Part shown: positions 1 to 64,000 of the stretch, in pieces
Layout: every line of letters starts with the position of its first letter
How positions within the stretch are numbered: position 1 is the stretch's first letter
The notes under the pieces: model-generated
The model's database searches: none
Seen by the model: the letters and a program-made list of their open reading frames with translations, nothing else
Told to the model about the DNA's origin: nothing
Assembly: GCA_036387335.1 (NCBI GenBank)
Contig: DASVTZ010000026.1
Span: 1 to 64,000 of the forward strand
Length of the DNA stretch: 64,000 bases
Direction: 5' to 3'
Source: Longimicrobium sp.
GTDB taxonomy: Bacteria; Gemmatimonadota; Gemmatimonadetes; Longimicrobiales; Longimicrobiaceae
Made by a program: the position numbers and the translations under genes

Positions 1-180
1 ATCCTGTTGTCGCTTGCAGAATTTTGGGAGGCGGCGGAGCCTTGCAACAATTCAAAAGATCGCGCTCCGCGCTGGTCAGCGCCTTCGTCTGAAGGACCGA
101 TGCGCGGCCCGTGGTGAGCTCGGCGAGGGAAATCCTCTCCAGCTGTTCGCGGATCTGTTCCCAGCCTGCCTCCGCGGTTC
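1..180 (-). pseudogene. fragment of an unrecognised gene fused to the kinase relic
   Basis: Read on the minus strand, this end of the window gives a coherent peptide (AEAGWEQIREQLERISLAEL, then a segment ending TSAERDLLN) that continues the relic at 181-906 only after a frame change. It does not look like the ATPase domain expected to follow a kinase dimerisation domain, so it is probably the tail of a different gene joined by deletion. I do not recognise the family. The window edge or a poor contig end may contribute. Confidence 0.3.
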
Positions 181-906
<726 letters not shown>

Positions 907-987
907 GCTTCCCCCGGCCGGCCGTCGTACAGGATAGGCGGACGGATGCCGCCGGTTCCGAGCTCAACCCTCACCCGGAGGATGCCA

Positions 988-3129
<2,142 letters not shown>

Positions 3130-3351
3130 TCAAAGTTCGTCGACGGGTACCCCGTTCCCTGCGCGGATCTCCTGCAACCCGCGGCTCGCCTTCTCGAACG
3201 CACCTGGGATGGAATCCAGAACGGCCACTACCGAAGAAGGGTCTCTCGCCGCCTCGTCCGTGGTAGGACGAGGCGGTGTGCCGGCGAACTCGCCGAGATT
3301 CACATGTTGGCCGTCGGGCAGCAGCTCGGTTCGCGTTCCATCATCGACCAC
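3130..3351 (-). CDS. small hypothetical protein, GTG start
   Basis: A 73-codon minus-strand frame starts with GTG at 3351, preceded at good spacing by GGAGGAGGG, which is why this start is preferred to longer readings. The product is acidic and ends VPVDEL; that tail and size resemble small antitoxin-like proteins, but no family can be assigned with certainty. Its stop touches the stop of the propeller gene (convergent). A perfect 11-base inverted repeat (3249-3276) lies within the coding region. Coding status rests on the ribosome site and composition only. Confidence 0.45.
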   Translation of the reverse strand: MVDDGTRTELLPDGQHVNLGEFAGTPPRPTTDEAARDPSSVVAVLDSIPGAFEKASRGLQEIRAGNGVPVDEL

Positions 3352-3481
3352 GGACCCTCCTCCGCACGGGTGCAGGTTTGGTGTTACTATGTAACTTACA
3401 CCGGATACGGTGAGCGTCGGGTTGGGCGCTGGGATCCGCGTGTGTAGGATAACTTCGTGGACACTCACCGAGGAGGGCATC

Positions 3482-3919
3482 TTGGGCGAGTCGGCGAACG
3501 CTAGGGGGAGGATCGAGTCGGACCCACAAGGAGAGGCGGACAACGGCCTACATGGTGGCCCGTCTCCCCTGCAGTGCTTCAACGAAGAGACGGTTGCAGC
3601 TCTTAGAGACAGTGAGCAGGGGCGTGGAATGACGCGGTTCGAGTCAGCCGAAGCGCTCTTCGAAGATCTCGGGATTCGCCACAACCCTGACGATATAATT
3701 GATCAAACCGGAAGGCTCCGACCGCGCGTGGTGGAGCGAATTGGACGCGAAGCAGTCGCCGCCGCCGTGCGCGAGCTCAAGGCGGCCGGGTGTGATGTCT
3801 ACTACACGGACCCGGCATTCCCAGGGTATATAATCCGCGAAGCCCCGGACGGTTCTCGCGAACTGCTGGAGGAGGATGCGGCTGGCGATTTCGGCGTCCG
3901 GAGCCAGGAAACGAGATAA
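3482..3919 (+). CDS. hypothetical protein, TTG start
   Basis: The frame is open from before 3410, but the best start is TTG at 3482, five bases after GGAGG (3472-3476); a shorter version from ATG 3629 is possible. The product is about 145 residues, soluble and charged, with a C-terminal half (from FESAEALFEDLGI) that looks like a compact alpha/beta domain. I do not recognise the family. An intrinsic terminator follows directly at 3923, so it is the last or only gene of its transcript. Confidence 0.55.
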   Translation: MGESANARGRIESDPQGEADNGLHGGPSPLQCFNEETVAALRDSEQGRGMTRFESAEALFEDLGIRHNPDDIIDQTGRLRPRVVERIGREAVAAAVRELKAAGCDVYYTDPAFPGYIIREAPDGSRELLEEDAAGDFGVRSQETR

Positions 3920-3922
3920 ATA

Positions 3923-3955
3923 CGGCGAGAACCGCTCATGCAGTTCTCGCCGTTT
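3923..3955 (+). terminator. intrinsic terminator
   Basis: A perfect 10-base stem (CGGCGAGAAC at 3923-3932 with GTTCTCGCCG at 3943-3952), a 10-base loop and a short T run sit directly after the stop at 3919. Confidence 0.85.
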
Positions 3956-3965
3956 CCTCTATGGC

Positions 3966-4001
3966 TCTATGTGAGGCGCAGTTCCCGCGACCTCACATAG
4001 A
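3966..4001. other. second inverted repeat between convergent genes
   Basis: An 11-base perfect inverted repeat (TCTATGTGAGG and its complement, 14-base loop) lies between the 3482 gene terminator and the minus-strand NYN gene. No U tract follows closely on either strand, so it is a weaker terminator candidate or a barrier between the convergent units. Confidence 0.5.
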
Positions 4002-4043
4002 CCAGCTTCTTTACTAAACGGGCGTCCTCTGGCATCGCTCACT

Positions 4044-4943
4044 TCACGATTTCAGATCAGTCCGGACACCCTCCCAGAACCCTGCTCGAATCGCCCTCCG
4101 ATCTCCTTCTTCCAGCACAACCCCGAAATGTGCCGAGGCAGCTCGCAGCAAGGGGCCATCAACCGTAATTGGAAGTCTGGGCTGTCCTGCAATGACAGCC
4201 GCGATAGCCGATGCCTCGTTTTTCGATTGCCAGTCCGCAGCGAACTTAGTCCCAAACGCCTTCCAATCGTCGGGACCGATCACACCGGGCTGCGCAGCGC
4301 CGGCTTGGACCGAACCACCAGCCGCGCTAAGAGCCGTTGGAACGGAGGTGGGTGGGATCGAGCCTTGCGCCGCGGGCGCTCCAGAAGTTGGCGCGAGAGT
4401 TCCCCCGGCTATCTCTCCCAGAAATGCCAGGCACTCTGTCCGTGAAAGGATAATGCGATCATCGGCTTCGCGAACGAGTGTTTCGGCCTGGTTTCTCCTC
4501 CCGACCGGTGACTCGATCCCGATCAACACGACGGCGACGCCAAGTTCCTGAGCTTCTGCCACCCCTTCACGGACGTCCTCGTCGCCACTGAGCAGAAAGA
4601 TCGTGCGAACGGCGCCGTTGCGTGGAAGGACGATCAGATCCCGCACGATGCGCGAATCCACGCCTTTCTGCCCGCCGTGCGTCATCCTTCCAAGCCTCAG
4701 CTTGATCCCCCTCTGGTCGGCGAGGCTGTTGTGTTCGAAGGTTGGGAGCGCGTTCGGAGCCGCATCGTACCAGTACGTGCGGAGGTATTTCTGCCCGGAA
4801 TGCTTCGCACACAGCTCTGCCAGCTCCACGTTCACCCTCGAAGCGTCGAGCCGCAGCTCGCGGCGCGACGTCGTTCCATAGCAGAGCTCGCCGGCTGCCG
4901 CGTAGAGGTACCCGGCATCCACCATGATCACGAACTGATCCAT
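4044..4943 (-). CDS. NYN (PIN-like) domain ribonuclease, LabA-like
   Basis: The 299-residue product begins MDQFVIMVDAGYLYAA and carries the conserved acidic pattern of NYN nucleases: the first Asp in VDAGYL, the GVDSRIVRDLIVL block, and FLLSGDEDVREGV in the third motif, within about the first 180 residues. Family knowledge predicts a metal-dependent RNase of the PIN-like fold. A Pro/Ala/Gly linker leads to a C-terminal helical domain of about 75 residues, in the position of the OST-HTH-like modules of LabA relatives. ATG 4943 is preferred because a GAGGG site precedes it and the upstream in-frame extension reads through a terminator hairpin. It has its own promoter (5029-5057) and leader hairpin. 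Confidence 0.85.
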   Translation of the reverse strand: MDQFVIMVDAGYLYAAAGELCYGTTSRRELRLDASRVNVELAELCAKHSGQKYLRTYWYDAAPNALPTFEHNSLADQRGIKLRLGRMTHGGQKGVDSRIVRDLIVLPRNGAVRTIFLLSGDEDVREGVAEAQELGVAVVLIGIESPVGRRNQAETLVREADDRIILSRTECLAFLGEIAGGTLAPTSGAPAAQGSIPPTSVPTALSAAGGSVQAGAAQPGVIGPDDWKAFGTKFAADWQSKNEASAIAAVIAGQPRLPITVDGPLLRAASAHFGVVLEEGDRRAIRAGFWEGVRTDLKS

Positions 4944-4959
4944 ACCGACCCTCTGAGCG

Positions 4960-4990
4960 AAAAAAAAGCGGGTCCCCCGAGGAGACCCGC
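4960..4990 (-). terminator. leader terminator / attenuator of the NYN gene
   Basis: On the minus strand a 7-base stem (GCGGGTC/GACCCGC, 4968-4990) is followed by eight U residues (4960-4967), ending only 16 bases before the NYN start codon. A second hairpin (GGGGCC/GGCCCC, 4995-5010) lies just upstream in the leader. Because the promoter at 5029-5057 is upstream of both, transcripts must pass this terminator to express the gene. Confidence 0.75.
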
Positions 4991-5028
4991 AAACGGGGCC
5001 GTAAGGCCCCAGCAAATGTTACTCTGCG

Positions 5029-5057
5029 AATATAGCCGTTTCCACCAGGCTCGTCAA
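5029..5057 (-). promoter_or_regulatory. sigma70-type promoter of the NYN gene
   Basis: TTGACG (5052-5057, minus strand) is separated by exactly 17 bases from TATATT (5029-5034), a near-consensus promoter. The predicted start near 5022 gives an 80-base leader containing the terminator-like hairpin. Confidence 0.75.
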
Positions 5058-5225
5058 CTCACGGTAACCGCGCCGCAGACATTCCTGCGCGCCAGGAACA
5101 GACACTAATTCGCGAGCAAGCGACGCGCGATTGTCGTTGCACAAAAGTTCTTAGACAGGTTTGACCTAAGTCTTTAGACAGCGGCCACGAACCTGTGCGA
5201 TCACGGTAGGGGATGAGGGAGGCGG

Positions 5226-5711
5226 TCATGCGGTGCCTGTCTCCCTCAAGAGCATCTGCGATACGTCTGCGTACATCTCCACCTGGGTACCACGCGAAAA
5301 GAACAGCGGCGGCTTCAAATCGTGTTCACGAGCGCCCGAGAACGTCCTGAAGAAGGGGTCGTTGATCGCGCAGATGATCGGCCGCGCCTCGTCTGAGAAC
5401 TGATCCGCTGTCAGATTCACGTCGAGGTCACCGACGCGGAGCCACGCGTGCGTCTGGACTGCCCCCAATTCGTGGGAAGTCCCCAGCGGGATTGCAGGGT
5501 CAGCGGCGCGTTCAGCATTCGCGACCAGCCGAGACATCGGCCCTCCTGATTCATACAGGTGGCGCGCGAAAAAGATGCTCGAGAGCTTGCACCAACCCCG
5601 TGGGAACGGCGCGGCCATCGAGTGCGCACCTTCCGCGGAGTACGCCTCAAGTGCTCGGCGAAACCGAACAGCCTGATCGTAGAGCCCACCCTCGATCACG
5701 GTCCAATCCAC
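5226..5711 (-). CDS. transglutaminase/papain-like small protein (putative)
   Basis: GTG 5711 is chosen because GGAGGT precedes it at ideal spacing. The 161-residue product has GWCKLSS with Cys41, then HAWLRVGDLDVNLTADQF with His88 and Asp97. A Cys in a helix start followed by H-A-W and a V-N-L-T-A-D-Q-F strand is the pattern of small transglutaminase-like thiol hydrolases, so a Cys-His-Asp triad is plausible. No signal peptide or membrane segment is seen. It lies downstream of the HEPN gene on the same strand, in an island of RNases and proteases; its role is unknown. Confidence 0.55.
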   Translation of the reverse strand: MDWTVIEGGLYDQAVRFRRALEAYSAEGAHSMAAPFPRGWCKLSSIFFARHLYESGGPMSRLVANAERAADPAIPLGTSHELGAVQTHAWLRVGDLDVNLTADQFSDEARPIICAINDPFFRTFSGAREHDLKPPLFFSRGTQVEMYADVSQMLLRETGTA

Positions 5712-5798
5712 GCCCGACCTCCAAGGTTTGCGTCATCGGAGGTGCCCATCATCAGCTCCACCGGCCCCGCCGCACATACCATCGTGCTCCAGGTGGAG

Positions 5799-6254
5799 CT
5801 ATCGTGGCGCGGCCTGCTCCTCAATATAGGGCTTTAGCACGCTGATGAACCACCACAAGCCGAAGGCATCTGGAAGCGGATCCGCTGTCGGATCGCCAAC
5901 CTCCTCAAACGCATATCGCAGTCGGGCGAAAGCATCCCTCGACTCGTCTAGCACCCCGGGTAGCGACAGGTCCCGCCCGGGGAGAAACCGGTCGAGTACG
6001 CCGTCTGGACCAGAGCTGCGGATGCTCTCGTACCGGCGCTCCAGTTCGGCTCGGTCGTCTGTCGGCAAGCCATCGAAGAGCCTCTTCAGGTCGTGGCCCC
6101 AAGGCCACCGCCCGCCGCTACGTGCAGCACCAAGGACCTTCAGATACAGTTCCGCCGCGAACGCCAGGTTCGGCGTCACAGCCTGCCAAGGACCCCGATC
6201 TCCCTCGAGGTAGGCATGCACCCCCAGTTGGCCAAGATTGCCGCCTCGGTCCAT
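5799..6254 (-). CDS. HEPN domain protein (putative RNase/toxin-like)
   Basis: The conserved core is NLAFAAELYLKVLGAAR followed by RWPWGHDLKRLFDGLP. The E-L-Y-L-K helix and the G-H-D-L-x-x-L-F helix are typical of HEPN proteins, and RWPWGH fits the R-x4-6-H catalytic spacing. ATG 6254 with AGGA upstream gives 151 residues; the frame is open to a GTG at 6404, but that extension is Arg/Ala-rich and unlike protein and has no ribosome site. It is divergent from the CHAT gene at 6677 and on the same strand as the 5226 gene. HEPN function as an RNase is family knowledge; activity here is inferred. Confidence 0.6.
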   Translation of the reverse strand: MDRGGNLGQLGVHAYLEGDRGPWQAVTPNLAFAAELYLKVLGAARSGGRWPWGHDLKRLFDGLPTDDRAELERRYESIRSSGPDGVLDRFLPGRDLSLPGVLDESRDAFARLRYAFEEVGDPTADPLPDAFGLWWFISVLKPYIEEQAAPR

Positions 6255-6676
6255 ACCATCCTGTGCGCCAATCCGGGGCCGCTCCAGCGTTCCCGCTCCC
6301 AAGATCTGTTGTTTCTCGGATACGGAAGTCGCTGGGTCCCGGCGTTCGCCTCGATGAGGTGCGAGTGCGTCTGATGTGAGGGCACTGGCGAGGTGTTGGG
6401 CCACTCACCCGCAGAGGAGGGTTCGGCTCAGTCTGAGCATAGCGGGCTGTCAAATGATGCGGTTGGTAGCTCGAGATCAGGTCCGACTGGTGCAACTATC
6501 GTTTCCGACCTACTGTTGGTGGTATGCGTGTTTCAGGGATGTGCGAGCCTCGAGTAGCTTCGGGCAAGAGAAAGGTAGAAGTGAGTTCTCGCGGACACCT
6601 ACGTTCACTCGGCTAGCCAACTTCGTGGCCCCGATCCGGCCCAACTCACGGGCACGTGCATACATTAGGGAACTCG

Positions 6677-7882
6677 ATGAAAGTTCTTGCACTCTTTTCA
6701 AATCCACCCGACCAGACCCCCCTCCGTCTCGACAAGGAGGACAAGATCTTGGTGCGGCTTGCGCGTGAGTTCGCCTCGACAGTTTCACTCGTGCGTCAGC
6801 ACGCATCAGAGATCGAGGACATTCATAGCCTGTTGATCAATGGCGACTACGATGTGCTGCACTTCTCGGGGCACGGGGATGCAGATGGGTTGTGTCTTGA
6901 CCAGGGGGATTCGGAGCGGAGTGAAACTGTTAGCGCCGCACGGGTACTTAGCCTAATTAATCTCTCGAAGAAGCAACCGCTGGTTAGCGCGTTCTTAAGT
7001 TGCTACTCAGCAGATAATCTTCCCATCCTAGCCGACAGCGCGCCGTTCGTAATTACCTCACGCGGGGCAGTGTCGGACCAAGACTGCTTGATCTTTGTTG
7101 AAGGGTTTTACGAACACCTCTTTCGCCAGAACTCTGTTAACGCGTCGTTCGAGCACGCACTTACCCTCATGCGGGCGCGGGGTTGCGGAGAGCAATGCTT
7201 CACACTATCGAGGCGGCACTTGGTTCGGCGAAAAGATAGCGTCTACGTCGAGAGCCGGCCGTCCTCGACGCACGACCCTGTTATCATCAACCTCGACGCG
7301 GTACGGGATTCCTTAGGTCGCTTCGGCCTCTCTGAGGAAGAGATGTGCCATTTGCTTGCACGAAAAGTGGTCATCCATCATTGGATCTTCGACACCGCAC
7401 GTGACGACGCAGTGTTACCGATTGGTCGGTTGCTGTTTGGTGTCTTCTCATGGACCAACGCCCGTGACGTGATTTACTGCACGAAGTTAATGAAACTTCG
7501 CGCCGACGCGCCTGCGCTCGCTTGGCAGGTGTGGTCACGCTTGATGTCCACTTACAATGATCTTGCGGCTTGCCGCTATCGAAGTGCGCAGCGTCCGAGT
7601 GATCCTAGTTCGTCCTACATGCTAGAGGAGGCCGTCGCGCTCTTTCAGCACCATGTTCTGAAGTACATGGAGCCCGCTCGGCATACGCTAGTTCAACTGA
7701 ACCAGGAAGAGCTCCTGCCTCACCTCCAGATGGCCATTACCCAGGTAGAAACAGCCTCCGACCAGTTGGCGCTGGGCCGGTTCCGCGAAGTCGTCCTATC
7801 GCTGGAACTCGCATTAACAAACTATCATACCGTGGCCGACGGGCTTCAGCCCCCTGAGGACGTGTCACCAGCGGCTACGTGA
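6677..7882 (+). CDS. CHAT domain (caspase-like) protease
   Basis: ATG 6677 follows AGGGAA; a 7-codon upstream extension to 6656 lacks a site. The first 200 residues form a CHAT caspase-fold domain: VLHFSGHGD places the catalytic His at 66 and FLSCYSADN the catalytic Cys at 109, followed by ITSRGAVSDQDCLIFVEGFY. The C-terminal 200 residues are helical with no recognised domain and may bind a partner or sense a signal. CHAT proteases usually act as effectors that cleave a neighbour-encoded or host target. GC content is clearly below the surrounding genes (for example codons TTA, AAT, TTA near 6955), suggesting transfer. The stop TGA lies in the ribosome site of the next gene, so the two are translationally coupled. 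Confidence 0.85.
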   Translation: MKVLALFSNPPDQTPLRLDKEDKILVRLAREFASTVSLVRQHASEIEDIHSLLINGDYDVLHFSGHGDADGLCLDQGDSERSETVSAARVLSLINLSKKQPLVSAFLSCYSADNLPILADSAPFVITSRGAVSDQDCLIFVEGFYEHLFRQNSVNASFEHALTLMRARGCGEQCFTLSRRHLVRRKDSVYVESRPSSTHDPVIINLDAVRDSLGRFGLSEEEMCHLLARKVVIHHWIFDTARDDAVLPIGRLLFGVFSWTNARDVIYCTKLMKLRADAPALAWQVWSRLMSTYNDLAACRYRSAQRPSDPSSSYMLEEAVALFQHHVLKYMEPARHTLVQLNQEELLPHLQMAITQVETASDQLALGRFREVVLSLELALTNYHTVADGLQPPEDVSPAAT

Positions 7883-7891
7883 GGTGAATTG

Positions 7892-8389
7892 ATGGAGAAT
7901 ACATACGACTTAGCCGACTACGTGTCGTTCCATACGGGATTGCGTCCGGCCAGCAAAGTGACCCTGCTTCGGCACATGGCGTCTGCGATGTTTGAGCGGC
8001 GCGGGCTCTCTCGCGATCAGATCGAAATCATTGCGAACAGACTTTTAGAGCGCGAGGACGTTCTAAGTACCGGTATAGGATCTGGCGTCGCAATACCCCA
8101 CGCCGCAGTGGAGGTGGACATCTTGAACGATTTCCACCTGGGTGCCTTTTATGCTGCTACTGCGATCGATTTTGACGCCCTAGATGGTAGGCCGGTCTGG
8201 GTTTTTTTCTGTCTTGTGGGTCCGAAGGACAGACACGTGGGACGGTACGTGAAATCCATGTCGCGGCTGAGCAGGGTCTTACGCCGGGGGGGATGGGCGA
8301 TAGAGCATCCTCCCGAACATCCGGAAGCTTGGGAAGCTCTGATAGCAAAGCTGTTGTGCGAAGTGTCCTACAAGGGTCCACTGCGTTAG
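7892..8389 (+). CDS. PtsN-like PTS EIIA (type 2) domain protein
   Basis: ATG 7892 follows GAGGTG at 7880-7885, overlapping the stop of the CHAT gene. The 165-residue product is the length of PtsN and carries the EIIA-2 signature LEREDVLSTGIGSGVAIPHA, with the phospho-acceptor His at residue 70. Family members accept phosphate from HPr or NPr and act as regulators or sugar-PTS components. No other PTS gene is in the window, so a regulatory or sensing role with the CHAT protease is more likely than transport. The stretch after the His (residues about 80-110) keeps the AIDFDALDGRPVWVFFCLVGP strand pattern of the family. Confidence 0.8.
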   Translation: MENTYDLADYVSFHTGLRPASKVTLLRHMASAMFERRGLSRDQIEIIANRLLEREDVLSTGIGSGVAIPHAAVEVDILNDFHLGAFYAATAIDFDALDGRPVWVFFCLVGPKDRHVGRYVKSMSRLSRVLRRGGWAIEHPPEHPEAWEALIAKLLCEVSYKGPLR

Positions 8390-8936
8390 CCAAACGGTAG
8401 GGCCCGGAGTCGTTCCACCCCGCCCACCTAGTAGTGGACCGAAAGAGTTCGTGCGGCTCATCTTCGGTCCAGGCTCAGCTCGGCATTACGCCCGTCATGA
8501 TTAAACGCCACTTCGTGGCGCGCGCGAGGCGGAGGTCGGTGTGGTCGCCTAGTCTGGTCAGCCATGGCCCCGATTCGCCTCCCACAGTGGGGCCCTCCTC
8601 AAGGCGAGATCTCCACCTTCCTTGCGGAGGAGTTCGAGTCTCCTCCTATCTTCCAAGGCGAAGCTCGCGGTGAGCGCATTCTTGACCGCGCGGTCTTCAC
8701 CCCGCGGGCGTGACCGCAGGGTTCGGCATGGCCGCATCTGCGGTCGGAGGGATGAGGGCGACTCGCCGCAAACACCCGGCGTTCTTCCTTTGGGAGGCGA
8801 AACGTCGTTCCGCGAAGTAGCGAGGCCGAGCTGGGCGATGCGTCTCTGGGATGTGGGGCACAGTCGCTGAGGGTGCGGTGCGGGGCGTCCTCCAGCAAAC
8901 GCTCTCTACGCCCCCTCCGAAGATCCCCAGGAGTAA
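8390..8936 (+). other. gene-free stretch, partly a copy of the HNH gene leader
   Basis: No convincing coding frame is seen. From about 8845 the sequence resembles the leader of the intact HNH gene (12795-12900), sharing gatgtg-ggggcaca, ctccagca-ac, ccgtccg-like and agatc-ccaggag segments, so the upstream region was copied together with the relic at 8937. The rest (8390-8840) holds nothing I can assign. Confidence 0.5.
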
Positions 8937-9062
8937 CATCGCCAGAAAGAAAATGAGGCTGACCCGCTTTCATACGGAGGTGCTCGGCGCCACGCTCGCC
9001 AACTCCGCCGCACCCGCTTGCTCCGAGTCACCGAGCGAGAGGCATTGGTGAGCGCGCGGTCC
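8937..9062 (+). pseudogene. HNH endonuclease relic with a 394-base internal deletion
   Basis: This is a decayed copy of the intact HNH gene at 12902. It keeps the N-terminal codons (ARKKMRLTRFHTEVLGAT; intact copy ARKKLRLSRFYAEVLGAT), then jumps at a TCC shared by both ends to the region just before the HNH domain (gagaggcattggtgag matches 13398-13413). By alignment 394 bases are missing, which is not a multiple of three, and the GTG start is replaced by ATC. Similarity ends soon after 9062, so the HNH motif itself is gone. Confidence 0.75.
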
Positions 9063-9117
9063 GGTGGCTCGAAGGATCCTTCGAGCCACCGCCTAAGTGG
9101 GTTGGACGTGCGTGCAT

Positions 9118-9312
9118 GATGTGGGGCTCCGCCATGTCTGCGGCTTCGTCATCCTGCTGGTGGTGACGATCGCCTTGCTGGCGTCGTTTGTCAGAGGGTT
9201 GTTGGACTCTCCTGAACGAACTGCTCCCGCATATGAACACGGGGCTCATCGTTGGGTTGTTCTGGCTCCTCTGGGTCAACACACTGACGATGTGGGGACA
9301 CGACTAATTCAC
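9118..9312 (+). pseudogene. possible frameshifted small membrane protein
   Basis: Two hydrophobic segments occur in different frames: CGFVILLVVTIALLASFVRG (about 9140-9200) and, one frame over, a second helix MNTGLIVGLFWLLWVNTLTM ending at a TAA near 9304. Read together across a frameshift near 9215 they would form a small two-helix membrane protein. No family is recognised and chance cannot be excluded. Confidence 0.25.
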
Positions 9313-9438
9313 CCCTCCCGTCCTGTTTACCGACACACGCGGGGAACTTTCGCACTTTTGGGGTTTTTCCCTGTAAAAGAGATAAGCCACTCGGACAACG
9401 AGCACCATCCCTCTCCAGCACTCGCCAAGAGGTAACTG

Positions 9439-10005
9439 ATGCCGCGCACACGACGAGACGGACAGGTAATCGCCGCATGGATCGGCTTCTTCGCAGTTAT
9501 CGTTGCGGCTCTGATCGGCTTGGCGGATAAGGTTCTGCCACCCCAGGAGCCGAGTCGATCGGACCCGCAGCGCACAGTCACCGATCCTCAAATTTTGGAC
9601 GGCAAGCGCGGAACTTTGGAGCCCCCTTCGGCGGGTCCCAAGGCCGATTCTGCCCTACCTCCCCAGGTACAACGCCCGAAGCCGCCCGGTGAGATTGCGA
9701 GTTCGCTCTACCTTCCCGCCGGGGTCACATTCACTTACGTGTTCTTCCAAGAACATGGGCCAGAGAAGTCTTCTCCGTGCAAAACGCACGACGCAGTGCC
9801 GCCAGGGGAGTTCATCGCCCGTTTTGAAGATTACCGCGAAGCCGCGAAGCGAGAGAACGTGCGGATGATTGTCACAGCCCAAGGAGCATCTACAAAGGAT
9901 TGGCTCCAACCCGATATCCGATACCGTGGGCATCCGCTGAGAATCGCCTTCTACACGTGCAACGGATTTCCTGCACTCGGTGCTGAGGTCCCACTCAGCG
10001 ACTAA
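9439..10005 (+). CDS. hypothetical single-pass membrane protein
   Basis: ATG 9439 follows AGAGGT (9428-9433). Residues about 9-27 (IAAWIGFFAVIVAALIGLA) form one transmembrane helix near the N-terminus, followed by a Pro/Arg-rich linker (to about 95) and a small soluble domain of about 90 residues, presumably outside the cell. Cys residues are present in the C-terminal domain (SSPCKTHD and FYTCNGF) and could form a disulphide. I do not recognise the family. Its stop lies inside the frame of the relic that follows. Confidence 0.6.
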   Translation: MPRTRRDGQVIAAWIGFFAVIVAALIGLADKVLPPQEPSRSDPQRTVTDPQILDGKRGTLEPPSAGPKADSALPPQVQRPKPPGEIASSLYLPAGVTFTYVFFQEHGPEKSSPCKTHDAVPPGEFIARFEDYREAAKRENVRMIVTAQGASTKDWLQPDIRYRGHPLRIAFYTCNGFPALGAEVPLSD

Positions 10006-10858
10006 CCGACCCAACGTTCGAGGCGCCATCTACACCGAAGCATCCGCGACACCACTACCAGTACGTGGTGTTCGCCACGAGCGAGTTTACCAGCGAAGCG
10101 CAACGGTACGCATTCGCACACGACATCCACCTGCTCCCCCTCCGCAGGTCCGCGTACCTCCGGCCCATCGTGTCCTCCATCTCTCGCGCAGACCACGCTC
10201 TGAGGGAGGGGGGACTCGTCCGGCCGCCGCGACGCGTATTCGGTCGTGGCGGGGCGGAAGACGGTCTCCGGCTTGCGGAACTGCGCGCACGCGTCGGTGA
10301 CCTTCTTCGGCACGCTCCGTATCCGGCGAACGCACCCGGTGCGCTCGAGCGCACGCTGTGGGAATTCGTAGAAGCCTGCGCGAGCCTCGACGGGGCAGTG
10401 TTAGGTATGGCCGCAGGGTCCTTCCCTGTTTTCCTGGTGCCCGAGCCTGGGACCCGGGTAGCGGAGTTGGGCCCTGCGCTGTCCGTCATGACCCGGTGGG
10501 ACGACCGCGCCTGGTACATCGAAGACTGTGCAACCGGTCAGCGCGTGTTCTCCTTCGACCTGCAACCGAGATCTTCCGCTTGTACGCGGAAGCGGGTGCG
10601 CTGTCGGCGCGCCGTGCACTCGACCTCAAGGGCGAAGCCCTCCATGAAATCCAGGGAGTTTACACGGACGAGTTCGGCGAACTGCGCCTCCGGCGGTTGC
10701 GACTCGGTCAAGACTGGCTCGCTGAGGCACGCGCGCGCCTGGATCGATTACCCGAACCGGCTCTAAGACGCTGGAGCGTTGTGGCGCGCAATGTTTGGTG
10801 TAGCGCATCCGCGCCAATCGCGCCCGCGGTTGTTCCACTCGTAAGGCCGGGGCGGTGA
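10006..10858 (+). pseudogene. truncated and frameshifted gene, restriction-endonuclease-like
   Basis: A coherent peptide begins without a start codon directly after the previous stop (LTDPTFEAPSTPKHPRHHYQ) and continues with VVFATSEFTSEAQRYAFAHD and IHLLPLRRSAYLRP. The F-T-x-E-A-Q-x-Y-A-x-x-x-x-I-x-L pattern is typical of the C-terminal part of Mrr/PD-(D/E)XK-like domains, so the nuclease core is probably missing. At about 10556-10565 the frame changes: FSFDLQ in the first frame is continued by EIFRLYAEAGALSARRALDL in another, ending at 10858. Missing N-terminus plus an internal shift make it a pseudogene. Confidence 0.6.
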
Positions 10859-10864
10859 CCGGCC

Positions 10865-12493
10865 CTACCCCGCTGTCGAACTCCTAATCTGGTTCTGGAT
10901 TTCTTCCGCTCTCGCTCGCACCGTGGCATCTTTGCTGTGACTGAGGTGATCGAACATATCGTATGCGCCCCGCCACTCATCAGCGTCCTTCAATGCCCCC
11001 ATGACCGCGAGCAGGGCATCAGAACGTCCGGTCGACTCAAGGAGTTGTGCCAACTCTTTCCAATGGTAGATACCCTGCTTCACTTCGTCCGGGCGTTCGT
11101 CAAGTTGGTTGACGAACGCGTCTACAAAGTCTACTCTCAACCCTAAGCCCGCTGTTTTGAGCGCCTTGGCAGAGCGCGACGTGTACATGCCATGGGCGTT
11201 ATTCGACACGTTGATCACGTACTGTGCACGGAGCGGCCCGGGGAAGCGTGAGGCGACCTCAGGGGGGAGACTTTGAACACTGTCAATCGCGGCGTTCGCC
11301 GTAGTGAACGTACCCGATGCGGCGTCCTTGACGAGGTGCTCGAACAAAACTCCATCCAAGCGCGCGGATCCGACGCGGAGCACCTGTGCGGTGGCAACCT
11401 CGTCGAGCTCCCGTGAGGTGATCAGATCACGGACTGCCGCCTGGTGCAACTCGTCCGCCTCTTGCGCACTCACGGCATTTTCCGCCAGCCACGCCCGAGC
11501 CACTTCCCGTGCCGGAGCCAGTTTTAGGTTGCGCCGGACCAGGCCCAACGCGCGCTCACGCCCCAGTGAACCCGCCAGAGCGATGCCAGCTGGATCTTGG
11601 GTCAGAACCCACAGCGTGTCCTCCGTCGTGTTCTGGTCCTCGATCAGCTTATCCATGTAGCGCCAGGCAGAGCGTCGAACCTCTTCGCCCGCCAGCAGCA
11701 TCCCTCCGAGGAACAATCTGACGTTCTCGTGCTCGATAGTCCGCGTGCGTGGGCCCCCGCCCGCGGCACCGGCAAATGCCGTTGCCCGTCGTACAAGTTC
11801 GTCGATTACCTTTTGGCTCAAGGCATTCAGCAACGCCGGACTGAGAATCGCCAGCTCTGTCTTCACTGTCGCTCGGACACTCTCCTGATCTCCTGGGTTG
11901 GGGAAGAAGTGGGGCCCGGCTAGCCGGACGAGTAGTTCTGTGACGCCAACCATGCCGAGGAGACCTTCTCGGCTCATGACTAGGTCAATCACCGTCGTGA
12001 TGGCATCGCGCGCCTCTTCGGCCGTCCCTTTGTGGCCAGAGGGGTGCGCACAAAGATGCCTCGCCTTCTGAACCAGCCTCAGCTTCGTAGCCTCAGAGGG
12101 TGTCAACAGAGTCGCCTTCTCGCACACGTCGATGAGTTGCCCCTCAAACGAATCCTGGTTCTGGAACTTTTGGTTAATCTGTACGTGTCCCGTCTTCGTG
12201 TTCGGATCACTGGTGCCGGTAGTGGCCACGCGTTCGAGCTTCTGTCGAAGATCATCCATGCCGGCCGCGACGCTGAGCACGACCGCCGCGCGGTACGCAC
12301 CCGCGTTGTAGCAATTCACCGCTTCGCGCACGTAACTGCGCCCTTCCATATCGGGGATGGTCAGCAGAAGCGATTCGAGATCACGGATCATTGGGAGGCG
12401 TTGTTGAGGGCGAGCATCAGGTGATCGTGCGATCTTACGCGCAGTCACCAAGCGACGCAAGAATGTCCGGATGGGAGGGCTGCTCTCCATCAT
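10865..12493 (-). CDS. large HEPN-like protein
   Basis: The 542-residue product has an N-terminal domain in which VNCYNAGAYRAAVVLSVAAG and, about 90 residues later, KARHLCAHPSGHKGTAEEAR form the two helices of a HEPN-like fold; RHLCAH matches R-x4-H. The remaining 350 residues are helical with no motif I recognise and may be a repeat scaffold. A HEPN RNase linked to a large sensor is common in phage-defence and abortive-infection proteins, which is an inference here. The start could be 12493, 12490 or the later Met at residue 35. It is convergent with the relic before it and divergent from the HNH gene. Confidence 0.6.
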   Translation of the reverse strand: MMESSPPIRTFLRRLVTARKIARSPDARPQQRLPMIRDLESLLLTIPDMEGRSYVREAVNCYNAGAYRAAVVLSVAAGMDDLRQKLERVATTGTSDPNTKTGHVQINQKFQNQDSFEGQLIDVCEKATLLTPSEATKLRLVQKARHLCAHPSGHKGTAEEARDAITTVIDLVMSREGLLGMVGVTELLVRLAGPHFFPNPGDQESVRATVKTELAILSPALLNALSQKVIDELVRRATAFAGAAGGGPRTRTIEHENVRLFLGGMLLAGEEVRRSAWRYMDKLIEDQNTTEDTLWVLTQDPAGIALAGSLGRERALGLVRRNLKLAPAREVARAWLAENAVSAQEADELHQAAVRDLITSRELDEVATAQVLRVGSARLDGVLFEHLVKDAASGTFTTANAAIDSVQSLPPEVASRFPGPLRAQYVINVSNNAHGMYTSRSAKALKTAGLGLRVDFVDAFVNQLDERPDEVKQGIYHWKELAQLLESTGRSDALLAVMGALKDADEWRGAYDMFDHLSHSKDATVRARAEEIQNQIRSSTAG

Positions 12494-12901
12494 GGTGACG
12501 CCCGTGTCCGGCAGGCGAGTGGCGCGGCGGGTTGCCCGCGACGTGAGTGTTTGGGTAGTTTCCTCGATCCCTTAAGCGTGGCTCAGCGCGCTCGCCCTGA
12601 CCGATTCGGTTGCCTCCGAACATCTCTCTCCGCCGGTCTCCCGGACATTTCCAGTGTTGCGAGTGTGGAGGATCTTTGGCGCGTTCTCCACTCTGGAGGC
12701 GGGCCCGGTGAGTTAAGTGGTGCTGTCTGGGTCGGCGGAGCGCCGACGGTCGTTCGGCCGCACCCCGTGGTGCAGGATCGGAGTGCGGCCGAGATGTGCG
12801 GGGCACACCGTTTGGCTTTCTTCCCGGTGCTCCTGTGCTTTTGCGGGTGGCCCCTCCAGCATACGGCTCCACGCCGCCGTCCGCAGATCTCCAGGAGCAA
12901 C
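12494..12901. other. divergent intergenic region, 408 bases
   Basis: The gap separates the divergent HEPN-like and HNH genes and must hold promoters for both. The right third is the sequence duplicated upstream of the HNH relic. I see no coding frame with a ribosome site and no strong consensus promoter. Confidence 0.4.
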
Positions 12902-13780
12902 GTGGCCAGAAAGAAACTGAGGTTGAGCCGCTTTTACGCGGAGGTGCTCGGCGCCACGTTCACCAACTCCCGTTGGTCCTGGGGCGCGATCGACTTCGCG
13001 ACCGGACGCCTGTTCCTGCGGGTGTGGAAGGACCAGTTGGAACCGATAGAGGGGCGAGAGCACGTCATGGTCTTGCGGGCGGTCCCAACCACGGCCTCCC
13101 CCGGGTACCGGGAGAGGGAGCGGCACCTGGCGCTCCTCGAGGAGGGCGTGCCCGGCTACGGTGTCGTATGCGTGGCGCGGGATACCGACGTGGACGCCGG
13201 CCGAACGATCCGGAGTTACAACGACCGGGAGCTTCTAGTCCTCGGCAAGCTCGTGGTCCGCCCCGAGGGGCGTTATGCGGAGGTGGTCCGCCGAGTGTCG
13301 CTGGAGGAGCTGGAACGTGCGGAGGGGGGGGCGGCCGATCTGGAAGAGGACATCCGTGCGATCCGCCGCAACCGCTCCCTCCAGGTGACTGAACGCGAGG
13401 CATTGGTGAGTGCGCGGTTGGGCCAGGGGGTGTTCCGGACGCAGGTGCTGGCGCGATGGGGCGGTCGTTGCGCGGTGACGGGCAGTGCGACCCAGGTGGT
13501 CATCCGCGCATCCCACATCAAGCCGTGGCGTGACTCGGATAACGAGGAGCGGCAGGACCCCGAGAACGGGTTGCCTCTGGTGGCGGACCTGGACGCGCTG
13601 TTCGACCAACGGTGGGTCACCTTCGGTCTCGACGGCGAACTGCTCGTGTCCCCGCGCATTCCAAAGAAGGAGCGGACGCTTCTCCGTTTGGAGGGACTCC
13701 GCCTTCGCAAGCGACCCGGCCCTCTCACGTTGCAATATCTTGAGGAACACCGGCTGGCGGCCTTCCGGACGCGGTGGTGA
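12902..13780 (+). CDS. HNH endonuclease
   Basis: GTG 12902 follows CCAGGAG; the longer frame back to 12551 has no site and is not conserved in the relic. The 292-residue product has an unassigned N-terminal region (about 170 residues) and a C-terminal HNH domain: RCAVTG, then IRASHIKPWRDSDNEERQDP (first His), ENGLPLVADLDALFD (Asn) and the following strand. This matches the HNH_2-type module seen in restriction-like enzymes (family knowledge). A deleted copy with its leader lies at 8937, so the gene was duplicated locally. Confidence 0.8.
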   Translation: MARKKLRLSRFYAEVLGATFTNSRWSWGAIDFATGRLFLRVWKDQLEPIEGREHVMVLRAVPTTASPGYRERERHLALLEEGVPGYGVVCVARDTDVDAGRTIRSYNDRELLVLGKLVVRPEGRYAEVVRRVSLEELERAEGGAADLEEDIRAIRRNRSLQVTEREALVSARLGQGVFRTQVLARWGGRCAVTGSATQVVIRASHIKPWRDSDNEERQDPENGLPLVADLDALFDQRWVTFGLDGELLVSPRIPKKERTLLRLEGLRLRKRPGPLTLQYLEEHRLAAFRTRW

Positions 13781-14045
13781 GGGAGTGGGTAGTCGGCACT
13801 CGGCCTCGAAAGCGTCCCGCTACTTGGTCCACCGCAGAGATGATGTCGACGGTGAACTCGCTCCAACCGTGATCGCAGTCGAGGGGCGTCTGCGCAACTT
13901 GGAGATTCACCACTACATGGCTCGGTGCGACGGTAATGGCGGATACGCCACTGCCTGGGCACTTTCCCTCTGTTCGGGGCGTAACTCCGATGCGGAGAGG
14001 GATTCACGCATCAAGCCGCACCCATCCAGCTACCGGAGGCATCCC
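13781..14045. other. intergenic region without a recognisable gene
   Basis: A short minus-strand frame near 13800-13913 gives a protein-like peptide (TPLDCDHGWSEFTVDIISAV) without a ribosome site or complete domain; it may be a gene remnant. Nothing else is supported. Confidence 0.3.
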
Positions 14046-14330
14046 ATGAGCGTGTCGGTCGGAGAACTTCTCGCCTGGGCGGGCGGGCACGAGAACGAGG
14101 AATGGACGACCCTCTGCGAGAAAAAGCCATTCAGCTACCGAGTTACCGGCTCAGGCATCGAGTACACCCCACAGACCGGCATACCCCGCAACGTGCCCAA
14201 GAAGGAGATGGAGTCGTTCTGTGCCGAGTTCAACGAGATACGTTCGTTCTCGCCGGGGCAGTATCCCAACCGCCGACACAAGTCGTACTCCCTCCCGCTG
14301 ATCAAGCGGTTCCTGAGCGAGCGCGGGTAA
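14046..14330 (+). CDS. small hypothetical protein
   Basis: ATG 14046 lies six bases after a perfect GGAGG (14035-14039), which decides the start inside a much longer open frame. The 94-residue product is basic at the C-terminus and contains SYRVTGSGIEYTPQTGIPRN and RRHKSYSLPLIKRFL, suggesting a small nucleic-acid or protein binding fold. I do not recognise the family. A candidate terminator follows at 14474. Confidence 0.6.
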   Translation: MSVSVGELLAWAGGHENEEWTTLCEKKPFSYRVTGSGIEYTPQTGIPRNVPKKEMESFCAEFNEIRSFSPGQYPNRRHKSYSLPLIKRFLSERG

Positions 14331-14473
14331 GCAGAGGGACACCGGCCGCGGCTTTCACTCCAACGCCACAGTCGCCGCTCCATAACGAGTACCGGTGTGT
14401 TACGGCTCTTTGGCGCAAGAGTGCTGAGCGCCGCAGGACGCCATCGCCCGCGAGACCATGTCTGATCCGCGCC

Positions 14474-14507
14474 AAGCCCGCTCCCGTGCGGGGCTTTCTG
14501 TTTGACA
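14474..14507 (+). terminator. probable intrinsic terminator
   Basis: AAGCCCGC (14474-14481) pairs with GCGGGGCTT (14488-14496, one bulged G) and is followed by TTTCTGTTT. It lies 140 bases downstream of the 14046 gene. Confidence 0.55.
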
Positions 14508-14552
14508 CAGGAGTGCTACACCTCAATCGGGCACCCACTCCGGGTGCACCGA

Positions 14553-15026
14553 TCACACCGTCCAATCCCAGATCTGCGGATCATCGGCACGACACTGAGG
14601 CGCAGTGTCCGCGCAATCACAGGTCAGGCTGAGACGCCTCCACAGTTCGTCGAGAGACACCCACCGAAAGTCCGTGGCGACTTGGGCGAACTTTTCGGCG
14701 CTGAAGGGAACATCGCGTCCGTCTAACACGTGAATCCCAGACCTGACCTGCCAATAGACGAAGAATCGGGCAAAGTCCTCGACATCTCGGTAGCGCAGGG
14801 TCTCGCCCGCTGGCAGGTGTGCGTCGACGTAGCGCACCCACCGCTCCTCGCCCATCGCATCAATTTCGGGGCGACAACCCACAAGCCACGCCTTCAGGAG
14901 AGTGGCGGCGTCGCGCGCGTGCAGAGCGCCGAGTGCGAACTCGGGGTAATACGGAAGGGCCAGGTTTTGAAACGGATCGGGCCAGTAGATGTATGGATCT
15001 TCTGAGATGACTTCGAAGGGCTTCAT
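14553..15026 (-). CDS. hypothetical protein
   Basis: The 157-residue frame from ATG 15026 begins MKPFEVISEDPYIYWPDPFQ and is rich in aromatic residues, with a C-terminal Cys pair (LTCDC) and Cys near the end (APQC). The open frame extends upstream to 15170 but that part is basic and has no ribosome site; the site for 15026 is also weak. No family is recognised. It is convergent with the 14046 gene and closes the accessory island before gyrB. Confidence 0.5.
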   Translation of the reverse strand: MKPFEVISEDPYIYWPDPFQNLALPYYPEFALGALHARDAATLLKAWLVGCRPEIDAMGEERWVRYVDAHLPAGETLRYRDVEDFARFFVYWQVRSGIHVLDGRDVPFSAEKFAQVATDFRWVSLDELWRRLSLTCDCADTAPQCRADDPQIWDWTV

Positions 15027-15431
15027 TACGCAATGAGGCTGACAGCGCATCCGCACCGTGAACGGGTGCCAGTTATGAGCTGATGTGGACACGGAATACT
15101 CCGAACTACTTTTGAAGCGTTTTTGGCACACGGCGACGGAGACACGCCCCCGCTTCGAACTCCTCGTCAACCCACAAACACAGTAGCTGACCGTTCACCG
15201 GCTTTGCACACCCGCGCTGGGTTAACTGTTGAACGCCGCGAGCGATACGGATTTCCAGCACAGCATACTTCGCCGGTGGTAGAGGGAGAGCGGGACAAAT
15301 TGCGCACGCAGCCAAGAGGGGCCAGGGGAATCCCCCTGGCCCCTCTCGGTTTTCTGTTGTCCAGGGACTTGTGTCAAACCGCGGAACTTAGGTAAACCTG
15401 TCCATGGACTTTTGTAACGCGACAACCCAAT
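15027..15431. other. 405-base gap before gyrB
   Basis: Apart from the strong hairpin at 15315-15346 I see nothing in this stretch: no coding frame with a ribosome site and no tRNA-like fold. Confidence 0.4.
15315..15354 (+). terminator. strong hairpin, terminator after gyrB
   Basis: A perfect 14-base stem (AGAGGGGCCAGGGG with its complement, 15315-15346) with a 4-base loop is followed on the plus strand by TTTTCTGTTG. It lies 86 bases beyond the gyrB stop, so it may serve the minus strand as well, although the U run is on the plus side. Confidence 0.6.
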
Positions 15432-17417
<1,986 letters not shown>

Positions 17418-17468
17418 TCAGACTATGGAAGTAGTACACCGAATGGGGGCCGAAGGTTCGGGAGAAAC

Positions 17469-17540
17469 AGTGCGGGAGTGCGTGAGTGCGTTAGTGCGCC
17501 GGGCGTGAACGCACTCACGCACTAACGCACCAACGCACTT
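17469..17540. repeat. inverted heptamer-array element, GTGCGTK family
   Basis: Left arm: about four 7-base units of the type AGTGCGK; centre CCGGGCGTGA; right arm: about four units of the complementary type ACGCACT. The arms can pair into a long imperfect hairpin. The element contains the last codons and the TAG stop of the DUF721 gene. The same family occurs at 40649. Confidence 0.9.
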
Positions 17541-17869
17541 CCCCTCCCTTCCCCGTTTCCCATCACGAACACCAGCTGCCTTATCCGCCCGTCGCCCTTG
17601 CCGGCGTTGATGCGGCGCATGAGCTCGCCCTTCATCAGGTTCAGCTCCATCAGCCACGCGCTGGTGGAGACGGCCACGAAGAGCGTGCCCTTGGAGACGC
17701 GCAGCGCCTCGGTGACGGCCGAGATCTGCGGGCCCACCTTGTCCGTCCATTCGGTGACGATGGAGGCGGCCTCCACCTTGGGAGCGAGGCCGGAGCGGTC
17801 CAGGAAGCGGCTGACCAGGTCGCCCACGGACTGGGGCTGGCCGGCGTTTGGATCGCGGGTGCGCTTCAC
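17522..17869 (-). CDS. DUF721 domain protein
   Basis: The 115-residue product (GTG start, MKRTRDPNAGQPQSVGDLVS) matches the DUF721 family: SIVTEWTDKVGPQISAVTEA and GTLFVAVSTSAWLMELNLMK are the characteristic W-x-x-x-V-G and S-x-x-W-x-x-x-L blocks. Members are small, usually encoded beside dnaA, recF or gyrB, and proposed to bind nucleic acid; the biochemical role is not settled. Here it directly precedes gyrB in the usual neighbourhood. Its last residues (SALVR) and stop codon are encoded by the heptamer repeat, so the element has replaced or extended the natural C-terminus. Confidence 0.85.
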   Translation of the reverse strand: MKRTRDPNAGQPQSVGDLVSRFLDRSGLAPKVEAASIVTEWTDKVGPQISAVTEALRVSKGTLFVAVSTSAWLMELNLMKGELMRRINAGKGDGRIRQLVFVMGNGEGRGSALVR

Positions 17870-17969
17870 GTTTCGAAGACCGGGCGAGGCAAGGGGTGCG
17901 GACCCTTCAATCTAGCACCTCGGCCCCCTCGGGAATAGGGTGAAAATCCGCCGAAGGTACCCCAACGCA

Positions 17970-18001
17970 CCACGGCCCCGGGCGGGTGCCCGGGGCCGTG
18001 G
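17970..18001. terminator. 13-base perfect hairpin after the lipoprotein gene
   Basis: CCACGGCCCCGGG (17970-17982) pairs perfectly with 17989-18001 around a 6-base loop. It lies 25 bases past the stop of the 18026 gene on the minus strand; there is no U tract, so termination is inferred from position and stability. Confidence 0.55.
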
Positions 18002-18025
18002 TGGGGGCTTCGCGCGCCCGGTGCG

Positions 18026-18597
18026 TCAGTTCTCTTCCGTCAGATCGGCGAGCAGGGCCCCGGAGATCACCTCTCCCTCGTTGACCTCGTCTTCCATCGC
18101 CTTGCGCAGACGCGCGATCTGCGCCTGGTTCGCCCGGTAGAACGCCACGTTCTCGGGCGCGATGCGGATGGTGCCGAGCACGTCATCCTGCTTCCCCCCG
18201 CCGTCGATCACCCCCTGCGCCACCCCGGCCTGGAAGAGCACCCAGCTCGCCACCACCTCCTCTCGCGTGGTGAGCCCCGTCCGCTCCACCGCGGCGCGAA
18301 GGGCGGGCTGCGCCTCCACCCTCGCCACCTGCTCGTCGATCGGCAGGGTGCTGTGGGCCGCCTGGCCCGGGTCCGTCCCTTCCACCAGCGCCAGGTTCCG
18401 CTGCGCGGCGATCACACGGCGCACGAGATCCATCGTCAGGCGGTACTCCGCGGGCTCCACGGACTTCGCGGCGGCCTCTGCGTCGCGGCGGGCATGAACC
18501 CTCCGGCGATCCCGGGCTCGGTGCGGGGACGGGCAGTCTGGGCATCGCAGGCGGCGAGCGCGGCGACAGCACACAGGGTGAGGGGAAAGTACTTCAT
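18026..18597 (-). pseudogene. lipoprotein gene with a frameshift after the signal region
   Basis: From ATG 18597 (GGAGGATC upstream) a lipoprotein signal is read: MKYFPLTLCAVAALAACDAQ, lipobox AALAAC. The frame then runs to GGFMPA and degenerates. Exactly there, at about 18486-18496, another frame takes over with RRDAEAAAKSVEPAEYRLTM and continues, well conserved in style, to the stop at 18026. A single missing base would explain it. The body is a helical domain of about 150 residues of unknown function. It may be a true pseudogene or a sequencing error in a GC-rich stretch (GCCCGCCGCGAC). Confidence 0.75.
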
Positions 18598-18715
18598 GGA
18601 TCCTCCAGGGTGGGGGCACTGCGACAACGAAGATCGCCAATCTAATCTGATTTGCTAAAAAGGAAACATCCTTATTTGTGGCGCCGCTTATTCGCGCAAG
18701 AACTCGCCTTCCGCA

Positions 18716-19489
18716 CTATCCCGCTCCACGACTGGAACTCCACCGAGCTTCCAGGTACTCAAGTCGCGGCTGGCTGCCATCCACACGGGGACGCAAAGGA
18801 GCGCCGTTCAGCTCCCAGTACGGGGTCCCCTCCAGCACCTCGTCGAGCACAACCACGAGACGCGAGGGATGAATCCGAAGCAGCCCCGCGTCGAATAGCG
18901 TGTGAAGATCGGAGCGGAGCAGGAGCCCGTTGCCAGTGTCGTTCAGCCCAGAGTCTGAGTGCCAAAGAATGTGCGCGCACTCCAATACCTCCGAAGGGCC
19001 CCAGTCTGTGATGGCGCACCTGGCCCCGTAGAGATTCAATAAGTTCTCGCGAAAGCGCCGCTGGCCCGCGCGCACCCTGCGCGCGAATTCCTGTAGTTCC
19101 GTGGGGTCATCATTCGGAGCTTGGCCGAAATCCTTGTAGATCACCGGAGCACCTGACGAATCGACAACTTCAATCCGGTTCAGGTCATCACTCCAGCGAA
19201 GGCGTGGGTGCAATGAAACGAAAACAGCCTCCCTCGCGACCTTCGGAAGAAGAGTACGGCGTCCGACCCCGCCATTCGCCTGGTTCAGGAGATCCACGGC
19301 TCGTGCCACTGCGCTACGCGTCAATACCGTGGGCTGGCCCCTCAGCCTTTGGATGACGATCCGATCATCCTCCACCAGCTGGATTCTGTATTCACGTCCT
19401 ATTTTCATCGACCAAAAACTCTTGCCCGCGTGCATTGCGATACGTGCGGCGTCTCTCACTTGCCTCCACGACTCATCAGCATCCAGCAT
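18716..19489 (-). CDS. HNH endonuclease
   Basis: ATG 19489 is preceded by GGGAGGA at good spacing; the frame extends upstream without a site. The 257-residue product has an N-terminal domain of about 140 residues and a C-terminal HNH_2-type module: ARCAITDWGPSEVLECAHILWH, then NGLLLRSDLHTLFDAGLLRI with the conserved Asn and second-half His. It resembles single-gene HNH restriction-like proteins. The N-terminal half (WSMKIGREYRIQLVEDDRIV) differs from that of the 12902 HNH protein, so they are not recent copies. Divergent from the phosphatase gene at 19579. Confidence 0.8.
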   Translation of the reverse strand: MLDADESWRQVRDAARIAMHAGKSFWSMKIGREYRIQLVEDDRIVIQRLRGQPTVLTRSAVARAVDLLNQANGGVGRRTLLPKVAREAVFVSLHPRLRWSDDLNRIEVVDSSGAPVIYKDFGQAPNDDPTELQEFARRVRAGQRRFRENLLNLYGARCAITDWGPSEVLECAHILWHSDSGLNDTGNGLLLRSDLHTLFDAGLLRIHPSRLVVVLDEVLEGTPYWELNGAPLRPRVDGSQPRLEYLEARWSSSRGAG

Positions 19490-19578
19490 TATGTCCTCCC
19501 GACGGGTTTCATGTTTTGTGCGGAGCGGTCCTCGTCTCACGCAAGCAGAGCCTGAGCAATAAGACCCACTGCTATCCA

Positions 19579-20073
19579 ATGTCTATCCTGCCCCAACCGA
19601 CCCGCATCCTCTTCGTCTGCCTCGGCAACATCTGCCGCTCGCCGCTGGCCGAGGCGGTCTTTCGCCACAAGGTGCGCGAGCGCGGCGTGGAGGACCAGTT
19701 CGTGATCGACTCGGCCGGGACCTCCGGCTACCACAACGGAGCCCCGCCCGATCCGCGCAGCAGCGAGACCGCGCGCCGCCGAGGCGTGGAGTTGGCCGGC
19801 CAGAGCCGCAAGCTGTCGGCGGCCGACCTGCGCCGCTTCGACTACGTGATCGCGATGGACGGCGAGAACCTGCGCGAGATCCGGGCACTGGAATGCGTGG
19901 CTGGCGGGAGCGCCCGCATCCACCGCCTGCGCGAGTGGGACCCCGAGGCCTCCGGCGCGGACGTGCCCGATCCGTACTACGGCGGCCCAGGCGGCTTTGA
20001 CGACGTGCACGACATCGTGGACCGCTCCTGCGAGGCGCTGCTCGACCACCTCCTGGCCGAGCGCCACGCCTGA
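19579..20073 (+). CDS. low-molecular-weight protein-tyrosine phosphatase
   Basis: The P-loop VCLGNICRSPLAEAVF (C-x5-R with catalytic Cys near residue 15) lies at the N-terminus and the general-acid DPYYGG motif near the C-terminus, as in all LMW-PTPs; the length (164 residues) is normal. The enzyme removes phosphate from phosphotyrosine or, in relatives beside fructosamine kinases, from sugar-linked protein phosphates. ATG 19579 is the first codon that keeps the family's N-terminus. Its stop overlaps the start of the kinase gene (TGATG), so both are made together. Confidence 0.9.
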   Translation: MSILPQPTRILFVCLGNICRSPLAEAVFRHKVRERGVEDQFVIDSAGTSGYHNGAPPDPRSSETARRRGVELAGQSRKLSAADLRRFDYVIAMDGENLREIRALECVAGGSARIHRLREWDPEASGADVPDPYYGGPGGFDDVHDIVDRSCEALLDHLLAERHA

Positions 20074-20942
20074 TGCTTCCCAAATCCCTCCGCCGCTCGC
20101 TGGAGGCGCATCTCAGCCGCGTCGGTGAAGCGCGGGCGTTGGGCGGCGGGTCGATCAACCATGCGGCGCGCGTGGAGGGGCCGGACGGCGCGTTCTTTGT
20201 GAAGTACAGCGAAGATGCGCCTGCCGGGATCTTTGCCGCCGAGGCGCGAGGGCTGGAGGCGCTCGCCGCCGCCTCGGGGTTGGTCGTGCCGCGCGTGCTG
20301 GCGATCCGCGACGATCCCGAGCCCGGCACTCCTGCCTGGCTCGCGCTGGAGTGGCTGGAGCCCGCGCCGCGCGCCGCCGATTTCGGTGAGCGGCTGGGGC
20401 GCGGGCTGGCCGCGCTGCACCGCTCGCGCGGCGCCTGGGGTTGGGAGGAGGACAACTTCATCGGCTCCCTCCCGCAGGAGAACGCGCCGGCCGGTGCCTG
20501 GGCGGACTTCTGGTGGGCGCGCCGCCTTGATCCGCAGCTGCGCCGCGCCCGCGCCGCCGGCCGTCTCCCCGGCCGCGAGCGCGAGTGGGAGCGCCTGCGC
20601 GAAGCCCTCCCCCGCCTCCTCGGAGCCGGAGAGGAGGATGGGCCGTCTCTCCTGCACGGCGACCTGTGGAGCGGCAACGTGGTGGCCTCCGCACCCGGCC
20701 CGGCGCTCGTGGACCCCGCCGCCTTTCGGGGCCACCGCGAAGTCGACCTCGCGATGACGGAGTTGTTCGGCGGCTTCCCCGCGGATTTCTGCGCCGCCTA
20801 CGAAGAAGCCTGGCCGCTGCGCCCCGGCTACCGCGAGGAGCGCCGCGGCGTGTACCAGCTCTATTACCTGCTGGTGCACGTCAACCTGTTCGGCGGTGGC
20901 TACGTGGCGCAGACGGCGGAGGTGCTGCGCCGGGTCGTGTAG
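20073..20942 (+). CDS. fructosamine kinase family protein
   Basis: The 289-residue product has the kinase-like fold of FN3K relatives: ALGGGSINHAARV glycine-rich strand, FFVKYS with the ATP-binding Lys, LLHGDLWSGNVV as the catalytic loop (Asp acting as base), and ALVDPAAFRGHREVDLAMTE as the metal-binding segment. The family phosphorylates ketosamines (ribulosamine, fructosamine) on glycated proteins, leading to deglycation. Start overlaps the LMW-PTP stop. The pairing of LMW-PTP with fructosamine kinase supports a shared protein-repair role. Confidence 0.9.
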   Translation: MLPKSLRRSLEAHLSRVGEARALGGGSINHAARVEGPDGAFFVKYSEDAPAGIFAAEARGLEALAAASGLVVPRVLAIRDDPEPGTPAWLALEWLEPAPRAADFGERLGRGLAALHRSRGAWGWEEDNFIGSLPQENAPAGAWADFWWARRLDPQLRRARAAGRLPGREREWERLREALPRLLGAGEEDGPSLLHGDLWSGNVVASAPGPALVDPAAFRGHREVDLAMTELFGGFPADFCAAYEEAWPLRPGYREERRGVYQLYYLLVHVNLFGGGYVAQTAEVLRRVV

Positions 20943-20953
20943 CGTGCACCAGC

Positions 20954-21283
20954 TTACGGTGCCTCGAATGTAGCGCGATCCAGTTTCCGACGTTGGTGCA
21001 GCATGCGTACGATCGGAACGGGTTCGGTTCGCTCTGACCTGACGGTGAGATAGAGGTAGAAGACGCTGTAGGGGTAGCGGCGGACGATCTTCATTCGGAT
21101 GCCATCGCCCAGGTCGGCTCGAACGCGGCCTGTCTCCGGCCCGAGCCCTGCCCGCCTGCACGAGTCGAGGATTCCCCGCGCCACCCGTTGAGCCGCGGCG
21201 GGGTTCCGCTTCACGACGGAGTAGAAGTCGATGATCTGATCCAGATCGCGTGCCGCGTGCGCGGTGATTCGGAATGAGCTCAG
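20954..21283 (-). CDS. ParE/RelE-type toxin, likely CTG start overlapping the antitoxin stop
   Basis: An ATG at 21214 would give 86 residues, but the frame upstream is clearly coding: SSFRITAHAARDLDQIIDFY is the canonical first helix of ParE toxins. The only start that includes it is CTG at 21283, which overlaps the antitoxin stop as CTGA, with GAGGAG seven bases upstream. The rest (MKIVRRYPYSVFYLYLTVRS, then VPIVRMLHQRR) matches the toxin's beta-sheet and C-terminus. ParE toxins poison gyrase; related RelE toxins cleave mRNA. Confidence 0.75.
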   Translation of the reverse strand: MSSFRITAHAARDLDQIIDFYSVVKRNPAAAQRVARGILDSCRRAGLGPETGRVRADLGDGIRMKIVRRYPYSVFYLYLTVRSERTEPVPIVRMLHQRRKLDRATFEAP

Positions 21284-21744
21284 ACGCGAGACTCCTCGAG
21301 GGCGGCGATGCGCTCGAACGCACGCCGGAACACCTCTTCTCCGTCCAACAGGTCCCCTCGCTCGACATCATCCAACCCAAGCTGGATTTCCCGCCGAAGC
21401 TCTTCGATCTCCTCCCGGCGCGCCTCCTCCCGCTGCAGCCGGTGAAGTCCTTCCTCCACGAGCTCGCCCGGGCTCGTGGATCGCCCCTCCTGGTCACGCT
21501 GCGCCGCAATCGAGCGGAGCACCTCCTCGAAAACCATTTCGCCATCGACCCCCTCGCCCCGGTCGAGCTGTTCGATGCCCGCCTGAACGTCGGTGCGCAA
21601 CGCCTCCAGCTTCGTGCGGCGCTCCTCTTCGCGCTGGAGCAGCAACAGCCCCGCACGGATCGCCTCGTCCGTGCTGCTGAACTGCCCCGTTCCCACCCGC
21701 TCCTGTACCCAGCGGTCCAGCTCTGGCGGCAGCATCCCGTTCAT
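21280..21744 (-). CDS. ParD-like antitoxin with tandemly duplicated body
   Basis: Residues 4-80 are a full ParD: a ribbon-helix-helix opening (LPPELDRWVQERVGTGQFSS) and the toxin-binding tail (GIEQLDRGEGVDGEMVFEEV). Residues about 88-150 repeat the helix and tail (SPGELVEEGLHRLQREEARR, then LGLDDVERGDLLDGEEVFRR) but lack the first DNA-binding strand. The protein is 154 residues, nearly double the usual 80-90. It is first in the operon, overlapping the toxin by four bases; autorepression through the RHH domain is expected from the family. Confidence 0.85.
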   Translation of the reverse strand: MNGMLPPELDRWVQERVGTGQFSSTDEAIRAGLLLLQREEERRTKLEALRTDVQAGIEQLDRGEGVDGEMVFEEVLRSIAAQRDQEGRSTSPGELVEEGLHRLQREEARREEIEELRREIQLGLDDVERGDLLDGEEVFRRAFERIAALEESRV

Positions 21745-21941
21745 TCATCCTCGCTCGTCCGGGTGATGACGGAGGATCGCTGACCGGCCTGTGCCGTGTC
21801 AATCTCCCCTTTCAACACCGCCAGCGGTCGCACACGAGTGGCCGGAGCGCGGCGCGTGGGTGGCGCGCGCATCACGCCTGCGCACGGACCGGTTTCGTGC
21901 GGCGGGTTGCGGGCCGTTTCCGGCGCGGTTAGCGTCGGTTC

Positions 21942-22904
21942 ATGGCGAGGAACACTGGGGCGGCGGATGCGCTGGTGATTGGCGCGGGGGTGATCGGGCT
22001 GTCGGCGGCGATCCGGCTGCAGGAGGTCGGGATGCGGGTGCGCGTGTGGACCGCGGCGCCGCCGGGGGAGACCACGTCGGCGGTGGCGGCGGCGCTCTGG
22101 TATCCGTACCGCGCCTACCCGGCCGAGCGGGTCGCGGTGTGGGGGCAGCGAACCTTCGAGGAGCTCGCGCGGCTGGCGGACGTTCCGGGGACCGGCGTTC
22201 GCATGGTCCCCGGCGTGGAGCTGTGGAGGCGGTCCGTGCCCGATCCGGAGTGGGGCGGCGCCATTCCGGGGCTGCGCCGCATACCGCCCGCGGAGCTGCC
22301 CGCGGGGTACGTAGATGGGCACACCGTCACCGTGCCCGTGGCGCACATGGGCATCTACCTAGGCTACCTGGCGGACCGGTTCGCGGCGGGCGGCGGGCGC
22401 CTGGAGTTGCGGACGGTGCGCGTGCTGGGCCGCGCCGCGCAGTCCGCGCCGCTGGTGGTCAACTGCGCCGGGCTCGGCGCGCGCACGCTCGCCGGCGACG
22501 ACACCGTGGTGCCCGTTCGCGGGCAGATCGTGCGGGTGGAGAATCCCGGCGTGGAGCGCTTCTGGCTCGACGAGGAGCACCCGGACGGGCTGACGTACAT
22601 CGTGCCGCGCGGCGACGACTGCATCCTGGGCGGCACGGCGGAGGAGGGGGAGTGGAGCACCGCTCCGGACCCGGAAGTCGCGCGCGCCATCGTCCGCCGC
22701 TGCGCGGAGCTGGAGCCGCGGCTGGCGGAGGCGCGCATCCTGGAGCACCGCGTCGGGCTGCGGCCTGGGCGTCCCTCGGTGTGGCTGGATGCGGCGGAGC
22801 TTCCCGGAGGTGCGCGCATCATCCACTGCTACGGCCACGGCGGCGCGGGCATGACGCTGTCTTGGGGGTGCGCGGACGAGGTGGCGGAGATTGCTACGAA
22901 ATGA
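21942..22904 (+). CDS. D-amino-acid oxidase family FAD oxidoreductase
   Basis: The N-terminal dinucleotide site ALVIGAGVIGLSAAIRL (G-x-G-x-x-G) binds FAD; VAAALWYPYRAYP, LVVNCAGLGARTL and VRGQIVRV are conserved DAAO blocks, and VGLRPGRPSVWLD carries the substrate-carboxylate Arg, followed by HCYGHGGAGMTLSWG. Length 320 is slightly short for the family but complete. The enzyme oxidatively deaminates D-amino acids to 2-oxo acids with release of H2O2. It is a single gene, divergent from the ParD/ParE module; ATG 21942 fits the family's N-terminus. Confidence 0.9.
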   Translation: MARNTGAADALVIGAGVIGLSAAIRLQEVGMRVRVWTAAPPGETTSAVAAALWYPYRAYPAERVAVWGQRTFEELARLADVPGTGVRMVPGVELWRRSVPDPEWGGAIPGLRRIPPAELPAGYVDGHTVTVPVAHMGIYLGYLADRFAAGGGRLELRTVRVLGRAAQSAPLVVNCAGLGARTLAGDDTVVPVRGQIVRVENPGVERFWLDEEHPDGLTYIVPRGDDCILGGTAEEGEWSTAPDPEVARAIVRRCAELEPRLAEARILEHRVGLRPGRPSVWLDAAELPGGARIIHCYGHGGAGMTLSWGCADEVAEIATK

Positions 22905-22995
22905 GGGCTAAGTCCTGATGCTCAATGCTGATTCGCGAAGTCTGGTGCAGGCAACGGAGGCGGGTCAGTAATGGCACGAACCTGCGTGGGCTACG

Positions 22996-23502
22996 ATGAT
23001 CGTCGTGCAGCACATCGAGACCAGGTGGACCAAGCGGTCGCGGGGGATGCCGGGCGCCGCCGCGCGGAACGCCGTCCCGCGTGTAATGCCGCTGCCCGCG
23101 TTTCCGGAGGAGGCACTCGGGATCTGCGTCCACAAGGTCGTGGCGGATGAGGAGCATGGCTACGATCTGCATCAGCGCATGGAGCTCATCGAGCCGGGCC
23201 CGGGCTTCATGAGGCACTGGTCTCTGCGGTTCGTGATCGCGGAAACAGCCGTGCTCGTGGAGTTCAGGTACAGCACGGGGGAACACGGGCTGCCACGACG
23301 CAGGGAGGGTCGCCACCCCCTGTTCCGGCTCGCACCGGGCGACGTGGGGACGCTGCACATCAATGGGCGGTTCAGCTACACCTCGGGACAGTTCTACAAG
23401 CAGCACTTCGTGAACGTCGCCAGCGTGGAGAGCGCTACGCACGATCTCTTCATGCGAGCAACGGCGAATCACTTCGTGGACATGACGGCCGACCTTTTCT
23501 AG
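22996..23502 (+). CDS. hypothetical protein
   Basis: The 168-residue product is soluble with a beta-rich centre (MRHWSLRFVIAETAVLVEFR; VGTLHINGRFSYTSGQFYKQ) and no signal peptide. I do not recognise the family. It is followed after six bases by another small gene, so the two probably share a transcript. The start at 22996 is the first ATG and has no strong ribosome site; later starts are possible. Confidence 0.55.
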   Translation: MIVVQHIETRWTKRSRGMPGAAARNAVPRVMPLPAFPEEALGICVHKVVADEEHGYDLHQRMELIEPGPGFMRHWSLRFVIAETAVLVEFRYSTGEHGLPRRREGRHPLFRLAPGDVGTLHINGRFSYTSGQFYKQHFVNVASVESATHDLFMRATANHFVDMTADLF

Positions 23503-23508
23503 AGGATC

Positions 23509-23760
23509 ATGACGGAACCCTGGCACCCCGGCGAAACGCCGGAAGAGCAGGCTGCACGCCGTGAAGCGTACCAGCGGCTGGTGGATGGCGCGCAGCGTAT
23601 CGGCGTGCCGCTCCAGCACCTGCGCGATGGGCTGCGGCAGGTGGCGCACAACGAGGCGGAGACGCGCCGCTTCCTCGCGGAGGACGTGTACGGCGTCCCC
23701 GACGAGCTGCTGGACGACATGGTCCGCATCCGCTTCGCGGAGTTGGACGAGGGCGGCTGA
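23509..23760 (+). CDS. small hypothetical helical protein
   Basis: An 83-residue, acidic, almost wholly helical product (ETPEEQAARREAYQRLVDGA; NEAETRRFLAEDVYGVPDEL). It starts six bases after the stop of the 22996 gene, indicating coupling. No family is recognised. Confidence 0.55.
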   Translation: MTEPWHPGETPEEQAARREAYQRLVDGAQRIGVPLQHLRDGLRQVAHNEAETRRFLAEDVYGVPDELLDDMVRIRFAELDEGG

Positions 23761-23934
23761 GGAGGGGCCGCGTTCCGGCGGTGGGACGGCGAATCCCACA
23801 AACGGACACCCGCGCCCGCGCTCCGCGTGGTGCAAACGAATGCGAGACAACGCCTTAGGGTGCGCGCAGGCGCGGAACGGAGGATGCCTTGCACGGGGCG
23901 TCGCCTTACGCACGCCTCTCCCCTGAACCAGCGC

Positions 23935-26421
23935 ATGTCAAAGAACCGCATCTCCTGGCTGGACGTGAAGCTCGGCGCCCGCATGCTCGTCAAGCACCCC
24001 GGCCTCACGGTGGTGGGCGGGCTGGCGATCGCCGTGGCCGTGGCGGTGTCCACCTCCATGTTCACCTTCATCCACTCGTCGGTCTTCCCGGTGCTGCCGC
24101 TCCCGGAGGGCGACCGGATCGTCGCGCTGGAGAACTGGGACGTCAAGGAGAACAACGAGGAGCGGCGAGCGCTGCGCGACCTGGCAGTGTGGCGCACCGA
24201 ACTGAAGTCAGTGCGCGACGTGGCGGCGTTCCGCGACCTCACGCGCAACCTGATCGGTCCGGGCGGGCCGCCGGAGCCGGTGAAGGTGGCGGAGATGACG
24301 GCCTCCGGCTTCAGCGTGGCGCGCGTTCCGCCGCTGCTGGGGCGCTACCTCGTCGCCGCGGACGAGCTTGCCAGCGCGCCGCCCGTGGTGGTGATCGGGC
24401 ACGACGTGTGGCAGGAGCGGTTCGCGGGGGACCCGGGGGTGATCGGCCGCAGCATCCGGCTGGGGAGCTCGGTCCACACGGTGGTGGGGGTGATGCCGGA
24501 GCGCTTCGGCTTTCCCGTAAGCCACAACATCTGGGTCCCGCTGCGGCTGGATCCGGCGCTGTTCGAGCCCAAGTCGGGGCCGGAGATCTACATCTTCGGC
24601 CGGCTGGCGCCCGGCGCCACACGCGAGCAGGCGCAGGCGGAGCTCACCACCCTGGGCAAGCGCGCGGCGGCCGCATCGCCGGCCACGCACGCGCAGCTGG
24701 AGCCGCGAGTGCTGAAGTACACGGAGCCGATCCTCGACATCCAGGGGATGTCGGTCTGGGAGGTGATCCCCATGCAGCTGGCGGTGACGCTGCTCCTGGT
24801 GATCGTGGCCGCCAACGTCTCCATCCTCGTGTACGCGCGAACGGCGTCGCGGCACGGCGAGCTGGCGGTGCGGAGCGCGCTGGGGGCGAGCCGCGCCCGC
24901 ATCGTCACGCAGCTCTTCGCCGAGATGCTGCTGCTGGCGGGTGGCGCCTCGCTGGTGGGGCTGGCGCTCTCGCAGGTCGGGCTGCGCCTGGTCGATCGCC
25001 TGATGTACAACGACCTCGGCACCGGCACTCCGTTCTGGACGGACTACACCGTCTCGCCTCTGACCGTGGCGTGGGTGGTGCTGCTCGCGATCTTTACGGC
25101 GGCGGTGGCGGGTGTGGTGCCGGCGCTTACGGCCACGGGGCGGCGGCTGCAGGACAGCCTGCGGCGGGTGAGCGGCGGATCGCAGGGCGGGATGGGCCGG
25201 GTGTGGACGACCATGGTGGTGATGCAGGTCGCCATCGCGGTGGCGGGGCTGCCGCTCGCGGTGGCGATGGGGTGGAAGGTGGTGAGCTCCGTCGGCACGC
25301 GCCCGGCGTACGATGGCGCGCGGTACATCGCCGCGCCCGTGGCGATGGACGCTGAGCTCCCCGCCGGCGCCGACCCGCAGGAGCACGCCCGCGCGTTGCG
25401 CACCCGCTTCGGCGCGCTTCGGCCCGAGCTGGCGCGGCGGCTGGAGGCGGAGCCGGGCGTGTCCGAGGTGGTGTTCTCCACCAACCGCCCTAGCAGTGAG
25501 GGGCCGCGCCGCGTGGAGATCGAGGGCGTCCCCGCTCCCGCGGCCGCAAAGGGGCACGAGGCCGGGGTGAACCGCGTGGAGCCGCACTTCTTCCGCGCGT
25601 TCGGGGCGCCGGTGCTGGCGGGGCGCGCGTTCACGGCGGCGGACCTGGACACCACCGCCAACACGGTGGTGGTGAACCGCGCCTTCGTGCGCGACCTGCT
25701 GGGGGGCGGCAACGCGATCGGCCGGCGCGTGCGCTACGCGGACGTGGGAGAGCGCGGACGGGAGCCGCATCCCAATCCGTGGCTGGAGATCGTGGGGGTG
25801 GTGGGGAACCTGGAATCCAACGAGATGGACGAGGAGCACGTCTCCGCCCGCCTGTACCAGCCGCTCCGCGCGGATGGTTCCGCGGGCGCCCTGCTCACTC
25901 TGCACGTGCCGCGCGGCGCTCCGGCCAACTTCACGGCCCGGCTGCGCGAGATCGCGGCCGGGGTGGACCCGACGCTGCGCGTGGGCGAGGTGCGCACCCT
26001 GTCTTCGATGAACGAGCAGGAGGTGCAGGTCGTCCAGCTGGTGGGGCTGGGGCTCGGCCTGGTGATGCTGAGCGTGCTCCTGCTTTCCGCGGCGGGGATC
26101 TACGCGATGATGTCGTTCACCGTGACCCAGCGCCGCAAGGAGATCGGCATCCGCTCCGCGCTCGGGGCGCAGCCGCGGCGGCTGCTGGCGGGGCTGTTCA
26201 GGCGCGCGGCGTGGCAACTCGCGCTGGGGGTGGGTGTCGGCGTGGGGATCGCGTTCCTCCTGGACCTCGCCTCGGATGGGGAAATGATGGGGGTGCGGGG
26301 CGCGGTGGCGGTGCCCGCGGTCGCGGTGGTCATGCTGGTGGTGGGGCTTTTGGCCACCTTTGGTCCGGCGCGGCGGGGGCTGCGCATCGAGCCGAGCGAG
26401 GCGTTGCGGGCGGAGGGGTGA
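23935..26421 (+). CDS. ABC transporter permease, ADOP/FtsX-MacB family
   Basis: The 828-residue product has the layout of ADOP permeases: an N-terminal membrane helix after WLDVKLGARMLVKHPGLTVV, a MacB-like periplasmic domain (to about residue 270), three FtsX helices (about 275-420), a second periplasmic domain, and a final FtsX block ending with RRKEIGIRSALGAQPRRLLA and a conserved LRIEPSEALRAEG tail. Such permeases normally pair with a MacB-type ATPase to move proteins or act in envelope processes; no ATPase gene is adjacent. The frame opens at 23827, but ATG 23935 matches the family start. Confidence 0.9.
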   Translation: MSKNRISWLDVKLGARMLVKHPGLTVVGGLAIAVAVAVSTSMFTFIHSSVFPVLPLPEGDRIVALENWDVKENNEERRALRDLAVWRTELKSVRDVAAFRDLTRNLIGPGGPPEPVKVAEMTASGFSVARVPPLLGRYLVAADELASAPPVVVIGHDVWQERFAGDPGVIGRSIRLGSSVHTVVGVMPERFGFPVSHNIWVPLRLDPALFEPKSGPEIYIFGRLAPGATREQAQAELTTLGKRAAAASPATHAQLEPRVLKYTEPILDIQGMSVWEVIPMQLAVTLLLVIVAANVSILVYARTASRHGELAVRSALGASRARIVTQLFAEMLLLAGGASLVGLALSQVGLRLVDRLMYNDLGTGTPFWTDYTVSPLTVAWVVLLAIFTAAVAGVVPALTATGRRLQDSLRRVSGGSQGGMGRVWTTMVVMQVAIAVAGLPLAVAMGWKVVSSVGTRPAYDGARYIAAPVAMDAELPAGADPQEHARALRTRFGALRPELARRLEAEPGVSEVVFSTNRPSSEGPRRVEIEGVPAPAAAKGHEAGVNRVEPHFFRAFGAPVLAGRAFTAADLDTTANTVVVNRAFVRDLLGGGNAIGRRVRYADVGERGREPHPNPWLEIVGVVGNLESNEMDEEHVSARLYQPLRADGSAGALLTLHVPRGAPANFTARLREIAAGVDPTLRVGEVRTLSSMNEQEVQVVQLVGLGLGLVMLSVLLLSAAGIYAMMSFTVTQRRKEIGIRSALGAQPRRLLAGLFRRAAWQLALGVGVGVGIAFLLDLASDGEMMGVRGAVAVPAVAVVMLVVGLLATFGPARRGLRIEPSEALRAEG

Positions 26422-26467
26422 GGCGCGGGGGTCGGTGCGTGTCGCGGGCGCCGGGGGACGCGCGGTA

Positions 26468-26540
26468 GATCCTTCGCTTCGCGCCAGAGGTTGGAGGCGG
26501 GGCGAGGACGGTGAGGCGCGTCGCTCAGGATGACAGGGAC
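26468..26540. repeat. interspersed repeat (gatccttcgcttcgcg...gctcaggatgacaggg type)
   Basis: The segment agatccttcgcttcgcgcc...tcgctcaggatgacaggg is a widely dispersed intergenic sequence in many high-GC genomes; only one copy is in this window, so repeat status rests on recall rather than internal comparison. Confidence 0.4.
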
Positions 26541-26558
26541 CGGGGCTCCGTGCCGCGC

Positions 26559-26588
26559 TTGACACCCGCCTGCCCTTCCGGGTACCCT
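26559..26588 (+). promoter_or_regulatory. sigma70-type promoter of the malic enzyme gene
   Basis: TTGACA (26559-26564), 18-base spacer, TACCCT (26583-26588). The predicted start near 26595 is 36 bases before the ATG. Confidence 0.6.
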
Positions 26589-26630
26589 GTCCGGCTCGCG
26601 AAAAGGAGCCCGGAAGCAGGCGGAGCAACG

Positions 26631-28901
26631 ATGTCGGATCGCAGACAGGACGCGCTGGACTACCACAGCAGCGGGCGCCGCGGCAAGATCGCGGTGGTGC
26701 CCACGAAGCCGGCGAGCACGCAGCGCGACCTCTCGCTGGCCTACTCGCCCGGGGTGGCGGAGCCGTGCCGCGAGATCGCGCGCGATCCCGAGGACGTCTT
26801 CAAGTACACGGCGCGCGGCAACCTTGTGGCGGTCGTGTCCAACGGCACGGCGGTACTGGGGCTGGGCAACATCGGGCCGCTTGCCGCCAAGCCGGTGATG
26901 GAGGGGAAGGGAGTCCTCTTCAAGCGCTTCGCCGACATCGACGTCTTCGACCTGGAGGTCGCGTCGGAGAACGCGGACGACGTGATCCGCTTCTGCGAGC
27001 TGCTGGAGCCCACCGTCGGCGGGATCAACCTGGAGGACATCGGCGCGCCGGAGTGCTTCTACATCGAGGAAGAGCTGAAGCGCCGCCTGGACATCCCCGT
27101 CTTCCACGACGACCAGCACGGGACGGCCGTCATCAGCGGCGCCGCCCTCCTCAACGCGCTGGACGTGGTGGGGAAGAAGATCGAGGAGATCCGCGTCGTC
27201 TTCTCCGGCGCGGGCGCGGCGGCGATCGCCACGGCGGAGCACTACGTGACGCTCGGGGTGCGGCGCGGCAACATCCTGATGACGGACAGCAAGGGCGTCA
27301 TCCGCACCGATCGCGATCCATCGCGGCTGGACCCGTACAAGGCCCGCTTCGCCCGCGACACCGACGCGCACACCCTGGCCGACGCCATGGCGGGCGCGGA
27401 CGTCTTCGTGGGCCTCTCCATCGCCGGGGCGGTGACGCCGGAGATGGTCGCGTCCATGGCCGAGCGCCCCATCGTCTTCGCGCTCGCCAACCCGGACCCC
27501 GAGATCCTCCCCGAGGCGGTGCACGCCGTCCGGCCCGACGCCATCATGGCCACGGGGCGCACCGACTATCCCAACCAGATCAACAACGTCCTGGGCTTCC
27601 CCTTCATCTTTCGGGGGGCGCTGGACGTGCGCGCGCGCGCCATCAACGACGAGATGAAGATGGCCGCCACCCGCGCCCTCGCCGAGCTGGCGCGGATGGA
27701 CGTCCCGGAGTCGGTGGAGCGGGCGTACGGCGGCACGCGATTCCGCTTCGGCCCGGACTACCTGATCCCCACCCCGTTCGACCCGCGCATCATGCTGTGG
27801 GTGGCCCCCGCCGTGGCGAAGGCCGCCATGGACACGGGCGTGGCGCGCATCACGCTCGACCTGGCCGAGTACCGCCAGCAGCTCGAGGGGCGCCTCGGCC
27901 GCGGGCGCGAGGTGATGCGCGACATCATGAACCGCGCGCGCCGCGACCCGCGCCGCATCGTCTTTCCCGAGGGCGAGCACGAGCGCGTGATCCGCGCCGC
28001 CGCGCTGGTGGTGGGCGAAGGAATCGCGGAGCCGATCCTCCTGGGCCGCCCCGAGCGCATCGCGCGCACGGCCGAGGCGCTGGGCGCGTCGCTGGACGGC
28101 GTGCGCATCGTCGACCGCCTTGCCGACGACGCGCAGCTGGAGCGCTACGCCCAGCTCCTCTACGCCCGCCGCTGGCGCAAGGGGATGACGCTGGCCGACG
28201 CACAGGCCGAGGTGCGCCGCGCCGTCCCCTTCGGCTGCATGATGGTGAACGAGGGCGAGGCGGACGGCCTGGTGGCGGGCGAGGACATGTACTACCCGGA
28301 GACGATCCGCCCCGCGCTGCAGGTGGTGGGCACGGCGCCGGGGGTGTCGCACGTGGCGGGGCTGTACATGATGATCATGGAGAACGACCTGATGTTCTTC
28401 GCCGACACCACGGTCAACATCGATCCCGACGCGGAGACGCTGGCCGAGATCGCCACCCTGTCCGCGGCGTTCGTGCGGCGGCTGGGGCTGGTGCCGCGGG
28501 TGGCGATGCTCTCCTTCTCCAACTTCGGCTCCTCGCGCTCCCCGCAGGCCAGCCGCGTGCGCCGCGCCGCCGACCTGGTGAAGGCGCGCGAGCCCGGCCT
28601 GGAGATCGACGGCGAGATGCAGGTGGAGGCCGCCGTGGACCCCGAGCTGCGCCGCTCCGTGTACCCGCACAGCACGCTCACGGGTGCCCCCAACGTCCTG
28701 ATCTTCCCCAACCTGGACGCCGCCAACATCGCCTACAAGCTGATGATGAAGCTCGGCAAGGTGGAGGCGTTCGGCCCCATCCTGCTCGGCATGGCGCACC
28801 CCATCCACGTCCTCCAGCGCCGCAGCGAGGCCGTGGAGATCGCGAACCTCACCGCGCTGGCGGTGGTGGACGCGCAGGAGCGGGGGGAGCGGCAGGGGTG
28901 A
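26631..28901 (+). CDS. maeB: NADP-dependent malic enzyme with C-terminal phosphotransacetylase-like domain
   Basis: Residues 1-430 are a malic enzyme: the malate site ([17 protein letters not shown]), the metal-binding acidic block ([20 protein letters not shown]) and the dinucleotide fold ([18 protein letters not shown]). Residues about 440-756 form the phosphate acetyl/butyryltransferase-like domain ([20 protein letters not shown]), typical of the large MaeB form and thought to be regulatory. It converts malate to pyruvate and CO2 with reduction of NADP. The length of 756 residues is normal. Its stop overlaps the GTG of the next gene (GTGA). Confidence 0.95.
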
Positions 28902-29425
28902 GGGAAGCCTTGCAACGTGTGGCGCTGACGATCACCGCCCTGTGCGGCCTCCTTGCAGGTGGCTGCATAGACGCTCTATCCACGCGCCGTTCTCCGCCTG
29001 ACCCTCCTGCTCCAGCCACGGCCGCCCTGCTCGATCCCGCGGCCATCTCACTGAACTTGCAGATCCCCTCCACCGTCAAGCCAGGCGAAGCGGTTCCACT
29101 GCTCCTGGTCGCTCGGAACGATTCCAGCCAGGCGGTCTACCTGGGAACCGGGGACAGCACGACCACTTTCGACATCCGGATTGTAGACCGCTCTGGGAAG
29201 ACCGTGTGGAGGCGGATGCATGACCGAGAAGCTCTCGCATCTTTGCATGAGCACACCCTTGCGCCTGGTCAGGATTTGCGCTTCGCGGATACCTGGGACC
29301 AGCGCTCGAACGAAGGGGCGCGGGTGCCTGCGGGGATTTACAGCGTGCAGGGTCTCCTCGACGCACAGGGAGAGGCAGATCTGAAGACGACTCCCAAGCG
29401 GTTGGAGATTTCGCCGCAACCGTAG
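28898..29425 (+). CDS. BsuPI-domain lipoprotein
   Basis: The start is GTG 28898, overlapping the malic enzyme stop by four bases. VALTITALCGLLAGGC gives a lipoprotein signal with Cys near residue 23. After a Pro-rich linker, residues about 55-160 match the BsuPI (intracellular proteinase inhibitor) beta-sandwich: LVARNDSSQAVYLGTGDSTT, FDIRIVDRSGKTVWR and the APGQDLRFADTWDQ strand. The B. subtilis member inhibits a serine protease; here the domain is exported, so the target is unknown. Coupled translation with maeB may be incidental. Confidence 0.75.
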   Translation: MREALQRVALTITALCGLLAGGCIDALSTRRSPPDPPAPATAALLDPAAISLNLQIPSTVKPGEAVPLLLVARNDSSQAVYLGTGDSTTTFDIRIVDRSGKTVWRRMHDREALASLHEHTLAPGQDLRFADTWDQRSNEGARVPAGIYSVQGLLDAQGEADLKTTPKRLEISPQP

Positions 29426-29462
29426 CTGTGGAGGTGAGTCGGTCGGGGCGCTTGAGCACCAG

Positions 29463-29651
29463 CTAAATGCAGTTGAGGCTGCGAGCCGGAGTGGAGGTGT
29501 CCGGCCCCAGCGCCTCCTCCAGCGCGGAGCGCAAATTCTCAAGTAACTCCTGTCGAGTTCCTGCCTGAGAATTTACGCCGGGCACCTCTTCGATCCAGCC
29601 GATCCACCAACGGTCTCGCTGCTGGATGACCGCGTTGTAGTTCGGTTCCAT
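29463..29651 (-). CDS. HicB-family protein without a HicA partner
   Basis: The 62-residue product MEPNYNAVIQQRDRWWIGWI...ELLENLRSALEEAL has the HicB partial RNase-H fold: strand, W-x-x-x-x-x-E-x-P-G-V-N-S-Q-A-x-T, then the helix. The usual neighbouring HicA (double-stranded RNA-binding toxin) is absent on both sides, and there is no C-terminal DNA-binding domain. It therefore looks like a solitary HicB. ATG 29651 is chosen by similarity to the family; the ribosome site is weak. Confidence 0.65.
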   Translation of the reverse strand: MEPNYNAVIQQRDRWWIGWIEEVPGVNSQAGTRQELLENLRSALEEALGPDTSTPARSLNCI

Positions 29652-29942
29652 GCAACTCGTCGCGGCCGGGCGTTGGGTCGTGAGTTCGAACGTTCCGAGG
29701 TACACGTTAGCGAGCCGTACCCGGAAGAGAAAGTCGTAATTGGATGAGCAGGCGAAACCAGCCAGCGTCCGTACGGCGCGGTTCAGGCGGCGGCCGACAT
29801 AGCCTGTTCTCCGCGCGTTCAGGGGCGTGATCCGGGCACTTGGGTGGGCGTCCTCGCATGTTTGCTTGCGGCGAGGACGGATGGGGCACACACTGCGGCG
29901 CGTCCGCAAGATTCTTCACGTTCCCCTCAAGCAAGGGGCCCC

Positions 29943-31001
29943 ATGATCGACACACACCTGCCTGCGCGCGTATCCGCCGGCGTGCTCCGTCGCTCCATCT
30001 ACATGGCCTTCTTCTTCCTCCTGCTCGCGCTCCCGTCCGCCGCGGCGGGGCAGCCCACGACGCGGGGGCGGGCGCAGGCCGCGCCGCCGGCCGGCGATCC
30101 TTGCGCGGTGCTGAACTCGGGCGGAACGGTGTTCGACACGCGGGAGTGCGCCGAGCTGGCCGCCACCGGGATGCTGGTGCGGCCGGCTGCATGGACGATC
30201 CTGGCCGGGAGGAGCTACCTCTGGAAGGTCGTCACCGGCGTGGCTACCGGCACGGATACGTCGGGCCGCACCGGCGTGGCGGGAGCACGCGTGGGGACCA
30301 CCGGGACGTATTCGGACGGCGCGGGGTTGAAGGACCTCACCGCGCGCGGCGGCATGCCGGTGGCGCTGGTGCGGGCGAGCGACCGCGCCGTGCTGGCGCG
30401 CGCCGTGAGCGCGGCGGATGGGAGCTTCCGGCTCACGGTTCCCGCCGACGCCAGCGGGGAGCTGCGGCTGGTGGGATTCCCGTGGGTCGGCACGGCGCCG
30501 CCCGAGTACACGGTGGTGTGCAACGGCGCGGGGCAGTGCTTCGACTACTGCCCGCTTCCGTCCATGCCGGCCACGCTGGAGCCCATGTGCGTAGAGGACC
30601 CCGGGATCGGGCTCATGGCGGTGGGCGCGCCGGTGGGTCCCACGCAGGGCCCGGCCGGCGCCATCGCGGGGGAGTACGCCGTCACCATCGCCGCGGCGGA
30701 CCTTTCCGCCTCCACCCCGGGCGACGTACGGGGCATGGTTGTGGGGAGCTGGCGGCTTGTCTTCACGCCTCGGGCTGACGTCGTCGTGTCAGTGGGCGGC
30801 CGCGAAGTGGTGCGGTCGGGGATCGTGGTCCGCGGCGACACGATTCTGTTCCCCGCCACGGACAGCGGACCGTACGCCTGCCACCGGCCCGGCACCTACA
30901 CGTGGAGCAGAATGGGCCGGGAGCTGACGCTGACAAGGGTGTCGGACGAGTGCCCGGGGCGCGTCGCGGTGCTGACGACGCACCCCCTCGCCATGCGGTA
31001 G
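29943..31001 (+). CDS. secreted protein with carboxypeptidase regulatory-like domain
   Basis: The 352-residue product has a signal peptide (MAFFFLLLALPSAAAGQ near residue 21). Residues about 95-180 resemble a regulatory beta-sandwich (VTGVATGTDTSGRTGVAGAR; VLARAVSAADGSFRLTVPAD). Two further segments contain Cys pairs (CFDYC, PMC) and the C-terminal strand-rich domain ends TLTRVSDECPGRVAVLTTHP. Family unknown; a surface role is likely. A start at 30003 also works. A heptamer-repeat element lies 13 bases past the stop. Confidence 0.6.
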   Translation: MIDTHLPARVSAGVLRRSIYMAFFFLLLALPSAAAGQPTTRGRAQAAPPAGDPCAVLNSGGTVFDTRECAELAATGMLVRPAAWTILAGRSYLWKVVTGVATGTDTSGRTGVAGARVGTTGTYSDGAGLKDLTARGGMPVALVRASDRAVLARAVSAADGSFRLTVPADASGELRLVGFPWVGTAPPEYTVVCNGAGQCFDYCPLPSMPATLEPMCVEDPGIGLMAVGAPVGPTQGPAGAIAGEYAVTIAAADLSASTPGDVRGMVVGSWRLVFTPRADVVVSVGGREVVRSGIVVRGDTILFPATDSGPYACHRPGTYTWSRMGRELTLTRVSDECPGRVAVLTTHPLAMR

Positions 31002-31014
31002 CGTTGTCGCACGC

Positions 31015-31160
31015 AGCGACGCAGGGAGTAACAACAGAGTATAAAAGCCTCACCAGAGGCCAGAGAGGGCACTGAAAGCCACGGAGAAACCTTTTTGCGG
31101 TTCTCTCTGTGGCTCTGTGTCTCTGTGTGAGCCATGCAGTTGCAGTTCTCCAGCCGCGCC
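31015..31160. repeat. inverted repeat element, CTCTGTGT family
   Basis: The left arm carries acaacagag, cagagaggg and ccacggaga; the right arm is ttctctctgtggctctgtgt ctctgtgtgagccatgcag. The arms are complementary and share sequence with the element at 42536-42712 (common end tctctgtgtgagccatgcagtt). It starts 13 bases after the 29943 gene. Confidence 0.85.
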
Positions 31161-31377
31161 TTTCGACCCGACGTGGGAAGGACTGGCCGAAACGGCTCTG
31201 CCGTGTGCGAAAAATCGAGGCACCACGCGTGCTAAATGATTTTCAACCCGCCATTTAGAGGTCGCAAGAATCGCTTGTGTCGGCCCAGTGCGCGCATTAG
31301 CTTATCGAAGCCCGCCACGACCTCGACCAGTTCCTCACCGCCGTACCCGCCGCCCCTCTCCCTCTTCCCGGACCACG
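31161..31377 (+). other. leader region of the radical SAM operon
   Basis: It holds a short inverted repeat (ctaaatg ... catttag, about 31228-31257) and a weak promoter-like pair TTGTGT / TAGCTT with 17-base spacing near 31275-31303. No coding frame is supported before 31378. Confidence 0.35.
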
Positions 31378-31557
31378 ATGAGCCGCAACGCTTCGCCCAT
31401 CCCTTCGATTTCTCCGCGCGCGACGCAACGGTCTGTCTGGGTAGCTCCTGAAGTCCGGGATCTGCCGCGTCTCACCGATCTTACGCTGCAGACCGGCGGC
31501 GACATCCCGAGCGAGGGAAGCACCGGCGGCGGCGGCGGAACGGTCGTGGGAGGGTAG
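31378..31557 (+). CDS. putative RiPP precursor peptide, 59 residues
   Basis: The peptide begins MSRNASPIPSISPRATQ and continues VWVAPEVRDLPRLTDLTLQT, then a Gly/Ser/Thr-rich tail (GGDIPSEGSTGGGGGTVVGG). The W-x-x-P-x-V-R-x-L-x-x-L-T-x-L-T segment resembles leader sequences of lasso-type precursors, and the Gly-rich end would be the core. It lies 73 bases before a radical SAM gene on the same strand. ATG 31378 is preferred; an in-frame ATG at 31288 adds 30 basic, low-complexity residues. No lasso cyclase or protease gene is nearby, so the class is open. Confidence 0.6.
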   Translation: MSRNASPIPSISPRATQRSVWVAPEVRDLPRLTDLTLQTGGDIPSEGSTGGGGGTVVGG

Positions 31558-31630
31558 ATCCTTCTCGTCGTCGAAACGCCCTCCCCGACCTCTTCCTTTG
31601 AATCCCCTCCCGCTCTCCCGGCCCGCACCG

Positions 31631-32707
31631 ATGCTCGTTGGAATCGCGATTACGGAGCATTGCAACCTGCGTTGCGCCCACTGCATTCGCGATGACGTGA
31701 CTACGGTGCGCAACCTGGACGTGGGTCTGATCCACTCCATCGCGGAGCAGGCAGGCGCGCTCTGGAACGACGTGGAGATCCACATGACGGGCGGCGAGCC
31801 GACGATCCACCCCGGATGGGACCGGATCGTCGCCGGGCTGCATGAGCGGGGGGTGCGCTACTCGTTCACGAGCAACGGGTGGCACATGCGGCGGCTGATC
31901 CCCGGGCTGGACCGCTCGCCCCCCGCGCGGGTGCGCCTCTCGCTCTCCGGGGGCGACGAAGCGGTTCACGATGCGGAGCGCGGGCGCGGATCATTCCGCC
32001 GCATCCTGATCGCAATCGCGCTGCTGACGTCGCGGGGCATTCCGACTTCGCTCGGATTCCTGGTGGACCGGCGCGACCGGCACCAGCTGCGCCAGGCCGC
32101 GGACCTCGCGGAGGCGCTCGGGTGCACCGCGATCAGCTTCGTCCTGGCGCAGCCGGTGGGCGGGAGCGCGGCACGCGACACGGATCTCGCGCCGCACGAG
32201 TGGTACGCCGTGCGCGACGAGATCATCGCGCTGGGCCGGGAAGCCCGCCGTACGCGCGTGCGGCTCGACTATGGGTCTCCCTCCGTGGGCGAGGAGATGG
32301 TGTGCGACAGCTTCGAGCGGAAGCGCGTGTACGTCGACGCTCGCGGACGCCTCTCCATCTGCTGCCAGCTGAGCGAGTACGGCTTCAACGACGCCGACGT
32401 GGTGGCGGATCTCCACGAGCACACGCTGGCCGAGATATGGCCGCGCTACGTCGCCGCGCTCGAGCTGCAGCGCATCGCCGCCGCCCCGCGCGGCGACGGC
32501 GGCGAGCTCGATCGGTTCCCCTGCATCCGCTGCGCGCGTTCCATGGGCAAGATGCAATGGCTGCGCGCGTATCCGCAGAGTCCCTGGGCGGCCGCGGCCG
32601 AGCCCGGCCTCCGCCCTGTTCCGCGCAGCATCGTGTCGCTGACCTACGCCCGCGGAAGCCGCGTGTCCGACGCCGTCAACTCCTCCGTCGCAGTGGTGGG
32701 CGCATGA
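31631..32707 (+). CDS. radical SAM protein with C-terminal SPASM-like cysteines
   Basis: CNLRCAHC near residue 12 is the C-x3-C-x2-C [4Fe-4S] motif; HMTGGEPTIHPGW is the SAM-binding GGE motif and FTSNGW follows. The C-terminal part has Cys clusters (VYVDARGRLSICCQLSEYG; FPCIRCARSMGK) as in SPASM/twitch domains that carry auxiliary clusters in peptide-modifying enzymes. The 358-residue length fits. ATG 31631 is used because the motif must lie near the N-terminus; the ribosome site is weak, TTG 31598 is an alternative. It follows the small precursor and overlaps the next gene (ATGA), so it probably modifies that peptide. Confidence 0.85.
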   Translation: MLVGIAITEHCNLRCAHCIRDDVTTVRNLDVGLIHSIAEQAGALWNDVEIHMTGGEPTIHPGWDRIVAGLHERGVRYSFTSNGWHMRRLIPGLDRSPPARVRLSLSGGDEAVHDAERGRGSFRRILIAIALLTSRGIPTSLGFLVDRRDRHQLRQAADLAEALGCTAISFVLAQPVGGSAARDTDLAPHEWYAVRDEIIALGREARRTRVRLDYGSPSVGEEMVCDSFERKRVYVDARGRLSICCQLSEYGFNDADVVADLHEHTLAEIWPRYVAALELQRIAAAPRGDGGELDRFPCIRCARSMGKMQWLRAYPQSPWAAAAEPGLRPVPRSIVSLTYARGSRVSDAVNSSVAVVGA

Positions 32708-33825
32708 TGCCCCGTGCAAGATTCGGCCTGGCGCTCGTCGCGTGCGGTCTCCTTCTCGGCGGTTGCGATTCGCCTGCGGGGCCGGGCGAGCGGGCGCCTC
32801 TGAGCGTGATCGTCGCAGGGCGGCTGGAGCGTGGCTCCACGATCCACGTCAGCGCCGCTCGCGGGGACGTCGCGCTCTCCCCCGCGAACGTGACGTACTC
32901 CTTCGATCCGGCCGATGCGGTGCAGCCGCTCGGGGGCGACTCCGTGCGGCTGGTCCGCGCGGGGACCGTCAGCGTCGTGGTGACCGTGAAGGGTGAGTCC
33001 GCCACGCAGGCGCTGGCGGTGGCCGTGCCGCCTTCCATCGTGTTCGACCGGGTGGCGAACGGCAACCGCGACATCTGGCGTGTCGCGCTGGATGGCGGCG
33101 AGCTCACGCAGATCACCACGGACCTGGCGGATGACCTGGACCCGACCGTGGCGGCGGGGCGGCTGGTATTCGTCAGCTTCCGTGCGGACCGCAACGCGGA
33201 GCTCTTTTCCATGCCGCTCGCCGGCGGCGCGGCGACGCGCATCACGACCAGCGCCACCAACGAAAGCGCTCCGGCGCTCTCCCGGGACGGGAGCCGCCTG
33301 GCGTACGCGCTGGATGTGGCCGGTGTGACCAAGCTGTTCAGGGCGGCGGGCGACGGGAGCGGACGGGCGCAGGCGCTCGCCAGCTCGGCCGAAGCGGTGG
33401 AATCGTCCCCGTCGTGGGCTCCCGCGGATGGCAGCCTCGTATTCATGTCGACCGTGAACGGCACCGCGGACCTGTTCGAGCTTCCGCTCGCCGGCACCGC
33501 GACGCAGCTCGTTGGCGGGAACTCGGCGGACGTCGAACCCGCGGTGAGCGGAGATGGGCGCTTCGTGGCGTTCGCGAGCACCCGTTCCGGAAACGACGGC
33601 GCCGACATCTTCGTCCTGCGCCGGTCGGATGGGCAGATCGTGCGGCTCACCAACCGCGCCGCTTCGGAAGGTCAGCCGGCCTGGACCGCGGACGGCCGCC
33701 TGGTCTACACCGAGTTCGGCGCCGACGGCGGCCGGCTCCGCTGGGTCGATCCCGCCGCGCCCGGGGTGATCCACGAGATCGACACCGGCGCCGGAAGCGC
33801 GCGCAACCCGTCTTCCATACCGTGA
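32704..33825 (+). CDS. TolB-like beta-propeller lipoprotein
   Basis: The start overlaps the radical SAM stop (ATGA); a second ATG is at 32707. LVACGLLLGGCDSPAG is a lipoprotein signal. Residues about 115-370 are PD40/TolB-type blades with the repeated pattern V-F-x-S-x-R-x-x-x-x-x-E-L-F-x-M-x-L (LVFVSFRADRNAELFSMPLA; VAFASTRSGNDGADIFVLRR). It is likely anchored in the envelope and could hold or export the operon's peptide, but this is inference from coupling only. Confidence 0.8.
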   Translation: MMPRARFGLALVACGLLLGGCDSPAGPGERAPLSVIVAGRLERGSTIHVSAARGDVALSPANVTYSFDPADAVQPLGGDSVRLVRAGTVSVVVTVKGESATQALAVAVPPSIVFDRVANGNRDIWRVALDGGELTQITTDLADDLDPTVAAGRLVFVSFRADRNAELFSMPLAGGAATRITTSATNESAPALSRDGSRLAYALDVAGVTKLFRAAGDGSGRAQALASSAEAVESSPSWAPADGSLVFMSTVNGTADLFELPLAGTATQLVGGNSADVEPAVSGDGRFVAFASTRSGNDGADIFVLRRSDGQIVRLTNRAASEGQPAWTADGRLVYTEFGADGGRLRWVDPAAPGVIHEIDTGAGSARNPSSIP

Positions 33826-33934
33826 CGAGCGTGTAGTCACGGCTTTCCACGGGCGCCGGCGCTCCGCCGCCGCCCCTCCGCTTCCCGGGCAGGTGCCCGT
33901 GGCAGCCCTCCCCGCACCGCCCGAGGCCGCACCG

Positions 33935-36604
33935 ATGCGACTCCACCTTCCCGGCCGCACACGCCCGTACGGCGTGGCACTGGTCCTCCTTGCCGCCGCG
34001 TGCAGCGACCGTCCGTCCAACCCGATGGCCGCCCTGCAGCCGGACGCACCTCCGGGCACCACCGCGCAGCTCGCCTGCACGGCGGCCGTCGCCACGGGGA
34101 TCGTGACGTGCGAGCCGCTCGCGCCCGAGGGCGCCTCGTTCGACCGGCGCCCCGGTGCCCCCGCGCTCGACCGCCGCACGGTGGGCGGCCAGGGCACGTA
34201 CCTGCGGCTCAACTCGTCGAACGTGGCGTACGCGAGCGAGGTGTTCGCGTTCGACCTGGCGGTGCAGAACCTGTCCAACCTCGCCATGGCCACCGACGAC
34301 GGCACCGTCCCCAACCTGGAGGGTGTGCGCGTGGTGATCCCCGCGGCGCCGGTGGCCACCAGCGGCACGGGGCAGATCACGGTGGCGAACGAGACGGGGC
34401 AGGCGGTGTTCAGCGGATCCGAGCCGCAGGACTACTTCCAGTACGGCGGCAGCGCGGGTACGGAGCTCGGCGTGGACGGGATCCTGGCGTCGGGCGAAGC
34501 CTCGGCAACCAAGCGCTGGCAGTTCAACGTCCCGGCCACGGTCAACACCTTCACCTTCACGCTCTGGGTGGCGACGCGCATGCCGGCCGGGGCGCTCCAG
34601 ACGATCGCGCCGCAGATCACCAGCGTGTCGCCGTCGCCGATGGTGCCGGGCGCCACGGCCACGATCACCGGGATCAACTTCGACCCCACGGCCGCCAACA
34701 ACGTCGTCAACATCAACGGGACGAACGTGGTGCCGAGCGCGGCCACCGCGACCTCGCTCACCGTCACGGTGCCGTGCGTCCTGTCCGGGAACGTGCCCGT
34801 CTACGCCACGCGCCCCAACCTGCGCGGAGCGACGAAGACCGCCGCCCTGCAGGGGAACCAGCGGACGGTGGGGATCGGGCAGGCGCTCATCGTGACCAAC
34901 AACGCGGAAGTGGCGTGCAACGAGCTGGCCCCCGCCGGGGGCGCGGCGCGCTACATCGTATCCGTATACAGCGCCAGCGCGTCTCCCTCGTCCAGCTCCC
35001 CGTTCCAGCTCGTTCCCGACGGCGATCCGGTGGTACCCGCCGTGGAGGCGGCCCCGGCGAGCGTGACGCTCCCCGGGCTGTACGCGCAGGTGGCCAACGC
35101 GGCCCAGATGCAGGCTGACGAGCGTCACGAGGAGCTGCTGGAGAAGAACCGCATCGCGTACGAGGAGCTTCGCGGCCGGAACGCGGGGATGCAGAACCGC
35201 GCCCGCCGCAACGTGGTGGCCGCCGCACAGGTGGAGCCGCCGGTGACGCGCACCTTCCGCGTCTCCAACATCAACGTGGGCGGCATCTGCACCAACTTCT
35301 ACGTGGTGAGCGCCACCCGCGTGTACTACAACGGGAAGCTCGCCATCTACGAGGACGACGCCACGCCGGCCGGCTTCAAGTCTTCGCTGAACGCCACCAT
35401 GGCCGCGAACTACCAGAAGATCGGCGACCAGTTCAACGCCGACATGGAGCCCGTGATCCGCAACAACTTCGGCGACATCCTGCGCCGGGACGCGGAGACG
35501 GACAACAACGGGGTGCTGGTGGCGCTCTTCACACCGCGCATCAACAACTCGTTCCAGGGCGTGGCGGGCTTCGTGGTCTCGTGCGACCAGTTCGCCAACA
35601 CCGATACGACCACCTACGCCGTGGGCGGCCCGTACACCGGACCCGCCGGCAGCAACGCGTCCAGCAACTTCGGCCAGTTCTTCTACGCCTACCAGCCGGT
35701 GGTGGCGGGGTCGGGCTACAGCGGCAACACCGCCGACAACTGGTACCGTACGATCCGCTCCACCTTCATCCACGAGACCAAGCACGTGGTGTCGATGGCC
35801 GCGCGCACGGAGAACAACGCGCCGCTGGAGAACGCGTGGCTCGAGGAAGGAACGGCGCGACACTCCGAGGAGCTGTGGATGCGCAACGCGGTGGACAACG
35901 TGGCGTGGAAGGGGAACACCGGGTATGGAAGCGCCGCGACCCCGGTCAACACCTACTGCGACGCCCGCTCCACCTCCGCCGCGTGCAACGCCAACACACG
36001 CCGGCCCGCCAGCATCATGCAGCGGCACTTCAGCGCCATGGCCATGCACATGTTCTCGACCAACGCGTCGCTCCTGTCGCCGTTCGGGCCAACCCCGGAG
36101 GACAACGGCTCGTACTGGTACGCGATCTCGTGGTCGCTGGTCCGCTACTCGATCGACCGGTACGCCGCGTCGGACGCCGCCTTCTTCTCGGCGCTGACGG
36201 AATCCAGCGACGTGGGGGTGACCAACCTGTCCAACCGCGTGGGCGTGCCCATCGACCAGCTCCTGGGCGGATGGTCGCTTGCGCTCGCGGCGGACGACCA
36301 CCCGCTGCTGGCCGGTCCGGCAAACCCGGACATCCAGATGCCCACCTGGAACTTCAGGAACATCTACGCGGGCTTCAACACCGACTTCCCGAATTCGTAC
36401 ACGACGCCGTACCCGCTCGTGCCGACGGCGCTCCCCTTCGGCGCCTTCACGGCACCGGGCGCCACGACCACGCTGCGCGGCGGCGGCGTGCGCTGGTTCG
36501 AGTTCTCGGGCACGCAGACGGCCCCGCAGCTGATCAAGCTGCAGGGGAGCGGCGGCGGCACCATCCCCAGCACGCTGCGGCTGGCGGTCACGCGGATCCA
36601 GTAG
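33935..36604 (+). CDS. TIG-domain metallopeptidase lipoprotein (M30-like)
   Basis: ATG 33935 gives a lipoprotein signal with the lipobox VLLAAAC. Residues about 224-310 are an IPT/TIG immunoglobulin-like domain (PQITSVSPSPMVPGATATIT). The C-terminal half holds the zinc motif HETKH (residues 613-617) and, 20 residues on, WLEEGTARHSEE (Glu 637 or 638 as third ligand), the spacing of gluzincin peptidases of the hyicolysin/M30 kind. Total 889 residues. It lies 109 bases downstream of the TolB-like gene and its stop overlaps the next GTG by one base. A role in peptide maturation is possible but unproven. Confidence 0.8.
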   Translation: MRLHLPGRTRPYGVALVLLAAACSDRPSNPMAALQPDAPPGTTAQLACTAAVATGIVTCEPLAPEGASFDRRPGAPALDRRTVGGQGTYLRLNSSNVAYASEVFAFDLAVQNLSNLAMATDDGTVPNLEGVRVVIPAAPVATSGTGQITVANETGQAVFSGSEPQDYFQYGGSAGTELGVDGILASGEASATKRWQFNVPATVNTFTFTLWVATRMPAGALQTIAPQITSVSPSPMVPGATATITGINFDPTAANNVVNINGTNVVPSAATATSLTVTVPCVLSGNVPVYATRPNLRGATKTAALQGNQRTVGIGQALIVTNNAEVACNELAPAGGAARYIVSVYSASASPSSSSPFQLVPDGDPVVPAVEAAPASVTLPGLYAQVANAAQMQADERHEELLEKNRIAYEELRGRNAGMQNRARRNVVAAAQVEPPVTRTFRVSNINVGGICTNFYVVSATRVYYNGKLAIYEDDATPAGFKSSLNATMAANYQKIGDQFNADMEPVIRNNFGDILRRDAETDNNGVLVALFTPRINNSFQGVAGFVVSCDQFANTDTTTYAVGGPYTGPAGSNASSNFGQFFYAYQPVVAGSGYSGNTADNWYRTIRSTFIHETKHVVSMAARTENNAPLENAWLEEGTARHSEELWMRNAVDNVAWKGNTGYGSAATPVNTYCDARSTSAACNANTRRPASIMQRHFSAMAMHMFSTNASLLSPFGPTPEDNGSYWYAISWSLVRYSIDRYAASDAAFFSALTESSDVGVTNLSNRVGVPIDQLLGGWSLALAADDHPLLAGPANPDIQMPTWNFRNIYAGFNTDFPNSYTTPYPLVPTALPFGAFTAPGATTTLRGGGVRWFEFSGTQTAPQLIKLQGSGGGTIPSTLRLAVTRIQ

Positions 36605-37086
36605 TGAAGCTGTCCATCGTGGCTCCCTGCGCGCTCGCCGTGGCGTGCGCGCCGGGAGCCCCGCCCCCCGCCGAGGCCCGCGCCGCCGCCGACACCCTGC
36701 GCGGCCGGGTGGAGGTGGTGGGCTCCGAGCCGGGAACCACGATCGCGCTCATGGACCCTCGCGGCGGCGCGGTGACGCTGGAAGGGGAGCGCGCCGTCCT
36801 CCTGCAGCTCGCCGCGCTCGAAGTGATGGTGCGAGGCCGCCCCGATGGCCCGCGCACCTTTCGCGTGGAGCGCGTCTCCGTCCGCGCCGCCGAGGGTGTA
36901 CCCGCCGTGGACGGCGTCCTCGCGCGCGACGGCACCCGCGACGTCCTGGTGCTGGAGGACGGGCGCCGGGTGCCGCTCGCCTTCACCCCGGCTGCGCTAC
37001 GCGGAAAGTACGGCGCGCGCATCTGGCTCGCCGGCCCGCTGGACCGGGCCCCCGACACCTTCGGCATCATCACCGAAGCGCCATAG
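36604..37086 (+). CDS. small exported protein, probable lipoprotein
   Basis: GTG 36604 shares its first base with the TAG of the metallopeptidase gene, so the two are coupled. The product (160 residues) begins VKLSIVAPCALAVACAPGAP, a short lipoprotein-like signal. The body consists of beta strands with repeats of GRVEVVGSEPGTTIALMDP style and is rich in Val/Arg. No family is recognised. A terminator follows at 37119. Confidence 0.65.
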   Translation: MKLSIVAPCALAVACAPGAPPPAEARAAADTLRGRVEVVGSEPGTTIALMDPRGGAVTLEGERAVLLQLAALEVMVRGRPDGPRTFRVERVSVRAAEGVPAVDGVLARDGTRDVLVLEDGRRVPLAFTPAALRGKYGARIWLAGPLDRAPDTFGIITEAP

Positions 37087-37118
37087 CCGGCTGCAGACGC
37101 TCTAGCGCAAATAGTTGG

Positions 37119-37160
37119 GGGGTGGGACCGCACCGGCATGCGGTTCCACCCCTCGCTTTC
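37119..37160 (+). terminator. terminator of the 31.4-37.1 kb transcription unit
   Basis: A 14-base stem with one G-U pair (37119-37132 with 37139-37152), 6-base loop, then TCGCTTTC. It follows the 36604 gene by 33 bases. Confidence 0.65.
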
Positions 37161-37302
37161 TGACCGAGACCTGCGAGGCAGTCCACCTCAGCAGCAGGAC
37201 GCGCGTCGTACGTCAGTTGCGCAGAGACTTGCCAAACTCTACGCGGCGGCTTGAACGACACCAGGCTCCTGGTGGTCTAGATACGATGGCGGAGGGTGGC
37301 CA

Positions 37303-38139
37303 TCAAGTCGTGCTCCCATTTGGGCCGGCATTATTCCCGGACGGAAGCTGATGCACGGTCGGCTCGTAATTCAAGTTGTAAGAAATGCTGACCCGGCCCG
37401 TAGGCCCCTCTCCAGCGTTCTGGCGAAAGACATCCCGAATCCCGTCGGCGAGGGCCTTCTGCATCTCGGCGGTTGCATCGCTGATCGGCATCTGGATGTG
37501 AACTTCGCCGTTCGCCGTACGAATGTGAGCCAAAAGTTGGTCCGCCTGACGAGCTGGCGCTTCCTGTGGTTCAAAGAGAACCGACCAGAGTTTATCGATG
37601 ATCTTCGACCCGACTTTATCCATTAGCCAGAGACCAAAAACCACGATTACTGCCGTTCCCGGCTCGGCTGCGTGTTGGTGAAAGTGGCGAACAGAGACCC
37701 GCGCATCAGGTACAACGCGGATGACGTCGCGAAGCATCGCATCAAGCTCCAGCTCCCCACCCAGTTCTGGCGAGAACCCTATCGTAAGATCCTCCTGATC
37801 GTCCTCGCCAGAAGTATTTGATACGCCGAGTCCAAAGAACGAGATGCTAAAAGCACCTGTCGCAAACTGGCGTGCTACCTCTTCAGGATCAGCATCAGGC
37901 AACGTCTGGAATTCGATCAGGAGTGCTGATTCCTGTGGATCACCCGGATGTTGCGACACCCACACGTTGATAGCCTTTGCAACCGGTCGGTGGTCGTAGC
38001 GGTGGTTATAGTTGAGATATGGGTCTACGAGAAGTCGAGCACGGTACGCTTCCGCGAACCGCTCAAGATCGGCACGAGAGAACTTGTATCCATTGGGGAG
38101 GCGATTAGTTGTAGCGATAACAGCGGTACCTCTCGCCAT
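37303..38139 (-). CDS. hypothetical protein with one membrane segment
   Basis: ATG 38139 has GGGAGA upstream at good spacing. The first part (GYKFSRADLERFAEAYRARL, then LNYNHRYDHRPVAKAINVWV) has the look of a small protease or structural beta fold that includes N-x-x-H; a resemblance to phage prohead proteases is possible but not certain. Residues about 165-195 (GTAVIVVFGLWLMDKVGSKI) form one hydrophobic segment. The C-terminal 80 residues are soluble. GC is lower than the core genes. It lies beside the Shedu-like gene on the same strand. Confidence 0.55.
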   Translation of the reverse strand: MARGTAVIATTNRLPNGYKFSRADLERFAEAYRARLLVDPYLNYNHRYDHRPVAKAINVWVSQHPGDPQESALLIEFQTLPDADPEEVARQFATGAFSISFFGLGVSNTSGEDDQEDLTIGFSPELGGELELDAMLRDVIRVVPDARVSVRHFHQHAAEPGTAVIVVFGLWLMDKVGSKIIDKLWSVLFEPQEAPARQADQLLAHIRTANGEVHIQMPISDATAEMQKALADGIRDVFRQNAGEGPTGRVSISYNLNYEPTVHQLPSGNNAGPNGSTT

Positions 38140-38538
38140 TCGGAGTCTCCCTGTCAAGTGGGTGGAAGCACCGTCATCCTAGCCGGATGGCGGGTGATGC
38201 CAGGTACACGACTCCTTACGCTCTCGCGAAGGAACGCTCCAGCAGGAAACGCACTCAAAGTGCTACTTGCCGGCCCTTCCGCGCTCATGCGCCTCCAGCA
38301 CTTCCGCCAATCTGAGCAACTCGCCGCCGCGCTCGCGCGCTAATCGTGCCACCGCGATTTCCCATCCCGGGGGGCATTGCGGTATGAGCTACCCTTCGGA
38401 TCCATGCGGGCGCGCTCCCTTCGCCGGGAACGGCGGGTAAGTAAGATGTTCGGAGCGCCGCCGCAGATCAGCCGATCCGCGGCGGTCGCAACTCCCGGAA
38501 AACCCCTTCTCCCGCCGCCGTCACGATGGGCTTTCCAT
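38140..38538. other. 399-base gap between the unknown gene and the Shedu-like gene
   Basis: On the minus strand, about 38257-38375, a short coherent peptide is read (PPGWEIAVARLARERGGELL, then RLAEVLEAHERGRAGK and a stop). It may be a small gene from a GTG near 38345 or a remnant; no clear ribosome site. Nothing else is seen. Confidence 0.3.
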
Positions 38539-39405
38539 TCAGTGGCGTTCACTCTCCTCGAGTGTCTGAGCAAACGAAGCTCTCCGCGCGTCAGACAGCT
38601 TGCTCCACGCAGCATCGAAATCCGACAAGCGATAGCTTTGTGACCACTTTGGGATTAGCAACTCCGCATTCAGCGGCACGCTGTGAAACGGCTTGAACTT
38701 CGCAGACCGGCTAATCGCTCGCCAATCCCCGTCGCTGATAGATGTATTGAATGGGCTTGCTAGTTGATTCCGCACCGCAACTGGTAGCCGCGAACACTCG
38801 TGCGCATAGGTCTCGAACGTGTCTAGGTAGATACGCCCAGTTACGCGATCAGAGAGCCAGTCGAACGATCGGATTGCGACCCCAAGACTCGCCGCTTTTC
38901 GATTCCGCCTGAGACGTTGGTCGTCACCGTCTGAACGCCGCCCAATCACGACTGTATAGCTGAAGCTGGGCATATCATAGAGGAAGTCCGACGACGGGAA
39001 AACTCGCTTAGCTTCCTCCCGGTTCGCGTTGATCCAGTACTTCCAATCGCTTACTTGCTCAAGTGCTGCGTTCAGCCTTCTACTTGGCTTCCCGCCCCTT
39101 GTATAAGCGGGTTCGTGGGGGGACTCGATCTCCACCAGTTCATAGTGAAGCCCCAAGCTCCCGCGGTCATACCCCAGAACGAAATCAGTTACGTAATCGC
39201 GACCGAGCCTTACTTGTGAAAGAACGACAACACAATTGACCCCATCCGCCCAGAAAAAGCCAGCATTATCTTGAAGAAATTTCTGGTAGGTGGGTTCGGT
39301 TGTGCTGGGGTCATCAAGCAAGTTCTTCCATTCGTCTCTAAGCGCCAAGACGTGGGGTTTGAGGTCAGAGTGTAACACCGACCAATATCGAAGTTCAGCG
39401 GTCAC
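38539..39405 (-). CDS. Shedu-like nuclease (DUF4263 / SduA type)
   Basis: GTG 39405 is preferred: GAGGAG lies eight bases upstream; an ATG at 39489 lacks a site. The 288-residue product carries the DUF4263 core: DYVTDFVLGYDRGSLGLHYE, LVEIESPHEPAYTRGGKPSR and the following ALEQVSDWKYWINANREEAK, i.e. the D...E-x-E and Q-x-x-x-W pattern of this PD-(D/E)XK branch. The usual catalytic Lys position reads as E-x-E here. SduA alone gives phage defence in characterised Shedu systems. GC is below the surrounding core genes, consistent with transfer. Confidence 0.75.
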   Translation of the reverse strand: MTAELRYWSVLHSDLKPHVLALRDEWKNLLDDPSTTEPTYQKFLQDNAGFFWADGVNCVVVLSQVRLGRDYVTDFVLGYDRGSLGLHYELVEIESPHEPAYTRGGKPSRRLNAALEQVSDWKYWINANREEAKRVFPSSDFLYDMPSFSYTVVIGRRSDGDDQRLRRNRKAASLGVAIRSFDWLSDRVTGRIYLDTFETYAHECSRLPVAVRNQLASPFNTSISDGDWRAISRSAKFKPFHSVPLNAELLIPKWSQSYRLSDFDAAWSKLSDARRASFAQTLEESERH

Positions 39406-39523
39406 TGACTTTCTCCTCACAGCTAAATTGTTATCAACGGTGCTGAAGCTGCCGATGGTTTTGCACTGGCGCCAGTATACGGTCTCCATCTAAATTCCGC
39501 CCGTGTCAACCCCGAGACTCGGG

Positions 39524-39569
39524 TTGACTGCGGCCGGGGTTTAGGGTTAGCTTCCCGAACGATCGTTCG
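39524..39569 (+). promoter_or_regulatory. paa promoter with PaaR-type operator
   Basis: A perfect 14-base palindrome CGAACGATCGTTCG (39556-39569) fits C-N-A-A-C-G-N-N-C-G-T-T-N-G, the pattern I recall for the TetR-family repressor PaaR of Thermus. It sits just downstream of TTGACT (39524-39529) and a weak TTAGCT (39547-39552) at 17-base spacing, where a repressor would block initiation. No paaR gene is in the window. Confidence 0.6.
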
Positions 39570-39696
39570 AACGGCAACATAGGATCGGACCCTGCTTCCA
39601 GGCAGGCAGCGGCCGCCCCCCACATGGTGTGAGGCGGCTGCCCCGACTAACAAACCGACGAATTCCACGTCCCAACCCGCAGAGGGAGAGGATCGG

Positions 39697-40638
39697 ATGG
39701 CCCGATACACTGATGAAGAGCTCAAGGAAAAGGTCCACAACGGCTTCATCGTCGAGTATCCCGACGAGATGACGGAGGGGTACCGGAACGCGCTGATCGT
39801 GCAGCTGCTGGTGCAGGCGGACACGGAGCTGATCTCCGCGCCGGCGTACTTCGGGGCGGCCAAGGACGCGCCGTCCACCAACACGATGGTGAGCGCCACG
39901 GCCATCATTCAGGACGAGCTTGCGCACGCCAACATCGCGTACCGCCTCCTCGAAGACCTGGGGATGGACAAGGAACAGCTCGTGTACGGCCGCGAGGCGC
40001 ACGAGTTCAAGCACCCGTACGGCTTCGACCACCCGCTGGAGAACTGGGCGGAGCTGGTGGTGGCCAACGGCCTCTACGACCGCGCCGGGATCACGCTGCT
40101 GGGCGACGTCTTCAAGAACACCTCGTACGGCCCGCTCAAGCGCGCGCTGGTCAAGGTGGACCAGGAGGAGACCTTCCACCTGCGCCACGGCGAGATGTGG
40201 ATGAAGCGCCTCTCGGCCGCGGGCGGCGAGGCGAAGGAGTCGATCCAGCGCGCCGTGGACTGGATGTTCCCGATGGCGGTGGAGTGGTTCGGGCTTCCGG
40301 ACGACATGAAGCGCCATTCGGGCCAGCTCGACTACAAGCTCAAGGGGATGACCAACGACGAGCTGCGGCAGACGTGGATGCAGTCCACCGTGCCGCTCTG
40401 CGAGTCGATCGGCATCAAGGTGCCGGCGCACTGGGACGAGGGGCGCGAGCGCTTCGTGCTGGACTACGCCTTCCCCTGCGAGTACGACGAGGACGAGAAG
40501 CGCTGGCTCATGGACGAGGGCGAGATCTCTTGGAGCCAGGTGTTCGAGCGGTGGAAGGGGCGCGGGCCCGCGAACAAGCGCTTCGTGGAGTCGATCCAGG
40601 AAGGGCGCGCGTTCCGGGGCATGCTGGAGGCGGCGTGA
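39697..40638 (+). CDS. paaA: 1,2-phenylacetyl-CoA epoxidase, catalytic subunit A
   Basis: The 313-residue product has the PaaA ferritin-like di-iron signature: LLVQADTELISAP (first Glu), AIIQDELAHANIAYRLLEDL (E-x-x-H), and KVDQEETFHLRHGEMWMKRL (second E-x-x-H). The multicomponent oxygenase converts phenylacetyl-CoA to its 1,2-epoxide in aerobic phenylacetate breakdown. GGGAGAGG precedes the ATG. It is the first gene of an A-D-B-C-zinc-ribbon operon and its stop overlaps the ATG of paaD (TGATG). The PaaE reductase is not in the window. Confidence 0.93.
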   Translation: MARYTDEELKEKVHNGFIVEYPDEMTEGYRNALIVQLLVQADTELISAPAYFGAAKDAPSTNTMVSATAIIQDELAHANIAYRLLEDLGMDKEQLVYGREAHEFKHPYGFDHPLENWAELVVANGLYDRAGITLLGDVFKNTSYGPLKRALVKVDQEETFHLRHGEMWMKRLSAAGGEAKESIQRAVDWMFPMAVEWFGLPDDMKRHSGQLDYKLKGMTNDELRQTWMQSTVPLCESIGIKVPAHWDEGRERFVLDYAFPCEYDEDEKRWLMDEGEISWSQVFERWKGRGPANKRFVESIQEGRAFRGMLEAA

Positions 40639-41069
40639 TGGGAACTGCAGTGCGTGAGTGCGTTAGTGCGTCAGTGCGTTTGTATGGCGGGGGGGACGAG
40701 CCCAGCGCACTTACGCACTCACGCACTAACGCACTGGTTTCGTACCCGGTGCCGGCGGAGGAGCGCAACGGGCCGCTGTGGGATGCGCTACGCGAGGTGA
40801 TGGACCCGGAGATTCCCATCTCGCTCGTGGACCTGGGGCTGATCTACGACGTGCGGCGGGATGGGTCGGCGGTGGAGGTGGACCTCACCTTCACGGCGAC
40901 GGCCTGTCCGTGCATGGCCTTCATCCACTTCGACATCCAGGACCGCCTGCAGCGCGAGCCCGGCGTGGCCGAGGTCAAGGTCAACGAGGTGTGGACCCCC
41001 GCGTGGACCAAGGCCCGCATCTCGCCCGAAGGCCGGGAGATGCTGAAGACGATGGGCGTGTCGATGTAA
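40638..41069 (+). CDS. paaD: PaaD DUF59 (MIP18-like) domain, zinc ribbon missing
   Basis: The core (LWDALREVMDPEIPISLVDL, GLIYDVRRDGSAVEVDLTFT, TATACPCMAFIHFDIQ) is the DUF59 iron-sulphur-assembly domain of PaaD with its conserved Cys-Pro-Cys. PaaD is thought to help assemble the oxygenase. Normal PaaD ends with a zinc ribbon; here the frame stops and that domain is a separate gene at 42329. ATG 40638 overlaps the paaA stop, but the next 35 codons are supplied by the heptamer element (VRECVSASVRL); an internal GTG at 40749 would remove it. Confidence 0.8.
   Translation: MGTAVRECVSASVRLYGGGDEPSALTHSRTNALVSYPVPAEERNGPLWDALREVMDPEIPISLVDLGLIYDVRRDGSAVEVDLTFTATACPCMAFIHFDIQDRLQREPGVAEVKVNEVWTPAWTKARISPEGREMLKTMGVSM
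40649..40737. repeat. inverted heptamer-array element, GTGCGTK family
   Basis: Left arm agtgcgt-gagtgcgt-tagtgcgt-cagtgcg (7-base period); a spacer with a G run; right arm gcgcact-tacgcact-cacgcact-aacgcact. It shares both arms with 17469-17540. It lies 11 bases after the paaA stop and within the open frame of paaD. Confidence 0.9.
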
Positions 41070-41074
41070 AAGCG

Positions 41075-41152
41075 AGTGCCAAGTGCCAAGTGCTAAGTGC
41101 CAAGTGAACTGCGGTTCTAACCAGCACTTAGGACTTGGCACTTAGCACTTTT
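41075..41152. repeat. inverted heptamer-array element, AAGTGCY family
   Basis: Left arm aagtgcc-aagtgct-aagtgcc-aagtg; right arm agcactt-aggactt-ggcactt-agcactt; centre actgcggttctaacc. The same family lies at 48914-49013. It starts 5 bases after the paaD stop. Confidence 0.9.
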
Positions 41153-41179
41153 GCCCCAATCCTTCCTTACGGACGGCGC

Positions 41180-41476
41180 ATGAAAGAACCCGTATACGAA
41201 GTGTTCGCGCGCAAAGGCCGCGAGGAGCCGCTGCGGCACATCGGCTTCATCAACGCGACGGACGACGACCTGGCGCGCGTGTACGCCTGGAAGACGTACG
41301 ACGAGCAGAACTGGGCGGAGATGTGCGTCATCCCGCGCAACGCCATCATCCCGGTGGATCCGGGGGAGAGCCAGTTCGTGACGTCCAATGCCCCCGCCGC
41401 CGAGGACTCGATCGTCCACTCGCGCGCCACGGGGGCGTACGGCGGAAGCGACGTCGCCATCAAGGAGGACGCATGA
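41180..41476 (+). CDS. paaB: 1,2-phenylacetyl-CoA epoxidase subunit B
   Basis: The 98-residue product (YEVFARKGREEPLRHIGFIN; DDDLARVYAWKTYDEQNWAE; MCVIPRNAI) is the small PaaB subunit, which links the PaaA-PaaC heterodimers. ATG 41180 is the family start; the upstream frame includes the repeat. Its stop overlaps the paaC start (ATGA). Confidence 0.9.
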   Translation: MKEPVYEVFARKGREEPLRHIGFINATDDDLARVYAWKTYDEQNWAEMCVIPRNAIIPVDPGESQFVTSNAPAAEDSIVHSRATGAYGGSDVAIKEDA

Positions 41477-42327
41477 GCATCGCAGAGAGCGCCGCGCGGG
41501 TGGAGAAAGCCGAGGAGCTGGGCGAGGGCGTCCGCTCCGCACTCCGCGACCTGATCCTGACGCTGGCGGACTGCAAGCGCGTGCTGGGCCTCCGCTACTC
41601 GGACAAGATGCTCGGCGCGCCCACGCTGGAGGCGGGGATCGCCGCGTCGTCGATGGCGCAGGACGAGTGGGGGCACGGGCGGCTGACCTATGCCCTCCTC
41701 TCCGAGTTCGGCGACGACCCCAAGGGCGAGCTGGAGCACGGGCGCGCCGCCGCGGAGTACCGCAGCATGGGGCCGCTCGATCGCGGCTTCGGATCGTGGA
41801 GCGAGACGGTGGCCGCCGGGCTCCTGCTGGACACCGCGCTCACGGTGCAGTATGGCGCCCTGCTGGACAGCCGCTACGTCCCCGTCCACAACCGCGTGCA
41901 GAAGCTGCTGGACGAGGAGCGCTTCCACTTCCAGTACGCGGCCGGGTGGGCGCGGCGCATCGCCGGCGTGTCCGTGGTGCGCGGAGAGTTCGTGGCGGCG
42001 CTGGCCGGCTACCTTCCCGAAGCGCTTCGCTGGCTCGGGCGCGACGATGCCGAGTCCAGCCAGCTCCTCCTGTCCGAGGGAATCGTGTCGCAGGGGCCGT
42101 CCGCCCTGCGCGCGCGCTTTCTCCGCCGCGTAGGCCCGGTGCTCGCTGAGACGGGCCTGGCTGAGTCGCTGGGGATCACCCAGGCCGACGGCGGCGAATG
42201 GCGCTGCGACGCCACGCTTCACTGGGACGGCTGGAACGACGCTACCCGGCGCGCCAGCGGTGTGCTGGACGATGAGACTGCCGCCCGCGCCCGCGGCGAC
42301 AAGAACCGCGCGATGCTCCTGGACTGA
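41473..42327 (+). CDS. paaC: 1,2-phenylacetyl-CoA epoxidase subunit C
   Basis: The 284-residue PaaC is the structural, non-catalytic ferritin-like partner of PaaA. Conserved features include DKMLGAPTLEAGIAASSMAQ, DEWGHGRLTYALLSEF and DEERFHFQYAAGWARR, where the di-iron ligands are partly retained as E-R-F-H. It overlaps paaB by four bases and is followed one base later by the GTG of the zinc-ribbon gene, so all are translated from one mRNA. Confidence 0.9.
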   Translation: MSIAESAARVEKAEELGEGVRSALRDLILTLADCKRVLGLRYSDKMLGAPTLEAGIAASSMAQDEWGHGRLTYALLSEFGDDPKGELEHGRAAAEYRSMGPLDRGFGSWSETVAAGLLLDTALTVQYGALLDSRYVPVHNRVQKLLDEERFHFQYAAGWARRIAGVSVVRGEFVAALAGYLPEALRWLGRDDAESSQLLLSEGIVSQGPSALRARFLRRVGPVLAETGLAESLGITQADGGEWRCDATLHWDGWNDATRRASGVLDDETAARARGDKNRAMLLD

Positions 42328-42328
42328 C

Positions 42329-42520
42329 GTGGCCGAGCCGCACGCCAACCCCCGGGCCGACGAGACGGAGGAGAGCACCCTCCCCGATGCCGCGCCCTGC
42401 CCCTTTTGCGACGGGCGCGACACCCGGCTGATCAACCCGTTCGGCGGCCAGCTCTCCGTCGCGCAGTACTGGTGCAACCGCTGCCGCACGGGCTTCGAGT
42501 ACATTAAGTGGGACGATTGA
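42329..42520 (+). CDS. PaaD-type zinc ribbon, free-standing
   Basis: The 63-residue product begins at GTG 42329, one base after the paaC stop. It has CPFCDGRDTRLINPFGG then YWCNRCRTGFEYIKWDD: two C-x2-C knuckles and the C-terminal F-x-Y-I/F-K, exactly the C-terminal part of a standard PaaD. It therefore complements the truncated DUF59 protein at 40638. Predicted to bind Zn2+ and act in assembly of the epoxidase. Confidence 0.85.
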   Translation: MAEPHANPRADETEESTLPDAAPCPFCDGRDTRLINPFGGQLSVAQYWCNRCRTGFEYIKWDD

Positions 42521-42535
42521 TACCATAGCTTTTCT

Positions 42536-42712
42536 CACGCGGAGACGCGGCGGCGCGGAGAAAGACAACAGCAACAGCCTCACACAGAGAACACAGAGGG
42601 AACTACAAACCACAGAGGAAGCCTTGATCTGTTCTCTCTGTGTCTCTGTGTCTCTGTGTGAGCCATGCAGTTACGGCTCTCTCTGCGTCTCCGCGCCTCC
42701 GCGTGAGACTTC
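42536..42712. repeat. nested inverted repeat element, CTCTGTGT family
   Basis: An outer pair of arms (tctcacgcggagacgcgg / ctctgcgtctccgcgcctcc gcgtgaga) encloses an inner pair (cacacagagaacacagaggg / ctctctgtgtctctgtgtct). The inner part is homologous to 31015-31160. It starts 16 bases after the zinc-ribbon gene. Confidence 0.9.
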
Positions 42713-42799
42713 CGTCACGGGACTTCGCACAAACCTGGATGACGAATGAGGTCTGATCGACCAGGGGGCGCCAGCAGTTGGCGCCCCCTCGTTGCGTGC

Positions 42800-43159
42800 C
42801 TACGCAGCGCTCGAATCCGCCATCTGCCTGCGCGTTGCTCGGAGATCCGCCACGAGCCGCTCGACCCCCTCTCTGGTGAGCACGTCGGAGACGCGGAAGC
42901 TCACCGTCACCGACTTGGCGCCACGGGCAGGAGCCGGGAGCACATCGAGGCGGGCGTAGCGGCCGTGATCCCTGTCCGCATCGAAAAGGAAGAGGACCAC
43001 CGGGCTCAGATTCCTTCGAGCGCGCCGCACCTCTCCCGCAGCGATCGGCCAGCGCAGCTCAGGGATGGTATCGATCCGCTCGGCCTTGATGCGGAACGAG
43101 GAGAACCCCCTCACCCCGACCTGAAAGAAGAGGCCGTCGTCCGCCTGTGGGTTAGACAT
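42800..43159 (-). CDS. truncated tandem paralogue of the 43167 protein
   Basis: The 119-residue product shares blocks with its neighbour: IDTIPELRWPIAAGEVRRAR versus VNTIPELRWTLSADFVRQAR, and FDADRDHGRYARLDVLPAPA versus FDADTDHGRYSRLDVLPAPP. It lacks the first 50 residues of that protein. The function is unknown. It is the third gene of a minus-strand cassette, seven bases after the second. Confidence 0.65.
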   Translation of the reverse strand: MSNPQADDGLFFQVGVRGFSSFRIKAERIDTIPELRWPIAAGEVRRARRNLSPVVLFLFDADRDHGRYARLDVLPAPARGAKSVTVSFRVSDVLTREGVERLVADLRATRRQMADSSAA

Positions 43160-43166
43160 CCTGGCC

Positions 43167-43667
43167 TTACGCCGCGCTAGAGTCGGCCGGATGCCCGTGT
43201 GATCCGCGGAGCTCGGCCACGAGGCACCTCAGGCTCGCTGGATCGACCGTGTTCGACAGCGGCAGGCTGATCTCCACCCACTTCGCTCCGCGCGGGGGAG
43301 CGGGGAGCACGTCCAGCCTGGAGTAACGCCCGTGGTCGGTGTCGGCGTCGAAAAGGAGGAGGACAACGGGCGCCTTGCTCGTGCGAGCCTGCCGAACGAA
43401 GTCCGCCGAAAGGGTCCAGCGCAGCTCAGGGATCGTGTTCACGCCTTCGACTCCGGCGATCCTCGACGAGTACGCCTCGACCCTGATCCGGATGAACATG
43501 CCGTCTTTCGTGGCTACCGCGTAGTCATACGCCTTGCTATGCAAGTTCTCGAAGATCGTGAGTTCGAATGTGGTCACCAGCGCCATCTGCGCGAGGGCGG
43601 CTCCGCGCCGCGCGACCCATTCGGTCCCCGAGGACTTCAGGTGCAGAACCGCCTGTGCCTCAAACAT
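43167..43667 (-). CDS. unknown protein, paralogue of 42800
   Basis: The 166-residue protein has an N-terminal segment (SKAYDYAVATKDGMFIRIRV) in which Y-D-x-x-V and I-x-V-E resemble a degenerate PD-(D/E)XK core, then the shared NTIPELRW and LLLFDADTDHGRYSRLDVLP blocks. Its start overlaps the end of the DUF4365-like gene by eight bases, so translation is coupled. The catalytic Lys of true nucleases is not evident. The function is unknown. Confidence 0.6.
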   Translation of the reverse strand: MFEAQAVLHLKSSGTEWVARRGAALAQMALVTTFELTIFENLHSKAYDYAVATKDGMFIRIRVEAYSSRIAGVEGVNTIPELRWTLSADFVRQARTSKAPVVLLLFDADTDHGRYSRLDVLPAPPRGAKWVEISLPLSNTVDPASLRCLVAELRGSHGHPADSSAA

Positions 43668-44151
43668 CCCGGAACCTCGTGTTCCAGAGTGTGCGCCCGT
43701 TAGCCTTCCAGTATTCAGCGACCTCGTCGTGCAACGCTACCTTCACGGCATCACTGCCCAGCGGGAACGCACGCGTAATGCTCGACACCCGTGACCCTCG
43801 GCGCCGGTGCGCCGCGACGATGTACGTCGCACGCCGGTTCACGTCTACCCCGACCAGATAAGTCGGCACCGGAGCCGCCACAAGCCGGTTGAACTCGTCC
43901 GCACCAACTGCGATAGGTACCCGAACGGACGCCGCCGTGGCTCGCGTCGTTCCCTTGACCTGCACGAAGAAGATACCCTGCGGTACATGGTCGGGCCCAA
44001 GAATGCTGACGAGGAAGTCGAACGTCCGGTACTTGTCCCCGAGGTGCGTCGTCCGGAACAGCACCCGCTGCCCATCCTGAATCGGCGTCGAGAAATCCTT
44101 GTCCGTCGCGACCTCCGCGATGTGTCCAATCTCATCGGGCGTGAGCACCAC
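43660..44151 (-). CDS. DUF4365-like (PD-(D/E)XK-type) protein
   Basis: The 163-residue product has FDFLVSILGPDHVPQGIFFV followed by QVKGTTRATAASVRVPIAVG: the D...(P)...Q-x-K signature of DUF4365, a branch of the restriction-endonuclease-like fold. LVGVDVNRRATYIVAAH is the following conserved strand. First gene of a three-gene cassette on the minus strand. Such domains are frequent in defence-linked genes; the substrate is unknown. Confidence 0.65.
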   Translation of the reverse strand: MVLTPDEIGHIAEVATDKDFSTPIQDGQRVLFRTTHLGDKYRTFDFLVSILGPDHVPQGIFFVQVKGTTRATAASVRVPIAVGADEFNRLVAAPVPTYLVGVDVNRRATYIVAAHRRRGSRVSSITRAFPLGSDAVKVALHDEVAEYWKANGRTLWNTRFRDV

Positions 44152-44336
44152 GGCAGGAGCCAGGAAAACGTTTCGGCGACAATGGAGCGCAAAAGCTGCA
44201 CCGTTTTCGACGGGCTGACAAGGGTGTTAGGGGGTGTTAAACGAGATCGGTTCGGAGGGTGGCGGAGTAGGAGCCGTGGCCGTGAAGATCGAGTCTACGT
44301 CAGCGCGCCGGGCGGGGCTCGAGGCGCGGAAAGGGC

Positions 44337-44364
44337 GGGCAGACACGTGGGTCTGCCCCTACCG
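44337..44364. repeat. palindromic repeat GGGCAGACACGTGGGTCTGCCC
   Basis: GGGCAGAC and GTCTGCCC form the stem around an ACGTGG centre, followed by CCTAC. An inverted-orientation relative (GTAGGGGCAGACC...GTCTGCCC) lies at 57841-57868 and a weaker one near 57912-57938. The copies are in intergenic sites. Confidence 0.8.
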
Positions 44365-44406
44365 GATTCGGTGCGAAGGGCGGGGGGGCGAGGATGTGGC
44401 CGGGGG

Positions 44407-45417
44407 TCAGGCCATCTCCTCCAGGGCGCGGCGGACGTAGACGGGGACCATGGCGTGGCGCCAGTCGGGGTCTACGATGAGGTTTTCGAGGGGGTGGCAC
44501 TGCTTGAAGGCGAGCTGGGCGGCGGCGTCCACGACTTCGCGGAGCGGGGCGCCGGCGAGCTTGTCCAGACCCGAGACCACGCGCGGCTTCGCTCCCAGCG
44601 CGGAGACCACCAGCGACAGCGATTCGACGCGGCTGTCGGGCGACAGGCGCGCGGCGGCGGCGATGGAGAGGAGCGGGTAGTCGACCGAGTTGCGCTGCCG
44701 CACCTTGCGGTACGCGGTACGCAGGCCGGGCGCGGGCAGCGGGATGCGGATGCGGTGGATGAGCTCGTCGCGGCGGCGCAGCGTGTTCGACTTGCCGTCC
44801 GCGATGAAGAAGTCGGCGACGGAGAGCGTGCGTGCGCCGTCGGCCGAGGCGAGATCGAGGGAGGCGCCGAGCGTCATCAGCACGGGGGGCGTGTCGGCGG
44901 AATGGGCGGCGACGCACTTCTTGCCGACCTTTGTGACGTGGCAGACGTCGCCATCCTTCTTGAGGCAGAAGCCCAGCGCCTCGCGCCAGAAGTACGACTG
45001 GTTGTAGTAGGTGCAGCGCGTGTCCAGGCAGAGGTTGCCGCCCATCGTGCCGGAGTTGCGGATCTGCGGGGCGGCCACCTTGCCGGCGGCTTCGGCCAGT
45101 GACGGGAAGTGGCGGCGCACCAGCGGGTTGCGCGACACCTCGGTGAGGGTGGCCCCGGCGCCGATCACCAGCTCCCGCGTGTCGGGCGAGTCGTCGGGCA
45201 CCGCGTTTCCCGCGCCGTCCGCCAGGCCGATGCCGCGCAGCTCCGCGATCCCTTTGAGCGCGACCAGGTGGCGCGGGGTGAAGAGGCGGTGCTTCATGTT
45301 CGGCATCAGGTCCGTGCCGCCGGCGATGGCGAGTGCGTCCTCGTGCCCGCGCAGCAGCGCAAGGGCGTCGGCGAGGCGCTCGGGGCGGTGGTAGCGGTAC
45401 TCGTGGAGACGCAGCAT
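44407..45417 (-). CDS. FAD-binding subunit like 4-hydroxybenzoyl-CoA reductase beta
   Basis: The 336-residue protein has the CO-dehydrogenase/xanthine-dehydrogenase FAD domain: AIAGGTDLMPNMKHR (FAD pyrophosphate loop), IGAGATLTEV and IRNSGTMGGNLCLDTRC. It also has the extra Cys loop (NLCLDTRCTYYNQSYFWREA, then GFCLKKDGDVC, GKKCVAAHSAD) that carries a [4Fe-4S] cluster in 4-hydroxybenzoyl-CoA reductase beta (family knowledge). The molybdenum and [2Fe-2S] subunits are not adjacent in the window; downstream is a gap, upstream a histidine kinase. They may be elsewhere. Confidence 0.8.
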   Translation of the reverse strand: MLRLHEYRYHRPERLADALALLRGHEDALAIAGGTDLMPNMKHRLFTPRHLVALKGIAELRGIGLADGAGNAVPDDSPDTRELVIGAGATLTEVSRNPLVRRHFPSLAEAAGKVAAPQIRNSGTMGGNLCLDTRCTYYNQSYFWREALGFCLKKDGDVCHVTKVGKKCVAAHSADTPPVLMTLGASLDLASADGARTLSVADFFIADGKSNTLRRRDELIHRIRIPLPAPGLRTAYRKVRQRNSVDYPLLSIAAAARLSPDSRVESLSLVVSALGAKPRVVSGLDKLAGAPLREVVDAAAQLAFKQCHPLENLIVDPDWRHAMVPVYVRRALEEMA

Positions 45418-45471
45418 GGGTCGGCCGTGAGGATGCGGAAAAGCACGCAACTGCTCGCGCAACATAGCGAA

Positions 45472-45503
45472 ACGGCCCGCGACCCGGAAAGGGCGCGGGC
45501 CGT
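45472..45503 (-). terminator. terminator of the histidine kinase gene
   Basis: A 10-base perfect stem (ACGGCCCGCG with its complement) lies 15 bases past the kinase stop in the minus direction, followed on that strand by TTTCGC. Confidence 0.6.
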
Positions 45504-45517
45504 CTTGGCTTGCGGGA

Positions 45518-46957
45518 TCAGCCCTGCGCCGGGAAGTCCACCGGGACGCGAAGGCGGAAGACGGCGCCCGCGGCCGCTTCGCCGTCCTCCACGTCGAGGG
45601 TGCCGTGGAGGCGGCGGGCGAGCTGGCGTGCGACTGTGAGCCCCAAACCTGTGCCACGGGTGGCGGAATCGGTGCGGGATGGGTCGCAAAGCTGTTCGAA
45701 CGGCTGGAAGATCCGTTCGCGGTCGTCGGCCGGGATGCCGGGGCCGGTGTCGGCGACGCGGAACTCGAGGGTGCCGGGATCGGTCGCGGTGCGCGCCTCC
45801 ACGCGGACGCTGCCGCGGGGGGTGAACTTGAGGGCGTTCCCCACCACCGCCTGCAGCACCTGGCGGAGGCGCTCTGGATCGCTCTCCACCACCGGGAGCG
45901 TGTCCGGGGCGGCGACGGTGAAGGAGAGGCCTTTCGCCTCGGCCTGCACGCGGAGCGGCTCCATGGCGGCGTGCAGGAAGTCCGCCGGGGCGAGCCGCAC
46001 CGGGACGACGCGCAGGCGGTCGATCTCGGTCGTGGAGAGGAGGAGCACGTCATCGACGAGGCGCGACAGGTGCTCGGCGCACATGCTCGAGCGCTCGGCG
46101 GCGCGCTGGGCCTCGCGCGGAAGCGGCCCAAAGGTGGCGGTGGCCAGGAGGTGCGAGTAGCCGACGATGGCGTGCAGCGGCGTGCGCAGCTCGTGGCTCG
46201 CCGCGGCGAAGAAGCGGGCACGGGCGCGGCTCGTCTCCTCGGCCTCGGCGGCGTAGCGGGCCAGCTCGCGGTCGCGCTCGACGCGCGCGGTCACGTCCTC
46301 GAACAGGATCGACGCGCCGCCGTCCACCAGCGGGCGCGTCGACACGTCGAAGAAGCGGCCGCGGAACGGCTCCGCCTCCACCTCGACGGCGTGGAGCCGG
46401 TGCGGCTTCCCGCTGGCCAGCGCGGAGCGCAGCGTGGCGCGCAGGAGGGCTGGCTCGCCGGGAAGCAGCGCCCAGATCTCCGCGCCCGGGACGGCATCGC
46501 GGCGCGCGCCGAGGACGCCGCGTGCGGCGCGGTTGGCGTACGTGATCCGCCCCGCCGCATCCACCGCCACGCACCCGTGCCGGAGCGATTCCAGCAGCCC
46601 GCGCGAGCGCCCCGTATCCGGCTCCAGAGCGCGCAGCTGGAGCGCGATGCCGTCCTCGGCCTGCGTGGCGATCACGCAGAAGGGGCGCGGCGCGCCGGGA
46701 AAGATCTCCTCGCCGGGCACGCGTACCGGCCCGGCCGCGTCGCGAGCCCGCGACAGGCGCTCGCGCACGGAAGCCTCTTCCGCGCCTGGAAAGGCTTCGG
46801 AGGCGGTGAGGCCGAGCAACTCCTCGCGGGGCATGCCCAGCATCCGCTCCGCAGCGGCGTTGCAGTAGGTGAGGCGCCACTCCGGATCCATCATGCAGAA
46901 GCCGTCCGAAAGGGCTTCGAGGGCCGGGATGCGCTCGGGTACGACTGACACGGTCAC
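45518..46957 (-). CDS. PAS-domain sensor histidine kinase
   Basis: The 479-residue soluble kinase has two PAS-like domains (about 5-110 and 118-225; YANRAARGVLGARRDAVPGA is a typical PAS core), then HisKA with the phospho-acceptor His255 in [20 protein letters not shown], and a HATPase_c domain with N box (VGNALKFTPRGSV), G1 (DTGPGIPADD) and G2 (GTGLGLTVARQL) motifs. No transmembrane helix and no response-regulator gene nearby, so it is an orphan cytosolic sensor. Single gene with a terminator after it. Confidence 0.9.
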   Translation of the reverse strand: MTVSVVPERIPALEALSDGFCMMDPEWRLTYCNAAAERMLGMPREELLGLTASEAFPGAEEASVRERLSRARDAAGPVRVPGEEIFPGAPRPFCVIATQAEDGIALQLRALEPDTGRSRGLLESLRHGCVAVDAAGRITYANRAARGVLGARRDAVPGAEIWALLPGEPALLRATLRSALASGKPHRLHAVEVEAEPFRGRFFDVSTRPLVDGGASILFEDVTARVERDRELARYAAEAEETSRARARFFAAASHELRTPLHAIVGYSHLLATATFGPLPREAQRAAERSSMCAEHLSRLVDDVLLLSTTEIDRLRVVPVRLAPADFLHAAMEPLRVQAEAKGLSFTVAAPDTLPVVESDPERLRQVLQAVVGNALKFTPRGSVRVEARTATDPGTLEFRVADTGPGIPADDRERIFQPFEQLCDPSRTDSATRGTGLGLTVARQLARRLHGTLDVEDGEAAAGAVFRLRVPVDFPAQG

Positions 46958-47065
46958 ACGATACTCCAGATGCTGCTCCTGCGCGGGCCGAAACGCCCGC
47001 CGCGCTCTACTGTATGGTTGGACCCCCGGGGGGAGGCATCTGTTCCAGCGCGGTCTGGGACAATT

Positions 47066-47158
47066 GTGGGGAATGGGGAAGTGGGGAATGGGGAATGGGG
47101 GGAACGGCAGACGAGCGCGCTGCCGTTCCCCTCATCCCTGGTTCCCTAGTCCCTCACT
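47066..47158. repeat. inverted heptamer-array element, GGGGAAT family
   Basis: Left arm ggggaat-ggggaag-tggggaat-ggggaatg; a central perfect 12-base hairpin (ggggaacggcag / ctgccgttcccc); right arm catccct-ggttccct-agtccct-cact. The right arm contains the TGA stop of the ABC binding-protein gene. This sequence family occurs once in the window. Confidence 0.85.
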
Positions 47159-48854
47159 TCGCCTGCGCCGCCATGCGGTCTCGCGCGGTGCGGCGGTTCG
47201 TGGGGATGCTCCAGAAGATCACGTCCTCCCACCACTCCGGGCCGCGGAACTTCACGTTGGAGAAGCGCGCGCTGACGCCGTAGAACTCGGGGTCGAGGAA
47301 GATGGGCGCGTAGACGGCGTCGTCGATGGCCGTCTGCTCCAGCGTGCGCCACATGGCGCGGGCGCGGGTCGTGTCCGCCTCCACGAGGAGGGAGTCGATC
47401 AGGGCGTCGACCTTTGGGTTCTTGTAGCCGGCGAAGTTGGCGCCGCCCGGCGGGATGGAGCGCGAGTGCCAGATGGCTTCCGCGTTGGGCGCCATCACGC
47501 CCGGGCCCCATCCCCAGCCCCAGAACGAGCCGGTGAACTGGCGCGCGCGCAGGCGCGAGACCCAGGTGGTGCTCTCCATCGGCTTGAGGACGACGTTGAT
47601 GCCGGCCTGCTTGGCCTGGCTCTGTATCCCCACCAGCATGTCCGGGCGAACCGGGTCGCTGGAGCTGAACTCGATCTCCAGGTTCAGCGGCCTGCCGCCC
47701 TTGTCGCGGATCCCGTCGCGGTTGGTGTCGCGCCAGCCGGCGGCGTCCAGCAGGCGACCCGCGCCCGCTACGTCGTGCGGAATGGTGCGGATGTCTCGCG
47801 CGTGCTCGCGGAGCGCGGGCGGGATCGGCGACAGCGCGGGCTCGCCCTCCTCGCCCAGGAGACCGCGGACGAGCGCGGGACGGTCGAGCGCCATCAGGAA
47901 CGCCTGCCGCACGCGGATGTCGCTCACCGGCTCCTTGTCCACGTTCCACGCGATCCAGCCCGGCCGCACGCGCGGCGTGTGATGCAGCTTCACGGCCTGC
48001 GAGCTCCCCACGCGCCCCTTCTGGTCCGCCGAAACCTTGGTGAGGTCGCCCTCGCCGTTGAGGAGCGAGGTGAGGCGGGCGCTCGGCTCGGGGACGTTGC
48101 GCACGATGATGCGGTCGATCGACGGACGGCCGCCCAGCGCGGTGGTGTTGGCGTTCACCGTCACCTGCCGTCCCTGCTCCCAGCTTCCGAAGCGGTAGAG
48201 CCCGTTGCCCACCGGCTGGCGGCCGAAGGCGTGGAAGCGCATCTGCGCCGGAGCCACGTCCTTGAGGATGTGCTTGGGAACGGGGATCACCTCGAGGAGC
48301 GCGTTGACGGCCGCGGGGCTCATCCTGGAGAGCGTTGCCTCCACCGTCATCGAATCCACCATGCGCACCGACGTGACTCCTTCCACGTCCGGCTTGCGGG
48401 GGGAGCCGACGTTCTCATCCTTTTGGCGCTCGATGGTGAACACCACGTCGTCGGCGGTCACCGGCTTCTCGTCGTGCCACTTGAGGCCGGGGCGCACCTT
48501 CATCACGACCGTGTTCCCGTTGACCTGCCACGACTCCAGAAGGTCGGGAACGTAGTTGCTGAGCGTGCTGTCGCGCCGCGCCAGCGCCCTGAACATCAGG
48601 TGGACGAGGTTGTACGACGGCGACGCGTCGAAGGTGAGCGGGTTGAGGTTGTCCGGCTCGCGGTCCCAGAGGACGATCAGCGTCCCTCCCGGGGGCCCGC
48701 CGCCGAAGGTCTGGTAGCCGCCCGGCGGCGCCTTCTCCACATCGCCGCCGCCGCCGGCATCACCGCCCCCGCCCCCGCACGCCGCGGCACCCAGCGCCGC
48801 GCAGACCGCCAGCGCGCCTGCTCCGCGCGCCGCCCACCGATGCAGAAGCCTCAT
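47154..48854 (-). CDS. ABC transporter substrate-binding lipoprotein, peptide/nickel (SBP family 5)
   Basis: The 566-residue product has a lipoprotein signal with Cys26 (AALGAAACGGGGG) and a Gly-rich linker. DREPDNLNPLTFDASPSYNL and KWHDEKPVTADDVVFTIERQ are the family's conserved N-lobe blocks; SDIRVRQAFLMALDRPALVR the C-lobe block. It binds oligopeptides or similar ligands for an ABC importer, but no permease or ATPase gene is adjacent. The stop lies inside a heptamer repeat element. Confidence 0.9.
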   Translation of the reverse strand: MRLLHRWAARGAGALAVCAALGAAACGGGGGDAGGGGDVEKAPPGGYQTFGGGPPGGTLIVLWDREPDNLNPLTFDASPSYNLVHLMFRALARRDSTLSNYVPDLLESWQVNGNTVVMKVRPGLKWHDEKPVTADDVVFTIERQKDENVGSPRKPDVEGVTSVRMVDSMTVEATLSRMSPAAVNALLEVIPVPKHILKDVAPAQMRFHAFGRQPVGNGLYRFGSWEQGRQVTVNANTTALGGRPSIDRIIVRNVPEPSARLTSLLNGEGDLTKVSADQKGRVGSSQAVKLHHTPRVRPGWIAWNVDKEPVSDIRVRQAFLMALDRPALVRGLLGEEGEPALSPIPPALREHARDIRTIPHDVAGAGRLLDAAGWRDTNRDGIRDKGGRPLNLEIEFSSSDPVRPDMLVGIQSQAKQAGINVVLKPMESTTWVSRLRARQFTGSFWGWGWGPGVMAPNAEAIWHSRSIPPGGANFAGYKNPKVDALIDSLLVEADTTRARAMWRTLEQTAIDDAVYAPIFLDPEFYGVSARFSNVKFRGPEWWEDVIFWSIPTNRRTARDRMAAQAK

Positions 48855-48913
48855 CTGCCCGCCTTTCAGAAAGGGGTTGTTCGTCGCACGCGATCGCCGG
48901 GTGCGGCGCAGGA

Positions 48914-49013
48914 AAAGTGCCTAGTGCTAAGTGCCTAGTGCCTAGTGCTAAGTGCTAAGTGCTAAGTGCTGAACTGCAATCCCAGCACTCAGGACTTAGG
49001 ACTTAGGACTTTT
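48914..49013. repeat. inverted heptamer-array element, AAGTGCY family
   Basis: About eight left units (aagtgcc-tagtgct-aagtgcc-tagtgcc...), centre gaactgcaatccc, right units agcact-caggactt-aggactt-aggactt. It shares arms and centre with 41075-41152 and begins two bases after the stop of the Eis-like gene. Confidence 0.9.
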
Positions 49014-49015
49014 GT

Positions 49016-50266
49016 TCAAAACTTGTCGAACGTCCACGGCTTCGGCACGCCCCACGCGTGGTCCAGCGCCTTGGTCAGCTCCGGGCGGTCGATGGTGGCG
49101 AGGCCGCCGGCGATCGCCTGCCAGGGGGCGAGCGCGCCGATGAAGATGCGCGACAGCGTGTCCATGGGCAGCGTAAAGGTGGCGTCCACGGCGCCGCCGC
49201 GGAACGGCTCCACGTCCATGCGGCCACCCTCCATCCGCACCCGCCACGGGCCGCGGTTCTCCGCCACCTGGCCGTCGTTCACCTCCAGCCGCAGCGTCAT
49301 GTCCTCCTCGGGCTGAAGCGAGCGCATCCCCAGCGCCTCGGGAACGTCCAGGACGCGGAACATGGGGCCGCGGAGGAGGGTCGCGGAGGGGAACCAGAGG
49401 CCCCACCCCGGGTTGCTCAGCAGCGGCAGGCGCGGCTCGCTGATGCGGTCGCCGAAGCCCTCTTCGGGGTGCGCGCGGTAGACGATCTCGCGCCACTGGT
49501 CGCCCAGCGACGACATCCAGGCGTAGAGGCCGCGCTGGGCGCCCAGGGTCAGCCAGACGCGCTCCTCCACCTCCAGGAAGCGCTTGTCGATGGGAAGGTC
49601 GGCGCGGTAGCGGACGATGGCGTATCCCTCCGCCTCGCCGCTCTCGCCCCAGTAGACGACGGCCGCCTGGTCCTCGCCCCCCCACGTATTGCGCCAGGAG
49701 CGCACGGTGCGGTCGAGCTGGCCGCTCTGCAGCCGCTGGGCGGCCTGGGCGTAGACGGCGCGCATGGCGGCCTCGTCCTCGGGCGCGTCCACCAGGCGCA
49801 CCCGCATCCGCTCCGCCTTGTCGTCGGGCAGGAGGCCGGGGGCGAGCTGGTACTGGTGCGCCTCGCCGGCCAGCCCGTAGCCGAGCTGCTCGTAGAACGA
49901 CGCGCGGAAGGGGTAGAGCGCCGAGCCCACGTCGCCGCGCTCGCGGGCGTGGTCGAAGCCGGCGGTCAGCATGCGCCCCGCCAGCCCCCGCCGCCGGTGC
50001 GTGGGCGCGATGGCGACGGACGCGAGCCCCATCACCGGCATGGCGACCCCCGCGATCCACTGCCGCAGCCAGAGGAGCTGGCAGGCGCCGATGAGGCGGC
50101 CGTGCTCCTCGGCCACCCACAACGATTCCAGCCCACCATGCGGGCCGCTGACCAGCCATTCCTCCCACCAGTGATGGGTGCGGGTGGTGGACGGAAAGCT
50201 GTGCGCCTCCAGCCGGGCCACCTCGGGCACCTCGTCCGGCCGCGCCGGGCGGAACGTCTCGCTCAC
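49016..50266 (-). CDS. Eis-like GNAT N-acetyltransferase with SCP2-like domain
   Basis: GTG 50266 with an overlapping GGAGGGG site is chosen; the frame continues upstream but is Arg/Gly-rich. The 416-residue protein has an N-terminal GNAT domain (VMGLASVAIAPTHRRRGLAG, the acetyl-CoA loop R/Q-x-x-G-x-G/A), a second GNAT-like domain, and a C-terminal sterol-carrier-like domain (MTLRLEVNDGQVAENRGPWR; LATIDRPELTKALDHAWGVP). This is the three-domain Eis layout; relatives acetylate aminoglycosides or protein lysines. The natural substrate here is unknown. Confidence 0.85.
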   Translation of the reverse strand: MSETFRPARPDEVPEVARLEAHSFPSTTRTHHWWEEWLVSGPHGGLESLWVAEEHGRLIGACQLLWLRQWIAGVAMPVMGLASVAIAPTHRRRGLAGRMLTAGFDHARERGDVGSALYPFRASFYEQLGYGLAGEAHQYQLAPGLLPDDKAERMRVRLVDAPEDEAAMRAVYAQAAQRLQSGQLDRTVRSWRNTWGGEDQAAVVYWGESGEAEGYAIVRYRADLPIDKRFLEVEERVWLTLGAQRGLYAWMSSLGDQWREIVYRAHPEEGFGDRISEPRLPLLSNPGWGLWFPSATLLRGPMFRVLDVPEALGMRSLQPEEDMTLRLEVNDGQVAENRGPWRVRMEGGRMDVEPFRGGAVDATFTLPMDTLSRIFIGALAPWQAIAGGLATIDRPELTKALDHAWGVPKPWTFDKF

Positions 50267-50416
50267 CCCTCCCCCTCCCCTTTCGGTGCTTGGCCGCGCC
50301 GGTGTGGCGCGCCTTTCGCAGCGATGCCCCTCACTCGCCGCGCCCGCGGGTGCGGCAATGCGGGTACCGTGCCGCGCGCCCAAACGGGCGGCGGATCGCT
50401 CAACTTACGGACGGCC

Positions 50417-51811
50417 ATGACGCATCGCCAAGCCCCGATCTCCATCCCCTTCGCCGCCCTCGTGGCCACGCTGCTGTCCATGGGCGCCTGCCGCACCGGC
50501 TCGCCCCCGGAGACCGCCGCCGGCTCCGCAGACTCCGTGGCGCGCCCCGCCGCCACCGCATCGGCCGACCGCCCGCAGCAGGCGCCCAGCAGGAGCAGCG
50601 CGGTGATCCCCGGAATCGAGATCCTCCTGCGCGACTCGATGCACTTGATCAGAGGCAAGCGGGTGGGCCTCATCACCAACCAGAGCGCCGTCACCCGCTC
50701 CGGCGAGCTGGGGGCGGACCTCCTCGCGCGCACACCGGGCGTGCAGCTGGTGGCCCTCTTCGGTCCGGAGCACGGCATCCGCGGCAACCTGGAGGCCGGC
50801 GCCACCTTCGTGGGCGGCCGCGACACCAAGACCGGGGTCGTGGTCTACTCGCTGTACGACCGCACCCAGCGCCCCACCGCCGAGGAGCTGGCGAACGTGG
50901 ACGTGCTGGTCTTCGACATCCAGGACATCGGCGCGCGCGTCTACACCTTCGTCTGGACGATGGCGATGGCGATGGAGGAGGCTGCGAAGAAGGGGATCCC
51001 CTTCATCGTACTCGACCGGCCCAACCCCATCACGGACATGCAGGACGGCCCGGTGATGGACCTGGAGGTGAAGACGGTGACGCAGGTGATCACCGGCTAC
51101 TACAGCGTCCCGCTTCGCCACGGGATGACGGCCGGCGAGATCGCGCGCTACTACAACGAGGACGCGAAGATCGGCGCCGACCTGCACGTGGTGCCGGTGG
51201 AGGGGTGGAACCCGAGCACCTGGTTCGAGCAGACGGGGCTCCGCTTCATCCCGCCGAGCCCCAACATCCGCTCCGTGACTTCGGCGCTGAACTTCACCGG
51301 GCTGGTGCTGGCCGAGGCGACCAACGTGCACGTGGGGCGCGGCACCGAGGCGCCCTTCAATTACATCGGCGCCCCCTGGCTGGACGCCAACCGCCTGCTC
51401 GCGGCGGTCGCCAAGTACAACCTTCCGGGCGTGCGGCTGACCCCCACGCAGATCACCCCCACCACCAACCCCGCGGTGGACACGGACTACAAGGGGCAGA
51501 CCTTCACCACGCTGCGCCTGGAGGTGACGGACCGCAACACCTACCGGCCGGCGTACACGACGCTGGTGCTGCTGAGCGAGGCCAAGAAGCAGAACCCGGC
51601 GCAGTTCAAGATCGAGAATGCGGGCTTCACGCAGATGATCGGCTCGCACTGGGCGCGCGCCGCCTTCGACCGCGGCGAGGACCCGCGCGTGATCGACGAG
51701 CGCTGGCGCCGCGAGCTGGCCGAATGGAACCGCACCAAGCGCGAGCGCTACCGCATCTATCCGCGGACGGGGGGAAGCGCCGCCACCGGGGGAACCACCA
51801 CCGGGGGGTGA
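50417..51811 (+). CDS. DUF1343 lipoprotein, NamZ-like exo-beta-N-acetylmuramidase
   Basis: The 464-residue product has a lipoprotein signal (LVATLLSMGACRTG) and a DUF1343 domain: GKRVGLITNQSAVTRSGELG, ALFGPEHGIRGNLEAGATFV, DVLVFDIQDIGARVYTFVWT and LDRPNPI. NamZ of B. subtilis, of this family, releases N-acetylmuramic acid from peptidoglycan fragments, so a cell-wall recycling role is likely. Divergent from the Eis-like gene. The protein ends in a Gly/Thr-rich tail. Confidence 0.85.
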   Translation: MTHRQAPISIPFAALVATLLSMGACRTGSPPETAAGSADSVARPAATASADRPQQAPSRSSAVIPGIEILLRDSMHLIRGKRVGLITNQSAVTRSGELGADLLARTPGVQLVALFGPEHGIRGNLEAGATFVGGRDTKTGVVVYSLYDRTQRPTAEELANVDVLVFDIQDIGARVYTFVWTMAMAMEEAAKKGIPFIVLDRPNPITDMQDGPVMDLEVKTVTQVITGYYSVPLRHGMTAGEIARYYNEDAKIGADLHVVPVEGWNPSTWFEQTGLRFIPPSPNIRSVTSALNFTGLVLAEATNVHVGRGTEAPFNYIGAPWLDANRLLAAVAKYNLPGVRLTPTQITPTTNPAVDTDYKGQTFTTLRLEVTDRNTYRPAYTTLVLLSEAKKQNPAQFKIENAGFTQMIGSHWARAAFDRGEDPRVIDERWRRELAEWNRTKRERYRIYPRTGGSAATGGTTTGG

Positions 51812-51834
51812 GGGTTAGGCCCGGCCGAGCCCGG

Positions 51835-52040
51835 CGGTTGAAACCGCTGCAACAACCGCGGGAAGCCTGCCGTCGCAGGCTTGTGGGCGGCGGGCGCCGG
51901 GGGCGCGTCGCCGGGGGATGAATCCCCCGGCTGAAACCACGCGAAGACCGCTGAAGCGGTCTCGGGTGCCGCGGCGGCGGTGAGCGCCCATCCCGAACGA
52001 GCACCCCCTCCCCCAAGGCGGTTTTTGGGGGAGGGGGATG
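51835..52040. repeat. cluster of short hairpins after the DUF1343 gene
   Basis: Five stem-loops in 200 bases: GCGGTT/AACCGC (51835), AAGCCTGC/GCAGGCTT (51863-51882), GCCGGGGGAT/ATCCCCCGGC (51910-51931), AGACCGCT/AGCGGTCT (51945-51962) and CCCTCCCCCAA.../TTGGGGGAGGG (about 52007-52037). The last has a relative at 57704-57740. They look like dispersed palindromic elements and one may terminate transcription of convergent genes. Confidence 0.7.
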
Positions 52041-52070
52041 CGTCGCGGAGCGACGCTGGGGGTGGGGCCC

Positions 52071-53582
52071 TTACCGATCCTCCCCCAGCCCCGGCGCCTC
52101 GGCGCGGCGCAGGCCCAGCACCAGCTCGCCCACCCACTTCTCCACGCCGCGCGCGTCCTCGTCGTTCAGGAAGCCCGTCTCGTCGTTGACGCCGTCGATG
52201 GCTTCGCCGCCGCTGCGCTCCACGACCTTGGCGACCACGGAGCGCCAGTTCGCTTTCTGGGCGAGGAAGCCGGCGGTGCGCATGGCCACCATGTCCAGCA
52301 GGTTGGAGGCGCGGGTGAAGGAGCGGATCTCGAAGCGGATGATCCCCCCCTCGCGCTCTTCCACCAGGAAGCGGATGGCGCCGCTGAGCGGGTGCCCCTC
52401 CACCGTGAGCAGCGTGATGACGCGGTTGCGCGCCTCCGCCACCCGCACCTGGATGTGCCCGCGCATGGGGAGTGCCAGCGTCAGCGTCTCGCCTTCGTCC
52501 AGGATCAGCGGCGAGCCCGGCTCCACGCCCACCTTCACCAGCCCCTCGGGCGGCAGGGTGTAGAACTCGCGGCGCAGCAGGTCGAAGATCTCGTCCGCGC
52601 TCATGCGCGAGCCGCGGATGTCCGCCCAGTAGCTCTGCCGCTCCAGCTTCCCCGTGCCATCCGACGGGAGGGCTTCCGGCAGGGCGTCCACCAGCTTCCG
52701 CAGCCCCGCGTCCAGCCCCAGCGGCTGCACGCCAAAGGTGTCCGTGAGCGCGTTGGGCGCGCCGGGGGGGATCAGGTTGCCCTCGATGAGCATGGTGACC
52801 TGGTCTTCCTTGATGGGAAGCTCGATGCCCACCGTCTCCGCCGCGCGCGCGCCCAGCTTCGTGAGGAGCTCCGGGACGGGGACGTGCACCGGGTGCATGT
52901 CCGTGAGCGCCTCCAGCCGCTCCAGGATCTCGCGCGTGTTGGTGACCTCGGGGCCGGCCAGGTCCAGCGCCTGGTGCACCGGCTCGGGGTTGATGACGGC
53001 GCGGGCCAGCGCCTCGCCCAGGTCCTCGTGCCACACCGGCTGAAAGGGGTGGTCGCCCATCCCCACCAGCGGGATGGCGGGCATGGTGCGCACCATCTTG
53101 AGGAGCGTGGAGATGACCTCGTCGCCCGGGCCGTAGACGTTCCCGGGGCGCACGATCAGCCACCCCGGCGGGTCCTCCTCCCGCACCGCCGCCTCGCCCG
53201 CGAGCTTGGAGCGGTGGTAGTCCGACTCTCCGCCGTTCGCCCCCAGCGACGACACGTAGACGAAGCGCCGCACGCCGGCCCGCTTCGCCTCGCGCGCCAT
53301 GCGCCGCGTGCCGTCCACGTTGACGGCCTGAAAGGTGACCTCGGGCGGGCTCTCGGCCACGATCCCCACCACGTGCAGCACCGCGTCGCATCCCTCGGCG
53401 GCGCCGCGAACGCCCTCGTCGGTGCTGACGTCGCCGGTGTGGGGCTCCACGCCCTCGGGCCACTGGCGCGCATCGTCCTCCGCATGGCGCGAGAGGAGCC
53501 GCACCCGGTGTCCCGCGGCCAGCAGCCGGTCCACCGAAGCCTTCCCGACGACCCCCGTTCCCCCCGTAACCAGCACTTTCAT
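52071..53582 (-). CDS. NAD(P)-binding epimerase with C-terminal SRPBCC/DUF-type domain
   Basis: The 503-residue protein starts MKVLVTGGTGVVGKASVDRL, a Rossmann G-x-x-G-x-x-G motif, and continues as an NDUFA9-like short-chain-type domain (YVSSLGANGGESDYHRSKLA; VRPGNVYGPGDEVIS). From about residue 330 a second domain (FYTLPPEGLVKVGVEPGSPL; EEREGGIIRFEIRSFTRASN) resembles DUF1990-like folds. Such fusions are found in actinobacterial and related proteins of uncertain substrate. ATG 53582 is used because the motif is at the N-terminus. Confidence 0.8.
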   Translation of the reverse strand: MKVLVTGGTGVVGKASVDRLLAAGHRVRLLSRHAEDDARQWPEGVEPHTGDVSTDEGVRGAAEGCDAVLHVVGIVAESPPEVTFQAVNVDGTRRMAREAKRAGVRRFVYVSSLGANGGESDYHRSKLAGEAAVREEDPPGWLIVRPGNVYGPGDEVISTLLKMVRTMPAIPLVGMGDHPFQPVWHEDLGEALARAVINPEPVHQALDLAGPEVTNTREILERLEALTDMHPVHVPVPELLTKLGARAAETVGIELPIKEDQVTMLIEGNLIPPGAPNALTDTFGVQPLGLDAGLRKLVDALPEALPSDGTGKLERQSYWADIRGSRMSADEIFDLLRREFYTLPPEGLVKVGVEPGSPLILDEGETLTLALPMRGHIQVRVAEARNRVITLLTVEGHPLSGAIRFLVEEREGGIIRFEIRSFTRASNLLDMVAMRTAGFLAQKANWRSVVAKVVERSGGEAIDGVNDETGFLNDEDARGVEKWVGELVLGLRRAEAPGLGEDR

Positions 53583-53840
53583 CCGCCCCCTCCCGCTGTA
53601 AGGTTTGGGGGGCCGCGCTCGCATTTCAGGTGCCAACATCAGTTCCGGCACTGGCACTAGAGCGCGCGAGAGTGCATACTGTACACACCCTGTGCTAAAA
53701 AGCTGCCATCCGCCTGGCCGCCCCCGGTGCTTCAGGGGAGCTCACACGCTCCCGCCGCGCCACCGCGCGGGCAGGATACCACGGTCTGATCCCTTCTAGC
53801 ACGACACCCCCCCACCTCCTGGCACGCGGAGCCCCAGTCG

Positions 53841-55190
53841 ATGACCGATTCGTCCCCTCCTCCACGCCCTGCTCGCAAGCCGCGGCGCCGCTGGCGCTGG
53901 CACGTTCCTCCCGCGCTGATGCACGGCCCCGAGCAGCTGGAAGGCGGTGAGATACTGACGGAGATGGAGGGCGCGCAGGCGCTGGTGATGTTCCAGCTGG
54001 CGCGCGACGTGTCGCTGTGGGGGAGCGCCGATCCGGACGAGCGCCGCCCCGATCCGGACGCCACCGGCCCCCAGGGCCACAGCGCGGACCGCGCCGACTT
54101 CTTCACCGCCGACGCGTACTCCCGGCTCGTCGCGCAGCTCGAGGCGGCCGGCTTCGAATCCGCGGTGGAGGCGCCGCTGCGCGCCGCCGCCGAGGTGCTG
54201 CGCGCGCCGGGCGAGGTGACGCGGGCGCAGCTGACCGCCGCCTGCCTTGACGTGTCGAAGTGGGCGGACGAGCGGGAGATGCCGGGAACGGCGCTCGCCT
54301 GGGCGCAGGCCGGGGCCATCGCTTCTCCCCGCGACGCGGCCATGGGATTCCGCGTGGGGCTCCTGGCCCGCAGGCGGGCGGAGTATCCCAGGGCCGAGAG
54401 CTGGTTCCGCCGGGTGATCGGGCTGGGGAGGCAGGCGAAGGATTGGGAGTCGTATTCGCGTGCGTTCCTGGGACTGGCGAACCTCTACATCCAGCGCGGC
54501 AACTACCCCGCGGCGCGGCGCTTCCTGATCCGCGGGCTCCGCGCGGCGCGAAGGCACGGCCTGCGGGAGCTTCAGGCGAGCGCATACCATGATCTCTTCG
54601 CGATCGCCGTACAGACCGACCAGTTCGGCGAGGCCAACGACCTGGCCCGCCTCGCCTTCCGCGCCTACGGTCCCCGGCACCCCCGCCTCCCCGTCCTGGC
54701 CAGCGACATCGGCCTGCTCTGGCTCCTCCGCGGCGAGTTCGCGCCGGCGCTCGACGTGCTGCGCGCCGCGCATCCGCACATCTCCCACCCGTGCGAGCAG
54801 CTGCTGAGCTGGGGCAACATCGCGCGGGCATCGGGGGGCGCCGGGGACCGGGCGGTCTACGACGAAGCGTGGGACAACATCTGGAGCTATGCGGGGGATT
54901 GGCACAACCGCGAGAACGCACCGTGGGCGCTCATGGATGCGGCGCGGGGCGCCACCAGCCTGGGCGATTGGACGAGAGCCGAGCGCGCCGCGTCGACCGC
55001 GCGGGAGATCGCGGTGCGTCGCAAGGAGGCGCACGTGCTGGCCGAGGCGGAGTCGGTGCTCGACTCCGTCACGCGCAGGCTCCAGTTCTCCGCAACGGCA
55101 CCGTCGTCGTCGTCGGAGGATGATGCACTGGTGCAAGGGCTGGCCTCGGACCTCACCCGTTACCTGCGCGGGAAAACGGCCGCGGAGTAG
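53841..55190 (+). CDS. hypothetical protein with TPR-like repeats
   Basis: The 449-residue protein begins MTDSSPPPRPARKPRRRWRW and has an N-terminal region of about 140 residues without known domain, followed by alpha-helical repeats (RAESWFRRVIGLGRQAKDWE; SYSRAFLGLANLYIQRGNYP; RAERAASTAREIAVRRKEAH) in TPR style. It lacks a signal peptide. It may be a scaffold or regulatory protein. No neighbour supports a function. Confidence 0.65.
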   Translation: MTDSSPPPRPARKPRRRWRWHVPPALMHGPEQLEGGEILTEMEGAQALVMFQLARDVSLWGSADPDERRPDPDATGPQGHSADRADFFTADAYSRLVAQLEAAGFESAVEAPLRAAAEVLRAPGEVTRAQLTAACLDVSKWADEREMPGTALAWAQAGAIASPRDAAMGFRVGLLARRRAEYPRAESWFRRVIGLGRQAKDWESYSRAFLGLANLYIQRGNYPAARRFLIRGLRAARRHGLRELQASAYHDLFAIAVQTDQFGEANDLARLAFRAYGPRHPRLPVLASDIGLLWLLRGEFAPALDVLRAAHPHISHPCEQLLSWGNIARASGGAGDRAVYDEAWDNIWSYAGDWHNRENAPWALMDAARGATSLGDWTRAERAASTAREIAVRRKEAHVLAEAESVLDSVTRRLQFSATAPSSSSEDDALVQGLASDLTRYLRGKTAAE

Positions 55191-55212
55191 TCTCCGCGGC
55201 CGCTCATATGCC

Positions 55213-55413
55213 TCAGTTGCCGCTTCCCTTCACCCCTCCGCCGATCCCGGTGGTGTCCGTCGGCGGGGGGGTCGGGGGCGGGGGCGGCGGCGGATTGTCT
55301 TCGTGGCGGCTCGTCGTGGGAGGCGCGACGTCGCCGGAGGTGGGGGTGCGTTCGCAGGCGGCAAGGAGGAGGGACAGCGAGGCGAAAGCGGGGATGATGC
55401 GGGCAAACTTCAT
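55213..55413 (-). CDS. small proline-rich lipoprotein
   Basis: From ATG 55413 (GGAG eight bases upstream) the 66-residue product has a lipoprotein signal (MKFARIIPAFASLSLLLAAC), then a Pro-run and a Gly-rich end (PPPPPPPTPPPTDTTGIGGG). No domain is recognised. An in-frame ATG at 55461 is also possible. Confidence 0.6.
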   Translation of the reverse strand: MKFARIIPAFASLSLLLAACERTPTSGDVAPPTTSRHEDNPPPPPPPTPPPTDTTGIGGGVKGSGN

Positions 55414-55719
55414 CTGAAAGCTCCGTAGAAGCTGGTTTTCGTTGTCGTCCGTTGTGGACATCCCAACGTTACCGGAGCCGAGACCCCAGCTACCACGCCT
55501 CTCCCGACCGGAATCGCTCCCTTATCGCCATTCTTTGTGAGGCTTTGTTCGCAGGAATATACCGGCACCTGGCGCAATAGGAGCGGTAGCTGGAACGTTC
55601 CTGCGCATGAGGGTGGGGTGTTGCGTGAGCACGGCTCAGCCGTAGCTTTGATTTTGCCGCGTTCCGGCCCTGTTCGAATCGCGGCGCGACTTCCCTACCC
55701 CGCAACCAGGATCCGTGTG

Positions 55720-57675
55720 ATGAGTGCCCAGACCGCACCGAGCGAGCAGGAGTCGCGCGAGGTCGCCGAAGCGGCGCGCGAGACCGAGTGGACCGCGCCC
55801 AGCTTCGTCCGCGAGCTTTTCCTCGGCAACTTCCGCCTGGACCTGATCCACCCCTTCCCGCAGCAGACGCCCGAGGACAGGGCGAAGACGGACGCCTACA
55901 TGGCGAAGCTGCGGAAGTTCATGGAGGAAGAGGTCGATTCGGACGCCATCGACCGCACGGGCGAGCTCCCGCCGGAGGTGGTGCAGGGGCTGCGCGACCT
56001 GGGCGCGTTCGGGCTCAAGATCCCGGAGGAGTACGGCGGCGTCGGGCTCTCACAGCGGGGCTACGGGCGCACCATCGGCATGGTGACCAGCCAGGACGGC
56101 AACCTCACCGCCCTCCTGAGCGCCCACCAGTCCATCGGCGTGCCGCAGCCGATGAAGATGTTCGGCACCGCGGAGCAGAAGAAGAAGTACCTGCCGCGGC
56201 TGGCCAGGGGCGCCATCTCGGCCTTCGCGCTCACGGAGCCGGGGGTGGGGTCCGACCCGGCGGCGCTCGCCACCACGGCCACGCTCACCGAGGACGGCAC
56301 CGCCTACATCCTCAACGGCGAGAAGCTGTGGTGCACCAACGGCACCCTGGCCGAGCTGCTGGTGGTGATGGCGAAGACGCCGTCCAAGATCAAGAACGGC
56401 AAGGAGATCCCCCAGATCACCGCGTTCGTGGTGGAGGTGGACACGCCGGGGGTGGAGATCACGCACCGCTGCCACTTCATGGGGCTGCGGGCGCTTCAGA
56501 ACGCCGTCATCCGCTTCGACAACGTCCGCGTCCCGCGCGAGAACGTGATCTGGGGCGAGGGGAAGGGGCTGAAGCTGGCGCTGATGACGCTGAACACCGG
56601 GCGCCTGACCCTGCCCATGAGCGCGGCGTACGGGGCCAAGGTCGCCGTGGAGGTCTCGCGCAAGTGGGCGGCGGAGCGGGTGCAGTGGGGCGCGGCCGTG
56701 GGCAAGCACGACGCCGTGGCGCAGATGCTGGGCGACATGGCCGCCAACGCCTTCGCCATCGAGTCGGTGGCCGAGCTGGCGTCGGCCCTGGCGGACGAGG
56801 CCAAGAACGACATCCGCCTGGAAGCCGCCATCGCCAAGCTGTGGACGACGGAGATGGGGTGGAAGATCGTGGACGACTGCCTGCAGATCCGCGGCGGGCG
56901 CGGCTACGAGACGGCCGACTCGCTGGCCGCGCGCGGCGAGCTGCCGATCCCGGTGGAGCGGATGATGCGCGACTTCCGCATCAACCGCATCTTCGAGGGC
57001 TCCAGCGAGATCATGCGCCTCTTCATCGCCCGCGAGGCGGTGGACATGCACCTGGCCGTGGCCGGCGACCTGATCAAGCCGGACATCTCCTTCGGGCAGA
57101 AGGTGGGCGCGATGGCCAAGGCGGGCGTGTGGTACGCCGGCTGGCTGCCGAAGCGCTTCGTGGGCGGCGGGCAGATCCCGAACGCGTACTCGGAGTTCGG
57201 GCGGCTGGCCAAGCACATCCGCTACGTGGAGCGCACCTCGCGCAAGCTGGCGCGCAGCATGTTCTTCGCGATGGGCCGCTACCAGGCCAAGCTGGAGCGG
57301 AAGCAGGCGCTGCTGGGCCGCTTCGTGGACATCGGCGCGGAGCTCTTCGCCATGACCGCCGCCTGCGTGCGCGCCCAGTCCCTGCGCGACGAGCCGCACG
57401 GCCGCGAGGCGGCGCTGGTGGCGGACCTCTTCTGCCGCCGCGCGCGCATCCGCATCAAGGAGCTCTTCGGCCGCGTGACGGACAACGCCGACGACTTCAC
57501 CTACAAGCTCGCGCAGGACGTGCTCAAGGGCCGCTACGCGTGGCTGGAGGAGGGCGCCATCCCCGCGGTGCGCGACGGCTCCACCATTCCGCCGGAGAGA
57601 TCCACCCCTGCGGCGCCGATGGAGCGCAACCTGTCCGACACCCGCGTCGCCACGCAAATCGGCGGCGGGGCGTAG
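55720..57675 (+). CDS. acyl-CoA dehydrogenase, long form
   Basis: The 651-residue protein is an ACAD with a C-terminal extension. FALTEPGVGSDPAALATTAT and YILNGEKLWCTNGT are the FAD and substrate blocks; ERVQWGAAVGKHDAVAQML and LQIRGGRGYETADSLAARGE follow; the catalytic Glu is expected near RMMRDFRINRIFEGSSEIMR. The last 180 residues form an extra helical domain seen in VLCAD/ACAD9-like enzymes. It oxidises acyl-CoA to enoyl-CoA with an electron-transfer flavoprotein. ATG 55720 is preferred over earlier in-frame starts. Confidence 0.88.
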   Translation: MSAQTAPSEQESREVAEAARETEWTAPSFVRELFLGNFRLDLIHPFPQQTPEDRAKTDAYMAKLRKFMEEEVDSDAIDRTGELPPEVVQGLRDLGAFGLKIPEEYGGVGLSQRGYGRTIGMVTSQDGNLTALLSAHQSIGVPQPMKMFGTAEQKKKYLPRLARGAISAFALTEPGVGSDPAALATTATLTEDGTAYILNGEKLWCTNGTLAELLVVMAKTPSKIKNGKEIPQITAFVVEVDTPGVEITHRCHFMGLRALQNAVIRFDNVRVPRENVIWGEGKGLKLALMTLNTGRLTLPMSAAYGAKVAVEVSRKWAAERVQWGAAVGKHDAVAQMLGDMAANAFAIESVAELASALADEAKNDIRLEAAIAKLWTTEMGWKIVDDCLQIRGGRGYETADSLAARGELPIPVERMMRDFRINRIFEGSSEIMRLFIAREAVDMHLAVAGDLIKPDISFGQKVGAMAKAGVWYAGWLPKRFVGGGQIPNAYSEFGRLAKHIRYVERTSRKLARSMFFAMGRYQAKLERKQALLGRFVDIGAELFAMTAACVRAQSLRDEPHGREAALVADLFCRRARIRIKELFGRVTDNADDFTYKLAQDVLKGRYAWLEEGAIPAVRDGSTIPPERSTPAAPMERNLSDTRVATQIGGGA

Positions 57676-58003
57676 GGGCGGGGCCCCCTCCCCCGCTCGT
57701 TCCTCGCGGCCCCTCCCCCAAAACAACCTGGGGGAGGGGCGTGCGCGTCGATCCCCGCCGTGTGCACGGTTCCCGTAGAGGCGCGATTCATCGCGCCCGC
57801 CCTCCGCGCGGCTTCGATCCTCGCCTAACGCACCGCAACCGTAGGGGCAGACCTGCGTGTCTGCCCACCGCCCGCCTCACCTCGATCCCCCGCCCTGACG
57901 CACAGATCCCGTGGGGGCTGCCCCACGTGGCTGCCCGTGTTTCTTCCGCCGCGCCGCGCCGCGCCGCGGGTAGCCGGGAGCGAAGTGCCTGGCGCAGGAC
58001 GCA
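57676..58003. repeat. intergenic stretch with several dispersed palindromes
   Basis: It contains a CCCTCCCCC...GGGGGAGGG hairpin (57704-57740), GAGGCGCGATTCATCGCGCC (57778-57797), GTAGGGGCAGACC...GTCTGCCC (57841-57868) and a relative (57912-57938). GGCGCGATTCATCACGCC near 58556 is a second copy of one. No gene is seen here. Confidence 0.7.
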
Positions 58004-58037
58004 CGAACGGCCCCGCGGCGATGATTCCGCGGGGCCG
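58004..58037. terminator. 13-base perfect hairpin
   Basis: AACGGCCCCGCGG (58004-58016) pairs with 58025-58037, with an 8-base loop. It lies 30 bases past the stop of the lipoprotein gene at 58068 (minus strand). Confidence 0.6.
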
Positions 58038-58067
58038 TTTGCGTGGAGGGGTGTTGCGGGGTGGGCG

Positions 58068-58439
58068 CTACCGCGGCGTGGTCTCAACCGCGTCGTGCAT
58101 CACCCTGAGCACCGCGAGCATCTGCGCCATGGAGTCCGCTCGGCCAACCGGCAGGGCGGAGAGGTGAGAAGAGCTCCCCCGCGCCTCGATCCGGATCCCG
58201 ACCTGCGTTTCGGCGTCGGGCGCGCGCACCAGGAGGTAGCGTAGGTCCGGGTCCGCACGGTCGACCCGGTACCCCTGGGCGACGAGCCGCCGCTGCGTCG
58301 ACCGGAAGAGCGAGTCCGCGCCGACCTCGAGGTCCACCCCAGCCATTGGACGCGGCTCGCCCTCCGGGCTGCGGGATCCCGATTGGCATGCCCACAGGCC
58401 CATCGTGGCGAAAACGGCAATGAGAAGGCGCAGGCGCAT
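58068..58439 (-). CDS. small lipoprotein of unknown function
   Basis: ATG 58439 gives a lipoprotein signal (MRLRLLIAVFATMGLWACQS). The body, about 100 residues, contains STQRRLVAQGYRVDRADPDL and VGIRIEARGSSSHLSALPVG, consistent with a small alpha/beta envelope domain. No family is recognised. It is monocistronic with a hairpin after it. Confidence 0.6.
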   Translation of the reverse strand: MRLRLLIAVFATMGLWACQSGSRSPEGEPRPMAGVDLEVGADSLFRSTQRRLVAQGYRVDRADPDLRYLLVRAPDAETQVGIRIEARGSSSHLSALPVGRADSMAQMLAVLRVMHDAVETTPR

Positions 58440-58670
58440 GATAGGGGAGGAGCAGGGGAAGAGAGCCGGCAGAGCGCGTTCTACGCCAGAATGTATCCAG
58501 CTTCCCAAACCCGAGCAAGCATGCCGCCGCCCCTGCGCCGCAAACCTCGTCCGGGCGCGATTCATCACGCCGGTCCTCTCCCCGGCCCAACCCCCGCCTT
58601 CCGCGCGAAGGCCGTCCTGGCGCGGGGGCCATTCCGCGTTCGAAGTCCAGCGTGCCACGGGCGCTTCGCG

Positions 58671-59786
58671 TCACGGAGCGCCGGTGGCGGGCAGGAGGCG
58701 AATCAGGGCATCTCGCACCCTGCGGCTGGCCGGCACGCCTCCCGGCTCACCCGAAGCGGATGCGATGGAGATCACCACGTCGTCATCCATGCGCCACCAG
58801 AGCACCGCGTTGTGGCCCAGGTCGGTGTCCGTGCCGCCATGCTCCACCACCCGCCCCCCGCCCGGCGCGGTGGAGATGAACCAGCCGTAGCCGTATTCCC
58901 CGCGCGCACCGGCGGCCACGTATGGGCGCCACATCCGCGCGATGCTGCTGTCGCGCAGAACGCGGCCGCCACGCAGCGCGTTCAGCCAGCGCACCAGGTC
59001 GTCCACGGTGGAATGAATTCCCGTCGCGCCCATGTATCCGCGGTCGTGAAGGTGGTAGGCGGGCCCCCTCCCGTTCCGCGGCGGCGCAATCCCGAGCGCA
59101 TCGGCGGCGGGCCGGTCGTCCCACGGCCCGCTCGAGCGCAGTCCGGCCGGGCCGATCAGCATCCGCTGCACGTACGCGTCATACGGCTCGCCGGCGGCGG
59201 TCTCCACCACGGCGGCGAGGAGGTTGTATCCGTCGTTGGAGTAGTGGAAGCGGGTACCGGGCTCGTCCACGGCGGGAGGCCGCAGGATGGCCGCCACGGC
59301 ACGTGAGCGGTCGGAGGTTCCATCCGCCGCGTAGTTGTGGCCCAGCCCGCCCGTATGCGTGAGGAGCTGGTGAAGGGTGATCCCCGCGCGGCCGGTGGGG
59401 AGCCCGGTGAAGAAGCGCCCAATCGAGTCGGTGGTGCGAAGCCGGCCCTCCTCTTCCAGCCGCAGGATGGCGGCCGCCGCGAACGACTTGCTGAGGGAGC
59501 CGATCCAGTACCCCGTGGCGGGCGTCACCGGCCTGCCGCACGTGCCCGCCGTGCGCCCATACCCCTGGCGCAGGAGCGTCTCGCCGCGCCGCATGACGAG
59601 CACCGCCCCGGCGAATCGGGAGTCGGCGAGCGCACGCAGGCGCCCGTCGAGCCGCTCCCCCACCGCACCGCGCACCACCGCGGCGCGCGGCGGAGGGGCG
59701 GCGACAGGGGGGCAGCGCGGCGGTGCGCACCCGGCCGCGGTCGACACGAGCGCCAGAAGCACGCCTGACAGGGAGTGGATACGCAT
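58671..59786 (-). CDS. serine hydrolase, class C beta-lactamase / DD-peptidase family
   Basis: The 371-residue exported protein (signal with lipobox-like VSTAAGCAPP) has the S-x-x-K motif in IGSLSKSFAAAAILRLEEEG, the Y-x-N motif in FHYSNDGYNLLAAVVETAAG and the HGG motif in VVEHGGTDTDLGHNAVLWW. The family includes class C beta-lactamases, DD-peptidases and esterases; the substrate is not predictable. It follows the AraC regulator gene on the same strand with 110 bases between. Confidence 0.85.
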   Translation of the reverse strand: MRIHSLSGVLLALVSTAAGCAPPRCPPVAAPPPRAAVVRGAVGERLDGRLRALADSRFAGAVLVMRRGETLLRQGYGRTAGTCGRPVTPATGYWIGSLSKSFAAAAILRLEEEGRLRTTDSIGRFFTGLPTGRAGITLHQLLTHTGGLGHNYAADGTSDRSRAVAAILRPPAVDEPGTRFHYSNDGYNLLAAVVETAAGEPYDAYVQRMLIGPAGLRSSGPWDDRPAADALGIAPPRNGRGPAYHLHDRGYMGATGIHSTVDDLVRWLNALRGGRVLRDSSIARMWRPYVAAGARGEYGYGWFISTAPGGGRVVEHGGTDTDLGHNAVLWWRMDDDVVISIASASGEPGGVPASRRVRDALIRLLPATGAP

Positions 59787-59896
59787 GTGAGGACGGGGAG
59801 CGCGAGTGGAGCGCCGGGCCGCCTGCCCGGCCATACGCGGAAGATGGCGCGGGGGGAAGGCGCCGTCTTGAACGGCCGGGCGGGGATGGAACCGGT

Positions 59897-60709
59897 TTAG
59901 CGGCCCCGGTGCGCGCGGCGGTACGCCAGCGGGGTGGTGCCGGTATGCCGGCGGAAGGTGCGGGTGAAGTGGCTGTGGTCCGCGAAGCCAGCCTCGTGGG
60001 CGATGGACGAGATGGTGCGGGCCGACGAGGCGAGGGCGGCGCACGCGCGCTCGATGCGCGCGCGGCGGAGGTACTCGCCCACGGTGCACCCCACGTGCCG
60101 GCGGAACTCGCGCGCCAGGTGCACCGGATGCACCCCCGCGTCGCGCGCCAGAAGGGAGAGCGCCGGCGGGGCGCCCGCCTCCGCACGCACGCGCTCGAGC
60201 ACCCCCTGCAGCCACAAGGGAGCCCGGGCGCCCGGCGGGGCGTCCGCGGCACGCGACACCTCGCCCAGCGCGGTCAGCACCAGCCCCTCCAGGGCGAGCA
60301 CGGATGCGGCGTCGCATGCGCGCAGCTCCTCGTCCAGCTGGTGGGCGAGCCAGCGGGTGCGCCCCCCGCGCACTTCCGCCGAGCGGCTGCCCGGCACGGC
60401 GCCGCGCGCGGCAACCCCGTCCATCCAGCGGTCGTCCATCTCCACGATCAGGCAGCGCGCGCCCTGCGCCCCGAAGCGGGTGGCGTGCCGCTCGCCGGCG
60501 GGGCGGAAGATCACGCTCCCCGGGCGGCAGACCCGCTCCGACGTCCCGGAGCTCTCGGCGAAGCCGCCGCGCAGGGGGAAGCACAGATATGCGTGTCCGT
60601 GCGCGTGCGGCTCGAAGCGGTCTCCGGGGCCGTACTCCGCCCGCAGCACGCGCAGCACCCCGAGGTCACGCTCGCCGCGCAGGTGGTCGGTGCTCCGATC
60701 GGTGTCCAT
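59897..60709 (-). CDS. AraC-family transcriptional regulator
   Basis: The 270-residue protein has an N-terminal cupin-like sensor (PHAHGHAYLCFPLRGGFAES) and two helix-turn-helix units in the C-terminal 100 residues (LSLLARDAGVHPVHLAREFR; ISSIAHEAGFADHSHFTRTF) ending with the typical RRHTGTTPLAYRR. It may control the downstream serine hydrolase gene (same strand). Ligand unknown. Confidence 0.85.
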   Translation of the reverse strand: MDTDRSTDHLRGERDLGVLRVLRAEYGPGDRFEPHAHGHAYLCFPLRGGFAESSGTSERVCRPGSVIFRPAGERHATRFGAQGARCLIVEMDDRWMDGVAARGAVPGSRSAEVRGGRTRWLAHQLDEELRACDAASVLALEGLVLTALGEVSRAADAPPGARAPLWLQGVLERVRAEAGAPPALSLLARDAGVHPVHLAREFRRHVGCTVGEYLRRARIERACAALASSARTISSIAHEAGFADHSHFTRTFRRHTGTTPLAYRRAHRGR

Positions 60710-60886
60710 GCGCAGCCGGGGGCGCGGGGGAGGTGGCGTGCGGACCCGCGCAAGCTACGCTGCCTTCGCCGGGCGGGCCAGCGTGCCGGTGTTGCGTCAG
60801 TGGCCGGAGCTTTTTACTTCGCAGAACCAGTCTTACGCGCTCGCGCGAGCATCAGGCGATCCGCGCGTATTTGACTCTCGCGCGTA

Positions 60887-63800
60887 TCATCCCTCGCCGT
60901 TGTTGCCCCTTAACCCCCAATGCGTCTGCGCGTATTCCTGCGCCTCCCGAGCCGAGAGCGCTCGGCTGGAGTTGTTGGTGCGCACGTAGAAGTGCTCCTG
61001 CCCTTCAGTTTTGACCCACACAGGTTTGGGTGAGGACTTCACCAGCACTCGGCAGACCTGTTTGCCGTCGATTCCGTGGAAGCTCACCTCTAGGAGTGGC
61101 GCCAGACCAAAGCCGATGTGCTTGCCGAGGTGTTGGGTGAGCCACTGCTCGAATCCGTCGGCGTTGGCGCGCTCGCCCAGAGTGCGGTAGTCGGCGTCCA
61201 GGCCCAGCACGGTACCGTCATCCGCGATCCCGATCAGGAGGGTGCCCCCCGCGGAGTTCAGGAAGGCGGCCACCGTCTTGACGATGATCTCTTCCATCTT
61301 GGGGTTCTTTTTTCCCTCTCTCACGTCCCAGCGCGCGGTGCTCTTGAACTCCAGCGTGCCGCTCTCCCCCTGCGCGATCAGGCGGGCGATATCGGGGTCT
61401 CCGGGTATGGGGGTCAGCGCCTGGTATGCCGCCATCGCCGCATCCTTCGTCTCCTTTGCCACCAGCGGAAACGTGCCCAGGATGTGCGCGAACTCCGCTT
61501 CCGTGAGCCCGTACAGGTGCGCCACCATGCCGTCCAGCTCGGCGCGGAGCCGGGCTCTCTCGCCCGGGTCCGTGGCGCCGTTCACGTGGCTACCCAGCCC
61601 TACCTCCAGAGCCAAATCGTCGAACTCCGGGGTGGTGCAGATCAGCCGGGCGGCGCGCTCCACGATGGGAGCAAACTCCGAGTCCCGCTCTGTAAGGCGG
61701 GGGACAGGGAGTTGGTACACGACGAACATGGGCACGCCCATGGTGACGCTGTATCGCAGCAGATAATCGAGCGTCATACTATTAAAGATCGCGCACACGA
61801 ACAGCATTTCCCGCACTGAATAGCCGGCCGATGTCGGGTTCCAGAGAACCACTTTGTGATTCGCGAAAACTCGCGGTGGAAGCACAGCCGCAATCATGGT
61901 CCGCTCATCGGTGTTCCGGGCGATCTCCCGATACCCGAGCAGGTGATGCTGATAGATCAGCTTCTGCCCTGCATCATCGCGGTTCCCCAGCAGCCGCTTC
62001 CGCCCCTGCGTTTCGTCGATCCAGTACCGGGGATTAGCCCAGGTGTGGGTGAACTGGTGGAGCATCTTTCCCTCGTACAGCGGCAGCCACCCGGGCGCGG
62101 GTTCGGGGTGGAACAGATCGCTGTCCGTCGTCATATTAAATTCCTGCGTCAGCGAAAGATTCCACGCTCCGTCCCGCTCCTGCCCGAGTAGGGGGAAGCG
62201 CAGCATCTTCTCCGCAATCTGTACGTCGGTTTCGCAATTGAACTCCATAATCGAAAGCGAATTGGGAGAGAGCCGCCGAACCAGATCGACAGAAACACGG
62301 ATCGCATCCTGCGCTGGAAACCGGGCCAGGTCCTCTACGTCAAGCCGCATGAAGGTGGCGAAGAAGCGTTGGGTGCTACCACCCTTCTCAAAGGTGAGCA
62401 CCACAAATTTGAAGCTGCGGTGCACACCCTCGAAGATCTCCTTTCGATTCTCGAATCCGAACAGTCCGCTGATCCGCGTCGAGCCGAACAGCATCTCCCT
62501 TAGTTGCTTGGTGCCCAGGTCCGTATAGATGCCGCTGGGGACCACGATGCCGCACTCGCCGCCGGGGCGGAGCAGATTGTAGCATTGCTCCACGAAGTAC
62601 GTATACAAGTTGGTCTTGGAAGCGATTCGCGCCCCAGTTTCCGTGAAGGATCGCTGGTTCTCGAATTGTGGCGCGGCCTTGAACCAGGCAGACACATGCG
62701 GAAAGCGGCTGGCGTACGTCAGCCATGCATCCCGCAGTTCAGGGTGCTTCATCAGCTTAGCGTGCTGCTTCTTCCAATCTTCGATCCGTAGCTTGTTCTT
62801 CTGAATCTCGGGTGCGTACTCCTGAAAGAACTCCTTTTCGTCGGTCTGCCAGACATCCCACGGCGGGTTGGTGATGATGGCGTCGAAGCCGCCACGTCCG
62901 TTCAGCACCTCGTCGAACTCGTAGCCCCAGTGGAAGGGGTGCAGCGCGGCGATGTCGGTGCTATGGAGCGCACGTTTCTTTGGCTTGCCTTCCTTGCCCT
63001 TGGCCGCGTTCCACGTCGCCTGCTCGTAGCGAATCCCGGCCCCCGCGAATTCATCGAGCAGTAGGGCATTCAGGTTCTCCGTCGCCGCCCGGCGCTGCTC
63101 GTCGATTTCGTCGCGCAGGTCACGCAAGGCGGCGGAATCCTCCGCCTCCGTAGCGGCGTGGTGGCGGTACCGACCAACCAGCCGATTCTTTTCGTTCACC
63201 AGCTGGCGGTAGCTCTTCTGGAAGAAGTCGCCCTGGGCACGGCGGTCGTACTCCGCCTCGTCCACGCGCAGCAGCCCAATCAACGAGTTCCCCGCCAGGA
63301 TGTTGAAGTCGATGTTGGGGAGCGGCTCCAGCTGATCCGCGGACTGGACGGATGAGACCAGTGCCAGGAAGAGGCGCAGCCGCGCGATCTCCGTGGCCTC
63401 CTCCATAAGATCGACGCCGAACAGATTGTCCGCGATGATCCGCTTTTTGATGTAGTAGTTCAGCGAGCGGTGCTCGCGCCGCGTGTCCGCGAGCCACTTC
63501 GTGAGCTGAGGGTCGTTCAGGAATTCGATACGCCCGGTGACAGCGCTGTATACCTCGATCAGCGTCTTCATGGCCGCCACGAGAAACGCCCCCGAGCCGC
63601 ACGCCGGGTCGAGCAGCGTCAGGCCGGGGAGTACGTCAAAGAGCAGCGTACGGCAGAGCGACGCGTCCAGCTTGAGCAGGAGATCGGGGAGGGAGTCGAA
63701 GCGGCAGGGCGGGAGCACGCCGGGCACGCCGGGGTGGCTCACCCGCTGCACGATCAGCCGGTGGATCGTCTGCTCGCAAAGGTACTCCGTGATCTCCGGA

Positions 63801-64000
63801 CGCGTGTAGTAGGCGCCGAACGCTTTCTGGTTGATGTACTTCTCGAAAATGTAGCCGAGCACGTCGGGGCTGATCTCGTTGGGGTTCCCCCCCGGCGTAT
63901 CGTCCAGGTTCCAGTCGTAGCTCCGGAAAAGCTGAAGGATGTTGGCGAACGCCTGATCGGGAATCCGGATGCTCTCGTACTCCCTCTCGATGCGGTGCGG
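60887..64000 (-). CDS. Eco57I-type DNA methyltransferase/restriction protein fused to AlbA_2 domain (5' end outside window)
   Basis: The frame is open to the window edge at 64000, so at least the N-terminal part is missing. It contains YTRPEITEYL, the SAM motif LLDPACGSGAFLVAAMK (about 63571-63613), the adenine-methylase motif NPPWDV (about 62858-62875), and IVVPSGIYTDLG with a long target-recognition region. The C-terminal 150 residues (about 61000-61375) carry GESGTLEFKSTARWDVREGK and AFLNSAGGTLLIGIADDGTV, the AlbA_2 (Schlafen-type) domain. The Eco57I-like family methylates N6-adenine and often also cuts DNA in one polypeptide; the nuclease would be N-terminal. Confidence 0.85.
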   Translation of the reverse strand, partial: PHRIEREYESIRIPDQAFANILQLFRSYDWNLDDTPGGNPNEISPDVLGYIFEKYINQKAFGAYYTRPEITEYLCEQTIHRLIVQRVSHPGVPGVLPPCRFDSLPDLLLKLDASLCRTLLFDVLPGLTLLDPACGSGAFLVAAMKTLIEVYSAVTGRIEFLNDPQLTKWLADTRREHRSLNYYIKKRIIADNLFGVDLMEEATEIARLRLFLALVSSVQSADQLEPLPNIDFNILAGNSLIGLLRVDEAEYDRRAQGDFFQKSYRQLVNEKNRLVGRYRHHAATEAEDSAALRDLRDEIDEQRRAATENLNALLLDEFAGAGIRYEQATWNAAKGKEGKPKKRALHSTDIAALHPFHWGYEFDEVLNGRGGFDAIITNPPWDVWQTDEKEFFQEYAPEIQKNKLRIEDWKKQHAKLMKHPELRDAWLTYASRFPHVSAWFKAAPQFENQRSFTETGARIASKTNLYTYFVEQCYNLLRPGGECGIVVPSGIYTDLGTKQLREMLFGSTRISGLFGFENRKEIFEGVHRSFKFVVLTFEKGGSTQRFFATFMRLDVEDLARFPAQDAIRVSVDLVRRLSPNSLSIMEFNCETDVQIAEKMLRFPLLGQERDGAWNLSLTQEFNMTTDSDLFHPEPAPGWLPLYEGKMLHQFTHTWANPRYWIDETQGRKRLLGNRDDAGQKLIYQHHLLGYREIARNTDERTMIAAVLPPRVFANHKVVLWNPTSAGYSVREMLFVCAIFNSMTLDYLLRYSVTMGVPMFVVYQLPVPRLTERDSEFAPIVERAARLICTTPEFDDLALEVGLGSHVNGATDPGERARLRAELDGMVAHLYGLTEAEFAHILGTFPLVAKETKDAAMAAYQALTPIPGDPDIARLIAQGESGTLEFKSTARWDVREGKKNPKMEEIIVKTVAAFLNSAGGTLLIGIADDGTVLGLDADYRTLGERANADGFEQWLTQHLGKHIGFGLAPLLEVSFHGIDGKQVCRVLVKSSPKPVWVKTEGQEHFYVRTNNSSRALSAREAQEYAQTHWGLRGNNGEG

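Follow-up and report, generated by a model that had tools for sequence, protein, structure and literature searches.

A precursor gene is conserved beside the radical SAM enzyme

What is produced by a locus in which a short Gly-rich peptide, a radical SAM enzyme and a surface-type lipoprotein are encoded in succession, with neither a peptidase nor a lasso cyclase alongside? The question was addressed computationally for a window of 64 000 nucleotides (bases 1-64000 of contig C26) from a 5.8 Mb draft genome of a soil bacterium of the phylum Gemmatimonadota, probably of a Longimicrobium-like family to judge by its gene content, and the features considered are collected in Table 1.

Table 1. Features of the locus (window coordinates)
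Feature	Position	Strand	Description
RiPP precursor	31378..31557	+	ATG start, 59 aa; family of 40; codon-level conservation
Precursor parts			N-terminal stretch MSRNASPIPSISPRATQRSV; leader motif WVAPEVRDLPRLTDLTL; predicted core QTGGDIPSEGSTGGGGGTVVGG
Radical SAM/SPASM-like peptide maturase (predicted)	31631..32707	+	358 aa; Pfam Radical_SAM 8.4e-21
Propeller lipoprotein, surface-type	32704..33825	+	Ig-like N-terminal part and PD40/TolB-like beta-propeller, lipobox LLGGC
GGQ lipoprotein	33935..36604	+	GGQ domain, TIG domain, HExxH metallopeptidase-like region, lipobox LAAAC
'GGQ' domain	34061..34588	+	~160-residue beta-sandwich, weakly like CBM2/CBM3 folds
Small predicted lipoprotein	36606-37086	+	Directly after the GGQ lipoprotein

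The preliminary description had read these genes as a RiPP operon headed by a 59-residue precursor, and had made conservation of the 59-codon frame beside homologous radical SAM genes the test of that reading. In 18 of the 21 radical SAM loci the enzyme gene is accompanied by a short ORF whose leader matches that of the window, mostly immediately upstream; the loci L053 and L039 have no recognisable precursor nearby. Codon differences from the window leader numbered 196 at third positions and 107 at first and second positions combined, the pattern to be expected if the frame is translated and selected. The outcome that would have refuted the reading was therefore not observed, and the ORF was accepted as a precursor gene. 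It belongs to no named family (0 Pfam or NCBIfam matches).

A second profile search, together with further loci, gave a set of 40 precursors in which this leader recurs, with the consensus W-x-x-P-x-V-x-x-L-P-R-L-T-(D/E)-L-T-L. The residues W, P4, L9 and P10 were invariant in all 40, although the pattern by which the set was selected already specified W, P4 and P10. The predicted core, whose start was placed by the lasso spacing considered below, follows the consensus (Q/A)TGxxIxGGGxxGGGSTV and then F, I, P or other residues, so that the Gly-rich sequence typically ends (S/T)TV. Few of the 40 cores are as unusual as that of the window, which lacks the Ser before TV and ends VVGG. Elsewhere in the same genome, weak matches to the precursor on contigs C140, C41, C193 and others look like chance, and a match on C42 is a genuine peptide, but of a different type.

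The enzyme is a predicted peptide-modifying radical SAM protein

For the enzyme, the family alignment prefers the ATG at 31631 over an upstream TTG at 31598, and the former is most likely the start because nearly all homologues begin at the M(L/V)LG position. The cysteine clusters pointed out earlier proved invariant among 19 homologues, both in the CxxxCxxC motif (C11/C15/C18) and towards the C terminus (C225, C244, C245, C298 and C301). The radical SAM half of the original radical SAM/SPASM label is upheld by the Pfam match. The SPASM half is less secure: C225-x13-G-x4-C244 forms the first half of the pattern and the CxxC at 298-301 is invariant, but the Pfam SPASM score of 19.3 bits lies below the cut-off of 21.5 bits, and 'SPASM-like' is for that reason the safer wording. 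An AlphaFold2 model (pLDDT 83) had BlsE, PqqE and SuiB as its nearest solved folds. By profile and predicted fold, the enzyme can thus be placed in the peptide-modifying branch of the radical SAM superfamily. No curated radical SAM family in NCBIfam fits it, the best matches, ScmF and GeoRSP, reaching 70 bits against a cut-off of 400 bits.

The enzyme was present in 10 of 21 genomes in a family-level search and in 18 genomes among 395 of the phylum. One scan of genome contigs returned only another Gemmatimonadota MAG and a 27% match in Pontibacter, and no plasmid matches were obtained at 1e-20. Separately, a second unusual radical SAM-like protein of ~ 460 aa (L036:17263-18648; Pfam Radical_SAM 20.7 bits) is encoded after an HprK-like gene, and a similar-looking gene follows an HprK-like gene at L140:2111-3652, in a genome that did not yield the usual enzyme.

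A second operon in the same genome encodes the missing RRE and peptidase

A second copy of the enzyme, with 68% identity, is encoded on contig C80 of the window's genome. The operon there runs precursor (core QTGGGIPCGSSTVCP), radical SAM enzyme, propeller lipoprotein, PqqD, B2 and HprK-like kinase, and contains no lasso cyclase. The B2 protein scored 48.3 bits against NF033537 (lasso_biosyn_B2; cut-off 33 bits) and also passed Pfam Transglut_core3. The PqqD protein passed PF05402 at 64 bits and fell below both lasso-PqqD cut-offs. The HprK-like protein bears a weak resemblance to known kinases, and its kinase activity is therefore treated as putative.

These data bear on two points raised earlier. 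An RRE search on the enzyme had been suggested; a fused domain was rejected, as the SAM motif starts at residue 11 and only a disordered tail lies past the last Cys region, but a stand-alone PqqD is encoded in the homologous C80 operon. The locus had also been described as lacking protease and cyclase. The window copy does lack a protease, but PqqD, B2 and HprK are encoded on C80; the absence of a cyclase held. The RiPP operon reading is supported accordingly: the precursor is kept beside the enzyme, and genes for an RRE and a lasso-type peptidase accompany homologous copies of the locus. The window copy is probably partial, using the RRE and peptidase (and kinase) from C80 in trans. It may also be drifting under relaxed selection, since its own RRE and peptidase are absent and its core is atypical.

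A recurring order in relatives is precursor, radical SAM enzyme, GGQ lipoprotein, propeller, PqqD, B2 and HprK, with small variations (L032, L034, L052, L054) and sometimes with a YadA-head/S74 protein between the GGQ lipoprotein and the propeller. Even where the enzyme is not nearby, propeller, PqqD, B2 and HprK remain grouped (L166, L167; the L168 contig stops after B2). Neither a cyclase nor an exporter was recognised within these sets, from first gene to last. Genomes G007 and G015 kept precursors together with PqqD, B2 and HprK, and a radical SAM enzyme of this family was not found in them, which may mean that the enzyme is not always needed. Both genomes are drafts, however, and the G007 contig ends where the radical SAM gene would be expected, so that assembly gaps may explain its absence there.

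The leader has lasso spacing but most cores do not fit a lasso peptide

Lasso biosynthesis employs a precursor A, an RRE (B1/PqqD), a B2 peptidase (NF033537) and a cyclase C, in some cases with an HprK-like kinase. The preliminary description had likened the leader to those of lasso peptides, and the likeness turned out to be exact in register: with cleavage assumed after Leu17 of the motif, W falls at -17, P at -14, V/I/L at -12 and T at -2, and 38 of the 40 precursors carry the full lasso-spaced motif with W in place of Y. Lasso leaders require Tyr(-17), Pro(-14), Leu(-12) and Thr(-2), and phosphorylated lasso clusters carry the HprK-like kinase BsfK (PMC10368454). The present loci therefore share with lasso biosynthesis the leader spacing, a PqqD RRE, a B2 protein above its curated cut-off and, with the phosphorylated clusters, an HprK-like kinase; they differ in having no cyclase, in adding a radical SAM enzyme and surface lipoproteins, and in that most cores have no Asp or Glu at the ring positions.

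A true lasso peptide, in which a cyclase acting in trans closes the macrolactam and the radical SAM enzyme merely decorates it, would account for the leader spacing and the lasso-type B2. Position 9 of the window core is Glu, and a complete cluster with an asparagine-synthetase-like cyclase, whose precursor has the leader WHTPVVEEVPF..., lies on contig C147 of the same genome. This interpretation is nevertheless very improbable: 18 of the 40 cores are free of any Asp or Glu and 30 have none at positions 7-9, which makes a macrolactam impossible for most of the family; the predicted core begins with Gln or Ala and not Gly; and a cyclase gene was present in none of the loci that were read.

Core composition narrows the candidate chemistry

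Cys is absent from 33 of the 40 cores, the window core included, and 30 contain no aromatic residue except possibly at the last position. Together with the absence of acidic residues from 18, this composition excludes the majority of known bonds when the family is taken together. The cores leave Gly, Ser, Thr, Val or Ile as candidate targets, which might undergo epimerisation or form aliphatic C-C or C-O bonds, or else the C terminus. A triceptide or cyclophane RiPP was considered and rejected, 30 of the 40 cores having no internal aromatic residue and the window core having none.

Formation of Cys thioethers, as in sactipeptides or ranthipeptides, could be entertained on several counts: StsB-family sactipeptide maturases rank with the better profile matches, the enzyme model has SkfB among its structural neighbours and some cores have two Cys residues (GIPCGSSTVCP). 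Against this stand the Cys-free majority of cores, to which the window core belongs, and the fact that all NCBIfam matches were far under their cut-offs, and we regard such a product as highly unlikely.

A third type of product would be a small redox cofactor made from the C-terminal TVF for the propeller lipoprotein, as in mycofactocin or PQQ systems. PQQ (PqqD-PqqE) and mycofactocin (MftB-MftC) likewise pair an RRE with a radical SAM/SPASM peptide maturase. The architecture of PqqD, radical SAM enzyme and peptidase, the match of mycofactocin and PqqE profiles to most members, the rank of PqqE as the best-scoring solved relative by profile, and the many precursors ending VF all agree with such a product. 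The C terminus is, however, variable (VF, VII, VIP, VVP, VCP, VVGG), with no conserved C-terminal Val-Tyr or Glu-Tyr; a cofactor is hard to reconcile with so long a Gly-rich core and with several precursors dispersed over a genome; and no dehydrogenase was seen in the loci. A cofactor is accordingly considered improbable.

Surface lipoproteins are regular members of the system

The ATGA overlap of the propeller gene start with the radical SAM stop, at 32704-32707, is real. The lipoprotein has three PD40 repeats (Pfam E=1.8e-21), and 'TolB-like' was accurate as far as a propeller lipoprotein is meant; it is not the TolB of Tol-Pal, scoring 103 bits against the TIGR02800 cut-off of 343 bits, and no tol or pal gene was seen in the locus. 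An identity as an Atxe2-type lasso isopeptidase was also tried and rejected, the protein being 373 aa long and consisting of a propeller with no S9 catalytic domain. Its presence in a peptide-modification operon had been called unusual. On the contrary, it is a regular member, found in 12 of the 21 radical SAM loci (one weak match left out), and its homologues adjoin PqqD-B2-HprK in about ten other loci.

The next gene had been taken to encode a metallopeptidase lipoprotein. An HETKH...E motif, typical of metallopeptidases, is indeed present, but no Pfam peptidase match was obtained. The protein also contains GGQ, a previously undescribed domain that has no Pfam family. Its model (pLDDT 86) is a beta-sandwich, and a structure search gave weak beta-sandwich or CBM-like matches, none at E<=0.001. 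GGQ proteins were found in 16 of the 18 enzyme-bearing genomes against 1.5 expected (395 phylum genomes); the count by genus, given because kinship among genomes inflates co-occurrence p-values, was 11 of 12 (p about 3e-10). They also occur in 18 of 21 genomes with precursors. At several loci (L033, L034, L166, L168, L170, L171) GGQ and propeller domains are fused in a single lipoprotein, which ties the two adjacent lipoproteins of the window together. The lipoproteins thus belong to the system, through a link that is statistical in nature.

Some cores are identical within a genome

In genomes such as G014, G012, G011 and G001, a single enzyme of this family is accompanied by four or five precursor genes, mostly on other contigs. 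In G014, G011 and G012, an enzyme-linked and an orphan precursor have identical cores of 21 residues, with leaders that differ. These pairs show in total 11 synonymous and 0 nonsynonymous changes in the core, compared with 20 synonymous and 20 nonsynonymous (pairwise) for cores of the same locus across genomes; the resulting Fisher p = 0.0035 is indicative only, because pairwise counts are non-independent and the pairs were chosen after the cores had been seen to match. The same within- versus between-genome comparison of leaders gave no difference (p = 0.63). One more identical-core pair was present in G007. The remaining precursors in G014, G011 and G012 carry different cores, and the window genome has no such matching, its two cores being different. 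Within a genome, then, some cores have been homogenised, via selection or gene conversion. Prochlorosin-like systems keep their leaders and vary their cores; the pattern here is the opposite, cores matching while leaders differ. The identity of dispersed cores suggests that the core is the constrained functional product.

It is possible, though we think it unlikely, that the peptide is not a released product and instead forms part of a structure for the cell surface or for kin recognition, in which surface proteins of the GGQ, propeller and YadA/S74 types display it, have it attached to them or recognise it. The constant neighbours of the genes are lipoproteins, no exporter was seen, GGQ co-occurs with the system, precursor-GGQ cassettes exist away from the enzyme (L139, L142) and the core is genome-specific and homogenised within a genome. 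Yet there is no physical or sequence sign of attachment, the many GGQ lipoproteins and several precursors lie far apart, and gene conversion alone can also homogenise cores. More tentatively still, the radical-SAM-modified peptide could be a shared, genome-specific partner of the dispersed surface lipoproteins, acting as a self-recognition tag or surface-assembly element and not as an antibiotic. One hub of radical SAM enzyme, RRE, B2 and kinase would then serve scattered precursor and lipoprotein genes, and a core that does not vary inside a genome but does from one genome to another would fit either role.

The proposed reading: a minimal radical-SAM RiPP locus with a lasso-type front end

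We judge the RiPP locus to be genuine. The fuller reading we favour, with a probability of about two in three, is that of a minimal radical-SAM RiPP locus of a new family, with a lasso-type front end and a product that is likely surface-located or secreted. We infer the following order of events. The stand-alone PqqD-type RRE would bind the lasso-type leader through W-17, P-14, V/I/L-12 and T-2; next, the radical SAM enzyme would modify the Gly/Ser/Thr/Val-rich core; and the lasso-type B2 cysteine peptidase would then cut after Thr-Leu and free a peptide of ~ 15-22 residues. The window copy, which has no RRE, B2 or kinase, would borrow those of the complete C80 operon. The nature of the bond is a matter for speculation, and so is a possible phosphorylation of the conserved C-terminal Ser/Thr by the HprK-like kinase. 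The product most likely ends up at the surface or is secreted, because there is no cyclase and no recognisable exporter and the neighbours are surface lipoproteins; it could, speculatively, work with the propeller and GGQ lipoproteins.

This specific family is not described in the openly accessible literature searched. The combination of a lasso-type RRE with a radical SAM enzyme is not unheard of, since RRE-Finder listed about 300 cases of lasso-type RREs beside radical SAM enzymes (PMC7470986). The SynChlorMet and GeoRSP cassettes (TIGR04251, TIGR04303) also have a radical SAM enzyme with a discrete PqqD, and ScmC is weakly matched by the HprK-like protein; the present loci differ in their lasso-type B2 and lipoproteins, in a comparison that leaves out the cassettes' own precursors. 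The predicted fold resembles streptide-type SuiB and other RaS-RiPP maturases (TM 0.61-0.65), but the enzyme here has no N-terminal RRE and no crosslink residues were identified in its substrates.

In this family the precursor, its leader, the peptidase and the partner genes are all defined. Because the substrates offered to the radical SAM enzyme are Cys-free, aromatic-poor and Gly-rich, the bond formed, whichever it is, should not be one of the common thioethers or cyclophanes. With surface lipoproteins linked to the system and cores matching within genomes, a RiPP role inside the producer's own cell envelope becomes directly testable.

Other peptide genes in these genomes

Several further peptide genes were encountered. 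Contig C147 of the window's genome (G000; L066:8087-11241) carries an ordinary lasso cluster of B2, PqqD, asparagine-synthetase-like cyclase and precursor, the last with the leader WHTPVVEEVPFTRTEA, of W-x-x-P-x-V type, and the plausible core GGAGTVYDFTVYAGSV. In three genomes (L128, L129, L131), orphan precursors share a conserved position, close to a GntR-type regulator and to membrane proteins of the CBS/hemolysin type. Several small Cys-rich ORFs with the pattern LxVExFxT...ARGTVRGH lie near orphan precursors of the family (L132:3070-3549, L133:3062-3256) and resemble pinensin-type lanthipeptide precursors. At L138:6035-6829, an orphan precursor and a GGQ lipoprotein flank a gene that looks Nif11/nitrile-hydratase-like and may belong to another peptide system.

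A second, related peptide type was seen on contigs C134 (L067:8290-12251) and C42 (L145) of G000 and at L033, L034, L146 and L147. It comprises short peptides with [YF]xxPxV/L leaders (for example YVPPLLEDLGGWTALTLQQS...) next to an HprK-like gene and to a lipoprotein whose conserved domain ('TGIGT') is a different one; YadA-head/S74 proteins are often present as well.
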